DNA of 64,000 nt, from positions 140,379-204,378 of the forward strand of contig QWPW01000001.1 in assembly GCA_003671025.1 (NCBI GenBank), written 5' to 3'. Origin of the DNA: Planctomycetota bacterium. GTDB taxonomy: Bacteria; Planctomycetota; Phycisphaerae; Phycisphaerales; SM1A02. The notes under the pieces are model-generated. The model saw nothing but the letters and a program-made list of their open reading frames with translations, was not told the DNA's origin and searched no databases. Both the position numbers and the translations under genes were made by a program. Shown here piece after piece: positions 1 through 64,000 of this stretch (its first letter is position 1; every line of letters starts with the position of its first letter).

Positions 1-76
1 GTCAGAAGAATTTCCCTGCAAAACATGCGGAATTCGAGTCGGACAGACCCACAGCACGACAGCGAAGGGGATAAAG

Positions 77-1516
77 ATGGTTGCGAATACAGCAGGACCA
101 AACACGACAGGCATGAATAGAACCGAGCCCGCGAAGACCGAGTCAGGCAAGACTGAACCAACAAGCAGGCAGGCCTCGTCGAATGCGCCCGTCGACAAGA
201 CGGTGCCAACCGCGGGCACGCTTCCGAATCCAACAAACCCAAACTCCACAGGATCACACACGATGGCGACTCCCGGCACTTCATCGACGACCAATCGTCT
301 CGCGTCCACTTCCTCTCCTGCTGGCGGATCCAACAACCCGTCAGCGACTCCATCAGCGAGTCCGTCAGCCACTCCGTCAGCACGGATCGCGATTGAAGAC
401 AAGCCGCGCATCGCGCCGGCTGCGCAAGCGAAATTGGATGCCGCGAAAGCGGAGCAGCAGAAGGGCAAACTCGCCGCGATTGAACGCGCGATGAGCCAGA
501 TCGAGAAGGCCTACGGCAAGGGCTCGATCATGAAACTCGACGGCGATTCGCTCACGCCGATTCCATCCGTGGCAACGGGAGCATTGAGCTTGGATCTCGC
601 GCTCGGTGGCCGCGGACTTCCGCGCGGACGCGTGATTGAAATCTTCGGGCCAGAGTCTTCAGGTAAGACGACGCTCGCACTCACCGTCATCGCAAACATC
701 CAAAAGACCAACGGCGTCGCGGCGTTCATTGACGCCGAGCACGCACTCGATCCTTCGTGGGCCAAGCGCATCGGAGTCAACCTCGATGAAATGCTGGTCT
801 CGCAACCAGACACTGGTGAGCAGGCACTCGAAATCTGCGAGATGTTGGTGCGATCCAATGCAGTGGACGTCATCGTGATTGACTCGGTCGCTGCGCTGAT
901 CCCGAAGGCCGAAATCGAAGGCGAAATGGGCGACTCGCAGATGGGTCTGCAAGCTCGACTGATGTCGCAAGCACTGCGCAAACTCACCGGCGCCATCGCC
1001 AAGAGCGAGTGCACTGTGATCTTCATCAACCAGTTGCGTGAGAAGATCGGCGTGATGTTCGGCTCGCCCGAAACCACGACCGGCGGCAAGGCGCTGAAGT
1101 TTTACGCCTCGGTGCGCATCGACATTCGTCGCATCGGCGCGATCAAGGACGGCGATCGCAATGTGGGCAACCGCGTGCGAGCCAAGGTCGTCAAGAACAA
1201 AGTTGCGCCGCCATTCCGCGAAGCCGAGTTCGACATCATGTTCAACGAGGGCATCTCGACCACGGGCGACCTCGTCGATCTTGCCGCCGAGGACAACATC
1301 ATCGAGAAGGCCGGTGCCTGGTTCAGCTACAAGACCACGCGCATCGGACAGGGTCGCGAAAACGCCAAGGCGTTTCTCCGCGAGAACCCAGCGATCTTCG
1401 CGGAGATTCGTCAGCGCGTCATCGAGAAGCGTCTCGCGGCGAACGAGGTCGCAAATCGGTTGCGCACGACGACGCCACCGAAGAACAGCGACGCTGACAA
1501 CGATGAGGATGAGTGA
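77..1516 (+). CDS. recA: Recombinase RecA with long N-terminal extension
   Basis: RecA catalyses ATP-dependent strand exchange in homologous repair and drives LexA-type autocleavage. The core (from about residue 127) is canonical: the [11 protein letters not shown] segment, Walker A GPESSGKT at residues 191-198, the [11 protein letters not shown]alker B region, and the DNA-binding loops around [16 protein letters not shown] and the [10 protein letters not shown] segment. The tail is short and acidic (DADNDEDE), as usual. What is odd is the length, 479 residues against about 350, because roughly 120 Ser/Thr/Pro/Ala-rich residues precede the core and include a [12 protein letters not shown] repeat. 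The start at 77 is supported by a good ribosome site (GAAGGGG, about 7 bases upstream); in-frame ATGs at 113 and 263 are alternatives. Identity is certain; the start is likely. Confidence 0.97.
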
Positions 1517-1590
1517 GTACTTGCAGTCTTCGTGCGTGACGGTTTGTCGCGGTGCGTGATGGTTGGTTTCGCGCCGCACGCATCAACACG

Positions 1591-1651
1591 GATCATGAAC
1601 CGATCATGAACCGATCATGAACCGATCACGAACCGATCACGAATCGATCAC
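1591..1651. repeat. Five and a half copies of an 11-bp direct repeat
   Basis: The unit is GATCATGAACC, three identical copies followed by GATCACGAACC, GATCACGAATC and a partial GATCACC. The 11-bp period is close to one DNA helical turn, so every copy faces the same side of the helix. Each full unit carries a GATC, and the first three carry the palindrome TCATGA. It could be a multi-site protein-binding array or a slippage-prone minisatellite; the sequence alone does not decide. Confidence 0.9.
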
Positions 1652-1748
1652 CACACATCTCGCGTTCAGCAAATTGATTGAATCGTGGATCGCGGATTAC
1701 GCCGCGCGGTTGTCGACCGCCAATCGGCAACCGTCGCCGGTGTACGAC

Positions 1749-1801
1749 GGCTGATGGCTGATGGCTGACAGCTGACAGATGACAGATGACAGATGCTGAT
1801 G
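1749..1801. repeat. Heptanucleotide repeat patch
   Basis: Two copies of GGCTGAT grade into a GGCTGACAGCTGA segment and then three copies of GACAGAT. It lies between the two 11-bp arrays and has no coding potential. It looks like replication-slippage product. Confidence 0.75.
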
Positions 1802-1960
1802 TAGTTCTTGACTGGTCAATGATGCGTCGCGTCAGTGCACGCCGTGTCGGAGCGGTCGCATAGCGCGCGCACATTGACGGTGTCGACTGGCGAATTGCCG
1901 GCTGACAGACAGACAGGCAGACTGACTGGCTGAACAAACCAACGATCCATTCGCGTAGCG

Positions 1961-2007
1961 CAGGCGTGGCGATGAGGGGCTCCTCTCTTCGTCACGCCTG
2001 TGTTTTT
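1961..2007 (+). terminator. Probable Rho-independent terminator downstream of recA
   Basis: CAGGCGTGGCGA (1961-1972) pairs with TCGTCACGCCTG (1989-2000), including one G-T pair, and an inner GAGG/CCTC helix closes the loop. The stem is followed by TGTTTTT. A second small hairpin, CCTGTG-TTTTT-CACAGG, overlaps the U-tract. It sits 445 bases after the recA stop, so recA mRNA would have a long, repeat-bearing 3' region unless it ends earlier. Confidence 0.6.
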
Positions 2008-2080
2008 CACAGGGAGCGCAAGGCGCCGATTGAAACGCGCGATCTTCACGCTGCGACCTCAACTTCAAGCACGCAAAAGA

Positions 2081-2124
2081 AACGCTCAATGAACGCTCAA
2101 TGAACGCTCAAGGAACGCTCAACG
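2081..2124. repeat. Four copies of an 11-bp direct repeat
   Basis: The unit is AACGCTCAATG, two exact copies then AACGCTCAAGG and AACGCTCAACG. Its sequence is unrelated to the 11-bp array at 1591 but has the same period. It ends 96 bases before tRNA-Leu. Confidence 0.88.
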
Positions 2125-2220
2125 CAACGCCTGACGATGCGACGCAACGTGAATCGCGCCCGTCATCCTCCGCAAATCGGTTGAACGACGGCGCAAATCT
2201 CCGTACACTTCTCCTCCGCC

Positions 2221-2304
2221 GCGGATGTGGCGAAACTGGCAGACGCGCAAGTTTCAGGTACTTGTGGGCTAACCCCCTTGGAGGTTCGATTCCTCTCATC
2301 CGCA
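2221..2304 (+). tRNA. tRNA-Leu (anticodon CAG)
   Basis: The acceptor stem is GCGGATG paired with CATCCGC, with discriminator A at 2304. The anticodon stem CAAGT/ACTTG encloses the loop TTCAGGT, giving anticodon CAG, which reads CUG leucine codons. A long class II variable arm (GGG-CTAA-CCCC) and a T arm with TTCGATT are present. The 3' CCA is not encoded, since TGC follows the discriminator base, so CCA must be added post-transcriptionally. Confidence 0.97.
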
Positions 2305-2313
2305 TGCTTGCAC

Positions 2314-2353
2314 GCAAAGAGCCCGCCGTGATTGATCACGGCGGGCTCTTTGC
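2314..2353 (+). terminator. Terminator hairpin after tRNA-Leu
   Basis: A perfect 19-bp inverted repeat: GCAAAGAGCCCGCCGTGAT (2314-2332), two-base centre TG, and its exact complement at 2335-2353. The base of the stem is AAAGAG/CTCTTT, giving U-rich ends on both strands, so it may work in both directions. It lies 10 bases after the tRNA. Confidence 0.9.
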
Positions 2354-2516
2354 ATTGCGGCACGGTTGATTGTGTTTCTACGCATCGTTTCCAGGCGTCG
2401 TGGGCCGGCGCACCGACGGCCGCCCAGCACCTGCCGCCCAGCACTTGGTTACGCTCACAACACGCCATCGATGCGCTTGCGGGGTCCGCGGAGCGCGCGG
2501 TAATCGGAGTCCGTCC

Positions 2517-3287
2517 TTGACAGATTCATCGACAATCACGCGATTCAATTGCACGCGGTGCGGCTACAGCCTCGCCCATCGTGTGATCGGTGAAAGGTGC
2601 TCGGAGTGCGGAACTCGCATTGACTCGATCGGTCCAGCGTGGTGGAACCAGCGAGACCTCACGCGCATTTCGAGGATGGCTTTGCTCGCATCGATTCCGT
2701 GCTACGTGCTGCTGCTCGTTCCCGCGGTCTTCGTGAACGAGGCGCAGACGAGCCTTTCTCGCAGCGCCTTCCCGACAATCAACACCTTTCTCGTGCTCAT
2801 GCCGATTCAAGTCATTGCGCAAGCGGTCGCCACATGGAGATTCGCGATCCCGGAGCTCGGTGATTCACGCATGCGACTCCTCCGCGTGCTTGCAGTCGTT
2901 CGTATATCGATATTCGTCGCCGCCGCGCTGACCGTCACCGTCACTTCACTCGCATACGACTGGAACCTATCGGGGCTGTGGGACGGACCAATCGGATCGC
3001 AATTCGGGTTCATGCTGCTGTGCGGGCTGTACTTTTTCCTTCCTCTTTGCGCAGTGGCGAGCGACATCATCCTCTCTCGCGTGCTTCTCGCGCTGCAACG
3101 AGAGTCGCAAGTGACGCTGAGTAGGTGGCAGACAATCAGTGGCAGCATCGCACGCATCCTGCTCTGGCTGGTGTTTCCGTTCATTCTGGCTCCCTTCGTC
3201 GGCTGGTTCTTTGCGCCCATCATCTGGACCATCGCGATGGGCCGATGCTTCGGCGAAACCCGAGCGATGGCGCGCTGCGCGCAGTAG
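2517..3287 (+). CDS. Zinc-ribbon membrane protein, planctomycete type
   Basis: Function unknown. The N-terminus carries a zinc-ribbon pattern, CTRCGYSLAH...CSECG, followed by about four hydrophobic segments (starting around SRMALLASIPCYVLLL, NTFLVLMPIQVIAQ, GFMLLCGLYFFLPL and ARILLWLVFPFILAP). Such CxxCGY plus membrane-segment proteins recur in Phycisphaerae genomes; another lies at 42461. The frame stays open upstream to 2370, but that part is Arg-rich and unlike protein. I chose the TTG at 2517 because GGAG precedes it at a good distance and the Cys motif follows at once. No operon partner is evident. Confidence 0.65.
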   Translation: MTDSSTITRFNCTRCGYSLAHRVIGERCSECGTRIDSIGPAWWNQRDLTRISRMALLASIPCYVLLLVPAVFVNEAQTSLSRSAFPTINTFLVLMPIQVIAQAVATWRFAIPELGDSRMRLLRVLAVVRISIFVAAALTVTVTSLAYDWNLSGLWDGPIGSQFGFMLLCGLYFFLPLCAVASDIILSRVLLALQRESQVTLSRWQTISGSIARILLWLVFPFILAPFVGWFFAPIIWTIAMGRCFGETRAMARCAQ

Positions 3288-3400
3288 GCGATGCGCGCGA
3301 GTTCCGCTTGGATGTGAGGGACCACGGGCACCTTGGGACAAGCACGAAGCCACCATGAACGCGCCTGCCACGCGATGGATTCCTCCGCGTTTGACCAGCG

Positions 3401-4591
3401 CTACCCGCCGATCGCACTCGCGCTTGACGCACGCAACTTCGCAATCGCCTGCGTGACAATCTCGACGGCGCGCGCACACTGCGCAGTCGTTGTTTCGCGC
3501 GAGATGCTGAAGCGGATCGAACCGTGCGCGAGTTCCGCTGGCACTCCCATCGCCAACAAAATCGGAGAGGGATCGAGCGAACCCGAAGCGCACGCCGCGC
3601 CCGCTGAGACAAACATGCCGCGCTCAGACAGCAACAGAAGAATCGCCTCGGCCTCAAGTTTGGCGAAGGCGAGGTTGGTGGTGTTCCACAAGCGCGCTCC
3701 CTCGGCTGAGTGCACGACGGCGCCAGTCGCACCAACGACGGCGCGTTCAAATTCATCGCGCATCACTGTGCCAAGCGCAAGTCCTTCGGTGGCTAACCAT
3801 CGCGCCGCGAGATCTGCAGCCACGCCAAACCCCACGATTCCCGCGACATTTTCTGTACCGCCGCGACGCTCGAGTTCTTGCGGGCCTCCGACGGACTGCG
3901 CGACGAGGCGTGTTCCGCGCCTCGCGTAGAGCGCGCCGACTCCCTTTGGTCCATGAAACTTATGCGGCGAGAAACTCGCGAGATCAAACTCAAGCGCTGC
4001 GAAATCGGTGGGCATTTTTCCTACCCATTGCGTCGCATCCGAATGAAAGCGCACTCCATGCTCGCGACACAATCGTCCCGCGCGAGCAACATCGCTGAGC
4101 GCACCGGTTTCGTTGTTGGCCCACATCAAACTCACCAACGCGATTTCATCGGCGCGTGCGTCGAGCAATTCAGACAGTGCGTCAAGATCAGGCGTTCCTG
4201 AATCATCACCTGCTCCCCGAAGCCATACAACTTCGTGACCGCTTCGCTCGAAGTGTTGCGCCACTTCGCGCACGGCTGAATGTTCGAATCGGGTGGTCAC
4301 GAAGACGCGTCGCGTCGAGCTGTGATTTGCGAAGTGCTCCATCGATCCGCGAATCGCGACGGCAATGCTCTCCGACGCGCCTGACGTGAACACCAACTCA
4401 CGCTCTTGGCAGCCGACCAGTCGCGCCACCGATTCACGTGCAAGTTCGATGACGCGTTTCGCTTCGCCGCCGACGCGATGAACACTCGAAGGGTTTCCCC
4501 ACGTCTCGCGCAAGTTGCGCGCCATCTCTTCGACGACTTCATCGGCCGGGCGCGTCGATGCGTTGCTGTCGAAGTAAAGACGGTCGTTCAT
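3401..4591 (-). CDS. Cysteine desulfurase (NifS/IscS family)
   Basis: A PLP enzyme that removes sulfur from cysteine to form alanine and an enzyme persulfide, feeding Fe-S cluster or thiouridine synthesis. At 396 residues it has the family length. Visible motifs are the N-terminal YFDSNAST, the cofactor lysine K211 in FSPHKFHGPKG, and the sulfur-accepting cysteine C334 in SAGAACASGSLDPS on a short mobile loop, which is NifS/IscS-like (class I) rather than SufS-like. No iscU, iscA or tRNA-modification gene is adjacent, so the acceptor cannot be named from context. The ATG start is clear and the gene stands alone on the minus strand. Confidence 0.93.
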   Translation of the reverse strand: MNDRLYFDSNASTRPADEVVEEMARNLRETWGNPSSVHRVGGEAKRVIELARESVARLVGCQERELVFTSGASESIAVAIRGSMEHFANHSSTRRVFVTTRFEHSAVREVAQHFERSGHEVVWLRGAGDDSGTPDLDALSELLDARADEIALVSLMWANNETGALSDVARAGRLCREHGVRFHSDATQWVGKMPTDFAALEFDLASFSPHKFHGPKGVGALYARRGTRLVAQSVGGPQELERRGGTENVAGIVGFGVAADLAARWLATEGLALGTVMRDEFERAVVGATGAVVHSAEGARLWNTTNLAFAKLEAEAILLLLSERGMFVSAGAACASGSLDPSPILLAMGVPAELAHGSIRFSISRETTTAQCARAVEIVTQAIAKLRASSASAIGG

Positions 4592-4691
4592 GCGCTCATC
4601 CTATGGCGCTCACGAGTTCAGTCGACGGTTCGTTGACAGTCGGCATGATTCATACCGCACCGCACATGAGAGTAGGCAACACATCCGTACA

Positions 4692-6089
4692 TCAAGGAGC
4701 AGGGGTTGTCGCTGGTGGAGTCGTTGCTGGTGGAGTTGTCGCCGGTGGAGTCGTCGGCGGTGGAGTTGTCGGCGCCGGAGTGGTCGTGGACGCGGGAGCA
4801 GTGGCAGCGTTGCCGCCGCTCTCGCTCTCCTTCAAGTGTTCGGCTTGTCGTGCATCGAGCAAGGCTCGGTTGCGCGCGGCGTTCGCTTGCTGCTCGCGCA
4901 TTTCGCGCTGTTGCCACGCAGGAAGTTGCGACATATCGAAGCCTGGATAAGGAGGCACCGTCGCATCTTGATCTTCCTGATTGCGCAGCTGCTCGTACTG
5001 ATCGGAGTGATAGCGATCAAGCGATTCGTGTTGATAGGTGTACGCCTCGTAGGGCGCGAGTGGTGTCGCAGGCGCAGCGGGCGCCGTTGGCAGCGCGCGT
5101 TGAACTGGCTGCGCGCGTTCAACAGGTTGCGCTGGTTGAGCACGCTGCACTGGAGCATTACGCGCGACGGGTTGCGCGCGCGGGATCGGCTGAGCGCGTT
5201 GAATTCGTTGGGCGGGTGGGTTCACCAAAAACGTGTTGCTCACTGCTTGCGGCGAACCAGTGAAAGTCGGTGCGTAAACGGGAAGTCGCGCATTTTGAAC
5301 GCGGCCTGATCCCATCTGTCTGACCGAGCGAACGAAGGTGATCGGTGGTCCTTGAAGCGTGCCACCGCGAGCCTTCACCGCCGCACCGAATGCAATCTTC
5401 GCATCAGCGGCGCCGAGGCATTGCGTCGCGTCGAAGAAGTTCGCGTTGCGCGCTTGTGGGTATCGCGCGCTGAGAACTCCATCGCTGTCGTGCGCAGACG
5501 GACTCCACGTGCCATGCACGTCACGCGCCAACAAGTCTTGTTCCGCGGCGACGAAATTGCTCGTGACCATCAGTCGATTCGTTGCGACAAAGATCCACGC
5601 GAACGCGGGTTGTTCGCACGCCGAGGTCACGGTCGGGTTGCGCTTGGGGGGAGTGGCAAGTTGCGGTGCCCAACCGACGACGCCGTCGCGACCGCGCCAC
5701 GACACGGGGGCGGGCGACCAGTCGTTGCCGGGAACCCACATCCAACCGCGGCTTTGATCGTAGAACCATGAGCCGTAGTGCTCGGTCGCCCAACCATGCG
5801 GATATCCCGAGCGCCAATACGGCGATCCATCTTGGGTGACGATCCATTCGCCGACGCTGAAGGGTTGCCACCACGGTTGGACATCGTGAGGCTGCCACAC
5901 CCAACCGTAATCAGGGTTGGGATACCACCGCCCGTACGCGAGGAGCGATTGCATGCACTGCTGCACCGTCATCGACCCGCGCCCTTGCGCGTCGATTTCT
6001 TGTTGCGCCGACGCGCGCGTCGCGGTCAATCCGAGGACACAACTAAGGAACAGCGCCAACGAAAGAAGCATCGAATGTGTTCGCGTCAT
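4692..6089 (-). CDS. Secreted Trp/Tyr-rich protein, DUF6600-like, with Pro-rich tail
   Basis: Function unknown. A signal peptide (MTRTHSMLLSLALFLSCVLG, cleavage near ASAQQ) is followed by repeated GRWYPNPDYGWVW, GEWIVTQDGSPYW, YGSWFYDQSRGWMWVP and VSWRGRDGVVGWAPQ modules, the pattern of DUF6600/YXWGXW-type periplasmic or surface proteins. The central part (about residues 270-330) is Gln/Pro/Ala-rich with RAQP repeats, and the C-terminus is a TTPPA repeat. The product is probably exported and surface-associated. The Thr/Pro tail resembles a spacer or glycosylation region. The gene is monocistronic, with a hairpin between it and pgi. Confidence 0.75.
   Translation of the reverse strand: MTRTHSMLLSLALFLSCVLGLTATRASAQQEIDAQGRGSMTVQQCMQSLLAYGRWYPNPDYGWVWQPHDVQPWWQPFSVGEWIVTQDGSPYWRSGYPHGWATEHYGSWFYDQSRGWMWVPGNDWSPAPVSWRGRDGVVGWAPQLATPPKRNPTVTSACEQPAFAWIFVATNRLMVTSNFVAAEQDLLARDVHGTWSPSAHDSDGVLSARYPQARNANFFDATQCLGAADAKIAFGAAVKARGGTLQGPPITFVRSVRQMGSGRVQNARLPVYAPTFTGSPQAVSNTFLVNPPAQRIQRAQPIPRAQPVARNAPVQRAQPAQPVERAQPVQRALPTAPAAPATPLAPYEAYTYQHESLDRYHSDQYEQLRNQEDQDATVPPYPGFDMSQLPAWQQREMREQQANAARNRALLDARQAEHLKESESGGNAATAPASTTTPAPTTPPPTTPPATTPPATTPPATTPAP
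4708..4782 (-). repeat. Five 15-bp in-frame repeats (TTPPA codons)
   Basis: Five tandem 15-bp units, of the type GTCGCTGGTGGAGTC on the plus strand, encode the pentapeptide repeat at the C-terminus of the preceding minus-strand gene. Copies differ mainly at third positions, so the repeat has diverged under protein-level constraint. Confidence 0.85.
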
Positions 6090-6109
6090 AGTTGTTCATC
6101 CTAGCAACG

Positions 6110-6140
6110 ACGCAGCGCCGCAATCAATGCGGCGCTGCGT
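6110..6140 (-). terminator. Hairpin downstream of pgi
   Basis: ACGCAGCGCCGC (6110-6121) and its exact complement GCGGCGCTGCGT (6129-6140) form a 12-bp stem with a 7-base loop. It lies 47 bases after the pgi stop and just before the start of the next minus-strand gene. The following sequence is not U-rich, so it may be a Rho-assisted or mRNA-protecting hairpin. Confidence 0.55.
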
Positions 6141-6187
6141 CAGATTCGATTCGCACGGCGGGTCAGTGCTCTACCGCTCATCTCACA

Positions 6188-7969
6188 TCATTTACGTCCA
6201 CGCCACGCGCGGTACTTCGCGATGAGCGCCGTGGTGGAACTGTCATGCGTCGACTTCGTCTTCGGTCCTGCGAGTTCAGGAATGATGCGTTTTGCAAGCA
6301 CTTTTCCCAACTCCACGCCCCATTGATCAAAGGAGTTCACGCGCCAGATCGAGCCTTGCACGAAGACCTTGTGCTCATACAACGCGATGATGCGACCGAG
6401 CATGCGCGGCGACAACTGCTCGCACAGCAGCGTGTTCGAGGGGCGGTTGCCGGGGAAGGTGCGGTGGGGAACCAGCCATGGCGCCGTTCCTTCGGCGCGC
6501 ACTTCGGCGGGAGTTTTGCCAAAGGCAAGCGCCTCGCCTTGTGCAAAGAGGTTCGCGAGCAAGATGTCGTGGTGCTCGCCGATGTCATGGAGCGGCTTGG
6601 CAAACGCGATGAAGTCGCAGGGCACGGGTGAGGTGCCTTGATGAATCATCTGATAGAACGCGTGTTGACCATTGGTGCCAGGCTCGCCCCAGATGATCGG
6701 GCTGGTCTCCCAACGGACTGGCGTGCCGTCAAGTTGCACCTGCTTGCCGTTTGATTCCATCTCGAGCTGCTGGAAATACGCACTAAGACGACTGAGATAC
6801 TGGCAGTAGGGCAGGACGGCCACGGTCTGGCAGCCGAGGAAGTCGCGGTTCCAAATGCCAATAAGCGCCAAGATGTATGCAAGATTCTTCCGTGGCGGCG
6901 CCGTGGCGAAGTGCTCATCCATGTCGTGCATGCCCGCGAGCAGTTCGCGGAAGTTGTCGCTGCCCACGGCGATCATCGTCGACAGTCCGATGGCCGAATC
7001 CATCGAGTAGCGCCCGCCCACCCAATCCCAGAAGCCGAACATGTTGGCGGTGTCGATGCCAAACTTGGCGACTTCCACGCCGTTGGTGGAGACGGCGACA
7101 AAGTGCTTGGCCACCGCCAGTGGGTTCTTGAGTTTCGCGAGGCTCCATGCGCGCGCGGTTTGCGCGTTGGTCATCGTCTCCATGGTGGTGAAGGTCTTTG
7201 AACTCACGATGAACAGCGTTTCTTCGGGATTGAGATCGCGCGTCTTCTCGTAAAAATCTTCGCCGTCGATGTTGGAGACGTAGCGGCACTCGATTGAGCG
7301 CAAGGTGAAACTCCGCAGCGCGGCGTAGGCCATCACTGGACCGAGATCGCTGCCGCCAATGCCGATGTTGACCACGGTGCGAATGCGCTTGCCGGTGTAA
7401 CCAACCCACGCGCCACTGCGCACCGACTCGGCGAACTTTGCCATCGCGTCGAGTACCGCGTGAACTTGCGGGACAACATTTTCACCATCGACTTTGATGA
7501 CAGCCTTGCGCGGCGCGCGCAGCGCAGTGTGTAGAACGGCGCGGTTCTCCGTGATATTGATGAGTTCACCAGCAAACATCTCTTTGGCATGACGAGCAAC
7601 TGAGCACTCCGTGGCCAACGCAAAGAGCGCATCAAGAGTCGCGCTGTCGACCAGATTCTTCGAGTAGTCGAGATGCATGTCGAGCGCTTGCATTGACAAC
7701 TTGCTCGCGCGCGATTTGTCCTTGGCGAACATCGCACGCAGGTTCGCACTCTTGGCGCGCTTGGCCAACGCCGTGAGTTTCTTCCACGCCTTGGTCTTGT
7801 CAGGCGCGACATGCCACGAGGGAACAACGGGAGCAACGCTCGGTTTCGTCTTCGGTGCCGCCGATGTGGCGGCGCGCTTGCTCGTCGATGGAGCGACGGT
7901 CTTCGTCGCCCGAGCGTTTTTCGTGACAGACTTAACCGAGGCGTTTCGTGCAGTTTTTGGAGCAGCCAT
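6188..7969 (-). CDS. pgi: Glucose-6-phosphate isomerase
   Basis: Interconverts glucose-6-phosphate and fructose-6-phosphate. Family signatures are [11 protein letters not shown] (phosphate-binding), [15 protein letters not shown], the [15 protein letters not shown] segment, and the C-terminal [12 protein letters not shown] containing the catalytic lysine region. The protein has 593 residues against about 550 because of a roughly 45-residue N-terminal stretch rich in Ala, Lys, Thr and Pro, resembling the basic tails seen in this genome. The ATG at 7969 is the only good start before that tail. The gene faces tal across a 263-base divergent spacer, which groups upper glycolysis with the pentose phosphate pathway. 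Confidence 0.95.
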
Positions 7970-8232
7970 GATTCGTTCCTAAAAGAAGTCCTGCGAGAGT
8001 CGGGGCAAGTCCTGATGCTAACCACCAACGCGCGAACGCATGCGCGGAGGGTGCATTCCTCACTAAGACGTGTTGCTTGTGACGCTCAGCGAACTCGCCG
8101 ATGGCGCGAGTGCATCGATTCATTCGCTCATCTCAAAACCGAGCGATCGTTCGATCATGGTGCGCGTCCTCACACCGCAACGCTGTGCTAGTCTGTTCGT
8201 TCAACGACTAAACCCGAAACTGGAGCCTCCGC

Positions 8233-9330
8233 GTGACCACTGCCACACTTCCCACCGCTCGTCTTGCCGCCCTAGGTCAATCGATTTGGGTTGACAACAT
8301 CACGCGCACGATGCTCGAGTCGGGAACGCTCGCGAAGTACATCGCGCAGTTGAGCGTGACGGGATTGACTTCAAATCCCACGATTTTCGAGAAGGCCATC
8401 GGCTCGGGCGATGCGTACGACGCGCAGATTCGCGCGCTCGCTCCCAAAGGTCTCTCGGTCGAACAAGTGTTTTTCGAGTGCGCCATCGACGACCTTCGTC
8501 GCGCCGCGGATCACTTCGGCGCCATTCACTCTGCTTCAGGACGCATCGACGGATTTGTTTCGCTCGAGGTGTCACCGCTTCTGGCCAACGACACCAAGGG
8601 CACGGTTGAACAAGCGATTGATCTTCATGCGCGCGCCAACCGCCGCAATCTCTTCATCAAAGTCCCCGGCACCCCTGAAGGTTGTCCGGCGATTGAAGAA
8701 CTCATCTTCCGCGGCATTCCTATCAACGTGACCCTGCTCTTCTCGCGCGAGCATTACCTCGCCGCGGTCAACGCTTACACGCGCGGCATTGAGCGTCGCG
8801 TCGCCGCGGGTCTTGATCCATTCGTGAACTCCGTCGCGAGCGTCTTCCTCTCGCGCTGGGATCGATCATGCGCCAAGGTGCTTCCGGCGAATCTGCAAAA
8901 CACCGTGGGAATCGCCATGGCGGGACGAATTCTGAAGTCCGCGCTCGACTTCCATGCTGATGCGCGTTGGCAAGCACTTGCCGCAAAGGGCGCGACGCAA
9001 CAACGTGTGTTGTGGGCGAGCACGGGCACCAAAGATCCTGCGCTGCCGAAGTGCCTCTACGTCGATGCTCTCGGCGCACCGAACACTGTGGACACCATGC
9101 CCGAAGAGACGCTGCTGGCGATGGCACAAGTGGGCAATCCGCAACGCGCGATGCCTACCGATGGTGTTGCGGCAGAAGCGGCGCTCGCGGCGGCAACCCA
9201 AGCGGGAGCTGACCTCGTGAAGATCGCCGACGAATTGCAGATCGACGGCCGTGACAGTTTCGACAAGAGCTGGCACGAACTAATTGCCAAGATCGGCGCC
9301 AAAGTGCAGTCGATTCGCGCCGCCTCGTGA
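8233..9330 (+). CDS. tal: Transaldolase
   Basis: Transfers dihydroxyacetone units between sugar phosphates in the non-oxidative pentose phosphate pathway. Visible are the N-terminal SVTGLTSNPTIFEKAI signature and the Schiff-base lysine in NLFIKVPGTPEG. The length (365) and the LWASTGTKDP segment fit the mycobacterial/actinobacterial-type transaldolases rather than the short 220-residue form. The start is GTG at 8233, preceded by GGAG. It is divergent from pgi. Confidence 0.94.
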   Translation: MTTATLPTARLAALGQSIWVDNITRTMLESGTLAKYIAQLSVTGLTSNPTIFEKAIGSGDAYDAQIRALAPKGLSVEQVFFECAIDDLRRAADHFGAIHSASGRIDGFVSLEVSPLLANDTKGTVEQAIDLHARANRRNLFIKVPGTPEGCPAIEELIFRGIPINVTLLFSREHYLAAVNAYTRGIERRVAAGLDPFVNSVASVFLSRWDRSCAKVLPANLQNTVGIAMAGRILKSALDFHADARWQALAAKGATQQRVLWASTGTKDPALPKCLYVDALGAPNTVDTMPEETLLAMAQVGNPQRAMPTDGVAAEAALAAATQAGADLVKIADELQIDGRDSFDKSWHELIAKIGAKVQSIRAAS

Positions 9331-9439
9331 GTCTGGCTTGTGAATGTGATTCACGCCCTGCGGCGCACGTGAGTCGAATCGAAGCGACGTGCTGGTTACT
9401 CGAACCATCGACGGCGAGTCCACGCCCATTTAGGAAGTC

Positions 9440-10723
9440 ATGTCCACAATGAACGCATTTCTCGACGAACTCGCGTGGCGCGGTCTACTGCATCAGACGA
9501 CCTCAACCGAACTTGCCGCGCATCTTGGCTCGGGGATGCGCACGGGCTACGCGGGATTTGATCCCACCGCGGATTCGCTCACCATCGGCAATTTCATGGG
9601 CATAAAGCTGCTCGCGCACTTACAGCGTGCGGGACATCGGCCCATCGTGGTGTGTGGCGGGGGAACGGGTTTGATTGGCGATCCCAGCGGCAAGAGCGCC
9701 GAGCGACAGCTGCTCACGCGCGAACTCGTCGAGCACAATCTCTCGCGGCAAAAAGCAATCTTCGAACGCTTTCTTGACTTCAGCGGACCCCGCGCGGCGC
9801 TCATGCGCAACAACGCAGATTGGCTGGGCGCGATGTCGTTCTTGGAAATGCTGCGCGACATTGGCAAGCATTTTTCCGTCAACCAGATGATCGCGCGCGA
9901 CTCGGTGGCGTCGCGTCTTGAAGGCCGCGAGCAGGGGATCAGTTACACCGAATTCAGTTACATGATTCTGCAGGCGTACGACTTTCTGCATCTCTATCGC
10001 ACGGACAAGTGCTCGATTCAACTCGGAGGCAGTGATCAGTTCGGCAACATTGTTTCCGGCATCGATCTGGTTCGTCGCGTCGAACACGGCGACAGCTTCG
10101 GTGTGACCTGTCCCTTGGTCACCACCAGTGATGGTCAGAAAATTGGCAAGACTGAGAAGGGCGCGATTTGGTTGACTGCGGAACGCACCAGTCCCTATCG
10201 CTTCTTTCAGTACTGGCTCAACACCGCGGATTCCGACGCGGTGAAGTTCTTGCATTGGTTCACCTTCCTCGACGCCGACGCGATTGGTGCGTTGGCGCAT
10301 TCGATGGCGCAGGACCCAGGCAAACGCGAAGCGCAGAAGACACTCGCGGCGCAGATGACCGCGATGACCCACGGCGACAGCGAACTCTCGCGCGCGAAAG
10401 CGACCAGTGAAGCGTTGTTCACCGGTGATGTGAAATCGCTCGACGCCGCGCAAGTGGGCGAAATTGCCTGCGATTTGCCTTCGAGCGGCGTTTCCTCGAG
10501 CGCGCTTTCGGCGGGAGTGGCCATCATCGATTTCATCACCGGCACCACCATCGCGGCGAGCAAGCGCGAAGCACGCGAGTTTCTGCAGAACGGCGCAGTC
10601 AGTCTCAACGGAGAAAAAGTTGCCGTCGACGCAATCGTGCGCAGCGAACACGCACTTCCCGGCGGCGTGATCTTGCTTCGTCGCGGCAAGAAGGCGTATC
10701 ACGCCGTGCGCGTTGAGCAGTGA
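9440..10723 (+). CDS. tyrS: Tyrosyl-tRNA synthetase
   Basis: Charges tRNA-Tyr. The class I Rossmann core shows GFDPTADSLTIGNFMG at the HIGH position, GGGTGLIGDPSGKSAER, QLGGSDQFGNI for tyrosine and tRNA recognition, and GQKIGKTEKGAIWL at the KMSKS position. A C-terminal S4 RNA-binding domain follows (REAREFLQNGAVSLNGEKV). In the HIGH motif both histidines are replaced (TIGN). Length, 427, is typical. AGGAAG precedes the ATG. Confidence 0.95.
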   Translation: MSTMNAFLDELAWRGLLHQTTSTELAAHLGSGMRTGYAGFDPTADSLTIGNFMGIKLLAHLQRAGHRPIVVCGGGTGLIGDPSGKSAERQLLTRELVEHNLSRQKAIFERFLDFSGPRAALMRNNADWLGAMSFLEMLRDIGKHFSVNQMIARDSVASRLEGREQGISYTEFSYMILQAYDFLHLYRTDKCSIQLGGSDQFGNIVSGIDLVRRVEHGDSFGVTCPLVTTSDGQKIGKTEKGAIWLTAERTSPYRFFQYWLNTADSDAVKFLHWFTFLDADAIGALAHSMAQDPGKREAQKTLAAQMTAMTHGDSELSRAKATSEALFTGDVKSLDAAQVGEIACDLPSSGVSSSALSAGVAIIDFITGTTIAASKREAREFLQNGAVSLNGEKVAVDAIVRSEHALPGGVILLRRGKKAYHAVRVEQ

Positions 10724-10739
10724 GTGGTCGCCGCGCGCA

Positions 10740-11165
10740 TCAGCGCGGCAGCGTCGTTGCATCTTTTGGCGCAATGGTGATGCGCACCACCGCCGGTGTC
10801 ACTGTCGCAATGTCGACTCCCAGCGGCGCGACTAGGGGTGAGATGCTCAGCACATCTTTGAGCAAGACATCATGCTCGCCCGATTGCGCGGGAATTCCAT
10901 CGGCGCCAGAAAGTAGGCGAATCGTGCGGCCGGAAAGCGATTCCGACGCGCGAATCACGGCTTGACGTGAGCCAGTGATCTCCGCGGAAACATGAAGCGG
11001 CCCAGGCGCAGACAGTGTGAGACGCAACGGATCGCCCGAATCGAACTCCACTTCAAAGGCGATGACGCGCGTCTGCAATGTTTGCGCTGCGGCGTAGAGC
11101 CAGACCGCAACACTGATGGCGGTGACGCCCGCGAGGTCGATGACGCGTTGACGCCACAAGCTCAT
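10740..11165 (-). CDS. YbbR/CdaR-like regulator of diadenylate cyclase
   Basis: A 141-residue protein with one N-terminal membrane segment (VIDLAGVTAISVAVWLYA) and an extracytoplasmic part resembling a single YbbR repeat (SEHDV-type LKDVLSISPL...VTPAVVRITIAP). In Firmicutes CdaR (YbbR) binds and tunes the membrane cyclase CdaA. Firmicute proteins have three or four YbbR repeats; this one is much shorter. The start ATG at 11165 overlaps the stop of the upstream cyclase gene by four bases (ATGA), so the two are translationally coupled, which supports the assignment better than the sequence does. Confidence 0.65.
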   Translation of the reverse strand: MSLWRQRVIDLAGVTAISVAVWLYAAAQTLQTRVIAFEVEFDSGDPLRLTLSAPGPLHVSAEITGSRQAVIRASESLSGRTIRLLSGADGIPAQSGEHDVLLKDVLSISPLVAPLGVDIATVTPAVVRITIAPKDATTLPR

Positions 11166-12013
11166 GACTCGCCTCCTGATGGTGACGCCGAGCGAGTTGA
11201 CACCAACTTGGGTGACGCAGCGTTCACGCCGCGCGTCGAGGAGAGTCGTCGCGCCAATTCGTCGGCGAGGTCCGCGCAAGAAATCTGCAGCGAGAGTTCG
11301 CCGAGTTGCGCGATGCGAATCTGTCCTGTCTCTTCGCTGATCACCACGACAACGCAATCGGATTCTTCGGTCACGCCAATCGCGGCGAGATGACGTGATC
11401 CCAAGTGGGCATGCACATCGGTGCTCTGCGCCAACGGCAGCTGCACGCCCGCGCCCCAAACGCGTCCGCCGCGAATCACCAGCGCGAGATCATGCAGCGG
11501 ACTATTGGGCCAAAAAACGCTTTGAATCAGCGTCGCGCTGGGCTTAGCATCGAGTTCGATTCCGCCCATGAGCAGATCGCCGATGCCCACTTCGCGCTCG
11601 AACACGATGAGCGCGCCAAAACGATTCTTGGAGAGAAACTCCGCGGCCTCGGCGATTTCCGCGGTGAGTCCACCGAGTTCGCTCTTCGCTTTACCGAACA
11701 AATGCGCGCGCCCGAGACGACTCATCGCGGCGCGAATCTCCGGTTGAAAAACCACGATCAACAGAATCGCCAACAAACTGAAGGCGCGATCAAACAAAAA
11801 GCGCAAGCGCTGAAAGCTGTCCGTCGCGTCACCGAGCATGCGCACCAAGAGCGCCAAGCCGATGGTGAGGAGCACGAATCCTTTGATGACGCCTGCGCCT
11901 CGTGTTCCGCGGAGGAAACGAAACACCGCGTAGACCACGAGCCAAATCACCACGAGCTCGAGGAACACCTCGAGTGCGTCGCGAAGCCGAGATCCCTCGA
12001 GAGCCGCTGTCAT
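11162..12013 (-). CDS. cdaA: Membrane diadenylate cyclase, CdaA type, with altered catalytic motifs
   Basis: Expected to make c-di-AMP from two ATP at the membrane. Three N-terminal hydrophobic segments (residues about 14-95) precede a DAC domain (about 96-235), the CdaA architecture. Numbered from the ATG at 12013, the canonical DGA motif reads D175-L-A and the RHR motif reads R207-H-L, within SPLHDLALVI and GSRHLAAIGVTEESD. Other family features (NSPLHD, SEETG) are intact. A longer start at 12049 exists, but it would leave only 7 bases to the divergent gene at 12057. It is coupled to the ybbR-like gene by an ATGA overlap. The fold call is firm; activity is open because of the motif changes. 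Confidence 0.85.
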   Translation of the reverse strand: MTAALEGSRLRDALEVFLELVVIWLVVYAVFRFLRGTRGAGVIKGFVLLTIGLALLVRMLGDATDSFQRLRFLFDRAFSLLAILLIVVFQPEIRAAMSRLGRAHLFGKAKSELGGLTAEIAEAAEFLSKNRFGALIVFEREVGIGDLLMGGIELDAKPSATLIQSVFWPNSPLHDLALVIRGGRVWGAGVQLPLAQSTDVHAHLGSRHLAAIGVTEESDCVVVVISEETGQIRIAQLGELSLQISCADLADELARRLSSTRGVNAASPKLVSTRSASPSGGES

Positions 12014-12056
12014 CACAGGGCGATCATACGACGCACGCCGTATCATCATCGGTCAC

Positions 12057-12584
12057 ATGAGCAGGATCACCACCAGTTGGGACATCGGCCGATCAAGCGG
12101 ACATTGCGCGGCCAGCGGCGAGCCTCTGACCGCAGGAATGCCCTGCATTGTCGCGCTGATCGAGCGCGTGGAAGATCTGTCAGCGCCACTCGTGCGCATG
12201 GACTTTTCTCAGGCGGGATGGGATTCACCGGCGCGTCCTGTCGGAGTGATCGCGTTTTGGAAAACCGTGGTCGCGCCCGCAGGTGAAAAACGCCGCGGCT
12301 TTGCCGATGATCAAACATTGCTCGACCTCTTTGATCGTCTCGGTGGTGATGAGCGTCCGCATCGCGTGCGCTTTCGTTTTGTGTTGATGCTGCTGTTGGT
12401 GCGCAAGCGCTTGCTTCGCGTCGCGGGCACTTCGACAGCGGCGGGCGTTGAGACTTGGAGTGTGTTGCCCAAGGGTGCCGCCGAGGGTGAAGCGCCGACT
12501 GCAGTGCTCAATCCCAAACTCGATGAAGCCGCGATGAAAGAAGTCACCGATCAACTGGGCGAGGTGCTCGATGGGGCGTGGTAG
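12057..12584 (+). CDS. Conserved hypothetical protein
   Basis: I do not recognise a family. The 175-residue protein begins with a short cysteine motif (SGHCAASGEPLTAGMPC) that could be half of a zinc site, then has predicted soluble alpha/beta character with a basic stretch RFRFVLMLLLVRKRLLRVAG. There is no signal peptide. It lies divergent from cdaA and its end overlaps the possible long start of the next gene, so it probably leads a short operon with the lipoprotein and RDD genes. Confidence 0.6.
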   Translation: MSRITTSWDIGRSSGHCAASGEPLTAGMPCIVALIERVEDLSAPLVRMDFSQAGWDSPARPVGVIAFWKTVVAPAGEKRRGFADDQTLLDLFDRLGGDERPHRVRFRFVLMLLLVRKRLLRVAGTSTAAGVETWSVLPKGAAEGEAPTAVLNPKLDEAAMKEVTDQLGEVLDGAW

Positions 12585-12612
12585 TCGCCCCTCACATTGC
12601 ACCGCCGCGCGC

Positions 12613-13557
12613 ATGTCGATGAGCATGTTGCAGTGTGCCGTCGCAGTCACGACACTGCACGCGTGCACGCCGCTGGCGATACCGCCATCAGTGCGGGAAA
12701 CCCCGAAAAACGCGAGAGAACTGACGATTCAGGACGCAGACGCCGCCGCGGCGTTTGCCGCATTTACGCCGTTGCTCGCCGCGCATGATGAGCGCGTGCG
12801 CAAGCTCGACGTCTTCGAATCGCGCAGTTCACTCGAGCTTCGCTATCACAACGAGAGCGGCGAACACTTCGATCAATGCGAAGCCGACATCTTTCTCGCC
12901 GGTGCTGATCGCGGAGCGGTTCGCATCACCAAGGTCGGTCACAACCTGATGTGGATCGGCGGCAACGCCAATCGTGGTTGGATCTTTTATCTCGACAGCA
13001 AACCCACGCGCGCGGTGGTCTACGAACAACTCGACGAATCCGCAGCGGGCTCCGCGGATTCGATGGAGAACGGCGAGTTCGCGCTGCTCACGCCCAAGTC
13101 TGCGCGCATGCTCATGGGGCTCGCAGCTATTCCGCATGATGCGCTGTTGCTGCGCATTGCCGGCGCTGCGCCCGATGCTCCATGGCACGAACGCGTTGAA
13201 GTGCAGTGGCGCGTTCACGCTCGCGCGACGGTGTCGATGCGTTTGGGTGCTGACGGTTTGCCCACGCAGGTTTGCGTGCGCGATCTCGCAGGCACAGTGA
13301 TCGCCACCGCAACGCTCACCGAGTATGTGAGCGTGCGCGCGCCCAATCTCGCGGAAGGCGCATGGCCGCGCGTCGCACGTCGCACCGAAGTCATCGCACC
13401 GCGCACGAAGTCGGTGATTCGTCTTTTTCTCGATGGTCCCAGCGCGCAGGGTAAACGGATCAAGCCCAAGTTCTTCGAGCTCGATGCGCTCATCGCGCAG
13501 ATGCGTCCTGACAGCGTTGAGTACGTGCACCAAACCGAATCGGTCACGAAGCCATGA
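12613..13557 (+). CDS. Putative lipoprotein, function unknown
   Basis: The N-terminus from the ATG at 12613 (MSMSMLQCAVAVTTLHAC) is a short hydrophobic signal ending in a lipobox-like LHAC, so the mature protein is probably lipid-anchored at the cysteine. The rest is a 290-residue soluble domain with alternating strands (LELRYHNESG, VRITKVGHNLMWIG, GWIFYLDSKPTRAVVYE), reminiscent of outer-membrane lipoprotein-sorting LolA/LolB-like folds, but this is only an impression. The frame is open back to an ATG at 12571, inside the previous gene. It overlaps the next gene by ATGA. Confidence 0.6.
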   Translation: MSMSMLQCAVAVTTLHACTPLAIPPSVRETPKNARELTIQDADAAAAFAAFTPLLAAHDERVRKLDVFESRSSLELRYHNESGEHFDQCEADIFLAGADRGAVRITKVGHNLMWIGGNANRGWIFYLDSKPTRAVVYEQLDESAAGSADSMENGEFALLTPKSARMLMGLAAIPHDALLLRIAGAAPDAPWHERVEVQWRVHARATVSMRLGADGLPTQVCVRDLAGTVIATATLTEYVSVRAPNLAEGAWPRVARRTEVIAPRTKSVIRLFLDGPSAQGKRIKPKFFELDALIAQMRPDSVEYVHQTESVTKP

Positions 13558-15548
13558 GTGTCACGCATCGTTCTGCGTCGCATGACATGCGAACTCCAAT
13601 CGTGAAGCGCTCGAATCAATCGTCGTTGAGTGTCATGTCGCAGTTGGACTTTCGCGGCTGTTTTCTGCGGGTTTTGCGCGGTTTCGCGGGGACGCATCTG
13701 TGGTGCGTGTGCCTCGTCGCCTGCATCGCCATCTCCTCCGCGCGTGCAGATCTTCCGGGCACCATGCCGCTCTCGGCCGCCGGTGAAGGTCATCTCTGGT
13801 GGATCGTCGCGCGTGAACCGTCGTCGACCGAGAGCACCGCGCGTGAGTATCTCCTCATGCATCACGCGAGTGTCGAAGCGGCGCCGACCGAGCGACTCGT
13901 GCTCGTGCTGCCCACGATGCCTGAAGGAATCGCAGCCGAGGGCGCGGATGTCATCATCGTCATGCGCGCAGAGGGCGCGCGCAAACGCATGGTGTTGACG
14001 CTCGCGGCCGCGCGCAATCCGTCGATGGGACATTGGTACAACCATCCACGCGAAGGACCACGCGTGCTTCCGCCGCTCGACAGCGAAGGCGAATTGCGCG
14101 GGTTAGCCATGGTGAAGGGGCAACTGCATGCGCTGTTGCGACTTCCGCGCACGGCGGCAACGGAGCCTGAGCGTTGGTGGCTCGGCGCGATGACCAGCCA
14201 AGCGAGTGTCGATGGTGCATGGCAACAACTGCCGCTGCCGCCGCTGGAATTTGCCGAACCCGTGATGCTGGCCACAATCGGTGGAGCGCTTGAAGCCATC
14301 GGTACCGTTGATCGCAACATCAAACTGGTGAGATGGATTGCCGCGAGCAAAGGCGCTTCGATCGCGGCAACTGCGGATGCGCAGGCGCCTTCGAACGCGG
14401 TGGTCACGCATGACGAATCGCGCGCAATCGCGCCGAAAACCAGCGCAATTGAGCTCGCTCCCGTTCTCTCGGACGAGGTTCCATTCTTGAGGGGAACATG
14501 GGAGACGCGGCCGCTGCTCAATGCCCAATCCATGTCCCCGCGCACGGTGATAGGAATCATCGACGTCGGTGGCAGTGAGATTTTGGTGCGCCGCGTCGGT
14601 GCCAACGAACTCAACACGAACGAACCCAGCGCCGCAGTTGCAGCTGCGCCAACGGCAGACGGCAGCGAATCTCCCGCATCACGCGCGACGAGTTTCATCC
14701 GCCTCGAACGCAATCGTCAAGATCAACTCACGCCGTGGGCGGAGTTCGCGCAACCGCGTCAGCCGTGGTCATTGGCGAGTTTTGCCCCAGGCGAAGCGGG
14801 TATCGGTGCCGCGTTACTTGTTCTCGATGCGAAATCGCGCGGAACTATCGCGCTGATTTCACAAAGCGCCGCGACTCCTACTGCGCCCATGTTGCTTGAG
14901 CCGCCGACCTTTTCAGCGCGCTCCTGGATGCATGTCCCCATTCTCGGCGTGTTCTCGATTCTGCTGGTCCTCGCGGCAGTCGTGTTTGGCTCCGATGCCT
15001 ACCTCGCAAATCGCGCGCGCGGCGAAATCCCCAACGCGCGAGTACGTACGGCTCGACTGCGCGGCGCGGATCCGTTCAAGCGCGTACTCGCGTTCTGCAT
15101 TGATCTCGCGCCGGGCCTCATCGCAGTGTGGAGTGTGGTCGGCGGCAATCCGCTCGATCTCATCGAAGCGGGCATCTTCGTCACTGATGTTTCCCAGCAA
15201 ATGCCCGCGATTTGCGCGATGTTCGCGGGTTGGGCCTTCGCGTCATTGGGCGATATTGCGTTTGGCCGATCACTGGGCAAGCGCATCGTTGGCCTGCGCA
15301 TCATTCGCGTTGGCGGGGCGTCTTTCGATGCAAGCGCCACCGCCGTTGATCTTGGCGAGACTAAGTCACGGGACAGTGCAGACGCGATCGATTGGTTTCC
15401 GCGACCGTCGACGGCTCGTCGAACAATGCGCGCACTGCTCTCGATCATCGTGGTCGCATCGCCGCTGGTGATGATCGTTGCCTATCTCAACCCTGATCGC
15501 GATGGCCCCGCCGACATGCTCACGGGCACCGCAGTGGTCGAGGAGTAG
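13554..15548 (+). CDS. RDD-domain membrane protein with large extracytoplasmic region
   Basis: Function unknown. A signal-like hydrophobic stretch (residues about 40-62, LWCVCLVACIAISSARAD) is followed by some 390 residues of extracytoplasmic character without known motifs. A membrane segment follows near residue 462 (PILGVFSILLVLAAVVFG), then a C-terminal RDD domain starting at DPFKRVLAFCIDLAPG, with GRSLGKRIVGLRIIRVGG and a last membrane helix. RDD domains occur in many transport-associated membrane proteins. The start ATG overlaps the upstream stop (ATGA). An internal start at 13635, nearer the signal, is possible. Confidence 0.65.
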   Translation: MSVTHRSASHDMRTPIVKRSNQSSLSVMSQLDFRGCFLRVLRGFAGTHLWCVCLVACIAISSARADLPGTMPLSAAGEGHLWWIVAREPSSTESTAREYLLMHHASVEAAPTERLVLVLPTMPEGIAAEGADVIIVMRAEGARKRMVLTLAAARNPSMGHWYNHPREGPRVLPPLDSEGELRGLAMVKGQLHALLRLPRTAATEPERWWLGAMTSQASVDGAWQQLPLPPLEFAEPVMLATIGGALEAIGTVDRNIKLVRWIAASKGASIAATADAQAPSNAVVTHDESRAIAPKTSAIELAPVLSDEVPFLRGTWETRPLLNAQSMSPRTVIGIIDVGGSEILVRRVGANELNTNEPSAAVAAAPTADGSESPASRATSFIRLERNRQDQLTPWAEFAQPRQPWSLASFAPGEAGIGAALLVLDAKSRGTIALISQSAATPTAPMLLEPPTFSARSWMHVPILGVFSILLVLAAVVFGSDAYLANRARGEIPNARVRTARLRGADPFKRVLAFCIDLAPGLIAVWSVVGGNPLDLIEAGIFVTDVSQQMPAICAMFAGWAFASLGDIAFGRSLGKRIVGLRIIRVGGASFDASATAVDLGETKSRDSADAIDWFPRPSTARRTMRALLSIIVVASPLVMIVAYLNPDRDGPADMLTGTAVVEE

Positions 15549-15553
15549 GGCTT

Positions 15554-15577
15554 CCCACCCGAAGTGGGGCACTTTTG
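15554..15577 (+). terminator. Weak terminator-like hairpin
   Basis: CCCAC (15554-15558) and GTGGG (15564-15568) form a short stem, followed by GCACTTTTG. It sits 6 bases after the RDD gene stop and before the TPR gene, so it may separate the two transcription units. The stem is short. Confidence 0.35.
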
Positions 15578-15690
15578 ACTCGGGTTGAGCAGTTTCTGCA
15601 TTTTGAGGATTCTCACCCGTGCCTGCCGATGTAGTCGTACAGCGGCAGAGATTATTTCTCCGTCGAGTGCAGTCTGTCACATCGTGACGG

Positions 15691-18333
15691 ATGCCGATTC
15701 AGGACGAATCGGTTTCATACGCGCCCATTCTCTTCATCGAGGTGGGCACTCGGAAGGATTCTGAGTCACCCGTGTCCGCGAGCGCAACTCCAACTCCATC
15801 TCCGGGCAACGGCGTCACGCCGCCAGTGGAAACTCCTGCCGCGAGCTCGGTCGCAAGCACGCCGACCGCGGCGCCAAATGCAGGTATTTCCCGAGGAATT
15901 CGCGACTTTTGGCAAGTGCCGCTCTTGGCCACAGGTGTCGCGGGAATCGTTGCCGCGTTGTATTACGCACGCGCTCATCCACCTCAAGATGACTTCGCTG
16001 GTGCGTTGGCTCAAGCCGAAGAACTCGTGAACAAAGGCGAACTCGACGCAGCCAAAGTCGTGCTCTTTGACGTGGTCGGGGCCAACCTTGAGAAGGCTCC
16101 GCCCGAGTTGCTTCCGCGCTTTCATGCGGTGGGAGCGGACTACGTGGCGGCCAAGATCCGCGGAGTCGATCGCCCCGGCAAAGACAGCGACGCGCAAGTG
16201 GTGACTGCGTACGACAAAGCCAAGGCCAGCGGCTGGACGCTCACTTCCGAGCAACTCATTCGCTACGCAGAGAGTTTGGTGCGGCTCGAACGCGCGCAAG
16301 AAGCGTTCGCTGCGATTAGTGCTGCAGGCAATACCGAGCAGGCCGATGCGCTGCGCCGACAAGTGCGTCGTGAAGCGTTGCTGGGAGTGTTGGGATCACC
16401 AACCGCGGGCGTTGCGGTGCGTGCTCCCGAAACGTTGTTGGCCGCGATCGATGAGTTTCGCGCGGATCCCGCGTTGAGCGTTGCTGATGAAGCGTGGGCT
16501 GCCGCACGCGCGGCGGAACTGCGCATCGGCATGGAGCGTTTCGCGGATGCGAGTGATCGATTACTGCTTGATTTGCGCCGCATTGAGAGCGCATCGAGTG
16601 ATCAGGTCGGCGAAAATTCCACGGGCGCAACGCCGCAAGCATTCGCAGAGCTCTCCGGTCTGCTCGCTGAAGCGCTCCGCCGCCAAGGTCGATTCATAGA
16701 GGCGCAGCGAGAGTTTGAACACGCGCATCAACTCGTGCGCGCAGGCACGCCCGTCGCTGGCGCGATTGATGTGGGCTTAGGTCGCACGTTGTTGGCGCTG
16801 AAAAATTCCGCCGAGGCCAAGGATGTGTTTGATCGCGCGGTGCTGGCGCAGCACGATGGCGCCGTTGGGCACAACGCGTTGTTAGGTCGCGCGCAATCGC
16901 GTTCCGAAATCGGTGACGCCGATGGCGCAACCCGTGATTTCAGCGGTTTGCGCGGGGCAATTCGTCGCGGTGATCTTGATGCTTCGATGATCAATGAAGT
17001 CGAACGTGTGCTGCTTGAGCGAGCCGATGCCGCGCTTGTCGCGGAGGCTCCCGCAGAAGCGCTGGCCTACGCGGAGATCGCGGTTGATCTTGGCCGAGTT
17101 GGTGGCGCGAGTGCTGCGGCGTTGCTTCGCGTGGCCACATCTTCGCGTGAAGAAGCCAATCGCATGCTCAAAGCGGCCAAGAGCGCTTCGCCGATGTTGG
17201 TCGAAACCGATCCCGAAGACCGCGCCAAGATCAATCGTTTACTCAAGCGTGCGGGCGATGCGTTTGCCTCGCATGCGGCGACGCCGCAAGCGCGCGCGGC
17301 GCAAGATGGAACGTACACCGCAAGTTTGTGGGCCGCCGCGGATAGCTACGACCTCGCTGGTTGGCGTGAAGCGGCGATCGCGAATTTTCAGGCGTATCTC
17401 GACGCAACGCAGCCGGACAATCTTGATCGAGCCGAAGCGTTCTGGCGGCTTGCAGTGCTCAATCATGCGGAGGGCGCGTTCGCTGACGCGGCGAAGTTTT
17501 ACGCCAGCGCGATTGCAGTTTCTCCAAAGGTCTATCAAGGCCGTTCGATCGTGCCGCTCGCGCGCGCGCTGGCTTCGAGCGGACGCGTTGCCGATGCGAT
17601 GGCGCAATTGCAAACAGTCATCGACGGCGCTGCGGGCTTGAAGCCTTCGGCCGACGAGTATTTCGAAGCGCTCGATGTGTACGCGCGATTGTGCGCGCAG
17701 AAGGAAGACTTCGTGCGCTCCGCCGAATTGTTGCGCGAAGCAGTGGCGCGTCGTCCCGAGAATCCGCGGGTGGGTGAGTTGAGCTTCCGGCTCGGCGAGA
17801 GTTTGCGCGCAGTGGCGCGTGCTTCGCGTGAGCAATCGGAGTCGGCCGATGTCTCGGTCGCGCGCCGTGTGCAACTGGCCGATGAGTCACAAGATCGGCT
17901 CAAAGAAGCGCGCCGCGCGTTCGAAGGATCGATCTTGGCACTCGAAGCGCGCAGCGACACGCTCGATGGACTGTCACGCGACATGTTGCGCGAGGCGCAT
18001 CTTGGTCGCGCGCACTCTGCCTTTGATTTGGCGCAGTATGAAGATTCCATCTCGCTGTACGAAGCGGTGGATCGCAAGTACCCCGAACACGCGTCGAGCA
18101 TGATCGCGCTGATTCAGATCGTCAATGCGTGCGACGCGCTGGGCGACAACACGCGCGCCGACACTGCGCATCGGCGAGCGCAATTGCGCTTGGCCCAACT
18201 TCCCGATGACGCCTTTCTCGTGGGTGGCGGGATTCTCGCGCGTGAAAGTTGGGAGCGTTGGTTGCACAATCATCCGCCGTCGGGCTCGCGTCTGGCGAGC
18301 GAAGTTCCCAGCGCGAAAGAGGCGGCGCAATGA
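15691..18333 (+). CDS. Membrane-anchored TPR-repeat protein
   Basis: An 880-residue protein, function unknown. A Pro/Ser/Thr-rich N-terminus of about 65 residues precedes one membrane segment (WQVPLLATGVAGIVAALYYA, about 74-93). The remainder is helical repeats of TPR type (for example AEELVNKGELDAAKVVLFD, AEAFWRLAVLNHAEGAFADAAKFY and RLKEARRAFEGSILALE). It could scaffold a complex on one face of the inner membrane. It heads a run of genes joined by four-base overlaps to a small coiled protein and the flagellar kinase, so a role in motility or in sensing for that kinase is plausible. The start is uncertain; the ATG at 15691 has no clear ribosome site. Confidence 0.65.
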   Translation: MPIQDESVSYAPILFIEVGTRKDSESPVSASATPTPSPGNGVTPPVETPAASSVASTPTAAPNAGISRGIRDFWQVPLLATGVAGIVAALYYARAHPPQDDFAGALAQAEELVNKGELDAAKVVLFDVVGANLEKAPPELLPRFHAVGADYVAAKIRGVDRPGKDSDAQVVTAYDKAKASGWTLTSEQLIRYAESLVRLERAQEAFAAISAAGNTEQADALRRQVRREALLGVLGSPTAGVAVRAPETLLAAIDEFRADPALSVADEAWAAARAAELRIGMERFADASDRLLLDLRRIESASSDQVGENSTGATPQAFAELSGLLAEALRRQGRFIEAQREFEHAHQLVRAGTPVAGAIDVGLGRTLLALKNSAEAKDVFDRAVLAQHDGAVGHNALLGRAQSRSEIGDADGATRDFSGLRGAIRRGDLDASMINEVERVLLERADAALVAEAPAEALAYAEIAVDLGRVGGASAAALLRVATSSREEANRMLKAAKSASPMLVETDPEDRAKINRLLKRAGDAFASHAATPQARAAQDGTYTASLWAAADSYDLAGWREAAIANFQAYLDATQPDNLDRAEAFWRLAVLNHAEGAFADAAKFYASAIAVSPKVYQGRSIVPLARALASSGRVADAMAQLQTVIDGAAGLKPSADEYFEALDVYARLCAQKEDFVRSAELLREAVARRPENPRVGELSFRLGESLRAVARASREQSESADVSVARRVQLADESQDRLKEARRAFEGSILALEARSDTLDGLSRDMLREAHLGRAHSAFDLAQYEDSISLYEAVDRKYPEHASSMIALIQIVNACDALGDNTRADTAHRRAQLRLAQLPDDAFLVGGGILARESWERWLHNHPPSGSRLASEVPSAKEAAQ

Positions 18334-18833
18334 GTGACCCTCGCAGCGACCCCGCGCGTGATGCGTCGGGCACGTTCGCGCAATTGCACACGCTCGCCAG
18401 CGCTCGACTTGAAGCGGCGCGCACGATGCGATTGATCGTGGCACGCGAGTCGTCGTTGCTCGCGACCATCGATTCAGCGCAGCGCGGTGAGATCTCGCAA
18501 GACGATGCCGAGGACTTGCTCACCGCGCATTTGAACGCGCGTCAATTGTGCTTGAGTGCGATGCAGGCGGATCAATCGCAGTGGAATCTCCTCGCGGAGC
18601 AACGCTCGTCATGGAGTGACAACGCGCGCAGCACCATCGCGTCGATTGGAGCCGAAATCGCGGCAATTCTCGGTGAATTGTCCACCAGCGACGCATCGTT
18701 CATGAGCGAGCTTGCGGCTCGGCGCAACGTGGCGCGTATCGAAATGACTCGCGCCGATGACGCGCGCGCCGCGCAACGCGCCTACGCCCCACGCGAAGCG
18801 ATCGAACCTCGCTTCACCGATCGGAGGGGATGA
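18330..18833 (+). CDS. Small helical protein upstream of the flagellar kinase
   Basis: A 167-residue, predominantly helical protein (AQLHTLASARLEAARTMRLI, EDLLTAHLNARQLCLSAMQ, SIGAEIAAILGELSTSD). Its ATG overlaps the TPR gene stop (ATGA) and its stop overlaps the kinase start (ATGA), so it is translationally coupled on both sides. Size, helical content and place in a flagellar operon recall FlgN-type export chaperones, but I see no diagnostic motif, so this is a suggestion only. Confidence 0.55.
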   Translation: MSDPRSDPARDASGTFAQLHTLASARLEAARTMRLIVARESSLLATIDSAQRGEISQDDAEDLLTAHLNARQLCLSAMQADQSQWNLLAEQRSSWSDNARSTIASIGAEIAAILGELSTSDASFMSELAARRNVARIEMTRADDARAAQRAYAPREAIEPRFTDRRG

Positions 18834-19867
18834 TGTCGAGCGCACCGATTCCCGCCGCTGAGTTCACCGAGTTCCTGCGCAACTTCACCGAAGCCACGTC
18901 GCGTCTGCAAGAGACCCATCTCACGCTCACGGGACAAGTGGAACGATTGCAGGCAGAGCTCGCCGAGGCCAACGATCGATTGCGTCGATCACGATCGCTT
19001 GCCGCGTTGGGCGAAATGGCCGCGGGCATCGCGCATGAGATCCGCAATCCGTTGGGCGCGATTGCGCTGCATGCAGAGATGCTCAAGGAAGATGTCGCCG
19101 ATCGTCCCGACGCGGCATCGAGCGTCGACAAGATCCAACGCGCCACTGGTCGGCTAGAGCGCATCGTGCGCGACGTGCTCAGTTTCGCGCGCGACACTCG
19201 CGTGCAAGCGGTGGACACGAGCGCGGCGCAGGTCTTCGAAATCGTGATCGAAGATTGCGAATCGGTCTTGGTAAATGAAGGCGTGGCGATTCATATTGAA
19301 ATTCACGGCGCCTGTCTGCTCGCTGCCGACAGCGCGCTGCTCGCGCAGGCTCTGACCAATCTTGTGCGGAACGCCGCCGAAGCCATGCGCGGAGGCGCGC
19401 GTCGCGACATCGTGCTCGGTGCGCGCGAAGCACGACTGCGCACCACTGACGGAGGTCGCCGCGACTTCGTGGTGCTCTCAGTCGAGGACTCTGGTCCTGG
19501 CATCCCCGCCGAGGCACGCGAGCGCATTTTCAACCCGTTTTTCACCACGCGCGCGGAAGGCACGGGCCTCGGATTGGCCATCGTTCATCGCATCATCGAT
19601 GCGCACGGCGGGAATCCGTTTTTTACCACGCGCGCGGAAGGCACGGGCCTCGGATTGGCCATCGTTCATCGCATCATCGATGCGCACGGCGGGATGACCG
19701 CGTGTACCGAAGCGGTCAACCTCAACAGCAACGGAACGCGCGGCGCGCGCATCGAACTTTCACTTCCACTCGTTCCTCCCAACGTCGCGGCCGCCGATGG
19801 CGTGTCGCTTGGTGAGGCCGTTCGCCGCAGAGTCAACGGGCAGCAACATGTTCAAGCAATCGCATGA
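18830..19867 (+). CDS. Flagellar sensor histidine kinase, FlrB/FleS-like, with internal duplication
   Basis: A soluble two-component kinase: N-terminal coiled coil (residues 20-55), HisKA with the phosphorylated H69 in AAGIAHEIRNPLG, then HATPase_c with the N box (LTNLVRNAAEAM), G1 (DSGPGIP), F box (FNPFFTT) and G2 (GTGLGLA). It lacks membrane segments and a PAS domain, as do cytoplasmic FlrB/FleS kinases. The partner is the sigma-54 activator immediately downstream (16-base gap). The oddity is a 27-residue perfect tandem duplication, residues 235-261 and 262-288, doubling the F and G2 boxes (81 bp of DNA). That would disturb the ATP lid unless the extra copy loops out. GGAGGGG precedes two adjacent ATGs at 18830 and 18833. 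Confidence 0.88.
   Translation: MMSSAPIPAAEFTEFLRNFTEATSRLQETHLTLTGQVERLQAELAEANDRLRRSRSLAALGEMAAGIAHEIRNPLGAIALHAEMLKEDVADRPDAASSVDKIQRATGRLERIVRDVLSFARDTRVQAVDTSAAQVFEIVIEDCESVLVNEGVAIHIEIHGACLLAADSALLAQALTNLVRNAAEAMRGGARRDIVLGAREARLRTTDGGRRDFVVLSVEDSGPGIPAEARERIFNPFFTTRAEGTGLGLAIVHRIIDAHGGNPFFTTRAEGTGLGLAIVHRIIDAHGGMTACTEAVNLNSNGTRGARIELSLPLVPPNVAAADGVSLGEAVRRRVNGQQHVQAIA
19532..19693 (+). repeat. 81-bp in-frame tandem duplication in the kinase ATP-binding domain
   Basis: Two abutting 81-bp copies, 19532-19612 and 19613-19693, each encode NPFFTTRAEGTGLGLAIVHR plus seven further residues ending in HGG. The copies differ at two bases only, AAC/AAT and TTC/TTT, both synonymous. The differences argue that this is not a simple assembly stutter. 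Confidence 0.95.
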
Positions 19868-19883
19868 TTGAAGGAGTATTGAT

Positions 19884-21530
19884 ATGGGCAAAGTTCTCGT
19901 AGTTGATGACAAAGAACTCATGCGTGATAGCGTGGCCGCGATCCTCAGTCGCAAGGGTCACGGAGTGGTCACCGCTCCTGATGCTCGCGGCGCGTTGGCA
20001 CGCATTGCCGACAAGCGGCCCGAATGCGTGGTGACTGATTTGCAAATGCCGGGCATGAATGGATTGGAGTTGCTCGAAGAGATTCGCAAGATCGACTCTG
20101 AGCTGCCGGTCATCTTCATGACTGCGTTTGGCTCGGTTGAGACTGCAGTCGAAGCGATGCGCAAGGGCGCATTCGACTATGTGACCAAGCCGTTCTCTGG
20201 CGACGAACTCTCTATCTCGGTTGAGCGCGCGTTGGAGCACGCACGTCTCTTGCGCGAGAACCAAGTGTTGCGCGCGGAGAAACCGCAGTCGCGACGCGCA
20301 CAGAGTCACCGCATGATTGGCAGCGGCAGCGCGATGGAAGCGCTGCGCGCCAAACTTGCACCGATCTCGGCCAGTCATGGCACTGTCCTGATTACGGGCG
20401 AGAGCGGCACAGGCAAAGAAGTCGCGGCGCGCTTCGTCCATGAAAACAGTCCGCGTTCCACCGCACCGTTCTTGGCGATCAACTGCGCGGCGCTTTCTTC
20501 GGCGTTGCTCGAAAGTGAATTGTTCGGACATGAGAAGGGCGCCTTCACCGGTGCCGATCGCCTGCGCAAAGGCCGCTTCGAATTGGCCGAAGGCGGGACA
20601 TTGCTCTTGGACGAAATCAGCGAAATTCCCCCTGATTTGCAGGCAAAACTGCTGCGTGTCCTGCAAGAGAAGTGCTTCGAGCGCGTCGGTTCGAGCGTGG
20701 CGCAGAAGTCGGATGTGCGCATCGTCGCCACCACCAATCGCGACCTCGCGGTCGAAATCGAAGCGGGACGCTTTCGCGGCGACTTGTTCTTCCGCCTCAA
20801 CGTTCTTCCCATTGCCATGCCTGCGTTGGGAGAGCGTTTGACTGATGTCTCCGAACTCGCGGAGCATTTCCTCGGACTCGTTGCCGACCGCGAGGGTGGT
20901 CGACGGAAGAAGTTGTCCAAGGAAGCGCTTGCGTTGTTTGAGCAGTACTCGTGGCCGGGCAATGTCCGCGAGTTGCAGAACCTCTGCGAGCGCGCCGCAG
21001 TCCTCGCCAGTGGTGATCTGATCGCCGCCGAGTTGGTGGCGCCTTGGCTCGTCGCGTATGGACGTGCGTTTGCATCGCACGGCCACCCCTCGGGCAACAA
21101 TGGATTCGCCTCAACGAATGTTGGGCAGTCCACGGCCGCGCAACCGTTTGTTGGTTTGCAAGGTTCAGTGCCTGCGGGATATGGATCGGTCGGACAACCA
21201 GTGATTGCGAGCTTGGCTGCGCGCGCGCGGTTGTCAGGATCGGCACCAGTGGAGACGCCCGTCATTGAGACATTCGGTATTGCACCGCGCGCGTCCTTCA
21301 CTGCAAATGCACCCGCGCACAATCTTGGCGATGGAACTGGCATCCCCAGTCTCGTGTGCGATGGTGCGTTGACACTGGATGAGATCGAGCGTCGATCCAT
21401 CGTCGCCACGTTGGGCAAGAATCGTGGTCACCGTCAGAAGAGCGCCAAAGCACTGGGAATTGGCGTGCGTACGCTCGGACTCAAACTCAAGAAGTGGAAA
21501 GAGGAATCCCTCGTTCCCGCGGAACTCTGA
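19884..21530 (+). CDS. Sigma-54-dependent flagellar response regulator, FlrC/FlbD-like
   Basis: An NtrC-family activator of class II/III flagellar promoters. Receiver domain residues 1-120 have the acidic pair D8/D9, phospho-acceptor D52 (VVTDLQMPGMNG) and K102. The AAA+ domain has Walker A GESGTGKE (172-179), the sigma-54-contacting GAFTGA loop (219-224), Walker B LLLDE and the ENxPRST-type segment. A long Ser/Gly/Ala linker (about 390-485) leads to a C-terminal Fis-like helix-turn-helix (LDEIERRSIVATLGKNRGHR...). AAGGAG precedes the ATG. Its target sigma factor, rpoN, is at 39705 and a strong -24/-12 element lies upstream of fliE. Confidence 0.93.
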   Translation: MGKVLVVDDKELMRDSVAAILSRKGHGVVTAPDARGALARIADKRPECVVTDLQMPGMNGLELLEEIRKIDSELPVIFMTAFGSVETAVEAMRKGAFDYVTKPFSGDELSISVERALEHARLLRENQVLRAEKPQSRRAQSHRMIGSGSAMEALRAKLAPISASHGTVLITGESGTGKEVAARFVHENSPRSTAPFLAINCAALSSALLESELFGHEKGAFTGADRLRKGRFELAEGGTLLLDEISEIPPDLQAKLLRVLQEKCFERVGSSVAQKSDVRIVATTNRDLAVEIEAGRFRGDLFFRLNVLPIAMPALGERLTDVSELAEHFLGLVADREGGRRKKLSKEALALFEQYSWPGNVRELQNLCERAAVLASGDLIAAELVAPWLVAYGRAFASHGHPSGNNGFASTNVGQSTAAQPFVGLQGSVPAGYGSVGQPVIASLAARARLSGSAPVETPVIETFGIAPRASFTANAPAHNLGDGTGIPSLVCDGALTLDEIERRSIVATLGKNRGHRQKSAKALGIGVRTLGLKLKKWKEESLVPAEL

Positions 21531-21538
21531 GGCACATC

Positions 21539-21964
21539 ATGATCGATGGACTCTTAGGCAACTCATCTCTTCCCGCACTGGAGCGATCGCTTCAGTTCAT
21601 GGGCGCGCGACAGAAACTTCTCGTGGGCAACATCGCCAACGCGGAAACGCCTGGATTTCGGCCAGTTGACGTCGATCCGCGCGTCTTTCAAGGAGCGCTG
21701 CGCGAGGCACTCGATGCCGACGAAATCGATGCGCAAGGGAGTTTGTCCTTCGAAGACTCTTCCGCCGTTTCGTTTGGTAATGGAATTGCGGAGTTGAAGC
21801 CGGAGATTTTGGGCGACAACATTATGTTTCACGATGGCAACGATCGAAGCATGGAACGGCTCATGCAACGGTTGTCCGAAAACGTTTACGCCTTTCGCGC
21901 GGCCTCGCAATTGATACGCGGGCAGTTTGATCTGATCAATACCGCGATCCGCGAGCGACCGTAA
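21539..21964 (+). CDS. flgB: Flagellar basal-body rod protein FlgB
   Basis: Proximal rod protein. At 141 residues it shows the rod/hook N-terminal signature (LVGNIANAETPGFRPVDVDP) and the C-terminal amphipathic helix (RLSENVYAFRAASQLIRGQF). The ATG at 21539 is 9 bases after the regulator stop and follows TGAGG. Translation in this frame could begin earlier at 21494, but that lies inside the regulator gene. Confidence 0.93.
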   Translation: MIDGLLGNSSLPALERSLQFMGARQKLLVGNIANAETPGFRPVDVDPRVFQGALREALDADEIDAQGSLSFEDSSAVSFGNGIAELKPEILGDNIMFHDGNDRSMERLMQRLSENVYAFRAASQLIRGQFDLINTAIRERP

Positions 21965-22013
21965 TCGCGTGTGAGTCGTGCTCGCGCACGGCGTTTGCAA
22001 GGAGCCCCACACA

Positions 22014-22415
22014 ATGTTTGGATCACTCGACATTTCAACCTCGGCGTTGGTGGCTAATCGCACCAGGCTCGATGCGATCTCGGCCAACCTCGCCAACGTC
22101 GATGTGCCCGTCGATCCGAAATCGAGAGACGTGCCATTCTCGGAGCGCGTGGTTTACTTCGAAACTGGCGACCCAGTGGGTGGAAGCGAACTCGGTGTCC
22201 ATGTCGCGCAGATCGCGCCGCGCAACGATTTTCGCCGCGCCTGGGAGCCATGGAGCAAGTTTGCCGATGCCGACGGCTACGTGCGCTATGCAAACATTGA
22301 TCCCGTGGTGCAACAAGCCAACGCGATGTTGGCCACGCGAAGTTACGACGCAAATCTTGCCGCCATCGATGCGACTAAGTCGATGATTGATTCGGCCCTG
22401 CGGATCATTGCGTGA
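22014..22415 (+). CDS. flgC: Flagellar basal-body rod protein FlgC
   Basis: Proximal rod protein, 133 residues. N-terminal MFGSLDISTSALVANRTRLD and ISANLANVDVP are the FlgC hallmark, and the C-terminus (VQQANAMLATRSYDANLAAI) is the family's conserved helix. AAGGAG sits 14-9 bases before the ATG at 22014. It is followed by a 133-base spacer carrying a sigma-54 promoter. Confidence 0.94.
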   Translation: MFGSLDISTSALVANRTRLDAISANLANVDVPVDPKSRDVPFSERVVYFETGDPVGGSELGVHVAQIAPRNDFRRAWEPWSKFADADGYVRYANIDPVVQQANAMLATRSYDANLAAIDATKSMIDSALRIIA

Positions 22416-22444
22416 GTTTCAGGCAATGACTTCTGAAAGACTGC

Positions 22445-22460
22445 TGGCACGCCATGTGCT
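22445..22460 (+). promoter_or_regulatory. Sigma-54 (-24/-12) promoter upstream of fliE
   Basis: TGGCACGccatGTGCT matches the consensus TGGCACG-N4-TTGCW with one mismatch (G for T at the first base of the -12 element); GG and GC have the exact 12-base spacing. Transcription would start near 22472, about 77 bases before the fliE ATG. The window also encodes RpoN and an NtrC-type activator with an intact GAFTGA loop. Confidence 0.8.
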
Positions 22461-22548
22461 GTACAAGTGTGAGCCCCATGATTTTTGCGGGCGTCCGTGA
22501 ACCTGTGAAACCGACCGCCAAACTGCGCTCCACGCCACGACTCAGGCA

Positions 22549-22848
22549 ATGATCGATCCCCTCGGCATCATCTCTCGCGTCAACACCCAGTCTCCTGCGG
22601 GAATTCGGCCGGCTAGCGCACAAACTGGCGGCGACTTCAAGCAGGAGTTGCTCGACCAGATGAAGCAGGTCAACGACATGCAGAAGGACGCGACCCAAGC
22701 GACCAACGAGTTGCTCACGGGTGAACGCGACGACATCGAAGGCGTCATGATTGCCACGCAAAAGGCCGATTCCGCGTTCCGCATGCTGCTCGCGCTGCGT
22801 AACAAGGTGGTCGACGCGTACGACGAGGTCAAGAACATTCGCGTGTGA
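22549..22848 (+). CDS. fliE: Flagellar hook-basal body protein FliE
   Basis: Adapter between the MS ring and the proximal rod. At 99 residues it has the family length, and the C-terminal half carries the conserved pattern GERDDIEGVMIATQKADSAF followed by the MLLALRNKVVDAYDEVKNI helix. The ATG at 22549 is preceded by CAGGCA only, a weak ribosome site. It is probably transcribed from the sigma-54 promoter at 22445 and is followed by a terminator. Confidence 0.94.
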   Translation: MIDPLGIISRVNTQSPAGIRPASAQTGGDFKQELLDQMKQVNDMQKDATQATNELLTGERDDIEGVMIATQKADSAFRMLLALRNKVVDAYDEVKNIRV

Positions 22849-22929
22849 GTTTCGTTGAGTTGATGCGCGTTGTGTTTCGCGCGTACCTCTGACTCGATCA
22901 CGAATGGAATCAACATCAAAGGGTGCAAG

Positions 22930-22955
22930 CCGCGTGGATCGCTCCGCGCGGTTTT
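22930..22955 (+). terminator. Rho-independent terminator after fliE
   Basis: CCGCGTGGA (22930-22938) pairs with TCCGCGCGG (22943-22951), nine pairs with one T-G, around a TCGC tetraloop, followed by TTTT. It lies 82 bases after fliE and would isolate flgBC-fliE from fliF. Confidence 0.8.
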
Positions 22956-23260
22956 GCGTTGTGACTGGAGCGTGCCGTGGAACTCGCACGCGCCACTCCT
23001 GCGTCGCCGTTGTGGACACGATCGATCGACCCGTCTGCGAGGGCAACTTGCGCCGAGCGTGCGCATTTTTCGCATCGATCACTGCGCAGACTTTGCGGTA
23101 CGAAACGATTCCATGCCGATGAGACTTCTCCGATAGCGTCGAGCCAGGATGGCAGCGCATTGGGCACGACTCTTGTCGTGTGAGAGGACCAAGTTCCACA
23201 GCGCGCATGTTTGCGCGAGGGTGGAGCAAATGACGGCGCAACAGGCATGGAGGCCTACGC
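22956..23260 (+). promoter_or_regulatory. Leader region upstream of fliF
   Basis: About 300 bases without a convincing gene. Because a terminator ends the upstream transcript, a promoter for the fliF operon should lie here. The best sigma-54-like element is GGGCACGactcTTGTC at 23162-23177, which has the right spacing but GT instead of GC at -12 and so is weak. Confidence 0.35.
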
Positions 23261-24919
23261 GTGCAAGCATTACGAAACACGCTCGAACTCATCCGACTTC
23301 GCCTCACAGGACTTCCTGCGGCGGCCAAGTTGCTCGCTGGCAGCCTCGTCATCATCATGGCATTGGGGCTGTTTCTCATTGCGCAATGGAGTGCGACGAC
23401 GGGCTCGGTTCCTCTCGCAGTCAAAGCGGCGAGCTATGACGAAGCGCGGCAGTTTCTTATTGCACGGGGCGTTTCCTATCAGGAACAGAACGGGCAATTG
23501 ATGGTGCCGATGGAGCGACACGCGGAAATCCTCGCGCAGTTCGCCGAGCAAGGAGCGGGCAGCGACGGCGGTATCGACTTCACCAAGTTGGTTGAACTCG
23601 ACAGTCCGTTCGAAACGACGCGACAGAGCGAGACCAAGAAACTCATCGCGTTGCAGAATGTGCTCGCGCGCACCATCGGTGGATTTCGCAACGTCAAGAG
23701 CGCGACCGTGCTCATCTCGCCCAAACCTGCGACGCCACTGGGCGCATCGCGCAACGTGCAGACAGCAAGTGTGCACGTCACCATGCGCTCTGGTGGACTT
23801 ACGCAAGATCAAGTCGATTCGATTGCGTCGATGGTCGCGGGAACGCAGTCGGGGTTGAAGCCAGAAGCCGTTTCGATCACCGATGGCATGCAGGCGTATC
23901 GCACCACCTATGGCAAAGCCGGTGCTGGCGGCGAGAATCTCGAGCTCTCGCTCAAGATCGCAGACGCGGTTCAGGCGCGCGTCGGCTCGCTCCTTTCGTC
24001 GATTGAAGGAGTTCGCATCGCGGTGAACGCACAGGCGATTACCACTGAGCGCACCAAGACGTGGACGGAATACAAGGATGGCATTTCGGTTCCCTTGAGC
24101 GAGTCGAGTTCGAATTCCGAAATGAAAGGCGCGCCGCCATCGCGCGAACCAGGCACAGTTCCAAACACTGGCCTCGCGATTGTTTCAACCTCGGGCGGTG
24201 CTGCGCAGACTTCGACGGAACGTTCGGAAAACAAGTATCGCGCGGAGATTCCTGGCACGCGCTCGACTGAGCTCGATTCCACGGGATACGCAACCAAGAT
24301 CGATGTCGGCGTCACCATTCCGTGGAGTTACTTCTTGCGCGTGTGGCAGTTGAAGAATCCTGCCGAGGCGGGCGCCGAAGTGAAGGTGCCCGATGAGGCC
24401 GCGCTGGCACTCATTCGCGACGAAGAGATCGTGCGCATTCGCAAGTTGGTCGAGCCGCTCGCATCAACTGACGCAGTCGAGGGTTCGAAGAAGGGTGTGG
24501 TTGAAGTCACGTGGTTCTATGACTTCGCTGAACAAGCTCCACCAGCCACTCTTACCGCGGGTTTAGGCGAGTTTGTCGCGGGCGGCGATGGTGGGGGCGC
24601 AGCATTGATCAAGCCTGTAGGACTCGGCTTGCTTGCGATCGTGAGTCTCTTCTTCATGTTCAACATCGCCAAGAAGGCATCGACGCGCGAAGAACTTCCT
24701 AGTGCTGAAGAGCTCGCGGGCGTTCCACCGAAGCTCGAATCAGATGACGCGGAGATCGTCGGTGAAGCCGACGAAGCGACGCCGGCGCTCGAGGGCATGG
24801 AGCTCGATGATGATCATCTGCGCCGCGCGCAAATGCTCGAGCAACTCAATGAAATGGCAAGCCGCGAGCCTGCAGAACTCTCAGGCATTCTGCGCCGTTG
24901 GATGCGCGCGGCCGAATGA
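23261..24919 (+). CDS. fliF: Flagellar MS-ring protein FliF
   Basis: Forms the MS ring in the inner membrane, housing for the export gate and mount for FliG. Residues 25-45 form the first membrane helix (LAGSLVIIMALGLFLIAQW). Two ring-building motifs follow, including TTRQSETKKLIALQNVLART and the ISPK segment, and then a long periplasmic region. The second membrane helix is near 445-470 (LIKPVGLGLLAIVSLFFMF). The C-terminal cytoplasmic tail (RAQMLEQLNEMASREPAEL) is the FliG-binding region. The start is GTG at 23261 after GGAGG. It heads the fliFGHIJ run. Confidence 0.95.
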   Translation: MQALRNTLELIRLRLTGLPAAAKLLAGSLVIIMALGLFLIAQWSATTGSVPLAVKAASYDEARQFLIARGVSYQEQNGQLMVPMERHAEILAQFAEQGAGSDGGIDFTKLVELDSPFETTRQSETKKLIALQNVLARTIGGFRNVKSATVLISPKPATPLGASRNVQTASVHVTMRSGGLTQDQVDSIASMVAGTQSGLKPEAVSITDGMQAYRTTYGKAGAGGENLELSLKIADAVQARVGSLLSSIEGVRIAVNAQAITTERTKTWTEYKDGISVPLSESSSNSEMKGAPPSREPGTVPNTGLAIVSTSGGAAQTSTERSENKYRAEIPGTRSTELDSTGYATKIDVGVTIPWSYFLRVWQLKNPAEAGAEVKVPDEAALALIRDEEIVRIRKLVEPLASTDAVEGSKKGVVEVTWFYDFAEQAPPATLTAGLGEFVAGGDGGGAALIKPVGLGLLAIVSLFFMFNIAKKASTREELPSAEELAGVPPKLESDDAEIVGEADEATPALEGMELDDDHLRRAQMLEQLNEMASREPAELSGILRRWMRAAE

Positions 24920-24950
24920 TTTGACACGATTGATCAGACGAAAGTGACCA

Positions 24951-25991
24951 ATGGCATACCGCCCCGGCATGAAACTTCCGAAGTCTTCCGATGAACTTGA
25001 TGGTGTTCTTAAGAGCGCCATCCTGCTGCTGCTGCTTGATGCGGACAGCGCGGGACGACTACTCAAGGAAATGCCCACCGAAACGGTGGAAGAGGTCACG
25101 CGCGCACTCGCCGCGCTTGGTGATGTGCCGAAAGAATTGGGACAAGGTGTCATCAGCGAGTTCTATTCGCTCGCGATGGCGCAGGGCTATGTGCGTGAAG
25201 GCGGTCTCGACTATGCGCGCAACCTCCTGAAAAACTCGCTGGATCCTAAGACTGCAGATAAAGTCATTCAGCAGATTCAGACGCAAGTTCAGAAGACGCC
25301 GTTTGCGTTTTTGCAGAAGACGGAGAGCGAGAACTTGCTCACCTTCATTCAGGAAGAGCATCCGCAGACCATCGCGTTGATCGTGAGTCACTTGCCTCAT
25401 CACAAGGCGAGCGAAGTGCTCATTGGTCTTCCGCCCGCGAAGCAAATCGAAGTGGTGCGCCGTGTCGCCAACATGGAGCAGACCAATCCGGAAGTGATTC
25501 GCGAAGTCGAGAGCGCGCTGGAGAGTCGTCTCTCCAACATGATTGGTACCTCGAGCGAGAAGGTCGGCGGCGTGGAAACCGTCGCAGAAATTCTCAACCT
25601 CGTCGATCGTTCAACCGAACGCAGCATCATGCAAGGCGTCGAGAGCGAGGACCCCGACTTGGTCGAAGAGATCCGTCGTCGCATGTTCGTGTTCGAAGAC
25701 ATCAACAGTGTCAACGACAAGGGCATTCAATCAGTGCTCAAAGAAATCGAGAACGACGAGTTGTGTCTCGCGCTCAAGACTGCGTCGGAAGCGCTCAAGA
25801 ACAAGATCCTCTCCAACATGTCCAGTCGTGCAGCCGAGTCGATTCGCGAAGACATGGAGTTCATGGGCCCGGTGCGCATCAGCGATGTCGAGGCTGCGCA
25901 ACAACGCATCGTCGACGTGGTGCGTCGACTCGAAGAAGCGGGCGAGATCATCATCTCCGGCCGCGGCGGCGAGAAGGATGTGGTGGTTTGA
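24951..25991 (+). CDS. fliG: Flagellar motor switch protein FliG
   Basis: Rotor protein linking the MS ring to the switch and interacting with the stator. All three domains are present: N-terminal FliF-binding, middle with EHPQT at 136-140, and C-terminal torque domain with the charged helix region (VFEDINSVNDKGIQSVLKEI and DELCLALKTASE). Length 346 is typical. The start is ATG at 24951, 31 bases after fliF. It shares an operon with fliF and fliH. Confidence 0.96.
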   Translation: MAYRPGMKLPKSSDELDGVLKSAILLLLLDADSAGRLLKEMPTETVEEVTRALAALGDVPKELGQGVISEFYSLAMAQGYVREGGLDYARNLLKNSLDPKTADKVIQQIQTQVQKTPFAFLQKTESENLLTFIQEEHPQTIALIVSHLPHHKASEVLIGLPPAKQIEVVRRVANMEQTNPEVIREVESALESRLSNMIGTSSEKVGGVETVAEILNLVDRSTERSIMQGVESEDPDLVEEIRRRMFVFEDINSVNDKGIQSVLKEIENDELCLALKTASEALKNKILSNMSSRAAESIREDMEFMGPVRISDVEAAQQRIVDVVRRLEEAGEIIISGRGGEKDVVV

Positions 25992-26100
25992 CGCGTGCGC
26001 CCGCGCAGCGCACTCGCGGCGCGTGGCACGCATCAAAGTTGATCGAAGAGTCTTTTCGCGGCGCTGAAGTGCTGCAGTTCCAGCGTTCGTGAGTTGATCC

Positions 26101-26883
26101 ATGTCCGTGCTCAAGCCTTCATCTCCGCGTGCACAATCGGCGCAAGGCAACGTCTTCGACCTCGGCGATTTGCGTCGCGATGCCGAAGCGGTGCTGCGAA
26201 ATGCTCGCGCCGAAGCAGTGCGCATCTTGGATGAAGCGCGCAAGGGTGGTGATGCCGCGCGCGCGACAGGGCGACTCGAAGGAATCGAACAGGGGCGCGC
26301 AGAAGGGCTCGCGCGCGGGCTAGAAGAGGGCCGCACAACTGGCGCGAACGATGGTCGTACTGCTGCGACGGCGTTGCATTGCCAATCGTTGGCGGCGATC
26401 GAAGAGAGTTTCTCCACTGCGTTCTTGCACTGGATTGCGCTGCGCGACGAACACATGCGCGAAGCAGAGCGTGAGCTCGCGGGCGTTGCAGTTGCCATCG
26501 CGGAACGCATTGTCGGTGAGAAAATCGCCCACGATCCTCGCATTGTGACGCGTGAAGTTGCGGCGGCAGTCGCGTTGTTTTCGCGCGCCACGCGCGTATC
26601 GATTGAGATCGCACCTGAAGACGAAGCGATCGTGAGCGAGTCAATGTCTGTGCTGCGCGCACAGTTGCCCGCCGGCGCCGATGTTGAGTTGATCGCGCGC
26701 GAAGGCATTGCACGAGGTGGCTGCGTCATTCGCTCGAGCGAGGGCACGGTTGATGCACGGATTGAGATGCAGTTTCGGCGCATGCGCGACGGAATCACCG
26801 GCGTGATGCTCGTTGATGATGAGGCCGCGCAGACGGATGATTCGCGCAACCCTCGCGCCGACTCGAGCGAGGATCCTTCGTGA
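26101..26883 (+). CDS. fliH: Flagellar export regulator FliH
   Basis: Stator-like negative regulator of the FliI ATPase, linking it to the C ring. The protein has the expected Ala/Glu/Arg-rich coiled region with GxxxG-type repeats (GRLEGIEQGRAEGLARGLEEG), an AEREL...AERIVGEKI segment, and the C-terminal FliH/HrpE domain with ARGGCVIRSSEGTVDARIE. Its stop overlaps the fliI start (GTGA), so it is translationally coupled to its partner. Confidence 0.92.
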   Translation: MSVLKPSSPRAQSAQGNVFDLGDLRRDAEAVLRNARAEAVRILDEARKGGDAARATGRLEGIEQGRAEGLARGLEEGRTTGANDGRTAATALHCQSLAAIEESFSTAFLHWIALRDEHMREAERELAGVAVAIAERIVGEKIAHDPRIVTREVAAAVALFSRATRVSIEIAPEDEAIVSESMSVLRAQLPAGADVELIAREGIARGGCVIRSSEGTVDARIEMQFRRMRDGITGVMLVDDEAAQTDDSRNPRADSSEDPS

Positions 26884-28334
26884 AACTCTCATCAATCACC
26901 GCGGCGGTGCGCTCAATCGAACCACGCGAAATCGCGGGCACGGTGCGCGCAGTCAAAGGTTTGGTGCTTTCGGTAGAGCAACTTCCGCTGCCTGTGGGAT
27001 CGCTGGTGCGCGTGCTTGTTCCGCATCGCATGGACGCGCCGCGCGGTGAAGTGGTTGGCTTTGACGGTTCACGCGCGCTCGTGATGTTGCTCACCGAAGC
27101 TGAGGGAATCTCCAGCGGTGTGCGTGTCATCGGTGAGCAGCCCTATGCGACCGTTGGTGTCAGCGAGCAATGGCTCGGTCGCGTTGTTGATGCACTTGGC
27201 CGACCCATCGACGGCAAGGGGCGCATCGCACCCGGATCACCGCAACCGATTTGGCCCGCGCGCACCAGTCCGCTCACGCGTGGTGTAGTGCGCGAGATCC
27301 TGCCCACCGGCGTGCGCGCGATTGACTCGATGCTCACGATTGGCAAAGGTCAGCGCATGGGAATCTTCGCCGGTCCTGGTGTGGGCAAGAGCACGTTGCT
27401 TGGATCGATCGCACGCGGCACGAGCGCGCATGTCAACGTCATCGGTCTCGTTGGTGAGCGTGGTCGCGAAGTACCGGAGTTTTTGCATCACGTGCTCGGT
27501 GAAGAAGGACTGAAGCGCTCCGTCGTCGTCGTTGCGACTGGTGATGAGAGTCCGCTCATGCGCGTGCGCGCCGCGACCGTGGCGTGCAGCGTCGCGGAAT
27601 ATTTTCGCGATGGCGGACTCGATGTGATGTTGATGATTGACTCGATCACGCGCTTTGCACAAGCGCAGCGACAGATCGGTCTTTCAGCGGGAGAAGCGCC
27701 CGCAACCAAGGGATTCACGCCCAGTGTGTTTGCATTGTTGCCGCGATTGCTTGAGCGCGCGGGTTCGATCGAAGGAAGCGGATCGATCACCGGCTTCTAC
27801 ACGGTGCTTGTGGAAGGCGACGACATGACCGAACCGATTGCCGATGCCGCGAAGGGAATTCTTGACGGGCACATCGTGCTCTCGCGTCGACTCGCGGAGC
27901 GCACGCATTACCCCGCGATTGATGTGCTCGCGTCGATCTCGCGCGTTGCCGATCAAGTGTCGCATTACCCCGCGATTGATGTGCTCGCGTCGATCTCGCG
28001 CGTTGCCGATCAAGTGTCGGACAAGAATCACGCGCAGGCGCGTCGTCACATGTCGCGCATGTTGGCGGCGTATCGCGAGGCGGAAGAGCTCATTCAAATC
28101 GGCGCGTACGCCAAGGGTTCGAATCCCGATGTGGACGCGGCGATCGCGCTGAAGCCTTCAATTGAAGCGTTTTTGCGCCAAGGCTCCGACGAGCGATGCG
28201 AGTTGCCGCGCACATTGCGCGCACTCATGGACATCTCGACCACTGCAGAAAACCTTGGGCGTCGCACGTCACCATCGACGCCTGCAACTGCGCCAACGAT
28301 GACCGCTCAAAGCGCGTCCTCACCGCGAAAGTAA
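26880..28334 (+). CDS. fliI: Flagellum-specific ATPase FliI with internal duplication
   Basis: Hexameric F1-like ATPase that energises flagellar protein export. Visible are the N-terminal beta-barrel, Walker A (GPGVGKST, in IFAGPGVGKSTLLG), the GERGREVPEF segment, Walker B (DVMLMIDSITRFAQAQRQI) and the PATKGFTPSVFALLPRLLERAG region. Residues 343-361 (HYPAIDVLASISRVADQVS) are repeated exactly at 362-380. The doubled segment contains the SxSR motif whose arginine corresponds to the F1-family arginine-finger region. At 484 residues the protein is longer than the usual 440, partly for this reason. The start is GTG at 26880, overlapping the fliH stop. Confidence 0.94.
   Translation: MKLSSITAAVRSIEPREIAGTVRAVKGLVLSVEQLPLPVGSLVRVLVPHRMDAPRGEVVGFDGSRALVMLLTEAEGISSGVRVIGEQPYATVGVSEQWLGRVVDALGRPIDGKGRIAPGSPQPIWPARTSPLTRGVVREILPTGVRAIDSMLTIGKGQRMGIFAGPGVGKSTLLGSIARGTSAHVNVIGLVGERGREVPEFLHHVLGEEGLKRSVVVVATGDESPLMRVRAATVACSVAEYFRDGGLDVMLMIDSITRFAQAQRQIGLSAGEAPATKGFTPSVFALLPRLLERAGSIEGSGSITGFYTVLVEGDDMTEPIADAAKGILDGHIVLSRRLAERTHYPAIDVLASISRVADQVSHYPAIDVLASISRVADQVSDKNHAQARRHMSRMLAAYREAEELIQIGAYAKGSNPDVDAAIALKPSIEAFLRQGSDERCELPRTLRALMDISTTAENLGRRTSPSTPATAPTMTAQSASSPRK
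27904..28017 (+). repeat. 57-bp perfect in-frame tandem duplication in fliI
   Basis: Copies at 27904-27960 and 27961-28017 are identical, and the match extends two bases further. The unit is 19 codons, so the frame is kept. Excision of one copy would restore a canonical FliI. Confidence 0.95.
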
Positions 28335-28391
28335 TCACTCAACCGCGAACCGCAACGAATTCGGTCGCACCAAAGACTCTCAGCACGAACC

Positions 28392-28859
28392 ATGGCCCGA
28401 TTTCGATTTGCATTGCAGCGCGTCCTTGACCGCCGCCTCGACGAGGAGGAGGTCAAGCGTCGTGCTTTGGCATCAGTCGAAGGACAGCGGCGCAAACTCG
28501 AACAGTCGCTTCGCGATCGACAAGCGGAGATTGCACAAGGACGCGACGCGTGGCGCGATGGACTCGTTGGGGTGATCGATCCCGCGGCGCTGCGTCATCA
28601 CGCTGTTGCGGGTGTGGGGTTGATGCGCAAAGCGCAGCGAACGGTGTTGGAAATGGCAGGATTGGAGAAGGCGCTGGTCAAGACGCGCGCCGAACTTGTC
28701 GAAGCTGCGCGTGCACGACGAACGTTGGAAATCTTGCGCGAGCAACGACTCGCGGTGCATCACGCGATTGAAGCAAGTCACGAACGCGCGGGCATGGATG
28801 AAATGGCCGCGAACAACGCTCGTCGCAATCGCGAGGGCGAGGAAGCGATACCTGTATGA
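28392..28859 (+). CDS. fliJ: Flagellar FliJ protein
   Basis: Coiled-coil export component that sits in the FliI ring like F1 gamma. The 155-residue protein begins FRFALQRVLDRRLDEEEVKR and is nearly all charged helix, the FliJ pattern. The position after fliI and the size support the call more than any motif. It overlaps the next gene by ATGA. Confidence 0.82.
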   Translation: MARFRFALQRVLDRRLDEEEVKRRALASVEGQRRKLEQSLRDRQAEIAQGRDAWRDGLVGVIDPAALRHHAVAGVGLMRKAQRTVLEMAGLEKALVKTRAELVEAARARRTLEILREQRLAVHHAIEASHERAGMDEMAANNARRNREGEEAIPV

Positions 28860-29734
28860 AGACGATGTTTCGATTGCTCACAGTGCTCGCGTTCGCAAAC
28901 TTGTTGGCGCTCGCAGGCTTTGGCGGTTGGCTCTATGCCACGGGGCGCGTCGATGAGGCGCGCCTCGAGCGCATTCGCGAGATGTTCTCCACCACCGTGG
29001 TTGAAGAACAACTGACACTGGGCGAAATCGCTGCAAAAGACGCAGAAAAAGTGCGTCTCGACGGAGAAGCGCGCTCACTCCTTGAGGTCCCACTTTCGCG
29101 CACCGAACAAATCGTGACCAGCGAACGATTCGAGGAACGCGCCGCGCTGGCCATGCGTGGACTCGAGGACAGTCATCATCGATTGCAACAGGATCTCATC
29201 GAGCGAGAGCAAGGCGTGACGCAGCGCGAAGAGGCGTTGGTCGAGCGCACCAAAGAGTGGGAAGCATCGATCGCCACCGAAAAGGATCGCACCACCGACG
29301 AGCAGTTTCGCAAAGCCGTTCGTCTGTTAGAGAGTGTTCCACCCAAGCAGGGGCGCGAATGGATTCTTGAATTAGTGAAACGCGATCGCGAGTCGACGGC
29401 GGTGGCGTACCTCGACGCAATGAATCGCGCGAAGTCTTCGGCGCTGCTCAAAGCGTTCAAGGGCGAGGCGGAGGCGAAGGTGGCAACGGATTTGCTTGAG
29501 CGTGTCCGACTGCTTGGTCTCGAGAGCGAGGCCGGCTCGGAACGCCCTAATGCTGCCAAATCTGCCGACTCTTCCGTCAATCGTGGCATCAATCCTGCCC
29601 GCTCCCCGCTCCCCGCGGGCGGAGCCGCCAATCTCGGCACCCCCGCGCGAGGCGCGCCCAACAGCCCGCTCACCCTTCCACGACCTGATGCAACGGGATC
29701 TGCGCCAAGCGCAGGCAAGCCCAACGCTCAGTGA
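28856..29734 (+). CDS. MotE-like flagellar membrane protein
   Basis: The N-terminal membrane segment (LTVLAFANLLALAGFGGWLY) is followed by a long charged coiled coil (about 35-150). A MgtE-N-like helical module (EQFRKAVRLLESVPPKQGREWILEL, then DRESTAVAYLDAMNRAKSSALLKAF) comes next, and a Pro/Ala/Ser tail ends the protein. This order and the place between fliJ and fliK fit the MotE/YlxF group of periplasmic or membrane flagellar chaperones. The last 185 bases overlap fliK in another frame. The family assignment is by architecture. Confidence 0.68.
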   Translation: MKTMFRLLTVLAFANLLALAGFGGWLYATGRVDEARLERIREMFSTTVVEEQLTLGEIAAKDAEKVRLDGEARSLLEVPLSRTEQIVTSERFEERAALAMRGLEDSHHRLQQDLIEREQGVTQREEALVERTKEWEASIATEKDRTTDEQFRKAVRLLESVPPKQGREWILELVKRDRESTAVAYLDAMNRAKSSALLKAFKGEAEAKVATDLLERVRLLGLESEAGSERPNAAKSADSSVNRGINPARSPLPAGGAANLGTPARGAPNSPLTLPRPDATGSAPSAGKPNAQ

Positions 29735-31469
29735 CTCGCTGACGCAACGCACGCAGCGCAGCTCTCCCAAAAACTCGCACAACGCGACAAGTGCGACGGG
29801 TGATGAGCACGATCGCTCGCAGCGTGACAATGCAAAGACGACGCACGAGCGTCAAGCGAACGATCTCGCCCGGGGACAAGGAAATGAGTCACGGAATGCG
29901 CGAGTGCAGCGCGCGCGTGAGCGCGATCATGACGCGGCAACTCGTGATGAATCCGCCCAGCGCGTCGAGAGTGAATCAAGCATCGCCGCGAGCGAAGACG
30001 AATCGCGTGTTCATCGCGACGACTCACTCAACGAGACATCTGCGCAAACGGCAACGTCTTCTGCACCCGTCGAGGTTGTGACGCAAGACGAGGACAGGAG
30101 CACCAGCGCCGGCGGAGCAAGTCTCGATGACGATGGCGTGAGTAGTCTGGTGATGAACGCGGTGCAACCTTCGTCGATCAACGCAACGGCCGCCAGCATC
30201 AGTGCGCAGGCGCTCTCGCAAGGCGCGGCACTCGCGGCGAGCGTCGCGATCGACTCGCCGTCCGCAGCAGAGCATGTGTCTGGATTGCCATCAGTCGACG
30301 CGGCGAGTTCCTTCACCACCGGCAATATTGCTACTCAAACCGCGGATTCAGCGAGTGTTCTTGCCGAAGCAGCCAACGCAATTCCCTCGGCGGCCACCGC
30401 GATTGACGCGACCTCCAATGAACTCGCAGCGAGTGATGCGCGAAGCAGCGTCGAGGGCGCAAGCAACGGTCGACATCGCGATGCAGGAAATACCCGCGCA
30501 ACGGGCGAGCAGTCGTCAAGCGCAGCGGCAACGAACAACGCGGTCCGCGCTGCGAGCGATCCGCTGGCTCGACTGATTGAATCCGCACAATTCTCGTTGC
30601 GTGAGAGCACTCTCTCCGCGCCATCAAGCGCGGCGGTGTCTGGCCGATTGGCGCAGGTCGAATCGGAAATCTCACGCATGCGCGCGGCGCAGCAGATCGC
30701 GTCGGGCGCAGTGTCAATCGATGCGAGTGATGAGTCGGCGAGCGGCAGCGGTGCAACATCGCCGGTGCTTTCGAGCGCGGCACTCAATGCTCAAACTGGT
30801 TCAACGAACGCACACACCAACGCGGCAGGGATCTCAATGCCGCTGATCGCAACAGTCGAAGGCGCAACTTCTGCGACATCGACGTTGCCTGCCGAGGTGC
30901 CGTCGTCAAACCCCTTTGAGAATCCCGCTGCGGCCAAACTCGCGGCGAAAGGTGCGGAAATCCTCGCGAATCAGCGCGGTGGCACCATCACCATGCGCTT
31001 GGAGCCGCCTGCGCTGGGTCAATTGCGCATCGAACTACGCATCTCGCAAGGGGCAGTTGTTGCCGACTTCACCGCCGCAACCCCCGAGGCACGCGCGTTG
31101 CTTGAAGCGAACCTTGGAATGCTTCGTGAACGTCTCGAATCTCAAGGTCTCTCCGTCGAGCGCATCAGTGTGCACGGCGGAACTCGTGGCACGGAAGCCA
31201 CCTCAGCTCCACTTGGACAAAGTGGTCATGAGTCGCGCCAGGATGGTGCGGACAACAGAGATCGTGGGGAGCGCGCGTCGACGCGGCAGGATGCAGCGGG
31301 GGGTGAAAGTCGAGGGCGTCGGGACGACGCTCAAGACGGACGCAAGCGCACGGACGCGCTCGCAGTCGATGAGGCCAATGAGCGAAAGGGGGCCTTGCGC
31401 GGATTCGCGGGCGTCCTTCACGGTGTTGCAGATCCGCGAGGCGCGAACTCTTCGCGGCGCGCGAGTTGA
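29550..31469 (+). CDS. fliK: Flagellar hook-length control protein FliK
   Basis: Secreted ruler that stops hook growth and switches export specificity. About 480 residues of low-complexity Ser/Ala/Thr/Glu sequence precede a C-terminal Flg_hook domain (MRLEPPALGQLRIELRISQG, then ALLEANLGMLRERLESQGL), and the tail is strongly hydrophilic (RDRGERASTR...). The start is uncertain: an ATG at 29550 gives MLPNLPTLPSIVASILP and overlaps the MotE-like gene by 185 bases, while an ATG at 29688 would overlap by 47. The first reads like a natural N-terminus. Confidence 0.87.
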   Translation: MLPNLPTLPSIVASILPAPRSPRAEPPISAPPREARPTARSPFHDLMQRDLRQAQASPTLSDSLTQRTQRSSPKNSHNATSATGDEHDRSQRDNAKTTHERQANDLARGQGNESRNARVQRARERDHDAATRDESAQRVESESSIAASEDESRVHRDDSLNETSAQTATSSAPVEVVTQDEDRSTSAGGASLDDDGVSSLVMNAVQPSSINATAASISAQALSQGAALAASVAIDSPSAAEHVSGLPSVDAASSFTTGNIATQTADSASVLAEAANAIPSAATAIDATSNELAASDARSSVEGASNGRHRDAGNTRATGEQSSSAAATNNAVRAASDPLARLIESAQFSLRESTLSAPSSAAVSGRLAQVESEISRMRAAQQIASGAVSIDASDESASGSGATSPVLSSAALNAQTGSTNAHTNAAGISMPLIATVEGATSATSTLPAEVPSSNPFENPAAAKLAAKGAEILANQRGGTITMRLEPPALGQLRIELRISQGAVVADFTAATPEARALLEANLGMLRERLESQGLSVERISVHGGTRGTEATSAPLGQSGHESRQDGADNRDRGERASTRQDAAGGESRGRRDDAQDGRKRTDALAVDEANERKGALRGFAGVLHGVADPRGANSSRRAS

Positions 31470-31508
31470 ATCAAGCAGTAAATGTCGCAGTGATTTCAGG
31501 AGTATCCC

Positions 31509-32093
31509 ATGAGCACGATTGACGCACTCGCTGGAGCCGGCCCGATTCAACCTGCGGGAAATCGATTCAATGACCTCTCGAGCGAAGAGTTCATCAAGAT
31601 CATCTTCACCGAGCTTTCCAATCAGGATCCCTTCAAGCCGAATGATTCATCGGCGCTTCTGGAACAGCTCAATTCCATCCGGTCAATCGAGAGCGATATG
31701 CAGCTGTCCAAGGACCTGCAGGGCATCGTGTTCCAGAATCAACTGGCGACCGCGGGCAACTTGATTGGCAAGCGCGTCGCGGGCATGACCGCGGACAATG
31801 ATCGTGTTGGTGGCGTGGTCAAGAGTGTCGCTCGCAGCGGCGACGAGATCGCGCTCATCCTTGACAACGGTTGGATCCTCCCTATCGATAATGTCGAATT
31901 CATCGATCAAAACCCGACTCCTACCCCTCCGGTGATTCCCTCGCCTGGCGCGGGCGCTGGCGCGGGGACTCCTACACCGCCGCCGACCCAATCGAGCGTG
32001 GTGGCAAATTGGGGGCAGGGTGGGCCATCGGATCTCAACGGCGACGGCGCTGTTGATGCGCAGGATCTGGCCAAGTTGCTTAGTGGTGGTTGA
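31509..32093 (+). CDS. flgD: Hook-capping protein FlgD fused to a dockerin-type motif
   Basis: FlgD caps the growing hook and guides FlgE assembly. Residues 20-80 carry the FlgD N-terminal domain (SSEEFIKIIFTELSNQDPFKP, LLEQLNSIRSIES), and 84-132 form a small SH3/Tudor-like domain (GKRVAGM...DEIALILDNGWILPIDNVEFI). The protein resembles the short FlgD/YlxG type. A Pro/Gly linker (135-163) then leads to residues 165-194, which contain ANWGQGGPSDLNGDGAVDAQ, a dockerin type I/EF-hand calcium loop with D175, N177, D179, D183 and D186. This motif is common at the C-terminus of secreted planctomycete proteins but unexpected on a hook cap. CAGGAG precedes the ATG. Confidence 0.92.
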   Translation: MSTIDALAGAGPIQPAGNRFNDLSSEEFIKIIFTELSNQDPFKPNDSSALLEQLNSIRSIESDMQLSKDLQGIVFQNQLATAGNLIGKRVAGMTADNDRVGGVVKSVARSGDEIALILDNGWILPIDNVEFIDQNPTPTPPVIPSPGAGAGAGTPTPPPTQSSVVANWGQGGPSDLNGDGAVDAQDLAKLLSGG

Positions 32094-32180
32094 GCACGCT
32101 CGTGCGGCAATCGCCCTGTGAATCTTGCGACAGAATGATTTGAGCATGTCTCTGGCAACACAAAATCAACGACGATTAAA

Positions 32181-32675
32181 ATGACAATCGACCCGCGCCA
32201 ACTTCTCCGACGACTCGAGCCTGCAGTGCGGCCCACGGGGACCGGTTCTGCGCGCGGCCGAGTGTCGGCGGCCGACGGCGGATTCACTGAACTGCTCTCA
32301 CTCGCGCGTGACGGCGCGATCGAGAGTGCGCGTGAACCCGAGATGGCCGATGGCGCGACGCTTGAACCCGCGACGATGGCGCAAGTGGCGCGCGCGTTGG
32401 ATCTCGCGCAAGGACGTGGTGCGCGTCGCGCAGTCATCGTCGCCGAAGGGCGCACTTTCATCGCTGATGTTTCATCGCGTCGCCTAGAGCGCTTGGAAAC
32501 TCGTGATGACTTCGTCTTTGAAGAAGTCGATGCCGCCATCGCAATTCGCGGCGAAACAGCAACATTCGCGCAACGCCCATTGGGGCCACGCGCACTTCCC
32601 CCGCGCGAAATCGCGGAGCAATTCGAATCACTTTCTCTCGACCAGACGCCACGCGCGCAACGCGCTAGCGCCTGA
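32181..32675 (+). CDS. Flagellar operon protein, TIGR02530-like
   Basis: A 164-residue protein between flgD and flgE, the usual position of the small TIGR02530 (Flg_new) flagellar protein. The central segment, LDLAQGRGARRAVIVAEGRT followed by FIADVSSRRLERL, matches that family's pattern of an Ala/Gly-rich helix, a hydrophobic strand and a VSVKNRTVI-type strand. It is longer than the family's roughly 100 residues because of tails on both sides. No catalytic motif is seen. A role in hook assembly is inferred from position. Confidence 0.55.
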   Translation: MTIDPRQLLRRLEPAVRPTGTGSARGRVSAADGGFTELLSLARDGAIESAREPEMADGATLEPATMAQVARALDLAQGRGARRAVIVAEGRTFIADVSSRRLERLETRDDFVFEEVDAAIAIRGETATFAQRPLGPRALPPREIAEQFESLSLDQTPRAQRASA

Positions 32676-32700
32676 GTCGACGCACCGAGGAGCTCTCACT

Positions 32701-34461
32701 ATGGCAAGTACTACCGCACTCTTCACCGGCCTCTCTGGCCTCATGTCGAACTCGCGCCGCCTTGACGTCATCGGCAACAACATTGCCAACGTGAACACCA
32801 CGGCGTTCAAGTCCAACCGCATGCAGTTCACGCCCACGTTCAGCCGCAACTTTTCGCTGGGTACCGCGCCAAGCGGAAGCAGCGGTGGCACGAACCCTGG
32901 CCAAATCGGCTTGGGCGTCACGGTTGCAGGAACGCAGCGCAACTTCAACAACGGTGCCATCGGCGCGACTGGTGTGGCGACCGATGTCGCAATCGAAGGC
33001 GACGGTTTCTTCATCGTCGATGTCGCGGGAACGCGACACTTCACGCGCTCGGGCAACTTCGTGCGCAATCCGCAGAATGAACTGGTCTCGCAATCGGGCG
33101 CACGCGTGCTCGGATTCGGCGTGGACGATCAGTTCAATGTGATTGAAGGCGACCTCGTCGCTCTCTCGGTTCCCGTGGGAACGCTGACCCTGGCCGAAGC
33201 AAGTCGCAACGTCATCTTCAACGGAAATCTCAACGCCTCGGGCACCGTGGGCACCACTGGTAGTATTCATACTGGTCGTGCTTGGTTTACTGATGCGGCG
33301 ATGACCATTCCCGTGACCGCGGCCACCAACCTCACCACTACGGACGTGTTTATGTCCGACGGCGCGGGCGGAGTGGTGACGGCGTTTGACTCGACGACCA
33401 ATCCCAAATCGATCAGCATCTCGGGTGTCGAGAAGGGTGGCAAGGATCTCGGCGTGAAGACCTTCGCCTTTAGCGCCGCAGCAGTTGCTGGCGCCGATGC
33501 TAATGGCGTCACGCTCGGCGACTTCACCACATTCCTCGACGATGTGCTCGGTTTGGATAGCTCCGCAGTGGGCACAGCCTCGAACCTCGGTGGTGGCGCG
33601 ACGATCAACGCCGCGGGACAACTGGTGATCACCGGCAACGAAGGCACCGTGCAAGAGCTCGGGCTCGAGACCGCGGACTTCGTGGTCAGCGGCCCTGGGC
33701 TTGGCAGCGGGCAACCACTGGTATTGAGCAAAACTGGCGCCGCCAACGGCGAAAGCGTGCGCACGAGCTTTGTGGTGTATGACTCGCTTGGCACACCGCT
33801 GACGATTGACTTGACGTTCACGCTGCAGCAAACCGCAGCGAGCGGCGGTACCACTTGGCAACTCGTGGCCGAGTCCAACGACAACGATTCGGTGCAACGA
33901 CTCATCGGTCTGGGCGAAGTGTCCTTTGATGCGAGTGGTCGATTTGTGGCGGCATCGAATCAAAGCTTCTCACTGGTGCGCACCAACGGCGCCGTGTCGC
34001 CGCTGACCGTGAACATGGATTTCAATTCGGGAACGGACGCAGTCTCGAGCCTCACCGACTCCGCTTCGAATCTCGCAGCGGTCTTCCAAGATGGATCGTC
34101 GATCGGCACGCTTTCAAACTTCTCGATCGGTGAAGACGGCCGTATTTCTGGTTCGTTCACCAACGGACTGACGCGCACCATCGGCCAAGTGGCGCTGGCG
34201 AAATTTTCGAATCCAGAAGGATTGGTTGACGCTGGCGACAACTTGTTCCGCACCGGACCCAACTCGGGAACACCGCTGGTGGCCAAGCCGCGCGACTTCG
34301 GTACGGGGCGACTCGTGGGCGGCGCGCTCGAGTTGTCCAACGTCGATCTCTCCCAAGAGTTCATCAACATGATTCTCGCTAGCACCGGCTATTCCGCGGC
34401 CAGCCGCGTGATTACCACGACCGACGAGCTGATCAATCAGTTGCTCATGCTCGGACGCTGA
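32701..34461 (+). CDS. flgE: Flagellar hook protein FlgE
   Basis: Main structural protein of the hook, 586 residues. The N-terminus (ALFTGLSGLMSNSRRLDVIG followed by NNIANVNTTAFKSNR) and the C-terminus (SNVDLSQEFINMILASTGYS, then ASRVITTTDELINQLLMLGR) form the paired D0 helices of rod/hook proteins. The flagellar basal-body middle motif is EGDGFFIVDVAGTRHFTRSG. The central 330 residues are surface-exposed, Thr/Ser/Gly-rich variable domains. GAGGAG precedes the ATG at 32701. It ends the motility block and is followed by a strong terminator. Confidence 0.96.
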   Translation: MASTTALFTGLSGLMSNSRRLDVIGNNIANVNTTAFKSNRMQFTPTFSRNFSLGTAPSGSSGGTNPGQIGLGVTVAGTQRNFNNGAIGATGVATDVAIEGDGFFIVDVAGTRHFTRSGNFVRNPQNELVSQSGARVLGFGVDDQFNVIEGDLVALSVPVGTLTLAEASRNVIFNGNLNASGTVGTTGSIHTGRAWFTDAAMTIPVTAATNLTTTDVFMSDGAGGVVTAFDSTTNPKSISISGVEKGGKDLGVKTFAFSAAAVAGADANGVTLGDFTTFLDDVLGLDSSAVGTASNLGGGATINAAGQLVITGNEGTVQELGLETADFVVSGPGLGSGQPLVLSKTGAANGESVRTSFVVYDSLGTPLTIDLTFTLQQTAASGGTTWQLVAESNDNDSVQRLIGLGEVSFDASGRFVAASNQSFSLVRTNGAVSPLTVNMDFNSGTDAVSSLTDSASNLAAVFQDGSSIGTLSNFSIGEDGRISGSFTNGLTRTIGQVALAKFSNPEGLVDAGDNLFRTGPNSGTPLVAKPRDFGTGRLVGGALELSNVDLSQEFINMILASTGYSAASRVITTTDELINQLLMLGR

Positions 34462-34507
34462 CGCGCTCCACAGGCGCGAAGTGACTCGCAACCACAATCA
34501 AAATTGA

Positions 34508-34538
34508 AACGACGCGCGCTCATTGGGCGCGCGTCGTT
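34508..34538 (+). terminator. Rho-independent terminator after flgE
   Basis: AACGACGCGCGCTC (34508-34521) pairs with GGGCGCGCGTCGTT (34525-34538), a 14-bp stem with one T-G pair and a three-base loop, followed by GTTTCATT. It closes the flagellar operon before the convergent PIN-domain gene. Confidence 0.88.
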
Positions 34539-34620
34539 GTTTCATTGTTGCCGTTGGTACCTCTGAGAGCGATGCGGCCCGTCAAACCTTCGCGTCTAGT
34601 GACACGGGATCATGAAAGGC

Positions 34621-35901
34621 TCATCCACGTCGCGGGTTTCGTCCGCTCGGACGATCACTGCCGCGATTGCCGCGCGCATCATCGTCGCGTTCTTCGCCAT
34701 CGCGCCGCGGTGGTCCCTCACGATGCTTCGGTTGCGCAGTGGCGTGCGCGACCATGCGTGCGGTGGAACCAGAATCGAGTTCGTCCGCGCGTCCTGCCCG
34801 CGCGAAGACCATGCGTCCTGCGCTGGTCGAAAGTGAATTGGTGACCACCGCAGTCATGGTCTGCCCAACGCGATCTGCAGCGCCTTCGACGACCACCATC
34901 GTGCCGTCGGCGAGATAGCCCACGCCTTGCGTTTGGTTCTCGCCCACGCGCGCGATTTCAATCTCGATTCGGTCGCCGGGGACCGATTGCGAGCGCATGT
35001 TTCCTGCAATATCGTTGAGATTGATGACAGATATGCCCGCGATGAGGCCGACCTTGGCCAGTGCGGAATCGGTGGTCACCAAGCGATATCCGTTGCGACG
35101 CGCGTGTTCCACCAATCCTCGATCGACACTCGGTCCGCCGATGGGCGCCGCGTCAATGGCGATGTCCGTGCTGGTGCTCGCTTGCAGTCGCGCGACGATG
35201 TCGAGTCCGCGTCTTCCGCGCGCGCGCCGACCGCGATCGCTCGAATCTGCGAGCGCCTGCAACTCGTCGATTACCGCTTGATTCACCAGAAAAGGCGCGT
35301 CAAGCAAACCACTCGTCGAGAGGTCGACGATGCGTCCATCGATGATCGCACTGGTGTCGAGCAGCATCGGACGCACGCCGCGATTTTGCCGCGAGAACTC
35401 GACGTAGGGGATGACCAGTCGAAAGTCATCCTTGGTAGTCATCACCACGCTCACCGCGATGTAGCAGAGAATCAAACCGATGGAGATCTTGGCCAGATTG
35501 AGGTAGAGCGCAGCGGTGGTTTCTTGCAGGCCCCATGCCGTAATAATTGAATCGAGAAGCGATCCGATGGCGAAAGCGCCGACCAAGCCTAAGCACAAAC
35601 CGAGGTAGATGCCGAAGATCGAGGCCAGCCGTTTGTTCGGTGTCAGCGCGTCAATGACCACGATGATGAGCCCGAGCGCGCCCGTGGCCAAGGTCAGTCC
35701 GATGATGAGCGTGAGGTTGAAGCGCTCATCGGCGCGACTGGCGACGACAAGTCCCGGGGTCGCAAGCACGAGCGCCATGAACAGGAGTCGCGCAAAAAGC
35801 AGAATGAGTCGCGTACCTTGGGAACTCGCCGTTCGTGTTTGGATGACCGCACTCGGTCCGTCCATCTCCGGCAGCGCACGATCATTCAGCTCATCGGACA
35901 T
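34621..35901 (-). CDS. PIN/TRAM-domain membrane protein (YacL type)
   Basis: Four N-terminal membrane segments (from about residues 30 to 165) precede a PIN nuclease-like domain with the acidic residues expected for metal binding (MLLDTSAIIDGRIVDL, VIDEL, VTTDSALAK). A TRAM domain near residues 310-360 (DRIEIEIARVGENQTQGVGY) suggests RNA binding. The last 60 residues are Arg/Asp-rich. This is the YacL architecture found in many Gram-positives and planctomycetes; the substrate is not known. It converges on flgE and diverges from the SRP RNA. Confidence 0.82.
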   Translation of the reverse strand: MSDELNDRALPEMDGPSAVIQTRTASSQGTRLILLFARLLFMALVLATPGLVVASRADERFNLTLIIGLTLATGALGLIIVVIDALTPNKRLASIFGIYLGLCLGLVGAFAIGSLLDSIITAWGLQETTAALYLNLAKISIGLILCYIAVSVVMTTKDDFRLVIPYVEFSRQNRGVRPMLLDTSAIIDGRIVDLSTSGLLDAPFLVNQAVIDELQALADSSDRGRRARGRRGLDIVARLQASTSTDIAIDAAPIGGPSVDRGLVEHARRNGYRLVTTDSALAKVGLIAGISVINLNDIAGNMRSQSVPGDRIEIEIARVGENQTQGVGYLADGTMVVVEGAADRVGQTMTAVVTNSLSTSAGRMVFARAGRADELDSGSTARMVAHATAQPKHREGPPRRDGEERDDDARGNRGSDRPSGRNPRRG

Positions 35902-35955
35902 GATGATGATTCTACGGTGCGCGCGTGCGTGATCATCGTTACTATCGCAACTCTT

Positions 35956-36079
35956 GGAGCCATCGAAGACGGCCGGGCCCGGCGGGCGGGTCGGCCGCGA
36001 ATCTGGTCAGGGCTTGATCGCAGCAGCCATAAGCGAGTCGGTCCGAGCCGAAGGTCGCCTGGCCGTCTTCGGCGGCTCC
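35956..36079 (+). ncRNA. ffs: Signal recognition particle RNA (4.5S type)
   Basis: RNA scaffold of the signal recognition particle, binding Ffh and FtsY. The conserved domain IV is present: TGG-TCAGG on the 5' side and AGCAG-CCA on the 3' side of the apical hairpin (36004-36029). The ends form a long helix, GGAGCCatcGAAGACGGCC (35956-35974) with GGCCGTCTTCggcGGCTCC (36061-36079), paired except for one A-C mismatch, and inner helices such as CGGGTCGG/CCGAGCCG agree. At about 124 nt with no Alu domain, it is the small bacterial form. The apical loop is TTGATC instead of the usual GGAA tetraloop. Placement just before dnaX-ybaB-recR mirrors Bacillus scr. Exact ends are approximate. Confidence 0.9.
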
Positions 36080-36217
36080 ATAGTTGAGGCAGTGGTGCAA
36101 GCGGCGGTGCGCATCGTTGCGCACGGAGTGACTGACAAGTTTGAACGACAACTTTTTCGCCCGCGCGGACGGTTCGCCCCATGACCACTGCGCAGCGTGC
36201 AGGCGTGATGAAGACTT

Positions 36218-38221
<2,004 letters not shown>

Positions 38222-38348
38222 TTAAAGTTGCGCACGTGGCAGCGTCGCCTCGTCGATGCGGAGCCAGTAGTGGTCAATTCGTCTCAGACGCGTTGAATGA
38301 AGTTTCAGTCCAGTTTGACATTGCGCGGTGCGCCGCGAGGAGATCGAG

Positions 38349-38720
38349 ATGTTCGACAAGTTGAAAATGGCAGGGCAGGTCGCGGGCATGCTCAAGGACC
38401 TTCCCAAGTTGCAGGGAATGATGGAAGACGTTCGCGCGCGCCTCGCCAACACCAAGGTCGAAGGCAGTTCGGGCGGTGGTGCAGTGCGCGCGGTCGCCTT
38501 CTGCGACATTCGCATCGACATCGTGGTCCTCGACCCTTCGGTGATGCGCGGAATCGCTTCGGGCTCACCCTCTGATTTGGACTACGCCAATCGTCTCATC
38601 GCCGAAGCAGTGAACGATGCGCTCACGCGAGCGCGTGCACGAATGGCCGAAGAAATAGGCCGTTCCGCCAGCGAAGCGGGTATCAATCTTCCTCCAGAAT
38701 TGCTGGCGCGGCTGAGTTGA
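38349..38720 (+). CDS. Nucleoid-associated protein, YbaB/EbfC family
   Basis: Small DNA-binding protein, 123 residues, found between dnaX and recR in most bacteria. It begins FDKLKMAGQVAGMLKDLPKL and has the helix-strand-helix layout of the family. GAGGAG precedes the ATG at 38349. The canonical GVVKVTMNGKGEV-type strand is replaced by GGAVRAVAFCDIRIDIVVLD, so it is a divergent member. Confidence 0.82.
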   Translation: MFDKLKMAGQVAGMLKDLPKLQGMMEDVRARLANTKVEGSSGGGAVRAVAFCDIRIDIVVLDPSVMRGIASGSPSDLDYANRLIAEAVNDALTRARARMAEEIGRSASEAGINLPPELLARLS

Positions 38721-38840
38721 TCGTCGGTCAAGCAGCGAACTCGTGTCCCACATTGTGCGAGCGTTTCTCGCGCAGCACGCACGCCCAATTTCATGCAGCG
38801 CTGAGTCACTCAGCACGCGCATCAAACAGTTAGAGACCCT

Positions 38841-39467
38841 ATGTCGAGCGCCGGATATCCCGAATCAGTACGACGACTCATCGACGCCTTCGCTGCGATG
38901 CCAGGCATCGGTCGGCGCGGCGCGGAACGCCTCGCGTTTCATGTGTTGCGCCAGAGCCCCGAGGAAGCGCTCGCGTTGGCCCGCGCTGTCGAAGAAGTCA
39001 AACGCAAGGTCAAGCACTGTTCAATTTGTTGGAGTTTGGCCGACGCTGATCCCTGTCCCATTTGTGCGGATGTGCGACGCGATGCGGCGACGGTGTTGGT
39101 GGTCGAGCAGCCCAAAGATTTACTTGCGCTCGAACGGACGGGGCTCTATCGCGGCGTCTATCACGTGCTCTTGGGGCGACTCGATCCACTCGCGGGAGTG
39201 GGCATCGATGCGATTACCCTCGACACGCTCTTGGCGCGACTCGATCATCCGCAACGCAATGCGCGCGGGACCGCGGTGACTGAGATCATCCTTGGGCTCA
39301 ATCCAGATCTCGAGGGCGACACCACCGCACTGTGGATCGCGCGCGAGGCGGGCGAGCGAGGCGTGCGCTCCACGCGTTTGGCGCGGGGGCTCCCAAGCGG
39401 ATCTCAACTTGAGTTTGCCAACCCCGCGGTGTTGGGTGATGCGCTCAAAGGTCGCACGAGTCTCTGA
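38841..39467 (+). CDS. recR: Recombination protein RecR
   Basis: RecFOR pathway mediator that helps load RecA at gaps. At 208 residues it shows the helix-hairpin-helix (LIDAFAAMPGIGRRGAERLAF), a four-cysteine zinc motif (HCSICWSLADADPCPIC), the Toprim domain beginning VLVVEQPKDL and the conserved C-terminal LPSGSQLEFAN. It completes the SRP RNA-dnaX-ybaB-recR order. Confidence 0.95.
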   Translation: MSSAGYPESVRRLIDAFAAMPGIGRRGAERLAFHVLRQSPEEALALARAVEEVKRKVKHCSICWSLADADPCPICADVRRDAATVLVVEQPKDLLALERTGLYRGVYHVLLGRLDPLAGVGIDAITLDTLLARLDHPQRNARGTAVTEIILGLNPDLEGDTTALWIAREAGERGVRSTRLARGLPSGSQLEFANPAVLGDALKGRTSL

Positions 39468-39704
39468 GGGTGAAGCGCGCCGATACCCGATTGGAGGATG
39501 TCGTCGCGAATACTGAAAATCAAGCGTGTTTCGAAGCCTTCTCCGAGGTGCGCGCTTGGGAACGCGCCGCGTGTTCGGTAGCATCGTGCTCAGAACTCGT
39601 CGCGCAATCGTCTGTTCGACCCCGTCGGTCCTTGCCTGAGCAAATGTGAGTGAACCAGCGTCTCTGCGCAGACGCATGTGCGCAAATCGTGTGGACAAAC
39701 TTGC

Positions 39705-41210
39705 ATGGCTGAAATGCGCTTCGACACTTCGCAGAAACTTCGCATGGGTCAGACCATGGGCTTGTCGCCCAAACTGATTCAATCCGCGGAGATCCTCCAA
39801 CTCAATGCGATGCAATTGCAAGAGCGGCTCGAGCAGGAGTGCGAGAAGAACGTTGCGCTCGAGTTGGTGAATCCAGGTTCGAGCGACGATGACACGCGTC
39901 GGCAAGATCAGCATCGTGAGGACTCGCCCCAAGGCGGTGGATCCGATGAGTTCGAACGCTTGCGTCGCATGGAGCGCCAATACGGCGAGTTGTGGAATCA
40001 AGATGGCGATGGTCGACGCGCGGCGCGCGATACCGGCGAGCGAGATCCCAAGATGGCCGCGATGGCCAACGCGCCTTCACGCGGCCGCGGCTTGGTGGAA
40101 GTGCTGCACGAACAGTGGAGTTTCGCGGGAGTGCATGATCCAGCGATGCGTGTCGCGGGCGCGCGGCTCATCGAATACATCGATGAAAATGGGCTGATGA
40201 CCACCGAGTTGGAAACGGTGCGCGAGCAGAGTGCGCACCTGCCTGGTTGTGATTGGACGATTGCAACTCTTGAGTCCGCGCTCGACCGCGTGCAACAAGA
40301 ACTCGAGCCTCGAGGGGTCGGTTCGCGCAGTGTGCGTGACGCGTTGATTTTCGAAGCGCGTGCATACCTCGAAGAATGTGACGATCTTGATCGTGCTGAC
40401 GCATGGTCGGACGCGATCGAAGTGTTGGTGACGTTCTATGACGACATCCTCGCCAACCGTATCCCCAAGATTCGCGAGAAAACCGGATGGAACGCCGAGC
40501 GTCTCGATCGCGCGCGCGCATGCCTCAAGCGGCTCGATCCCAATCCTGGGCGCGAGTTGGTTCCGCCCGAGCAGACCGCGATCATTCCTGATGTCCTCGT
40601 CGAGTACGACCCCGAGTCTGGCGATTACACCGCGCGCTTGGCCGATGAACTCATGCCGCGGGTGCGCGTCTCGCCCGATTACGAAGCGATGATGAAGGAC
40701 ATCGAGCTCGATGCGAAAGCGCGCAGCTTTGTGGCCGACAGTGTGCGCGCGGCGCGTTCGATTCTCGAAGCAGTCGAGCAACGCAACACGACGCTCATGC
40801 GGGTGGTGCGGGTGGTGCTCACGCGTCAACGCGAATGGTTTGAGCATGGACAACAACATCTCAAGCCGATGCCGATGGTGGAGGTCGCGGACATGCTCAA
40901 CATTCATGTGGCCACGGTGTCGCGCGCGGTGAGCGAGAAGTGGATGCAATGTCCGCGCGGCCTCGTTGCGCTGCGCATGTTCTTCTCGCTGGGCACGGAG
41001 AACGCCGAGGGCGAAGAGATGTCGTGGACTGCAGTGAAGGCGCTCATGAAAGAAGTGGTTGAGGGCGAAGACCGCGCCAAGCCTTGGTCGGATCGTGAGA
41101 TCGCCGAAGCTCTCGAAAAGCGCGGCGTGAAAATCGCGCGCCGCACCGTGGTCAAGTACCGCGAACAGTTGGGCATCTTGCCCGCGCCGCTGCGCAAGTC
41201 GCATGCGTGA
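39705..41210 (+). CDS. rpoN: RNA polymerase sigma-54 factor RpoN
   Basis: Alternative sigma factor needing AAA+ activators. Region I is Gln/Leu-rich (LGLSPKLIQSAEILQL-like: MGLSPKLIQSAEILQLNAMQ). An acidic region II follows. The core-binding domain and DNA-binding region III come next, with the helix-turn-helix in VEVADMLNIHVATVSRAVSE and a C-terminal RpoN box ARRTVVKYRE. The start is taken at ATG 39705; the frame extends to 39678. Its most evident client in the window is the promoter before fliE, through the FlrC-like activator. Confidence 0.94.
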   Translation: MAEMRFDTSQKLRMGQTMGLSPKLIQSAEILQLNAMQLQERLEQECEKNVALELVNPGSSDDDTRRQDQHREDSPQGGGSDEFERLRRMERQYGELWNQDGDGRRAARDTGERDPKMAAMANAPSRGRGLVEVLHEQWSFAGVHDPAMRVAGARLIEYIDENGLMTTELETVREQSAHLPGCDWTIATLESALDRVQQELEPRGVGSRSVRDALIFEARAYLEECDDLDRADAWSDAIEVLVTFYDDILANRIPKIREKTGWNAERLDRARACLKRLDPNPGRELVPPEQTAIIPDVLVEYDPESGDYTARLADELMPRVRVSPDYEAMMKDIELDAKARSFVADSVRAARSILEAVEQRNTTLMRVVRVVLTRQREWFEHGQQHLKPMPMVEVADMLNIHVATVSRAVSEKWMQCPRGLVALRMFFSLGTENAEGEEMSWTAVKALMKEVVEGEDRAKPWSDREIAEALEKRGVKIARRTVVKYREQLGILPAPLRKSHA

Positions 41211-41524
41211 CGCGTGTGTCCCGCACCGGACAAAATCGCCGAATACCCGCAAGAATATGGGGTTTTGGCGCAACGCGTTCCTGTGCGCTCATGGCATCCA
41301 ACCCAGACCCGGCGTTCTTGCATGAACGATGGTTGCACCCGCGCTGTCACCACTCACAGGCGTTTGCGGTGGTCGAGTCTTGCGCTGTGAGTTCTCCCGG
41401 TGACGCGCACGTTCCTTCGATCGCATGACGGGAGCGAGCAAACGCAGGCGACCATACTCCGCTCGCTACACTGCGCGCCCGTTTGATATTCGCGTGTCGC
41501 GAAGGTGCTACGGGCGGAGGTTTC
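41211..41524. other. Spacer between rpoN and the aminotransferase gene
   Basis: About 310 bases without a convincing gene, tRNA or terminator. Both flanking genes run in the plus direction, so a promoter for the aminotransferase probably lies in the distal part, but I cannot point to one. Confidence 0.5.
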
Positions 41525-42394
41525 ATGAAGGTTTGGCTCGATGGTCATCTCGTTGACAAGCAGCACGCAATGGTGCCTGTTTACGATCACGGATTGTTGT
41601 ATGGCGACGGCGTGTTCGAAGGAATTCGCGTCTACAACCATCGCATCATGAAACTGCGCAGTCACCTCGATCGCCTCGAGGAGAGCGCGCATGCGATTCG
41701 ACTGACCATGCATTACACGATGCGTGAGATCGAACAAGCGGTGCGCGAAACCGTCGCCGCCAATGGCATGAAGGACGCGTACATCCGCCTCGTAGTCACG
41801 CGCGGCGCGGGTCCGCTTGGACTGAATCCCTTCACTTGTCCCAAGCCTTCGACGATTGTGATTGTCGATCGCATTCAGCTCTATCCCAACGAGATGTACG
41901 CCGTGGGCATGCCCGTCATCGTGGCAAAGCGGCCGCGTATTCCGATCGAGTGTCTTGATCCGAGCGTGAAGAGCCTCAATTACCTCAACAACATTCTGGC
42001 CAAGGTGGAAGCGATCGATGCGGGTGTGCATGAAGCGATCATGCTCAATCTCGACGGTCAAGTCGCGGAGTGCACTGGCGACAACATCTTCTTCGTGCGC
42101 GGCGGACGAATCGTCACGCCGCCAGTGAGCGCGGGCATTCTCAACGGAGTCACGCGTCTCTTTGTGATGAACGAAATTGCTCCCGCGTGCGGCATCGCTG
42201 TGGAAGAACGCTCGATGCGACTTGAGGATCTTTTCACTGCTGACGAAGTGTTTCTCACGGGAACCGCGGCGGAAATCATTGGCGTGAGCGCGATCGATGG
42301 TGAAGTGATTGGTGAAGGCGGCGTTGGTCCGGTGACGCGTCGATTGATTGCAGAGTTCAAGGCGCGTGTCGCCGTGGATGCGCCAGAGGATTGA
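41525..42394 (+). CDS. Branched-chain amino acid aminotransferase-like, class IV PLP
   Basis: Fold-type IV aminotransferase, 289 residues. Visible are DHGLLYGDGVFEGIRVYN, the cofactor lysine in LDPSVKSLNYLNNILAKVEA, the conserved EAIMLNLDGQVAECTGDNIF and the phosphate-binding TGTAAEI. The sequence is nearest the IlvE group, which transfers amino groups to and from branched-chain keto acids; D-alanine aminotransferase and aminodeoxychorismate lyase share the fold and cannot be fully excluded. The start is ATG at 41525 after GGAGG. Confidence 0.88.
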   Translation: MKVWLDGHLVDKQHAMVPVYDHGLLYGDGVFEGIRVYNHRIMKLRSHLDRLEESAHAIRLTMHYTMREIEQAVRETVAANGMKDAYIRLVVTRGAGPLGLNPFTCPKPSTIVIVDRIQLYPNEMYAVGMPVIVAKRPRIPIECLDPSVKSLNYLNNILAKVEAIDAGVHEAIMLNLDGQVAECTGDNIFFVRGGRIVTPPVSAGILNGVTRLFVMNEIAPACGIAVEERSMRLEDLFTADEVFLTGTAAEIIGVSAIDGEVIGEGGVGPVTRRLIAEFKARVAVDAPED

Positions 42395-42460
42395 GTTTGC
42401 TCGCGGGGGAAAGAGCAGTACCACCACCGCATCAAGGTTCCATCAACACGGAGGCCTCTC

Positions 42461-43330
42461 ATGCGTTGCAAGACCTGCGATCACATCTTGTGGAATCACG
42501 AGCCAGCGCGCGATGGGTCGCCGCGCCTTTGCAGTGAATGCGGAACGCGCTATGCGCCCAGCGACTTTGATTTCGTCCGCGGAAAAGTAGAGTTCTGCTG
42601 TCCACACTGTCGCACTGCATATTTTGGAACGAGCCCGCGCGGGCATCTCGAACCGAACGCATTCATGTGCGCCGAGTGCGCGCAACCGATCACGATGGAT
42701 GAGTGCGTTTTGCGCGGGTATGGCGTGGCCGATGAGCGGCTCGCGATGTTGCCCACGGGTGTGCCGTGGTTGAGTGGCCATTCGTGGCGGCGTCGTTGGT
42801 GGGCCACGGTGGGCATCGGAATGGGGCGACCCAATCGATTGAATGGCATGTTCAACAGCGAACCGCGGCTCGCGGACGCAGCTCGCTTTCTTGCGCTGCA
42901 CGGTTGGCTCTCCGCGGCACCGACGGCGGTGTTTTTTCTGCTGACCATGGCGTGGCCGTTGCTCAACGGGTCAGGCGCAGGAATCGACATGGCGGTGGTC
43001 GCGGTCTTCTACGTTGCGATGCCGCTCTCCCTGTACTTGCTCGCGTGGAGCGGCGCATTTGCGGCGTCCTTGGTGGGTCGCGCGCATGGGCTTTCGGCGG
43101 GACGCGCGTTTGAACTTTGCGCCTATTCCTCGGGTCCACTCGTGTTTTTCTGCGTTCCCTGCGTCGGCGGCGTCGCCTACGTTTGGTGGGCGATCGCCGC
43201 AGTGGTCGCGATGTCGGAGGCCGTTCCACTAGGCAAAGGTGTCGCCGTGGTCATGATGGGCCTGCTGGGATTTTTCTTCCTCGGCATCGTGCTCATCGCG
43301 TTTATCGTCTTCTCGGGTTTCTGGTGGTGA
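42461..43330 (+). CDS. Double zinc-ribbon membrane protein
   Basis: Function unknown. The first 85 residues hold four CxxC-type knuckles (CKTC, CSEC, CCPHC, CAEC), enough for two zinc ribbons. Then come about four hydrophobic segments (from LSAAPTAVFFLLTMAWPLL onward), a Yip1-like arrangement. It is of the same general kind as the protein at 2517 but with more cysteine pairs. CGGAGG precedes the ATG. Confidence 0.65.
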   Translation: MRCKTCDHILWNHEPARDGSPRLCSECGTRYAPSDFDFVRGKVEFCCPHCRTAYFGTSPRGHLEPNAFMCAECAQPITMDECVLRGYGVADERLAMLPTGVPWLSGHSWRRRWWATVGIGMGRPNRLNGMFNSEPRLADAARFLALHGWLSAAPTAVFFLLTMAWPLLNGSGAGIDMAVVAVFYVAMPLSLYLLAWSGAFAASLVGRAHGLSAGRAFELCAYSSGPLVFFCVPCVGGVAYVWWAIAAVVAMSEAVPLGKGVAVVMMGLLGFFFLGIVLIAFIVFSGFWW

Positions 43331-43377
43331 CGTGGGGATCTGCGTGTCGCGCGCGTCACGCGCGAATCACGCGCGAG

Positions 43378-44943
43378 TCACACACGAATTTTGTCCCACG
43401 CTCCAAATTTGAAGCGCGCCAAGAACATCGTGCCGCGCACCGCGAGTTCTAGCATCAGTCCCCACCAGATTCCCACCAGTCCGTAGCCGAGATGGATGCC
43501 CAGATACCACGCGAGTGGAAGTCGAATCGCATAACAAGAGACGACGGTGATGCCGAGAATCCAAGTGGTATCGCCGACTCCACGCAGACCGTTGCGTGTC
43601 ACCATCGCCAGCGCGAAAAATAATTGCATGCAACCTGCCGCGAAGAGCAGTTGCGGCACCAACGCGAGATGAATCGGATCATCCGAAATCATGCGCGTCA
43701 GCGGTTCACCCGCGCACATAAACAGAACACCCATTGAGCCCATGATGGCCATGCCGATGAGTGTGCAACGCCAAATTGCCGCGCGCGCCAGGCTCGCGTT
43801 TCCCGCGCCGAGGTATTGCCCCGCAAGCGCGCCCGCGGCCGTGCCCATGGCAAAGCCAGGGAGAAATGAAAACGATTCCCATTGCACCGTGATGATGTGC
43901 GCACCGATGAGTCCGTCGTTGGTTGTGGTGCCGAGTTTCATGTCGGCCGCTTTGCCGATGAATCCCAACACCAGTAAATTCACGCCCCACATCGCGAGCC
44001 CTTCGAAAAAATTGGGCACGCCGACTTTGAGGACTCGCCACGTCATCGCGCGATCGAGTGGCAGATCTTCGCGCATCAAGCGCAGATCTTTGACTCCCGC
44101 GCGCAGACATCGCCACGTGAGCCACGCACCAACTGCATATGAAATCGCGCTGCCCGCGGCAATTCCTACCACCCCATAGTGCGTCGGATCCATCGGTGAT
44201 GGATTGGGCAGCGTCCATCCGAACATGCGAATGCTCACGCCCGAGATCAACCACGACGCAACGCAATTGACCACGTTGACCCACACCGCGATCTGAAATG
44301 GTTTGTGCGCTTCACCGGCGCCGTGCAAGCACATCGCGCCCACCATCATCACGCCGCAAAACGGAATTCCATAGGCCAATGTGCGCACGAAGGTGATGCA
44401 CGCATCTGTCGCTTCTGGTGTGAGATTGGCGAAATGTGCCAGTGGTTCTGCGAGGGCGATCATCAGCGCGGCGACGAACACGCCCCACACCAACGAGAGC
44501 ACCATCGATTGTCCGAGAGCGCGGTGGCTTTCGCGCAGATCTCCCGCGCCCATTCCGCGCGCGATGATCGCTTGGCCGCCGACGCCGAGCCCGGTCATCG
44601 CGATGCCGATGAACCAACCGACGAAGCTGCCGATGCCAACGCCATCCATCGCCGCGCGCGCGATGTCGCTGGGAAGATTGCCTGCGAGAAGTTTGTCGAC
44701 GAATCCGACGCCTGCGGCCATCGTTTGTTGCAGCAGCACGGGAAGCGAGAGAATCCAAATCGCTTGGGTCATCGATTTGCCCGCGAGTCGTCCTGCTTTG
44801 ATCACGCCGGACTCATCGCGCATCGCGTCTTGTTCGAGAGCGACCGACATCGAGCCTTGTGGATCATCTGGCGAAATTGCGCTGTCAATGCGCAAGCGCG
44901 ACGAGGTGGATGGACCCTCGGAATCCTCTGCGCTGCGGTTCAC
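43378..44943 (-). CDS. MATE-family multidrug efflux protein
   Basis: Na+ or H+ driven exporter of the MOP superfamily. After a hydrophilic N-terminus of about 55 residues, some 12 membrane segments are visible in two MatE halves, including IWILSLPVLLQQTMAAGVGFVDK, the GQAIIARGMGAGD loop and LKVGVPNFFEGLAMWGVNLL. Length 521. The start is GTG at 44943, overlapping the stop of the upstream dehydrogenase gene (GTGA). The substrate is unknown. Confidence 0.9.
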   Translation of the reverse strand: MNRSAEDSEGPSTSSRLRIDSAISPDDPQGSMSVALEQDAMRDESGVIKAGRLAGKSMTQAIWILSLPVLLQQTMAAGVGFVDKLLAGNLPSDIARAAMDGVGIGSFVGWFIGIAMTGLGVGGQAIIARGMGAGDLRESHRALGQSMVLSLVWGVFVAALMIALAEPLAHFANLTPEATDACITFVRTLAYGIPFCGVMMVGAMCLHGAGEAHKPFQIAVWVNVVNCVASWLISGVSIRMFGWTLPNPSPMDPTHYGVVGIAAGSAISYAVGAWLTWRCLRAGVKDLRLMREDLPLDRAMTWRVLKVGVPNFFEGLAMWGVNLLVLGFIGKAADMKLGTTTNDGLIGAHIITVQWESFSFLPGFAMGTAAGALAGQYLGAGNASLARAAIWRCTLIGMAIMGSMGVLFMCAGEPLTRMISDDPIHLALVPQLLFAAGCMQLFFALAMVTRNGLRGVGDTTWILGITVVSCYAIRLPLAWYLGIHLGYGLVGIWWGLMLELAVRGTMFLARFKFGAWDKIRV

Positions 44944-45989
44944 CGACTCACCTGAACTAGCACTGCAAAAACTCCAGGCTCAGCCAGCGCGGTGAGCGCG
45001 CGCGGAACATCGGTGAATCCCAAGCGTCGAGAAATGAGCGGCGATGGATCAATGGCGCGGCTGGCCAATCGTTCAATCGCGCCAGTGAGCGGACCAAATC
45101 CTGATCCATGGATTTCGATTTCATCGAGCGCGACATGTGACAGATCAACCGCGACGGGAGCGCGCGCGGAAATTCCTGCGACAACGACGTGTCCGCGTGC
45201 GCGCACCATGCGTGCCGCAGAGGCGATCGACTCGGCGCTGCCCGTAGTTTCGATGACCAACTCTTGATCGCCGCGTTGCCCCGTTTCGTGCAGTGCGCGA
45301 TGACGAATGCCAAATTGCTCGGCCACGGACAACGTTGCATCGTGGGCGGCGACGAGGCGCGCCAGAGGGTTTTCTTCGACGGCGACAAGCGTGGTCAGAA
45401 TCGCCACCAGGTCGTCGCCGAGAATGCTGGCGAAGGTTTTCTTTTCGACACCACCGCGACGCACCGCTTCGATCGCGCGCGAAAGCGGTGCGGCGAACAC
45501 CGCGCGTTCTTCATCGAGTCCGTGGGGAATCGGGGTGACCGAAGCCGCAGGAACGGTCACGTATTCCGCGAGCGCGCCGCGCGGCGCATCGACGCCGAGA
45601 ATGTTTCGTGCGCGGCAGTGCAGCGCAAGTCCGCTACGGCAACGATCGCACGCGCCGCAAGAAAGCACGGGATGCACGATCACTCGCGTGCCGCGTGTGA
45701 GTGGGGTGGCGTTGCTCGCGCCCGTCACTGCGTGTTCGACGACGCCGCATGCCGCGTGACCGATGACGCGCGGCTCTCGCACTGGGGCATCATTGGTTTG
45801 CGAGCGCTGTGCGTTGGCGCCGAGTCCGCGCGCGGCTTCGCGTTCGAGCGGCGTTACCAACGCATGAGTCACGCGCACGGTGATGAATCCGTCCGCGTGT
45901 AGAGCGCGCGGCACCATCGTCATGGTGACCGCGCCATCGCTGCTGACCGCGGCGCACATCGCGGGGGACGCGCTCACGCTGTGCGCCAT
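44940..45989 (-). CDS. Degenerate medium-chain dehydrogenase/reductase
   Basis: Zinc-type alcohol dehydrogenase fold. The structural-zinc loop is intact (SCGACDRCRSGLALHC, four cysteines) and a Rossmann-like C-terminal half is present (VVVAGISARAPVAVD). The catalytic side is eroded: the usual catalytic-zinc Cys-x-x-D near the N-terminus is missing, GHE is GHA (VIGHAACG), and the nucleotide-binding GxGxxG is replaced by LGDDLVAIL. Activity may therefore be altered. The start at 45989 is preferred because AGGA precedes it; 46007 is also possible. It overlaps the HEAT gene upstream and the MATE gene downstream, so all three are probably one operon. Confidence 0.75.
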   Translation of the reverse strand: MAHSVSASPAMCAAVSSDGAVTMTMVPRALHADGFITVRVTHALVTPLEREAARGLGANAQRSQTNDAPVREPRVIGHAACGVVEHAVTGASNATPLTRGTRVIVHPVLSCGACDRCRSGLALHCRARNILGVDAPRGALAEYVTVPAASVTPIPHGLDEERAVFAAPLSRAIEAVRRGGVEKKTFASILGDDLVAILTTLVAVEENPLARLVAAHDATLSVAEQFGIRHRALHETGQRGDQELVIETTGSAESIASAARMVRARGHVVVAGISARAPVAVDLSHVALDEIEIHGSGFGPLTGAIERLASRAIDPSPLISRRLGFTDVPRALTALAEPGVFAVLVQVSR

Positions 45990-46990
45990 GCGAATCCTGT
46001 CGCGCATGCAAAGTCCAATGGGACGCGTTCAATGCTCGCTCGGCCATCACCCGGGATGTTGTCGCTCGCCGCACTCGCCGCGCCAGCGCTCGTTGCGGAA
46101 TCGACTGGTTTTACTGGCGTTTCTGGCACGAGCAATGGCTCGGGAACCACTGGCGCATCTTCGCGCGCGGCGTCATTGGTGCGTCGTACTCCAAACGCCT
46201 GCAGACCAACAGGAACATCGGGCGACTCAAACACGACGGGATCCCAGAAGAGCAAACGGTCCCAGATGTCGAGTGCGCGAACGAACGTTGGATAGAGCGT
46301 GATGCGCGTTTGCGCGAATGGCTCAGGCGTTGCCGCGTAGTAAAGCAACCACGCGTTCTCGTCGAGCGCGATGTTCTGTCCGGTCATCGTGCGCAGCGAA
46401 TCGACGGAAGCGACATTCACTGCGAGCTCGCGTTGCGCCAACGCTGCCACGAGCGCGCGGAAGACTGCAGGCGTCGGATACTGCGCAAGCGCGATCGCGA
46501 TCTCGATGCGCACGTCGGAATCTTCCGAGCCATCGACGAGGCGCGGCCACAGTTGATCTGCCACTGCAGGGTCATGCAATCGCTGCGACGAACGCGCCGC
46601 TGCAAGACGCACTTGGCGAAATGGGCTGGTCAAATTTTTCGCGACCAACACCGCATCATCAGGGTCACCGTGACGACCGAGCGCTTGCAATGCCGCCGCG
46701 CGCACCAATGGATCAAGCGAGTCTTCGGCGTAGAGTCGATACATGCGCACATACGGAGGCGCTCCGCCCCACGGCGCGTTGGCGAGCAGAATCGTTCCGC
46801 GACGCGCGTTCTCATTGTCGTTGGGATCCGCGGCCCATTGCGCTGCTTGCGCGGGTGTTGGCGGCGAGAAACTATCGGTGAATTGGCCGAAATCCGAGGT
46901 AATCGTGTCGCATCCGCCCAACATCACCACATCAACGCACACGAGCAGCAGCAGCGCGGGCGAGCAAATCGAGAGCGTGCGAATTCGCAT
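45974..46990 (-). CDS. HEAT-repeat lipoprotein
   Basis: Function unknown. From the ATG at 46990, a signal sequence (RTLSICSPALLLLVCVDVVM) ends in the lipobox LGGC, so the product is probably lipid-anchored. The mature part has HEAT/PBS-like helical repeats (LVRAAALQALGRHGDPDDAV, then FRQVRLAAARSSQRLHDPAV, then DVRIEIAIALAQYPTPAVFR), a scaffold for protein contacts. The frame is open to 47077, but that extension would overlap the divergent hydrolase gene. Confidence 0.7.
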   Translation of the reverse strand: MRIRTLSICSPALLLLVCVDVVMLGGCDTITSDFGQFTDSFSPPTPAQAAQWAADPNDNENARRGTILLANAPWGGAPPYVRMYRLYAEDSLDPLVRAAALQALGRHGDPDDAVLVAKNLTSPFRQVRLAAARSSQRLHDPAVADQLWPRLVDGSEDSDVRIEIAIALAQYPTPAVFRALVAALAQRELAVNVASVDSLRTMTGQNIALDENAWLLYYAATPEPFAQTRITLYPTFVRALDIWDRLLFWDPVVFESPDVPVGLQAFGVRRTNDAAREDAPVVPEPLLVPETPVKPVDSATSAGAASAASDNIPGDGRASIERVPLDFACATGFAWRTA

Positions 46991-47070
46991 GAGCGGAGAG
47001 TAGCGCAACTGTGTGAGTTGCGCGTGTTGCGCGCAAGATTGCCAGGAGTGAGGCTCGCTACCCTGCGTTG

Positions 47071-47724
47071 ATGTCACTTGAAATTACCGCGTTCGAGCTC
47101 GGCGATTTTCAAACCAACTGCTACGTCGTGCGCGACAGCAGCGATGCGTCGGGCTCGTGTTGGATCATTGATTGTTCCTACCAACCCGAGCCAATGCTCG
47201 ACGCGATTGCACAGCGTGGACTCACGCCGACACTGTGCATCCTCACGCACTGTCACTGCGACCACATCGCGGGTTTGGCCAAGATGCGCCTTCGCTTTGG
47301 GCCAGTGAATGTGCTCTGTCACGCGGCAGAAAAGGGCTTCAACGAAGATCCCGTCCTCAACTTGTCGGTGTTCATTCCGCCGTCAGTGAGCGCGCCGACT
47401 CCCGATGCCTACATCGGCGACGGACAACTCTTGGAGCTCGGGCAATATTACTTTCGCGTCCTTCATACGCCGGGACATTCCCCTGGCGGCATCACGTTGT
47501 GGTGCGCGGAGGCGGGCGAAGCAATCGTTGGCGACACACTTTTTGCGGGTTCGATCGGTCGCATCGATTTTCCCACCAGCGACACGCAGGCGATGGTGCA
47601 TTCGCTGCATGAAGTCCTCATGAAACTGCCCGACGAAACGCGCGTTCATCCCGGACACGGTCCCTCAACCACCATCGGTGCCGAGCGTCGAACGAATCCG
47701 TATCTTCGACCGGGCGCGATCTAA
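47071..47724 (+). CDS. Metallo-beta-lactamase-fold hydrolase (glyoxalase II-like)
   Basis: Small MBL-fold hydrolase, 217 residues. It shows the dinuclear metal motif THCHCDHIAG (HxHxDH), the second-site histidine in LHTPGHSPGGI, the aspartate in IVGDTLFAGSIGR, and the last histidine in VHPGHGPSTTI. This is the compact GloB-like or hydroxyacylglutathione hydrolase-like type; the natural thioester or other substrate is not clear. ATG at 47071, divergent from the HEAT lipoprotein. Confidence 0.87.
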   Translation: MSLEITAFELGDFQTNCYVVRDSSDASGSCWIIDCSYQPEPMLDAIAQRGLTPTLCILTHCHCDHIAGLAKMRLRFGPVNVLCHAAEKGFNEDPVLNLSVFIPPSVSAPTPDAYIGDGQLLELGQYYFRVLHTPGHSPGGITLWCAEAGEAIVGDTLFAGSIGRIDFPTSDTQAMVHSLHEVLMKLPDETRVHPGHGPSTTIGAERRTNPYLRPGAI

Positions 47725-47778
47725 TCGAGTCGACGAATTGCTCACGCGCACGCTCCGCTTCGGCTACTTTCCCCATCT

Positions 47779-49068
47779 ATGCCGTACACCATCACGCCCG
47801 CGGAGGGCTTTGGTCTTGATGTCGAAAACCTGGACTACCTGAAGGATCACTTTCAGGCGCCTGATCGTTGGGTTTTGAACTTTGGACCGCAGCATCCTGC
47901 GACGCATACCACGCTGCGCCTTGTGCTCGAACTCGACGGCGAGCGCATTGCTCGTTGCACGCCCCACATTGGCTATTTGCACTCGGGTTTCGAGAAGCTC
48001 GGCGAGCACCACGATTACAACCAATACGTGTGCACCGTCAGTCGCATGGACTATGTCTCGCCGATCGTGAACAACATCGCATGGCACCATGCGGTTGAGA
48101 AACTCTTTGGCATCGAACTCACGCCGCGCGCCAAAGTGGTGCGCACGATTCTGTGCGAACTCGGTCGCATTCAGAATCACCTGCTGTGCGTGGGCGCGGC
48201 TGCTCTTGATCTGGGCGCGTTCACCGGGTTTCTCTACGGATTCAACGAGCGCGAATTCATCTACGACATTCTTGAATATGTCTCGGGGCAGCGCTTCCAT
48301 CCCGATTGGACGCGCGTGGGTGGCGCATGGCGCGACATTCCCGATGATGAAGTTTTCAAGCGCATGGTTCGCAGCTTCATCGATGTTCGATTGCCCAAGG
48401 CGATCAACGATGTTGAGGCGCTGTGCAACCGAAATCGCATCTTTGTTGATCGACTGCAGGGCGTGGGCGCGCTCACCAAAGCCGAAGCGCTGCAGTGGAG
48501 CCTCACCGGTCCATGCGCGCGCGCCGCGGGTGTCCGCCGCGATGTGCGCAAAGACGAGCCGTATCTCTGTTACGCCGACAATTGGGATGGGCAGGGCGCA
48601 GAGAAGGTGAAGTTCTCCATCGCCGTGGCCAGCGAAGGCTGCAGTCTCTCGCGCTATCTCGTTCGCCTCGAAGAGATTCGCCAGTCGGCGCGCATCATTG
48701 ATCAGCTGATCGACAATTTGCCCGGCGGCTCGATCAACGCGGTCGCCGATGGCAAGATAAGTGTGCCTGAGAAGGGCGAGGTGTATGGATCGATCGAAGG
48801 CGTCATCCAACTCTTCGAGCTGTTCATGCATAATCGCGGCTTCGACACGCCTGTTGCGGAAACCTACGGCTCGATCGAGAGTCCCAACGGTGAACTCGGT
48901 TTCTACATTGTCGCCGACGGAACGAAGTATCCCTTCCGCGCGCGCACTCGTCCGCCGTGCTTAACCAACTATCAGATCTTCCCTAAGTTGATCGAGGGTC
49001 ACCAACTCGCGGACATCGTCGCGGTGTTAGGAAGTCTCAACATCATTGCCGCGGAACTTGATCGCTAA
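47779..49068 (+). CDS. nuoD: NADH-quinone oxidoreductase subunit D
   Basis: 49-kDa-type subunit of complex I, forming the quinone site with NuoB. It shows FGPQHPATHTTLRLVLELDG, HSGFEKLGEHHDYNQ, the HLLCVGAAALDLGAFTGFLY segment, and the C-terminal PNGELGFYIVADGTKYPFRA-type motif (here SPNGELGFYIVADGTKYPF). Length 429. It leads a nuoD-nuoE-small gene-nuoF cluster; nuoA, nuoB and nuoC are not adjacent. Confidence 0.95.
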   Translation: MPYTITPAEGFGLDVENLDYLKDHFQAPDRWVLNFGPQHPATHTTLRLVLELDGERIARCTPHIGYLHSGFEKLGEHHDYNQYVCTVSRMDYVSPIVNNIAWHHAVEKLFGIELTPRAKVVRTILCELGRIQNHLLCVGAAALDLGAFTGFLYGFNEREFIYDILEYVSGQRFHPDWTRVGGAWRDIPDDEVFKRMVRSFIDVRLPKAINDVEALCNRNRIFVDRLQGVGALTKAEALQWSLTGPCARAAGVRRDVRKDEPYLCYADNWDGQGAEKVKFSIAVASEGCSLSRYLVRLEEIRQSARIIDQLIDNLPGGSINAVADGKISVPEKGEVYGSIEGVIQLFELFMHNRGFDTPVAETYGSIESPNGELGFYIVADGTKYPFRARTRPPCLTNYQIFPKLIEGHQLADIVAVLGSLNIIAAELDR

Positions 49069-49137
49069 GTCAAGACGCGAAGCAGTGTGGTCGTCGCGCT
49101 ATGAATCTGGTCAGAATTAATTCAGCCTGAGAATCTT

Positions 49138-49689
49138 ATGAGTTGGACTACCAAGCCCTCTGCTACTACCAAGATTGCCCTGCGCGCCGAACCCTATTGC
49201 ACGCAAGCAATGAAGGACCGCTGGACCAAGGATTTGTTGCCGCGCTACGCAACGAAAGAAGCAGCGCTGCTGCCGATTTTGCACGATTTGCAGCACGAAT
49301 ACCGCTACATCGCCTATCAGGCGATGGTCGAGGTTGGCTCGTTCCTTTCGCTCCATCCTGCGATGGTGATGGACACAGTGACCTTCTATGAAGAGTTTCA
49401 CACCGAGCCCGTTGGCAAGTGTGTGATTGGCGTCTGCCAGTCGATCGCCTGTGAAGTGTGCGGACACAAGAAGCTGCTTGATCACGTGCGCACGCGCTTA
49501 GGAATTGAGCCACACGAAACGACCGATGACGGCAAGTTCACGCTGCTGGCGTTGGAGTGCCTCGGTTCCTGCGATACCGCGCCGGTGGCATTGCTCAATG
49601 AAACACTGCATGAGAATCTCACCATCGCCACCTTGGATGCGCTGATCGATGAAGCGGGTCGGACCAATGCAAGCGACGGCCATCACTAA
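49138..49689 (+). CDS. nuoE: NADH-quinone oxidoreductase subunit E
   Basis: 24-kDa-type subunit carrying the N1a 2Fe-2S cluster. The cysteine pattern is visible in VCQSIACEVCG and LECLGSCDTAPVALLN. The N-terminal helices (AALLPILHDLQHEYRYIAYQ, SFLSLHPAMVMDTVTFYEEF) are typical. Its stop shares bases with the next start (TAATG), giving translational coupling. Confidence 0.93.
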   Translation: MSWTTKPSATTKIALRAEPYCTQAMKDRWTKDLLPRYATKEAALLPILHDLQHEYRYIAYQAMVEVGSFLSLHPAMVMDTVTFYEEFHTEPVGKCVIGVCQSIACEVCGHKKLLDHVRTRLGIEPHETTDDGKFTLLALECLGSCDTAPVALLNETLHENLTIATLDALIDEAGRTNASDGHH

Positions 49690-50012
49690 TGGGTTCGTCT
49701 GCTCGCAAGCAGCCTGACCCTTCGCTGATGCGTAATCTAGGAATGTTCTTCAAGCACATCGCCGATGCCATTCATGAAGATGTTGACGCGAAACCCACCG
49801 ATGCATCCGACTCAAAAAGTACGGATGCTCGCGCCGATAGTACGGATGCTCGCGCGAATGAAGGCGCGAAGGACCAAAGTCGACTCGAAGTGCACCGCGA
49901 TGTTCAAGAGGCTCGACGCGGTGATTACCGCTTGCGCCGAACCACTGTGGACGAAGTGTTCTTCGAGCCACGCGATCAGAGCGGGGACTCGCACGCGGGC
50001 GACACGCACTAA
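49689..50012 (+). CDS. Small hydrophilic protein between nuoE and nuoF
   Basis: No family recognised. The 107-residue protein starts with an amphipathic segment (LMRNLGMFFKHIADAIHEDV), continues with an Asp/Ala/Ser/Thr stretch containing an exact repeat of STDARA (a 21-bp DNA repeat, 49818-49838 and 49839-49859), and ends in a charged segment (RRTTVDEVFFEPRDQSGD). It overlaps nuoE by TAATG, so it is made with complex I and may be an assembly or accessory factor; that is inference from context. Confidence 0.6.
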   Translation: MGSSARKQPDPSLMRNLGMFFKHIADAIHEDVDAKPTDASDSKSTDARADSTDARANEGAKDQSRLEVHRDVQEARRGDYRLRRTTVDEVFFEPRDQSGDSHAGDTH

Positions 50013-50077
50013 TTCACACGACTCCAAACACGGCCGCCAATTCACGGGCCGATGAAGCACGAAGCGAAAGACCACCG

Positions 50078-51445
50078 ATGCCTGTGACGCAACCGATTCT
50101 GACCAAGCGCATTCCCACCAGTCCTTGGGGCGATCCCAAGACACGCAAGATTGTCTCGATCGACGAGTACATGGCCACCGGCGGCTATCAAGCACTTGAG
50201 AAGTCGCTTGATATGAAGCCCGCGGACGTCGTGAGCTTGATCAAAGACGCGAACCTGCGCGGTCGCGGCGGCGCAGGGTTTTCCTGCGGTTTGAAGTGGT
50301 CATTCCTTCCGCCACCCGATGGAGGCCGTCGCTACTTGTGCGTCAATTGCGATGAGGCCGAGCCGGGCACCTTCAAGGATCGACTGCTGTGCGATTACGA
50401 CCCGCACCTCATTCTCGAAGGCATCGCCATCGCGTGTCACGCGTGTCAACTCGACACCGCGTACTTCTTCATTCGCGGCGAGTATCACCATCAAGCGAAG
50501 GTCGTTGAGAAGGCGATTCAAGAGGCGTACGCCAAAGGAATCTTCGGCAAGCAGGGGCTACTCAATCGCAAGAGCACCTTCGCAGTCGAGTGCTACCTGC
50601 ATCGCGGCGCGGGCGCATACATCTGCGGTGAAGAGACTGGTTTGCTTGAAGCGATCGAAGGTCGTCGCGGATGGCCGCGACTGAAGCCGCCATTTCCTGC
50701 GGTGAAAGGCCTGTTCGGCCGACCCACGATTGTCAACAACGTCGAGACTCTCGCCTCGGTTGGGCCGATCGTTGAGCACGGACTCGCGTGGTGGAAGTCG
50801 CTGGGCTGCGAGAGTTCCATCGGTGGCGCACCGAGCTACGGGCACAAACTCATGGGCGTTTCGGGGCACGTCAATCGTCCCGGCGTCTACGAATGCGACC
50901 TTGGAATTCCGCTGCGTGAACTCGTCGACAAGTATTGCGGCGGAATGCGCGGCGGCAAGAAATTCAAGGGCGCGATTGCTGGCGGCGTGTCGATGGGAAT
51001 CCTCGGCACCGATCAGTTTGATGCGGGTATGGACTTTGACATCGGGCGCAAGTTCGACGTCATGGGCTTAGGCACTGCGTGTCCAACCGTCTTCGATGAA
51101 GACACCGACATGGTCGCGGTCGCGCGCAACATCGCTCGGTTCTTCAAGAACGAATCGTGCGGTCAATGCACACCGTGCCGCGAAGGTGCGGGCTGGATTT
51201 ACAAACTCATCAGCCGCATTGAAACGGGCGATGGAACCACCAAAGATCTCGACTTGCTCCTGGAGATTGCGGGCTCGATGGGGCTCACCGCGGGCACCAC
51301 CATTTGCGGACTCGCCGACGGAAACAACTGGGCCATTCGCACAATCGTCAACAAGTTTCGCGGCGAATTCGAAGCGCGCGTGCGTCCGTACTCCGTGGCG
51401 GTCACGCCTGTCGCGCTGAAACTTCCGCACATGGTCGCGCGTTGA
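50078..51445 (+). CDS. nuoF: NADH-quinone oxidoreductase subunit F
   Basis: 51-kDa-type subunit that binds NADH, FMN and a 4Fe-4S cluster. It shows LRGRGGAGFSCGLKWSF (NADH/FMN), YLCVNCDEAEPGTFKDR, AYICGEETGLLEAIEGRRGW, and the cluster motif ESCGQCTPCREGAGW with the distal cysteine in AGTTICGLADG. Length 455. Its stop overlaps the ybeY start (TTGA). Confidence 0.96.
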   Translation: MPVTQPILTKRIPTSPWGDPKTRKIVSIDEYMATGGYQALEKSLDMKPADVVSLIKDANLRGRGGAGFSCGLKWSFLPPPDGGRRYLCVNCDEAEPGTFKDRLLCDYDPHLILEGIAIACHACQLDTAYFFIRGEYHHQAKVVEKAIQEAYAKGIFGKQGLLNRKSTFAVECYLHRGAGAYICGEETGLLEAIEGRRGWPRLKPPFPAVKGLFGRPTIVNNVETLASVGPIVEHGLAWWKSLGCESSIGGAPSYGHKLMGVSGHVNRPGVYECDLGIPLRELVDKYCGGMRGGKKFKGAIAGGVSMGILGTDQFDAGMDFDIGRKFDVMGLGTACPTVFDEDTDMVAVARNIARFFKNESCGQCTPCREGAGWIYKLISRIETGDGTTKDLDLLLEIAGSMGLTAGTTICGLADGNNWAIRTIVNKFRGEFEARVRPYSVAVTPVALKLPHMVAR

Positions 51446-52005
51446 GTGAATCGTTCGCACGCGTTGAGTTTCATGTGGGCGATGGTTGTCCATCACCGTG
51501 GCAATCGGTGACTGCGCGCGAACAACTCGCATCGGCGCTGCGCACAACGGTTGCGCACTTTCCTCGCGTTGTTGCGCGCATCGATGTGCAACTGGTTGGT
51601 GATGACGCGATGGCCGCGGCGCATCAGCAATTTTCTCAACTCGGTGACACCACCGATGTGCTGAGCTTTCCGGCGCACAATCAGACCGATCCCAACGCCG
51701 ACGTGGAAGTCGATCTCATCGTGTGCGTTGATGTTGCTGCGCGCGAGGCCGCGGCGCGCGCGCATTCGATCGACCACGAAATCCTCCTGTACGCCGTGCA
51801 CGGAACGCTGCACGCATGCGGCTTTCGTGATGATTCTGATGTTTGCGCGCAAGAGATCCACCGCGAGGAGGACCGAATCCTTTGCGCGAGCGGCATAGGC
51901 TGCGTGTACTCTGTGGCGGTACGCACCGATTTGATTTCTGCCGCGGTACCCACCGATTTTGTTTCTGCCGCGGTACCCACCGCTTTGAAAGACCCGCAGG
52001 CGTGA
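51442..52005 (+). CDS. ybeY: Endoribonuclease YbeY with repeat-bearing tail
   Basis: Metal-dependent RNase for 16S rRNA maturation and ribosome quality control. The zinc motif is present as HEILLYAVHGTLHACGFRDD (H-G-x-L-H-x-x-G-F-x-D), along with DTTDVLSFP. The start is placed at TTG 51442, overlapping the nuoF stop; the frame is open further up but within nuoF. After the core, about 30 extra residues contain a nine-residue repeat (AVRTDLISA, AVPTDFVSA, AVPTALKDP). The stop overlaps the next start (GTGA). Confidence 0.88.
   Translation: MSESFARVEFHVGDGCPSPWQSVTAREQLASALRTTVAHFPRVVARIDVQLVGDDAMAAAHQQFSQLGDTTDVLSFPAHNQTDPNADVEVDLIVCVDVAAREAAARAHSIDHEILLYAVHGTLHACGFRDDSDVCAQEIHREEDRILCASGIGCVYSVAVRTDLISAAVPTDFVSAAVPTALKDPQA
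51916..51987 (+). repeat. 27-bp tandem repeats at the 3' end of ybeY
   Basis: Copies at 51916-51942 and 51943-51969 plus a partial third from 51970 encode a nonapeptide repeat in the YbeY tail. Copies 1 and 2 differ at a few bases. The repeat ends just before the GTG of the next gene. Confidence 0.9.
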
Positions 52006-53324
52006 GTCTCTACCTCCTCCTCGCCATCGCAATCACAGTTGCTGTCACCAGCTATTTCTCGGCGATCAATCTGGCGTTGGTGCAAGCGAGTCGCTCGGGC
52101 CTTGAGACCGCACTCCACGGGCGCGGCATGTTGGTGCAAGGACGCTGGATCCTTGATCGGTTGCTCGAAGCATCACACGCAGTCGCGTTCTTCCGCACCA
52201 TTGGTCGCGTCGGATTGTTCGCCTTGGTGCTCGTCGCCTTCGAAGGCTTCGGCGAAACCGCGCGCATCACTACTGGTGGCTTAGTGGGAACCGCCTCCGT
52301 TTCGGTAGCGCTGGTTTGGTTGTTCACCAGCGTGCTTTCCTCGGCGATTGCGCGGCATGCGACGTATCCAATCATCGCGAGCAGCCTCGGATTTATTCGC
52401 GCCACGCTGATCGTGGTTGGTCCATTGCTCGCAGTGGTGGGGTTCATCGACGAAGTGGTGCGCCGACTCTCGGGCGCCAATCTGCGCGAAGACGAAACCG
52501 AAGAACAGTTGCTGCACTCGATCGAAGATCGCAAGCACGAAGGTGAGATCGATCCCGTGGCCGCAGCGCTGTTGCAGCGTGCCGTGCTGTTTGGGCAGAC
52601 CACCGTGGCCAGTGTGATGACGCCGCGCACCGATATCGAAGCGATCGAATTGGCCGACGATCTCGCGGCCGTTCGCGCGCAAATCGCCGCAGTGGGACAC
52701 TCGCGCATCCCCGTGTACAGCGACAGTCTCGATGAAATCATCGGCATTCTCTATGTGCGCGACCTCGTGCGCTACTTCGGCGACGCTGCCGACGACTTTG
52801 ATTTGCGTGCGGTGCTGCGCGAGCCACTGCGCGTGCCTGAGACCAAACTCGTTGGCGAACTGCTGCGCGATTTTCAGCAGAGCGAAGTGCACATGGCAGT
52901 GGTGGTCGACGAGTACGGCGGTACTTCGGGGTTGTGCACGATTGAAGATGTGCTCGAAGAAATCGTGGGCGAGATTCACGATGAGCACGAGTCCGCCGAC
53001 GAATTGCCACCGGTGATGGTGAAGGTAAGTTCGGTTCGCTACGAAGCCGACGGACGCTTGCCCATCGTGGAACTCAACGAACGGTTGGGCCTCTCGCTGC
53101 CCGAAGATGGCGATTTCGACACCATCGCGGGATTTCTTCTTGATCGATTCGGACGCGTGCCCGCAGCGGGTGAGCGCGATGAAATTTCCGAGGCGTCGTT
53201 TGAGATTGTCTCTGCGAGCCCCACGCGTATCGATCGCGTCGCGATTGAACCGCGCGCGCCAGGATCGAAGCGACAATCGCCACCGCACCTCGATGGAACT
53301 CCCGAGCCTGTGCAGGGAAGCTGA
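52002..53324 (+). CDS. CNNM/CorC (HlyC) family transporter-like protein
   Basis: DUF21 membrane domain (residues about 1-150, three or four segments: YLLLAIAITVAVTSYFSAIN, VGLFALVLVAFEGFG and others), then two CBS domains (VMTPRTDIEAIELADDLAAV; MAVVVDEYGGTSGLCTIEDV) and a CorC_HlyC C-terminal domain (LPIVELNERLGLSLPEDGDF). Members act in Mg2+ or Co2+ efflux. The neighbourhood ybeY-corC is widely conserved. The start is GTG at 52002, overlapping the ybeY stop. Confidence 0.9.
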   Translation: MSLYLLLAIAITVAVTSYFSAINLALVQASRSGLETALHGRGMLVQGRWILDRLLEASHAVAFFRTIGRVGLFALVLVAFEGFGETARITTGGLVGTASVSVALVWLFTSVLSSAIARHATYPIIASSLGFIRATLIVVGPLLAVVGFIDEVVRRLSGANLREDETEEQLLHSIEDRKHEGEIDPVAAALLQRAVLFGQTTVASVMTPRTDIEAIELADDLAAVRAQIAAVGHSRIPVYSDSLDEIIGILYVRDLVRYFGDAADDFDLRAVLREPLRVPETKLVGELLRDFQQSEVHMAVVVDEYGGTSGLCTIEDVLEEIVGEIHDEHESADELPPVMVKVSSVRYEADGRLPIVELNERLGLSLPEDGDFDTIAGFLLDRFGRVPAAGERDEISEASFEIVSASPTRIDRVAIEPRAPGSKRQSPPHLDGTPEPVQGS

Positions 53325-53434
53325 ATGCGGTGCACGTGCACGGATCAACCCGCGAGCATTCGGTTGCTCGACAGCGTTCTGAAGAGTCTGATTGCGCGAT
53401 GAAAGCTCTCCGCGCCAATGCCTAACCGCGCGCC

Positions 53435-53860
53435 ATGGCTACTGTCCGCCCCGATCATCCGCCCTCTGCCTTTGCGTCGCTTTCGGCGCCGAACGAGCGT
53501 TGGCGATTGGTCGCGGGTGGTCGAGTGCGCGACTGTCACGCGGGCGATGTCGATCGCGTCGTCACCTGCGCCATGCATCTGTGGCCGCTGGGATTTCCGC
53601 TGATCGGCCCATTGGCGCCGCTCATTCCCGTCTTGCTGTGGACCGTGTTTCGACGGAACTCGCCCTTCATCGATGATCACGGACGCGAGGTCATGAACGG
53701 GCAACTCATGTTGCTGCTCCTCGTGGTGTTGGTTTGTCCCGGATGGTTGCTGCTCATCCCGTGGTGCATGGTGTGGATGGTGTCACTGGTGCGCGGCGCC
53801 GTGGCTGCGGCAAGCAGTGAGCTCTTTCGCTATCCCATGCTCGTACGCATGCTCAAGTGA
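53435..53860 (+). CDS. DUF4870-type small membrane protein
   Basis: A 141-residue protein with the DUF4870 pattern: a first hydrophobic hairpin (FPLIGPLAPLIPVLLWTVF), the motif PFIDDHGREVMNGQL, and a second long hydrophobic region (MLLLLVVLVCPGWLLLIPWC). Function unknown. No operon partner; the next gene starts 118 bases on. Confidence 0.78.
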   Translation: MATVRPDHPPSAFASLSAPNERWRLVAGGRVRDCHAGDVDRVVTCAMHLWPLGFPLIGPLAPLIPVLLWTVFRRNSPFIDDHGREVMNGQLMLLLLVVLVCPGWLLLIPWCMVWMVSLVRGAVAAASSELFRYPMLVRMLK

Positions 53861-53978
53861 TTGCGCGCGTGCTTGAGTCGATGATCAAACCGATCAGCGA
53901 TTCGTGCTCGCCTCATCTGTGATTCGTTGATGAACGCGATGCCGAGCTTCACGTCCTGCAACGAACGAGCGATTCATC

Positions 53979-54734
53979 ATGTCTCGCTACACTGACCGCG
54001 TGCCCTTGCTTGAAGCGCGAAACCTCGTCAAAAGTTACAACGGTCGACGTGTCGTCGATGGAGTTTCGTTTGAACTCAATGCGGGTGAAGTCGTTGGTCT
54101 TCTCGGCCGCAACGGCGCGGGAAAGACCACGTCTTTTCGCATGGCCATCGGGATGATCACCCCCGAAGGTGGCAGCGTTCACTTCGATGGCAAGGATGTC
54201 ACCAGCGAGCCGATGTATCGCCACGCGTTAGCGGGAATGGGCTATCTCTCGCAGGAACCAAGCGTGTTTCAGCGACTCACCTGCGAAGAAAACTTGCTCG
54301 CGATTCTGGAGACGCAGGCACTCGGGCGCGAACAGCAACGCACGCGCGCCCGCGAGTTGCTGCTGCAATTTGGACTGACGCACAAGGCCAAGGACGAAGC
54401 GCGCACGTGCTCGGGTGGCGAACGTCGTCGACTGGAAATCGCGCGCGCGTTGGTGACGCGACCGAAGTTGATGCTGCTCGACGAGCCCTTCGCCGCCGTC
54501 GATCCGCACACCGTCGAAGAACTACAAGCCGAAGTGCGTCGTCTCGCGGACAATGGCATTGCCATGTTGGTGACTGATCACAACGTGCAGCAAACGCTGC
54601 GCATTTGCGATCGCGCGTACATCCTGCACGAAGGCCGCAATCTCCGTGAAGGTACGCCACGCGACATCATCAATGATCAAACTGTGCGCGACGCGTACTT
54701 GGCTTCCACATTTCGCGGTGACGAGTTTGACTAA
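53979..54734 (+). CDS. lptB: LPS export ABC transporter ATPase LptB
   Basis: Cytoplasmic ATPase of the LptB2FG complex that extracts LPS from the inner membrane. Walker A is GRNGAGKTT, the Q-loop is in YLSQEPSVFQRLTCEENL, the signature is TCSGGERRRLEIARAL, Walker B is LMLLDEPFAAVDP, and the switch histidine is in VTDHNVQQTL. The YLSQEPSVF and FAAVDP variants are the LptB type. lptA and lptC are not adjacent. Together with the PagL-like gene at 56211 it implies an LPS-containing outer membrane. Confidence 0.93.
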   Translation: MSRYTDRVPLLEARNLVKSYNGRRVVDGVSFELNAGEVVGLLGRNGAGKTTSFRMAIGMITPEGGSVHFDGKDVTSEPMYRHALAGMGYLSQEPSVFQRLTCEENLLAILETQALGREQQRTRARELLLQFGLTHKAKDEARTCSGGERRRLEIARALVTRPKLMLLDEPFAAVDPHTVEELQAEVRRLADNGIAMLVTDHNVQQTLRICDRAYILHEGRNLREGTPRDIINDQTVRDAYLASTFRGDEFD

Positions 54735-54770
54735 GGCAACACGTCGCGGCACTTTGCGGAGAACGTCCCC

Positions 54771-55262
54771 ATGATTGAACGCATGACTCTCTCGCTCGTC
54801 GCATGCACCGCGCTCACCGCCTGTGTGGAGCGTCGCGTGTGGATCGATTCAACTCCTTCCGGCGCGTTGGTGTGGATCAATGATGCGCAGGTGGGACGTA
54901 CGCCCGTCGATGTCGCCATCACCCATGAGGGCGTGTACGACTTGCGCATCGAGAAAGACGGCTATGAACCGTTGGTCACGCCCGCGACCACCGATGGCCC
55001 GTTGTGGGACCAGTTTCCCCTCGACTTTTTTGCAGAGACGATGCCCGTCACCGCACGCAGCGAGACGCGATGGATGTTCACGCTTGTGGTGCGAGACGAC
55101 TCGGAAGCGACGCTGGTGCAGCGCGCAGGCGCGATGCGCGATCGCGTCGCGGCGGGTGCCGAGACTGTGACTGTCGGCGAACCAACACAGGGGCCCGAGG
55201 CGACGACTGCGCCGCAAGTTCAGCCAGCGAATCCGATCCCTCCACAACCGACAGGCGGCTGA
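54771..55262 (+). CDS. PEGA-domain lipoprotein
   Basis: A signal sequence ending in the lipobox LTAC (MTLSLVACTALTACVE) is followed by a PEGA domain (VWIDSTPSGALVWINDAQVG, TPVDVAITHEGVYDLRIEKD) typical of surface or periplasmic proteins, then a Gln/Pro/Thr-rich tail. Length 163. It lies 36 bases after lptB and is probably co-transcribed with it. Confidence 0.82.
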   Translation: MIERMTLSLVACTALTACVERRVWIDSTPSGALVWINDAQVGRTPVDVAITHEGVYDLRIEKDGYEPLVTPATTDGPLWDQFPLDFFAETMPVTARSETRWMFTLVVRDDSEATLVQRAGAMRDRVAAGAETVTVGEPTQGPEATTAPQVQPANPIPPQPTGG

Positions 55263-55313
55263 AATCAGCGGCTCTCAGCGTCGGTGAACCTTGCATCAGG
55301 ATGTGTTCAGGGC

Positions 55314-55358
55314 AAAAAAAATCACCGTCCGGCGCGCTCCGACACGCTCCGGACGGTG
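55314..55358 (-). terminator. Intrinsic terminator facing the minus strand
   Basis: CACCGTCCGG (55323-55332) and CCGGACGGTG (55349-55358) form a perfect 10-bp stem. Read on the minus strand, the stem is followed at once by A and then eight Ts (55321-55314). On the plus strand there is no U-tract. It therefore ends a minus-strand transcript coming from 55359 or beyond, where I can assign no gene. Confidence 0.82.
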
Positions 55359-55641
55359 CCATCGCCGCTCACGAAGAACGGCGAATTGATTGTGTGCCGT
55401 GCAAGTCTCAGACGGGACTTGCGTCTCGTCGAGGCCGTACGGCCGTGTGTCGTGTGGCGGGACATCGGGGAGGACTCGGATTCGGCAAGCGACGTTGAAG
55501 CCGTTGACGCAGAGACCTTCGCTGCCAAGGCGCAAGGTACCGAAATCGGTCGTGCGCGGTCAACGGCAAATTTGTAGTTTGTGAGTGCTCCTGCACAACG
55601 CGTTCGGCGCGGCGCACTCCTCGAAGGTCTTCTCACGCTGC
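55359..55641 (-). other. Unassigned region, candidate minus-strand small RNA or small gene
   Basis: No convincing protein. Minus-strand frames are Arg/Pro-rich and lack a ribosome site; one 46-codon frame ending at 55322 is basic but unrecognised. Local structure includes the perfect palindrome GGCCGTACGGCC and CAAGTC...GACTTG hairpins near 55400-55445. It does not match tmRNA, RNase P RNA or 6S RNA hallmarks that I can recall. Confidence 0.35.
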
Positions 55642-56229
55642 ATGGCTGATCACCGCACAATTTCGTCCTGTAACAACTTCTGCGTATCGCCGACCCCCGT
55701 TGAAGTGGTCGAAACGCGGGTTTCTCCCGTCGATGGGGCCTGGCTCGAGGTCGCGGTCGCGGTGGTCTTTCGCCATTCGCGTGGTGGGGTAATCGAGTTT
55801 TTGGCCTCGCGCCGTCACCTCGGGGCGGTTCAGGGCGGGCTGTGGGAGTTCCCCGGCGGGAAGATCGAGCGGGGCGAAAGCGCGGTCGATGCAGCGTTGC
55901 GCGAGCTCGCCGAGGAAGTCGGCCTGACGGCGAAGGCGGTGATCGCTCCTCCAACGCCGCTCATCGTGGTGACGCATGTGGAAGACTCGCATTGCCCCGA
56001 ACGCGCGGTCCGTTTGCACGCCTTCTTAGTCGAGGTGAATGCGGATGCGGTCGCGAGACCGATCGGTGCTGCGGAGGTTGGTTGGATGTCGAGTGCGCAG
56101 CTGCGCGAACTGGCATGGCCGCGCGCGAATGCGGCGATCAACGCGGCGCTGTTTGATTGGTTGGCGCGCGTGAGTTGCGAAATCACAACCAACGGCGATC
56201 ATGGCCGTTCATGCAACGCCGCACATTGA
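55642..56229 (+). CDS. NUDIX hydrolase, MutT type
   Basis: Hydrolyses nucleoside diphosphate-X compounds; MutT cleans 8-oxo-dGTP. The complete Nudix box GKIERGESAVDAALRELAEE (then VGL) matches GX5EX7REUXEEXGU, and GLWEFPGGK precedes it as in MutT. The start at ATG 55642 is likely; the frame extends to 55585. The 3' end overlaps the next gene by 19 bases. Confidence 0.9.
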   Translation: MADHRTISSCNNFCVSPTPVEVVETRVSPVDGAWLEVAVAVVFRHSRGGVIEFLASRRHLGAVQGGLWEFPGGKIERGESAVDAALRELAEEVGLTAKAVIAPPTPLIVVTHVEDSHCPERAVRLHAFLVEVNADAVARPIGAAEVGWMSSAQLRELAWPRANAAINAALFDWLARVSCEITTNGDHGRSCNAAH

Positions 56230-56912
56230 TCCTCATCGGTTCCTCCTCGCTCGTCATGTGTTCTGCACTCACGCTTCCGCTGCACGCGGAAGCGTTTCGC
56301 TATGTGCCAAGTTCGGAAGTGCTTCCGCTGGCGATTGAGCCGCTCGCAATTCAGGCGGAGTCTGGCGGATCCACCACGGCGCAGCCAGCGCAAGAGGTCG
56401 CTGCAACTGCTCAGGAGATGCCAGCGAGTGCGACGAGCGCGAAACAGTTCGGCGATGCAGACAGCACGCAATTCGAAGTGAGCGCGCAAGTGGCGTTTGA
56501 TTTCCACGGTACGACGCTCGGCGTTCTCGATGCCGGAGTCAACTGGTTCGTCGCATCGAGTGTTTCGGTGGGCTTGTTCGCCGAAGGCGTGTACGCATCG
56601 CAAACTCCTGACGACGCGCTCGGTGGTGGCGGTGGAGTGCTCTTGCGCTGGCACTTTGTGCGCGAAGAAAAACTCTCACTTTTCGTCGAAGCAGGATGCG
56701 GATTGCTCTTCCTCGACAACCCTGTTCCCACGGATGGCAGCGAAACAAACTTCACGCCGCGCGCTGCGTTTGGTGCGACGTTTGCGATGAGCGACACCAC
56801 CCGATTGGTCGCGCGCGTCGGCTGGCTTCACCTCTCCAACGCACAAACTGATTCGACGAATCCAGGCTTGGACACGCTCGCCATTGGACTCGGACTTTCG
56901 TTCGATTTCTGA
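56211..56912 (+). CDS. PagL-like lipid A deacylase / acyloxyacyl hydrolase family
   Basis: Outer-membrane beta-barrel. A signal peptide (TLILIGSSSLVMCSALTLPL) and a Gln/Ala-rich linker of about 55 residues precede strands such as VSVGLFAEGVYASQ and FVEAGCGLLFLDNPV. The C-terminal motif WLHLSNAQTDSTNPGLDTLA matches the PagL pattern with the catalytic His-Ser pair (HLSNA) and NPG. PagL removes the 3-O-linked acyl chain of lipid A. The linker is unusual for the family. The ATG at 56211 is in the end of mutT. Confidence 0.75.
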   Translation: MQRRTLILIGSSSLVMCSALTLPLHAEAFRYVPSSEVLPLAIEPLAIQAESGGSTTAQPAQEVAATAQEMPASATSAKQFGDADSTQFEVSAQVAFDFHGTTLGVLDAGVNWFVASSVSVGLFAEGVYASQTPDDALGGGGGVLLRWHFVREEKLSLFVEAGCGLLFLDNPVPTDGSETNFTPRAAFGATFAMSDTTRLVARVGWLHLSNAQTDSTNPGLDTLAIGLGLSFDF

Positions 56913-56914
56913 GC

Positions 56915-56940
56915 GCTACTGATAGCCGCTACTGATAGCC
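56915..56940. repeat. 13-bp direct repeat between convergent genes
   Basis: GCTACTGATAGCC occurs twice in tandem, covering the galE stop codon. The unit is not a multiple of three, but the galE stop lies in the first copy met by the ribosome, so copy number changes beyond it are neutral. Confidence 0.85.
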
Positions 56941-57972
56941 ACATGGATTGGCTTGCATCCAATTCCATGCGCTCGACACGATTGAATCGAGTTCAGTGTG
57001 TTGCGCGTGCCAGTGCAGATCGCGCGTGATCGCGCGCGCATCGGCAAAGAGTTGCGCCGGATCTCCCGCGCGACGAGTGCCAATCCGTTCAGGGATGCGA
57101 TGTCCCGTGATGCGACGACAACTCTCAATCACTTCGCGCACGGAGTGGCCGCGGCCAGTGCCGACATTCCACGCGTGAAACTCGCCGCCTTGCAGCGCGC
57201 TGATCGCCTTGATGTGCGCATCAACGAGATCCTCGACATGAACGTAATCACGAACGCACGTGCCATCGTGCGTGGGGTAGTCGGTTCCAAAGATCATTAC
57301 TGACTCGCGTGTGTTGGCGGCGACTTCCAGCGCGAGCGGGATGAGATGCGACTCGGGTCGATGATCTTCGCCCACGCGCAGCGCTCGATCCGCACCAGCC
57401 ACGTTGAAGTAGCGCAGCGCAATCGCCGCCAGCGGATTCGCGTCATTGGCACGGGCGCATTCGGCGCGCAGAATTTCCTCGAATTGCAGTTTCGATCGTC
57501 CGTAGGGATTGATCGGCAGCTGCAACAAACTCTCTTGGATGGGAATGTTCTCGCTCGCGGGTTCGCCGTACGTCGCGCAGGTCGATGAGAAAACAATCTT
57601 GCGCACATCGCTCGCGCACATGGCATTGAGCAGCGAGATGCCGCCGACCACGTTGTTGGTGAAGTACTCGAGCGGCCGCTCCATACTCTCGCCCACATAG
57701 GCCAACGCCGCGAAGTGCATGACGATTTCGGTTGCGCTCGCGCGCATGACTTCGCACAGTTTCGCGGTGTCATCCAAGGCGCATTCGACGAAGCAAAATC
57801 GCGCGCCACCAACACGCGCGAGTTGCGCGATCGCGCCGCGATTGCCTCGCGAAAGGTTGTCGATCACGGTGACCGCGTGACCATCGTCGAGCAGACGAAT
57901 TGCCGCATGCGAACCGATGTAACCCGCGCCGCCGGTCACGAGGATGTTCGGTTGCGAGTGGGGTGTTTGCAT
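56929..57972 (-). CDS. galE: UDP-glucose 4-epimerase
   Basis: Interconverts UDP-glucose and UDP-galactose for surface polysaccharides. An extended short-chain dehydrogenase: NAD-binding VTGGAGYIGSH, the catalytic YxxxK in NPYGRSKLQFE, the serine/threonine in VFSSTCATYGEP, and the GalE-specific RYFNVAGAD and DYVHVEDLVDAH. Length 347. Close to the CapD-type gene at 58485, to which it is divergent. Confidence 0.94.
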   Translation of the reverse strand: MQTPHSQPNILVTGGAGYIGSHAAIRLLDDGHAVTVIDNLSRGNRGAIAQLARVGGARFCFVECALDDTAKLCEVMRASATEIVMHFAALAYVGESMERPLEYFTNNVVGGISLLNAMCASDVRKIVFSSTCATYGEPASENIPIQESLLQLPINPYGRSKLQFEEILRAECARANDANPLAAIALRYFNVAGADRALRVGEDHRPESHLIPLALEVAANTRESVMIFGTDYPTHDGTCVRDYVHVEDLVDAHIKAISALQGGEFHAWNVGTGRGHSVREVIESCRRITGHRIPERIGTRRAGDPAQLFADARAITRDLHWHAQHTELDSIVSSAWNWMQANPCGYQ

Positions 57973-58484
57973 CAGAGGTGGTTTCGCGATCCATTGCGGT
58001 CGGTGGTGACGGAGGCTCGAGGCTGGCGAGGTTTAGAGGGCTGAGCGGGTCGTTTCCGAGATTAACGCGAGGGCGGGAATATGGTCGAGGGCTTACAGCG
58101 CTGCGCGGACAAAGCCCGATTTGCGCGAATCGAAGCGGCGATGTGCGGGGTTCTCAAGGCGTATGTCAGAAGGCGCGCGCAAATCGTAACCGAGTGCCCG
58201 ATGACTTTAGCGCCCTCGCTTTCGTGAGCGACTCGAGGCGAGTGTGTGTTGACAGTTGCGTCTCAACGAATGCGGTCATCGAAGGGCATGAGCTTGCGGG
58301 ATCAACAAAACAATCCGCCCATCGGATGCGCTCTCCCGGCGACACCGTTCACTCACCCCAATCGCAACGGAATGCCTGCAGATCAACGCGTGGTCGGCCG
58401 ATAGCCCTGTGAGTAAATGACCCGCGCACACCGCGCACACCGCACACGCCGCACACCCCTCTCAGGCCGAACTCAGGAACCGAC
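57973..58484. other. Divergent spacer between galE and the nucleotide-sugar enzyme gene
   Basis: About 510 bases. I see no credible gene; the one long open frame is Arg/Ser-rich and lacks a ribosome site. Near its end (about 58421-58458) is a degenerate 8-10-bp repeat of the type CACACCGCG. Promoters for both flanking genes should lie here but none is clear. Confidence 0.55.
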
Positions 58485-59975
58485 ATGCGCACCACCGCCA
58501 TCATCATTGGTCCCCGCGCCGCGTGCGTCATGCTCGAGGGTCAATTGGCTCAACTTCCAACGCCGCCGGTCGTGCTCGGTTACGTCGTGACCGGCGCGGC
58601 AACAGTCGCGTTCGCCGCGACCGATGACATTGCGACTCCAACATTGGGAACCCTCGACGAACTTGAGGCGGTTTGCGCCACGCGTCGACCCGCGCTCGCG
58701 TTGGTGGTTCTCCCTGCGCCGATGTGTGAATTGCTACTTTCAGTGCGCACACGATTGCGTCGACTTGGTGTTGCCGATCGCTACATGCCCACGCTTGAAG
58801 ATCAACTCGCAGGCGTCGGCCCGCGCACCGAAGTCGACGTTGATTTGCAACGACTCATCGGTCGCGCGCCACGCACGCTCGATGAAGCTGCGATTCGCGC
58901 AGTCGTTGGCGGGCGGACTGTGATGGTCACTGGCGCAGGTGGTTCCATCGGCAGTGAACTCTGCCGCATCATCGCGCGCTATGAACCAGGCAAGATTGTC
59001 TTTGTGGAACGCAGCGAAAACGCGCTCTTTGAGATCGATCGTCAAATCGCGCGTCGCTATCCCAACCTTCCTCGGCGCGCTGCGCTTCATGATGTGGTGG
59101 ACGCGCAAGCGACGCTCGAACTCTTCCGCGAAGAAGAACCCGACATCGTGTTTCACGCGGCTGCGCACAAACACGTTCCCATGATGGAAGATCATCCTAG
59201 CCTTGCGGTCGACAACAATTTGTTCGGCACCAAGAGCGCGGTTGACGCGGCCATCGCAGTGGGCGCAGAGCGATTCGTGATGGTGTCGACTGACAAGGCC
59301 GTGCATCCCACATCGATCATGGGTTCGACCAAACGTCTCGCCGAGCTTTATGTGCAACACGTCAATCGCGCGAGTTCGACCGCGTGTTCACTGGTGCGCT
59401 TTGGAAATGTCTTAGGAAGCTCAGGCTCGGTGCTCGAAACATGGAAGCGCCAGATTGCTGACGGCGGACCGGTGACTGTGACCGATCCACGCATGACGCG
59501 ATACTTCATGTCGATTCCGGAAGCGGCGAGTCTGGTGATTCAAGCCGCGGCGCTCACCGATCGATCGGTCTCGTCTGGCGAAGTCTTCGTGCTCGATATG
59601 GGTGAGCCGTTTCGCGTCGTCGATCTCGCCGCGCGATTCATTGAGATGCACGGACTCACCGCGATCTTTCCCGGGACTTCCGCGCGAGGAACCCATGCGG
59701 GCGAAATCGAAGTCGCCTACACCGGCATTCGCCCAGGCGAAAAGTTGTACGAAGAACTCGCGCTCGACGCCGAAGTGATTCACGAAACCCGTCACCCTGA
59801 TATTCGCAGCTGGGGTCTTCCGATGCCCGACGCCGCGTGGGTTAACGCGATGGTCGCAACACTCGAGCCCAACCGTCGCTCGCGCGACGCTGCGAAAGTT
59901 GCCGCGCTTGTTCGTGAACTTGTTCCCGAGCGCGCGCATGCGGACACGGTGAACGCGCCGGCTGCTGCGGCGTGA
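58485..59975 (+). CDS. FlaA1/CapD-type UDP-sugar dehydratase/epimerase
   Basis: Polysaccharide biosynthesis enzyme of the UDP-GlcNAc 4,6-dehydratase group. The N-terminal 130 residues resemble the nucleotide-binding part of membrane CapD/WbpM proteins but without their membrane helices. The catalytic half begins TVMVTGAGGSIGSELCRIIA and has HAAAHKHVPMMEDHP, VMVSTDKAVHPTSIMGSTKR (the Lys/Thr-based SMxxK-type site), and the GEVFVLDMGEPFRVVDLA segment. Length 496. Probable role: making a bacillosamine- or QuiNAc-type sugar for O-antigen or glycoprotein. The ATG follows AGGAACC. Confidence 0.88.
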   Translation: MRTTAIIIGPRAACVMLEGQLAQLPTPPVVLGYVVTGAATVAFAATDDIATPTLGTLDELEAVCATRRPALALVVLPAPMCELLLSVRTRLRRLGVADRYMPTLEDQLAGVGPRTEVDVDLQRLIGRAPRTLDEAAIRAVVGGRTVMVTGAGGSIGSELCRIIARYEPGKIVFVERSENALFEIDRQIARRYPNLPRRAALHDVVDAQATLELFREEEPDIVFHAAAHKHVPMMEDHPSLAVDNNLFGTKSAVDAAIAVGAERFVMVSTDKAVHPTSIMGSTKRLAELYVQHVNRASSTACSLVRFGNVLGSSGSVLETWKRQIADGGPVTVTDPRMTRYFMSIPEAASLVIQAAALTDRSVSSGEVFVLDMGEPFRVVDLAARFIEMHGLTAIFPGTSARGTHAGEIEVAYTGIRPGEKLYEELALDAEVIHETRHPDIRSWGLPMPDAAWVNAMVATLEPNRRSRDAAKVAALVRELVPERAHADTVNAPAAAA

Positions 59976-60017
59976 GACCAGTCTTCGAATGATCAATCAA
60001 ACGCGACTCGCGCTGCC

Positions 60018-61496
60018 TCAGCGCAGCGGTGTTGGCGAGAGCTTCACCATCTCGCGGCTTGGCATCTTGAGCGCGACGACGCATCCCATCGCGGCTACGC
60101 ATGCGCCACCGAGCATCGCCGCACCAATCGCCACTGAGAGCGGTTGCCCTGTCGCGCGCACGACTTCAACGATGCACGCCGCGAAGGCCACGCCCACGGC
60201 GCCGCCAACTTGGCGAAATGTCTGCATCACGCCGGAAACTTGTCCGCGCATGTTGTCAGGCGCGCGTGAAAGTGCATCGGTGTTTGCGGGCGACATGATG
60301 AACGCGACACCCGCACCGAGGAACACCATGCCGACAGCGATGACCGGGTATTGCTCGAACACGCAGCCCGCGCTCCACACAACAAATCCCATGGTTGCCA
60401 GCGGAGTGCCGATGCGAGCGAGTGGGCGCACGCCGCGACGGTCGTATTGTCGTCCCGCGACTTGCGCAAGAAAGATCACCGGGACGAGCATGGGCATCAA
60501 ACTCGCACCCGCTTGCGAAGGTGTGAAGTGCAGCACGTCCTGCGCGTAGATGGATCCTTCGACGATGATCCCCGCCATCGCAAATTGCATGATGCCAATC
60601 AGCAGCGCGTCGGCGAGCAGCGCACGATCATGAAAGAGCGAGAGCGCGATGAGTGGTCGTGCAAGACGAAACTGCCGGCGCACGAATACGCCGCAGAGCG
60701 CAACGCCACCGAGCAACGCGATGATGTAAGGCAGCGAAAAGATGCGCTGCGCGCCATCCGCATCAGGATGGCTTCCGTCTTGCAACGCGACGATGAACAG
60801 CGGCAATCCAACGACTAAGAGCAGCGCCGAGAGAATGTCGAAACTGCGATCGGCGTTTTTCTGATTCGCGGGTCGCGCATAGAGCGTCAACAGCAACGCC
60901 GCCAAGGCGATCGGCAAGTTGATTGAAAACACATAACGCCAACCGAGATGCTCAGTGACCAAGCCGCCGATCACGGGCCCGAGCGCGAAGAACGTCATGG
61001 GAATTCCGATGTAAATCCCCATCGCCTTGCCGCGCTCACCTGGGGCAAAGCTGTCGATGACGATTGACGCGGACGCGGGTTGCATGAGCGCGGCGCCAAC
61101 TCCTTGCAAGACACGACCCACCAACAAGAATTGAAAGCTGTCAGCGATCGCGCACAACGCACTTGCTGCAGCGAAGAGAATCACGCCCGTCGTGAACGCA
61201 CTGCGCTTGCCCATCATGTCGCCGACACGACCACCAATCGCCATGAGCGCTGCGAGCGCGATGAGGTAGGCATTGGCAATCCAATTGGCGCCGTTGGCAT
61301 CGATGTGAAAATCGTTGCTGATCGCAGGTCCCGCAACCGCGGTCACCGTGATGTCGACGAAGATCATCGACAGACTTCCAGTCATCGCCAACAGAATTAA
61401 CCAACGACGCGGAGTCGGTGTCGAGAGCGAAGGTGTGGACTGCTGCGTCAAGTGGGGGGAATCGAAGGGTTTATTGCGCAGGGCGCATTCATGCAT
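60018..61496 (-). CDS. MFS drug/proton antiporter, DHA2 (EmrB/QacA) family
   Basis: Fourteen-helix exporter. First helix WLILLAMTGSLSMIFVDITV with the family's D-x-T-x-V-x-VA pattern (VDITVTAVAGP), motif A-like GGRVGDMMGKR, motif C GIYIGIPMTFFALGPVIGG, and a C-terminal MSPANTDALSRAPDNMRGQV. Length about 490. The frame continues to a TTG at 61520; I prefer ATG 61496. The substrate cannot be predicted. It converges on the nucleotide-sugar enzyme gene. Confidence 0.9.
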   Translation of the reverse strand: MHECALRNKPFDSPHLTQQSTPSLSTPTPRRWLILLAMTGSLSMIFVDITVTAVAGPAISNDFHIDANGANWIANAYLIALAALMAIGGRVGDMMGKRSAFTTGVILFAAASALCAIADSFQFLLVGRVLQGVGAALMQPASASIVIDSFAPGERGKAMGIYIGIPMTFFALGPVIGGLVTEHLGWRYVFSINLPIALAALLLTLYARPANQKNADRSFDILSALLLVVGLPLFIVALQDGSHPDADGAQRIFSLPYIIALLGGVALCGVFVRRQFRLARPLIALSLFHDRALLADALLIGIMQFAMAGIIVEGSIYAQDVLHFTPSQAGASLMPMLVPVIFLAQVAGRQYDRRGVRPLARIGTPLATMGFVVWSAGCVFEQYPVIAVGMVFLGAGVAFIMSPANTDALSRAPDNMRGQVSGVMQTFRQVGGAVGVAFAACIVEVVRATGQPLSVAIGAAMLGGACVAAMGCVVALKMPSREMVKLSPTPLR

Positions 61497-61790
61497 TCGC
61501 GCATGGTGGTTGTCCCTCAAATGCGCGCGACTAGCGTACCCAACCGACGCGGTGCGCAGGATTCAACAGCGCTCGACGTGAGCAGACTGCCCAACTCTGA
61601 ATCGCGTTGCGCATCAACACGCGATCAGTCGCGTGGTGGTGAACGCGGTCCCTTCGCGTGCACCATTGATCGAGATTCGGGCGACTCATCGGTAGCCGAT
61701 TGAGCGCGACGCGGATACAACACATGCATGCAATTGAAACCATCATTCACCGTGTTGTCGCCATGGAGCGACACTCCGAGTTCCGCACGC

Positions 61791-64000
61791 ATGACCACTC
61801 TTTCCCTGGCAATGGTGGCGTCGCTGATTGCTCTGACTTGCAACGACTTCGCGCGCTCCGCGCCGCAAGCACCGCCCGCCGCCGCAGCTCCTGCAGCAGC
61901 GGCGACCGCGCCGACATCCGCGTGGCCGCAAACGACTCAATCCGATGGGCGCGGATACAAGATGTACGAGCCGCAGTTTGAATCGCTCGATGGAAGCGAT
62001 CTCAAGATGTCCGCCGCGGTGGAAGTTGCGATAAGCAACGGTTCGGTGCGACGAGGCATCGCGCTCATGACCGCGCAAGCAGTCGCCGCCGATGTGCCGG
62101 GCGAGATGGAAGTCAACACCATCAATGTCACTGACTTGATGTTTGGCACTGCCGATGATCAGCAAGCCGCGCAAGCGCTCGCGAAGGCGCTGAACGGACT
62201 CGCGTTCACCGTCGATCGCTCCACCCTCATCTCAGACATGAAGCTGAGCAACGCGACATCATCAACCACCGCGGGGATTTCCAACACGCCGCCGACGTTT
62301 GTGTATTCAGCGACCGCCGCAGTGTTGGTCACCATCGACGGCACGCCGATTCAAGTTCCTGCAGGCAGCGACGGTTGGATGTACGTCCACAACACGCCGT
62401 TCACAGTGCTCATCTCTCCGACGAGCGCGTGGTACGTGCAAGTCGGAGCATCAACGTGGATGAGTTCGGCCACGCAGAGCGGTCCCTTCACTGTCGCCAC
62501 GGCGCCGCCAGCAAGTGCGATTGCCGCACTGGGAACTGCGCCTGATCCGCAGCAAACGTTGGGCTCGACCACGACTTCGCCGACGGCAACCAAGCCCGCT
62601 CCGAAGGCGACCAAGACGCCGAGCAATGTAATCATCGCGACGCAACCAACGGTGTTGATCGCCACGGCCGGCGCACCCGCGTTGCAAGCTGCGGGAACTG
62701 GCATGTCGGAAGTCACGAACTCGAACGTGCTGTTGTTGCAGACGACCACTCCTTCGCAGTGGTGGACGATTGCAGCGGGGCGATGGTTCCGCGCTCCCGC
62801 GCTCACTGGCCCATGGACGTTCGTCGCACCGACGGCGCTGCCGGCGAGTTTTCAATCGCTTCCCGCGCGCAGCACATTAGTTGCGGCACGAGCGAGTGTT
62901 CCTGGAACAGTCGAGTCGATGGATGCCGTGGTGGCCGCTCGTGAAGTGCGCACCGTGACGGTCCGCGCTGATGCGTCGTGCCCACTTACCTACAAAGGGA
63001 ATCCGCAGTTTGTTCCGGTGGCGGGATTGACTGGTCACGCAATGCAGTACGCAACGAATGCGTCAGATCCTGTGCTTCAGGTTGCAGCAAAGAGCAAGGA
63101 CGATGGCGACGCGAGCGGAGCATCCACCTATCTGTGTTGCTCAGGCGGAGCGTGGTTCGCCGCGACGACACCGACAGGGCCATGGGCGGTGACCGACAGC
63201 ATTCCGCGCGAAATCTACGATATTCCAGCGGCATGCCCCGATTATTCGGCGACCTATGTCGAGGTCTACGGCAGCACGCGCGATCCGAGTACCAACGCGC
63301 TCACCAGCGTGACCTTCGGATTTAGCGGTGGCTACCTCGGCACGTATGTCAATCAAGGCGCACCTGTTTTCGGAACTGGTTACGACTACAACGCGGCAAG
63401 CACTGGCGCGGCGCCAACGGTCGACACCTATCAGGCGTATCCATCAACCTATGACGCCGCTGTTTCCTACGACGGTCAAACGGGTACGTACTCGCCGCCG
63501 TTGTGGAACGACAACTATGCCTACGCCTCTCCGTGGATCCAACCGCAATACCTCACCAATGGCTGGGACGGTTGGGGTTGGTGCGGCGGTTGGAACTCAG
63601 GTTGGGGTTGGGGTTGGAACTCGCAAGGCGATTGGAATCACTGGAGCTCGTGGTGGAATCATTTCAATCCCTACTGGAATCCCACTTGGCAGAACGGCTG
63701 GGGTCACGACAATCGCATGTACGGGGCTGCGCGCGGTGACAACGCGGTCGCAGGTTACGCCGCACATAACGCAGTGAACGCAAGCGATGATTGGAATCGT
63801 TGGAACTCAAACGGTCGCGTCGGAGCTGAGCCGCAACGCTGGGCATCGAACGCAACCAACGCTGGAGAAAATCCAGCGTGGCAACGATGGGATGATGACG
63901 ATCGCGCCGCGGCTGCCGCGCGCGCGACTGACGGAAATGTTGCCAACGGTGCTGCAGGAACGTTCAATCGCAACACTTCCTATGGCTACAACAGCGTGGG
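61791..64000 (+). CDS. Secreted Trp/Gly/Asn-rich protein, carbohydrate-binding V/XII-like (3' end outside window)
   Basis: An open frame of 736 codons that runs off the end. A signal-like N-terminus (LSLAMVASLIALTCNDFARS) leads to a Pro/Ala linker, then a domain with FTVDRSTLISDMKLS. Two related modules follow: WWTIAAGRWFRAPALTGPWT and a second beginning YLCCSGGAWFAATTPTGPW with IYDIPAACPDYSATYVEVYG. The latter matches the 'GxWFxxxxxxGPW ... Y-V-x-VYGST' pattern of proteins annotated as carbohydrate-binding family V/XII. The tail is extremely Trp/Gly/Asn-rich (GWDGWGWCGGWNSGWGWGWN). Probably surface or secreted; function unknown. Confidence 0.78.
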   Translation, partial: MTTLSLAMVASLIALTCNDFARSAPQAPPAAAAPAAAATAPTSAWPQTTQSDGRGYKMYEPQFESLDGSDLKMSAAVEVAISNGSVRRGIALMTAQAVAADVPGEMEVNTINVTDLMFGTADDQQAAQALAKALNGLAFTVDRSTLISDMKLSNATSSTTAGISNTPPTFVYSATAAVLVTIDGTPIQVPAGSDGWMYVHNTPFTVLISPTSAWYVQVGASTWMSSATQSGPFTVATAPPASAIAALGTAPDPQQTLGSTTTSPTATKPAPKATKTPSNVIIATQPTVLIATAGAPALQAAGTGMSEVTNSNVLLLQTTTPSQWWTIAAGRWFRAPALTGPWTFVAPTALPASFQSLPARSTLVAARASVPGTVESMDAVVAAREVRTVTVRADASCPLTYKGNPQFVPVAGLTGHAMQYATNASDPVLQVAAKSKDDGDASGASTYLCCSGGAWFAATTPTGPWAVTDSIPREIYDIPAACPDYSATYVEVYGSTRDPSTNALTSVTFGFSGGYLGTYVNQGAPVFGTGYDYNAASTGAAPTVDTYQAYPSTYDAAVSYDGQTGTYSPPLWNDNYAYASPWIQPQYLTNGWDGWGWCGGWNSGWGWGWNSQGDWNHWSSWWNHFNPYWNPTWQNGWGHDNRMYGAARGDNAVAGYAAHNAVNASDDWNRWNSNGRVGAEPQRWASNATNAGENPAWQRWDDDDRAAAAARATDGNVANGAAGTFNRNTSYGYNSV

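What the first reader, a model, noticed from the sequence alone, without database searches (positions are those of the whole stretch)
31911..32090. Hook-cap protein FlgD carries a C-terminal dockerin-type calcium motif
FlgD normally ends with its Ig/Tudor-like domains and is discarded when the hook is complete. Here a Pro/Gly linker and a planctomycete dockerin-type segment (residues 165-194, core DLNGDGAVDAQDL) follow a short FlgD. Seen directly: the EF-hand-like loop with acidic residues at 175, 177 (Asn), 179, 183 and 186. Known: such motifs end many secreted planctomycete proteins and, in clostridia, bind cohesins. Inference: the hook cap could be held or released in a Ca-dependent way, or the exported cap could dock to a cell-surface cohesin or other partner. 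Only one loop is present where classical dockerins have two, so it may dimerise (FlgD caps are pentamers) or act as a plain Ca site.
Basis: partly seen in the sequence, partly recalled or inferred. Interest (0 to 1): 0.75.

Follow-up and report, generated by a model that had tools for sequence, protein, structure and literature searches.

The report
Calcium-loop tail on flagellar hook cap
In some planctomycete bacteria the protein that caps the growing flagellar hook ends in a dockerin-type loop, a tail that was likely added at least three separate times; it is predicted to bind calcium and fold outside the cell, and would then hold the cap subunits together.

Summary
FlgD (31509-32093, 194 aa) ends in a dockerin-type EF loop, DLNGDGAVDAQD, residues 175-186, the only strict dockerin loop in window open frames of 80 codons or more. 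It is not an assembly join: 20 of 120 listed homologues carry it, each stopping 7-8 residues after the loop. On a tree of 102 FlgD cores the 20 rows with this tail form one group (91/93); a differently framed loop tail marks a second (6 rows, 100/99); one shared clade is rejected (AU p 0.0085). A third FlgD, the only one of 119 read outside the family, has two loops and passes Pfam's dockerin cut-off. Loop codons look constrained (pN/pS 0.27 and 0.21). AlphaFold predicts helix-loop-helix on a flexible leash. The genome encodes cohesins like the published 'planctosome', but cohesin matches do not track the tail (4 of 10 against 11 of 59, p 0.21), in a search that misses some. Best reading: a Ca2+-binding unit that folds after type III export and pairs between cap subunits; Ca2+ binding and pairing are inferred. 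A new variant of FlgD, not a full dockerin.

The parts
31509..32093 (+). flgD, hook-cap protein with tail, 194 aa plus stop
   Evidence: ORF and Pfam FlgD above cut-off; Foldseek's top match is the Salmonella FlgD hook cap 7bhq (E 0.016, prob 0.99, TM 0.33)
31569..31721 (+). FlgD N-terminal (capping) domain, residues 21-71
   Evidence: Pfam PF03963
31773..31907 (+). Tudor-like beta domain, residues 89-133 (predicted)
   Evidence: predicted strands, block pLDDT 88-90 over 81-130; FLgD_tudor matched by 11 of 24 members of A1 at E 0.1, not by the window copy
31908..31988 (+). Pro/Gly/Thr-rich linker, residues 134-160, predicted disordered
   Evidence: pLDDT under 50 in 137-142 and 146-155; length and sequence vary among homologues
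31989..32090 (+). helix-loop-helix (single EF-hand, half-dockerin) tail, residues 161-194 (fold predicted)
   Evidence: predicted helices 161-166 and 184-191, block pLDDT 85-90 over 161-190; conserved VxxxWG, loop and DLAxxL
32031..32066 (+). 12-residue EF loop DLNGDGAVDAQD, residues 175-186
   Evidence: sequence; profile of 14 tails hits solved dockerins 4fl4, 2mte, 1daq first
29496..31469 (+). fliK, hook-length control (start not settled)
   Evidence: Pfam Flg_hook 69.8 bits
32701..34461 (+). flgE-type hook protein (probable start counted by eye; the longest ORF begins at 32503)
   Evidence: Pfam Flg_bb_rod, FlgE_D2, Flg_bbr_C
23261..28859 (+). fliF, fliG, fliH, a fliI-position ATPase ORF and fliJ of the same cluster (FliI named by position and by eye, not scanned)
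   Evidence: Pfam; ORF 26880-28334

Best explanation
This hook-cap protein FlgD ends in a single dockerin-type EF loop on a predicted flexible leash; the tail is likely unfolded in the low-calcium cytoplasm, would pass through the type III export channel as an open chain, and is predicted to bind Ca2+ and fold outside, where it would clasp the tail of a neighbouring cap subunit. Shown by sequence: FlgD identity, the loop, its fixed place at the C-terminus, its conservation against a variable linker, and loop tails in three separate FlgD lineages. Predicted: the helix-loop-helix fold and the disordered linker. Inferred and untested: Ca2+ binding, folding after export, and pairing between the subunits of the cap (five in Salmonella, PMC8595650), which would steady the cap on the growing hook in calcium-containing water and loosen it when calcium is low. 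EF-hands usually work in pairs (recalled), so a lone unit on an oligomeric protein is expected to find its partner on the next subunit.
For: FlgD identity and cluster. Tail in 20 of 120 listed homologues and its 20 sampled rows one group on the core tree, 91/93, not starred. Independent second gain: tail-B group of 6, 100/99, one-clade hypothesis rejected p 0.0085. Third case: two-loop FlgD L250, Dockerin_1 27.3 bits over the 22.9 cut-off. Constraint on loop codons: pN/pS 0.27 (21 pairs of 7 sequences) and 0.21 (15 pairs of 6). Invariant loop positions are ligands, the glycine and hydrophobic residues, while positions 7 and 11 vary. AlphaFold: helix, loop, helix at block pLDDT 85-90, linker under 50. 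The Salmonella cap is a pentamer whose C-terminal domains form the petals and contact neighbours, and FlgD is exported unstructured (PMC8595650, passages). Deleting the Salmonella FlgD C-terminus did not reduce export (PMC10936197, passages), so a C-terminal addition need not harm export.
Against: No Ca2+ binding, folding or oligomer data exist. The window protein alone is below Pfam's dockerin and EF-hand cut-offs. Four genus members with FlgD have no loop tail, so the tail is not needed for a cap. One listed homologue, P0030, matches tailed P0017 up to the linker and then reads into unrelated residues without the loop, which looks like a frameshift, real or by sequencing. Tail B lacks the upstream helix in the model and G243 has two loops, so one common pairing geometry is not shown. 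At least 136 half-dockerin matches in this genome mean that gain of such a loop by shuffling is easy here, so repeated gain is weaker evidence of function than it would be elsewhere.
Confidence: 0.42

Rival explanations
1. The tail docks the cap, or the cap after its release, to a cohesin-bearing surface or secreted complex, such as the 'planctosome' proposed for lake Phycisphaerae.
For: The genome encodes a 517-aa protein with a cohesin (40.1 bits when its first 192 aa are scanned), a sub-cut-off HYR match and a dockerin, and a protein of 2232 codons (2210 from the methionine at 24 of the 2233-codon frame) with LTD, P-domains, TSP3 and a cohesin (28.8 bits when 167 aa are scanned), the domains published for the planctosome adaptor and the 2,210-aa anchor (PMC6461901 passages). 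A tailed FlgD (L180) comes from a MAG named in that paper, ZH-13MAY13-plancto44. The tail profile's best PDB matches are dockerins. One search misses some cohesins, so the lack of association is not final.
Against: Cohesin matches do not follow the tail: 4 of 10 tailed and 11 of 59 untailed family genomes, p 0.21; within the genus 3 of 4 and 3 of 4. Tail-B genomes: 1 of 6 with a match, below the cut-off. One loop where cohesin-binding dockerins have two; loop position 11 varies. The whole-protein scan did not list the cohesins; they showed when pieces were scanned.
Confidence: 0.2
2. The tail is a plain Ca2+-binding or folding anchor whose value lies in export itself: folding outside acts as a ratchet or keeps the chain from sliding back, with no partner.
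For: Short unit, fixed C-terminal position, conserved ligand and hydrophobic positions; works equally for one-loop and two-loop tails.
Against: FlgD of most relatives has no such tail (59 of 69 family genomes show no loop, two of these not fully readable).
Confidence: 0.2
3. The tail is a neutral passenger picked up from the many dockerin-type genes of these genomes.
For: At least 136 half-dockerin matches in the genome; the nearest is an EF-hand protein on another contig whose unit is almost the same. P0030 looks like a copy that lost the loop by a frameshift.
Against: pN/pS 0.21-0.27 with high synonymous divergence, no loop-less row inside the 20-row group of the tree (P0030 was not in it), fixed C-terminus, three likely gains.
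Confidence: 0.13
4. An assembly join or mis-called stop.
For: None found.
Against: Same architecture in many separate assemblies and metagenomes.
Confidence: 0.01

Closest known systems
FlgD hook-cap protein (PF03963; Salmonella cap structures 7bhq and PMC8595650)
   Same: Capping N-domain, predicted Tudor-like domain, flagellar cluster near fliK and flgE
   Different: Short form (no full Tudor/FnIII hybrid) plus linker and a single EF unit; no loop seen in 59 of 69 family FlgD (two not fully readable) or in 118 of 119 others read (one not fully readable)
Type I dockerin (PF00404)
   Same: 12-residue DxNxDGxxxxxD loop followed by a DL(A)xxL helix; profile matches 4fl4, 2mte, 1daq
   Different: One loop instead of two; reframed as helix-loop-helix; window copy below cut-off; no cohesin association found
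NCBI GC-type dockerin (NF041540) and the planctosome dockerins of lake Phycisphaerae (PMC6461901)
   Same: Similar loop, and cohesin proteins with the published domains are in this genome
   Different: The published adaptor and anchor have signal peptides, with peptidases as cargo; FlgD is a type III export substrate by family. FlgD did not match NF041540 at E 0.1
Multi-unit EF-hand protein of the same genome (L148, 296 aa)
   Same: Nearest tail relative found in the genome: unit GSVLGNWGQGGASDLNGDGTIDAQDLAQALSGQ
   Different: Three such units plus two canonical EF-hands; no flagellar neighbour recognised by eye; present in all 10 genus genomes searched, tailed FlgD or not

Membership tests
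FlgD hook cap | PF03963 domain over cut-off | tested here: met
   35.2 bits against 27; 24 of 24 A1 members match at E 0.1
FlgD hook cap | Tudor-like C-terminal domain | tested here: met
   by prediction: strands 89-133, Foldseek matches to FlgD and Tudor/Sm folds (weak); PF13861 in 11 of 24 A1 members at E 0.1, not in the window copy
FlgD hook cap | encoded in a flagellar cluster | tested here: met
   fliF, fliG, fliH, fliJ, fliK, flgE neighbours; three Flagellin_N matches on another contig
[quoted passage not shown]
   known for Salmonella (PMC8595650, passages)
Type I dockerin | calcium loop with D1, N/D3, D5, D/N9, D12 | tested here: met
   kept in 16 distinct versions
Type I dockerin | two loop-helix repeats | tested here: not met
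   one loop only in tails A and B; two loops in L250 of another family
Type I dockerin | Pfam cut-off reached | tested here: not met
   15.5 bits against 22.9 in the window copy; homologue P0015 is listed with PF00404, and L250 passes
Type I dockerin | binds a cohesin | tested here: inconclusive
   only by co-occurrence: no association, in a search that misses some cohesins; binding not testable
EF-hand | helix-loop-helix with Ca ligands | tested here: met
   loop residues and predicted structure; below Pfam's EF-hand cut-offs; Ca2+ binding itself not testable
Planctosome component | belongs with cohesin adaptor and anchor as peptidase cargo or scaffold | tested here: not met
   cohesin proteins present in the genome, but FlgD has no peptidase domain and its tail does not track cohesin matches

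The most novel reading that the evidence does not exclude
Flagellar hook assembly in these planctomycetes is a calcium-gated step: the cap is locked by in-trans pairing of dockerin halves outside the cell, and the same halves can hand the discarded cap, or the hook tip itself, to the cohesin network of the cell surface, joining the type III export route to a Sec-exported scaffold.
Probability: 0.1. Interest if true: 0.82.

Novelty: new variant of a known kind. Interest (0 to 1): 0.52.

Why it matters
I found no report of a calcium module on FlgD: searches pairing FlgD or flagellar hooks with dockerin, EF-hand or calcium-binding listed no paper on it by title or abstract start. Those listings were not opened apart from the planctosome paper, and only open-licence papers were searched. 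If the tail folds only outside the cell, it gives a natural case of post-export folding of a flagellar type III substrate, and repeated gain gives a comparative test of whether calcium shapes hook building. It also shows the dockerin-type module of planctomycetes used on a flagellar protein rather than in a cellulosome-like setting.

Tried and rejected
Assembly join: rejected, same architecture in separate assemblies. Cohesin docking as main function: weakened by co-occurrence counts, with the caveat that one search found one of the two cohesins that one search found in the own genome, and that the whole-protein Pfam scan listed no cohesin while scans of pieces did. C-terminal export signal: Salmonella FlgD appears to have none (PMC10936197 passages). 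One shared origin of tails A and B: rejected by the AU test. Flagellar role of the multi-unit EF-hand protein L148: no flagellar neighbour recognised by eye in the ORF list, and present whether FlgD is tailed or not, so left as a note. A regex hit in L189 (the acidic tail also seen in G299) was dropped by eye as not an EF loop. One search's script recovered ORFs for only part of its 30 loci and was not used for counts; one search's script stopped on an error and was replaced. The PDB fold search gave no match at E <= 0.001. Two literature searches returned nothing.

Full report
What is there. The ORF at 31509-32093 encodes a 194-residue FlgD (Pfam FlgD 35.2 bits, cut-off 27) in a flagellar cluster with fliF, fliG, fliH, fliJ, fliK and a flgE-type gene. 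Three Flagellin_N matches lie on another contig of the same genome. The C-terminal part reads: predicted Tudor-like domain (89-133), Pro/Gly linker (134-160), then QSSVVANWGQGGPSDLNGDGAVDAQDLAKLLSGG. The loop is DLNGDGAVDAQD, residues 175-186. The window protein's Dockerin_1 score is below the curated cut-off (15.5 against 22.9 bits), while a profile of 14 tails finds solved dockerins first (4fl4, 2mte, 1daq).

It is more than chance. The strict loop occurs once among six-frame open frames of 80 codons or more in the window. Of 120 listed homologues (625 found), 20 carry the loop. In 16 distinct loop versions D1, N3, D5, G6, D12, L13 and L17 are invariant, while positions 7 and 11 take six and five residues; each of these proteins ends 7 or 8 residues after D12. 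Of the 24 members of alignment A1, 18 of which carry the tail, 17 match Dockerin_1 at E <= 0.1. One listed homologue, P0030, equals tailed P0017 up to the linker and then loses the loop, apparently by a frameshift.

Where it occurs. In 151 genomes of the same family, 70 have a FlgD match; 69 ORFs were read (one at a contig end was not fetched). Reading the printed tails, 4 have the window-type tail (A: G000, G393, G410, G246), 6 a different one (B: G182, G354, G333, G371, G255, G331) in which the loop is followed by a helix ending GQW and lacks the upstream VxxxWG, and 59 show no loop (of the 59 one has unread letters in its tail and one runs off the fetched DNA). Outside the family the class survey matched 186 genomes (203 of 298 in all, 17 of them of the family); I read the 119 whose places were listed and fetched, the better-scoring ones. 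One of 119, L250 of genome G243 in the same order, has a two-loop tail, the loops 44 residues apart, with a Dockerin_1 match over the cut-off (27.3 bits, on the second loop) and FlgD at 49.6 bits. By record titles tail A includes lake and pond samples (Erken, ZH, pond) and tail B marine ones (TMED75, ALOHA, FRAM); this habitat reading is from titles only.

History. A tree of 102 FlgD cores (69 family rows, 16 of the 20 tailed and 17 of the 100 loop-less database proteins; tail left out) puts the 20 tail-A rows on one side of a branch (91/93, not starred) and the 6 tail-B rows on one side of another (100/99), two changes in all. Holding A and B together is rejected, p-AU 0.0085. The tree has few columns, many open forks and a midpoint root. 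With G243 this makes three likely separate gains; G243 was not in the tree. Loop codons: pN/pS 0.27 over 21 pairs (7 tail-A sequences, 17 codons, pS 0.71) and 0.21 over 15 pairs (6 tail-B sequences, 20 codons, pS 0.61), uncorrected distances. So the protein loop is kept while many silent sites have turned over.

Shape. AlphaFold2 on 59 sequences (mean pLDDT 71, pTM 0.35) gives helix 161-166, the loop, and helix 184-191 at block pLDDT 85-90, with the linker under 50 in 137-142 and 146-155. The best Foldseek match is the Salmonella FlgD cap 7bhq (E 0.016, prob 0.99, TM 0.33), with no match at E <= 0.001. For tail B the model shows the loop and one 13-residue helix after it. Tail A is thus a reframed half-dockerin: helix, loop, helix. 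Most of the 45 Dockerin_1 matches of the genome span profile positions of about 2-52 of 57, that is both repeats.

Surroundings in the genome. There are 45 Dockerin_1 matches at E <= 0.001 and 136 matches to the tail profile at E <= 0.1; in both searches only 150 candidates were scored (of 158 and 228), so these are lower bounds. Several carriers read by eye start with signal-peptide-like N-termini (not counted). The nearest relative of the FlgD tail (48 bits) is in a protein with no evident signal peptide, three such units and two canonical EF-hands, matched at E <= 1e-12 in all 10 genus genomes and five others of 151. The genome also encodes a 517-aa cohesin and dockerin protein with a weak HYR match (19.7 bits against 21.7) and a 2232-codon frame (2210 from the methionine at residue 24 of the 2233-codon open frame) with LTD, P-domains, TSP3 and a cohesin. 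Whole-protein scans did not list the cohesins; scans of pieces did, at 40.1 and 28.8 bits over the 24.1 cut-off. These are the domains of the adaptor and the 2,210-aa anchor of the proposed planctosome (PMC6461901; passages read), though the legend lists the adaptor's dockerin first and here the cohesin comes first. FlgD and hook are not found in that paper's main text. One MAG named there, ZH-13MAY13-plancto44, holds a tailed FlgD (L180).

Does it dock to cohesins? Cohesin matches at E <= 0.01 occur in 4 of 10 tailed and 11 of 59 untailed family genomes with FlgD (Fisher p 0.21), and in 3 of 4 and 3 of 4 within the genus. 1 of 6 tail-B genomes has a match, below the cut-off. Twelve cohesin-matching genomes have no FlgD match. 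Caveat: one search found one of the two cohesins seen in the own genome, so absences are uncertain. This does not exclude docking in tail-A species but gives it no support as the general role.

Mechanism. The Salmonella cap is five FlgD with C-terminal domains as petals that touch neighbours, built from subunits exported unfolded (PMC8595650, passages). FlgD showed no C-terminal export signal there (PMC10936197, passages), so a C-terminal addition is tolerable. A lone EF unit on each subunit, with ligand and hydrophobic positions fixed, fits Ca2+-driven folding after export and pairing with the same unit on the next subunit. Pairing of EF-hands is recalled knowledge. Ca2+ binding, folding after export, pairing and any effect on hook assembly are untested.

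Verdict. A real, conserved, repeatedly gained dockerin-type loop tail on the hook cap; a new variant of FlgD using half a dockerin; partner and effect open.

Noticed in passing
L148:697-1584 (-) (own genome, contig C12): A 296-aa protein without an evident signal peptide has three half-dockerin units and two canonical EF-hands and ends in ILSARA; it is matched in all 10 genus genomes and five others of 151, and the eight orthologues read end in ILS(A/V)(R/K)(A/V) or LVNAKA.
   Followed up: partly
L146:4941-11636 (-) and L146:12030-13583 (+): Planctosome-like anchor (LTD, P-domains, TSP3, cohesin) and adaptor (cohesin, weak HYR, dockerin) lie next to each other on opposite strands, near an 864-codon open frame ending in a two-loop dockerin.
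   Followed up: partly
L250:965-1630 (+): FlgD of another family in the order ends in two EF loops 44 residues apart and passes Pfam's dockerin cut-off.
   Followed up: yes
P0030 (database protein): A tailed-type FlgD whose tail runs out of register before the loop, apparently a frameshift, real or by sequencing.
   Followed up: partly
FlgD tails of G299, G353, G349, G321 and others: Several loop-less family FlgD end instead in long acidic or Gly/Ser/Asp-rich stretches, possibly another way of binding cations.
   Followed up: no
window 32181-32675 (+): The ORF between flgD and flgE has no Pfam match at E 1, but its start MTIDPRQLLRRLEPAVRP recurs after flgD in genus member G209.
   Followed up: no
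L147 and L150 (own genome): Half-dockerin units also sit near the N-terminal end of formylglycine-generating-enzyme-like proteins (named by eye), before the main domain.
   Followed up: no
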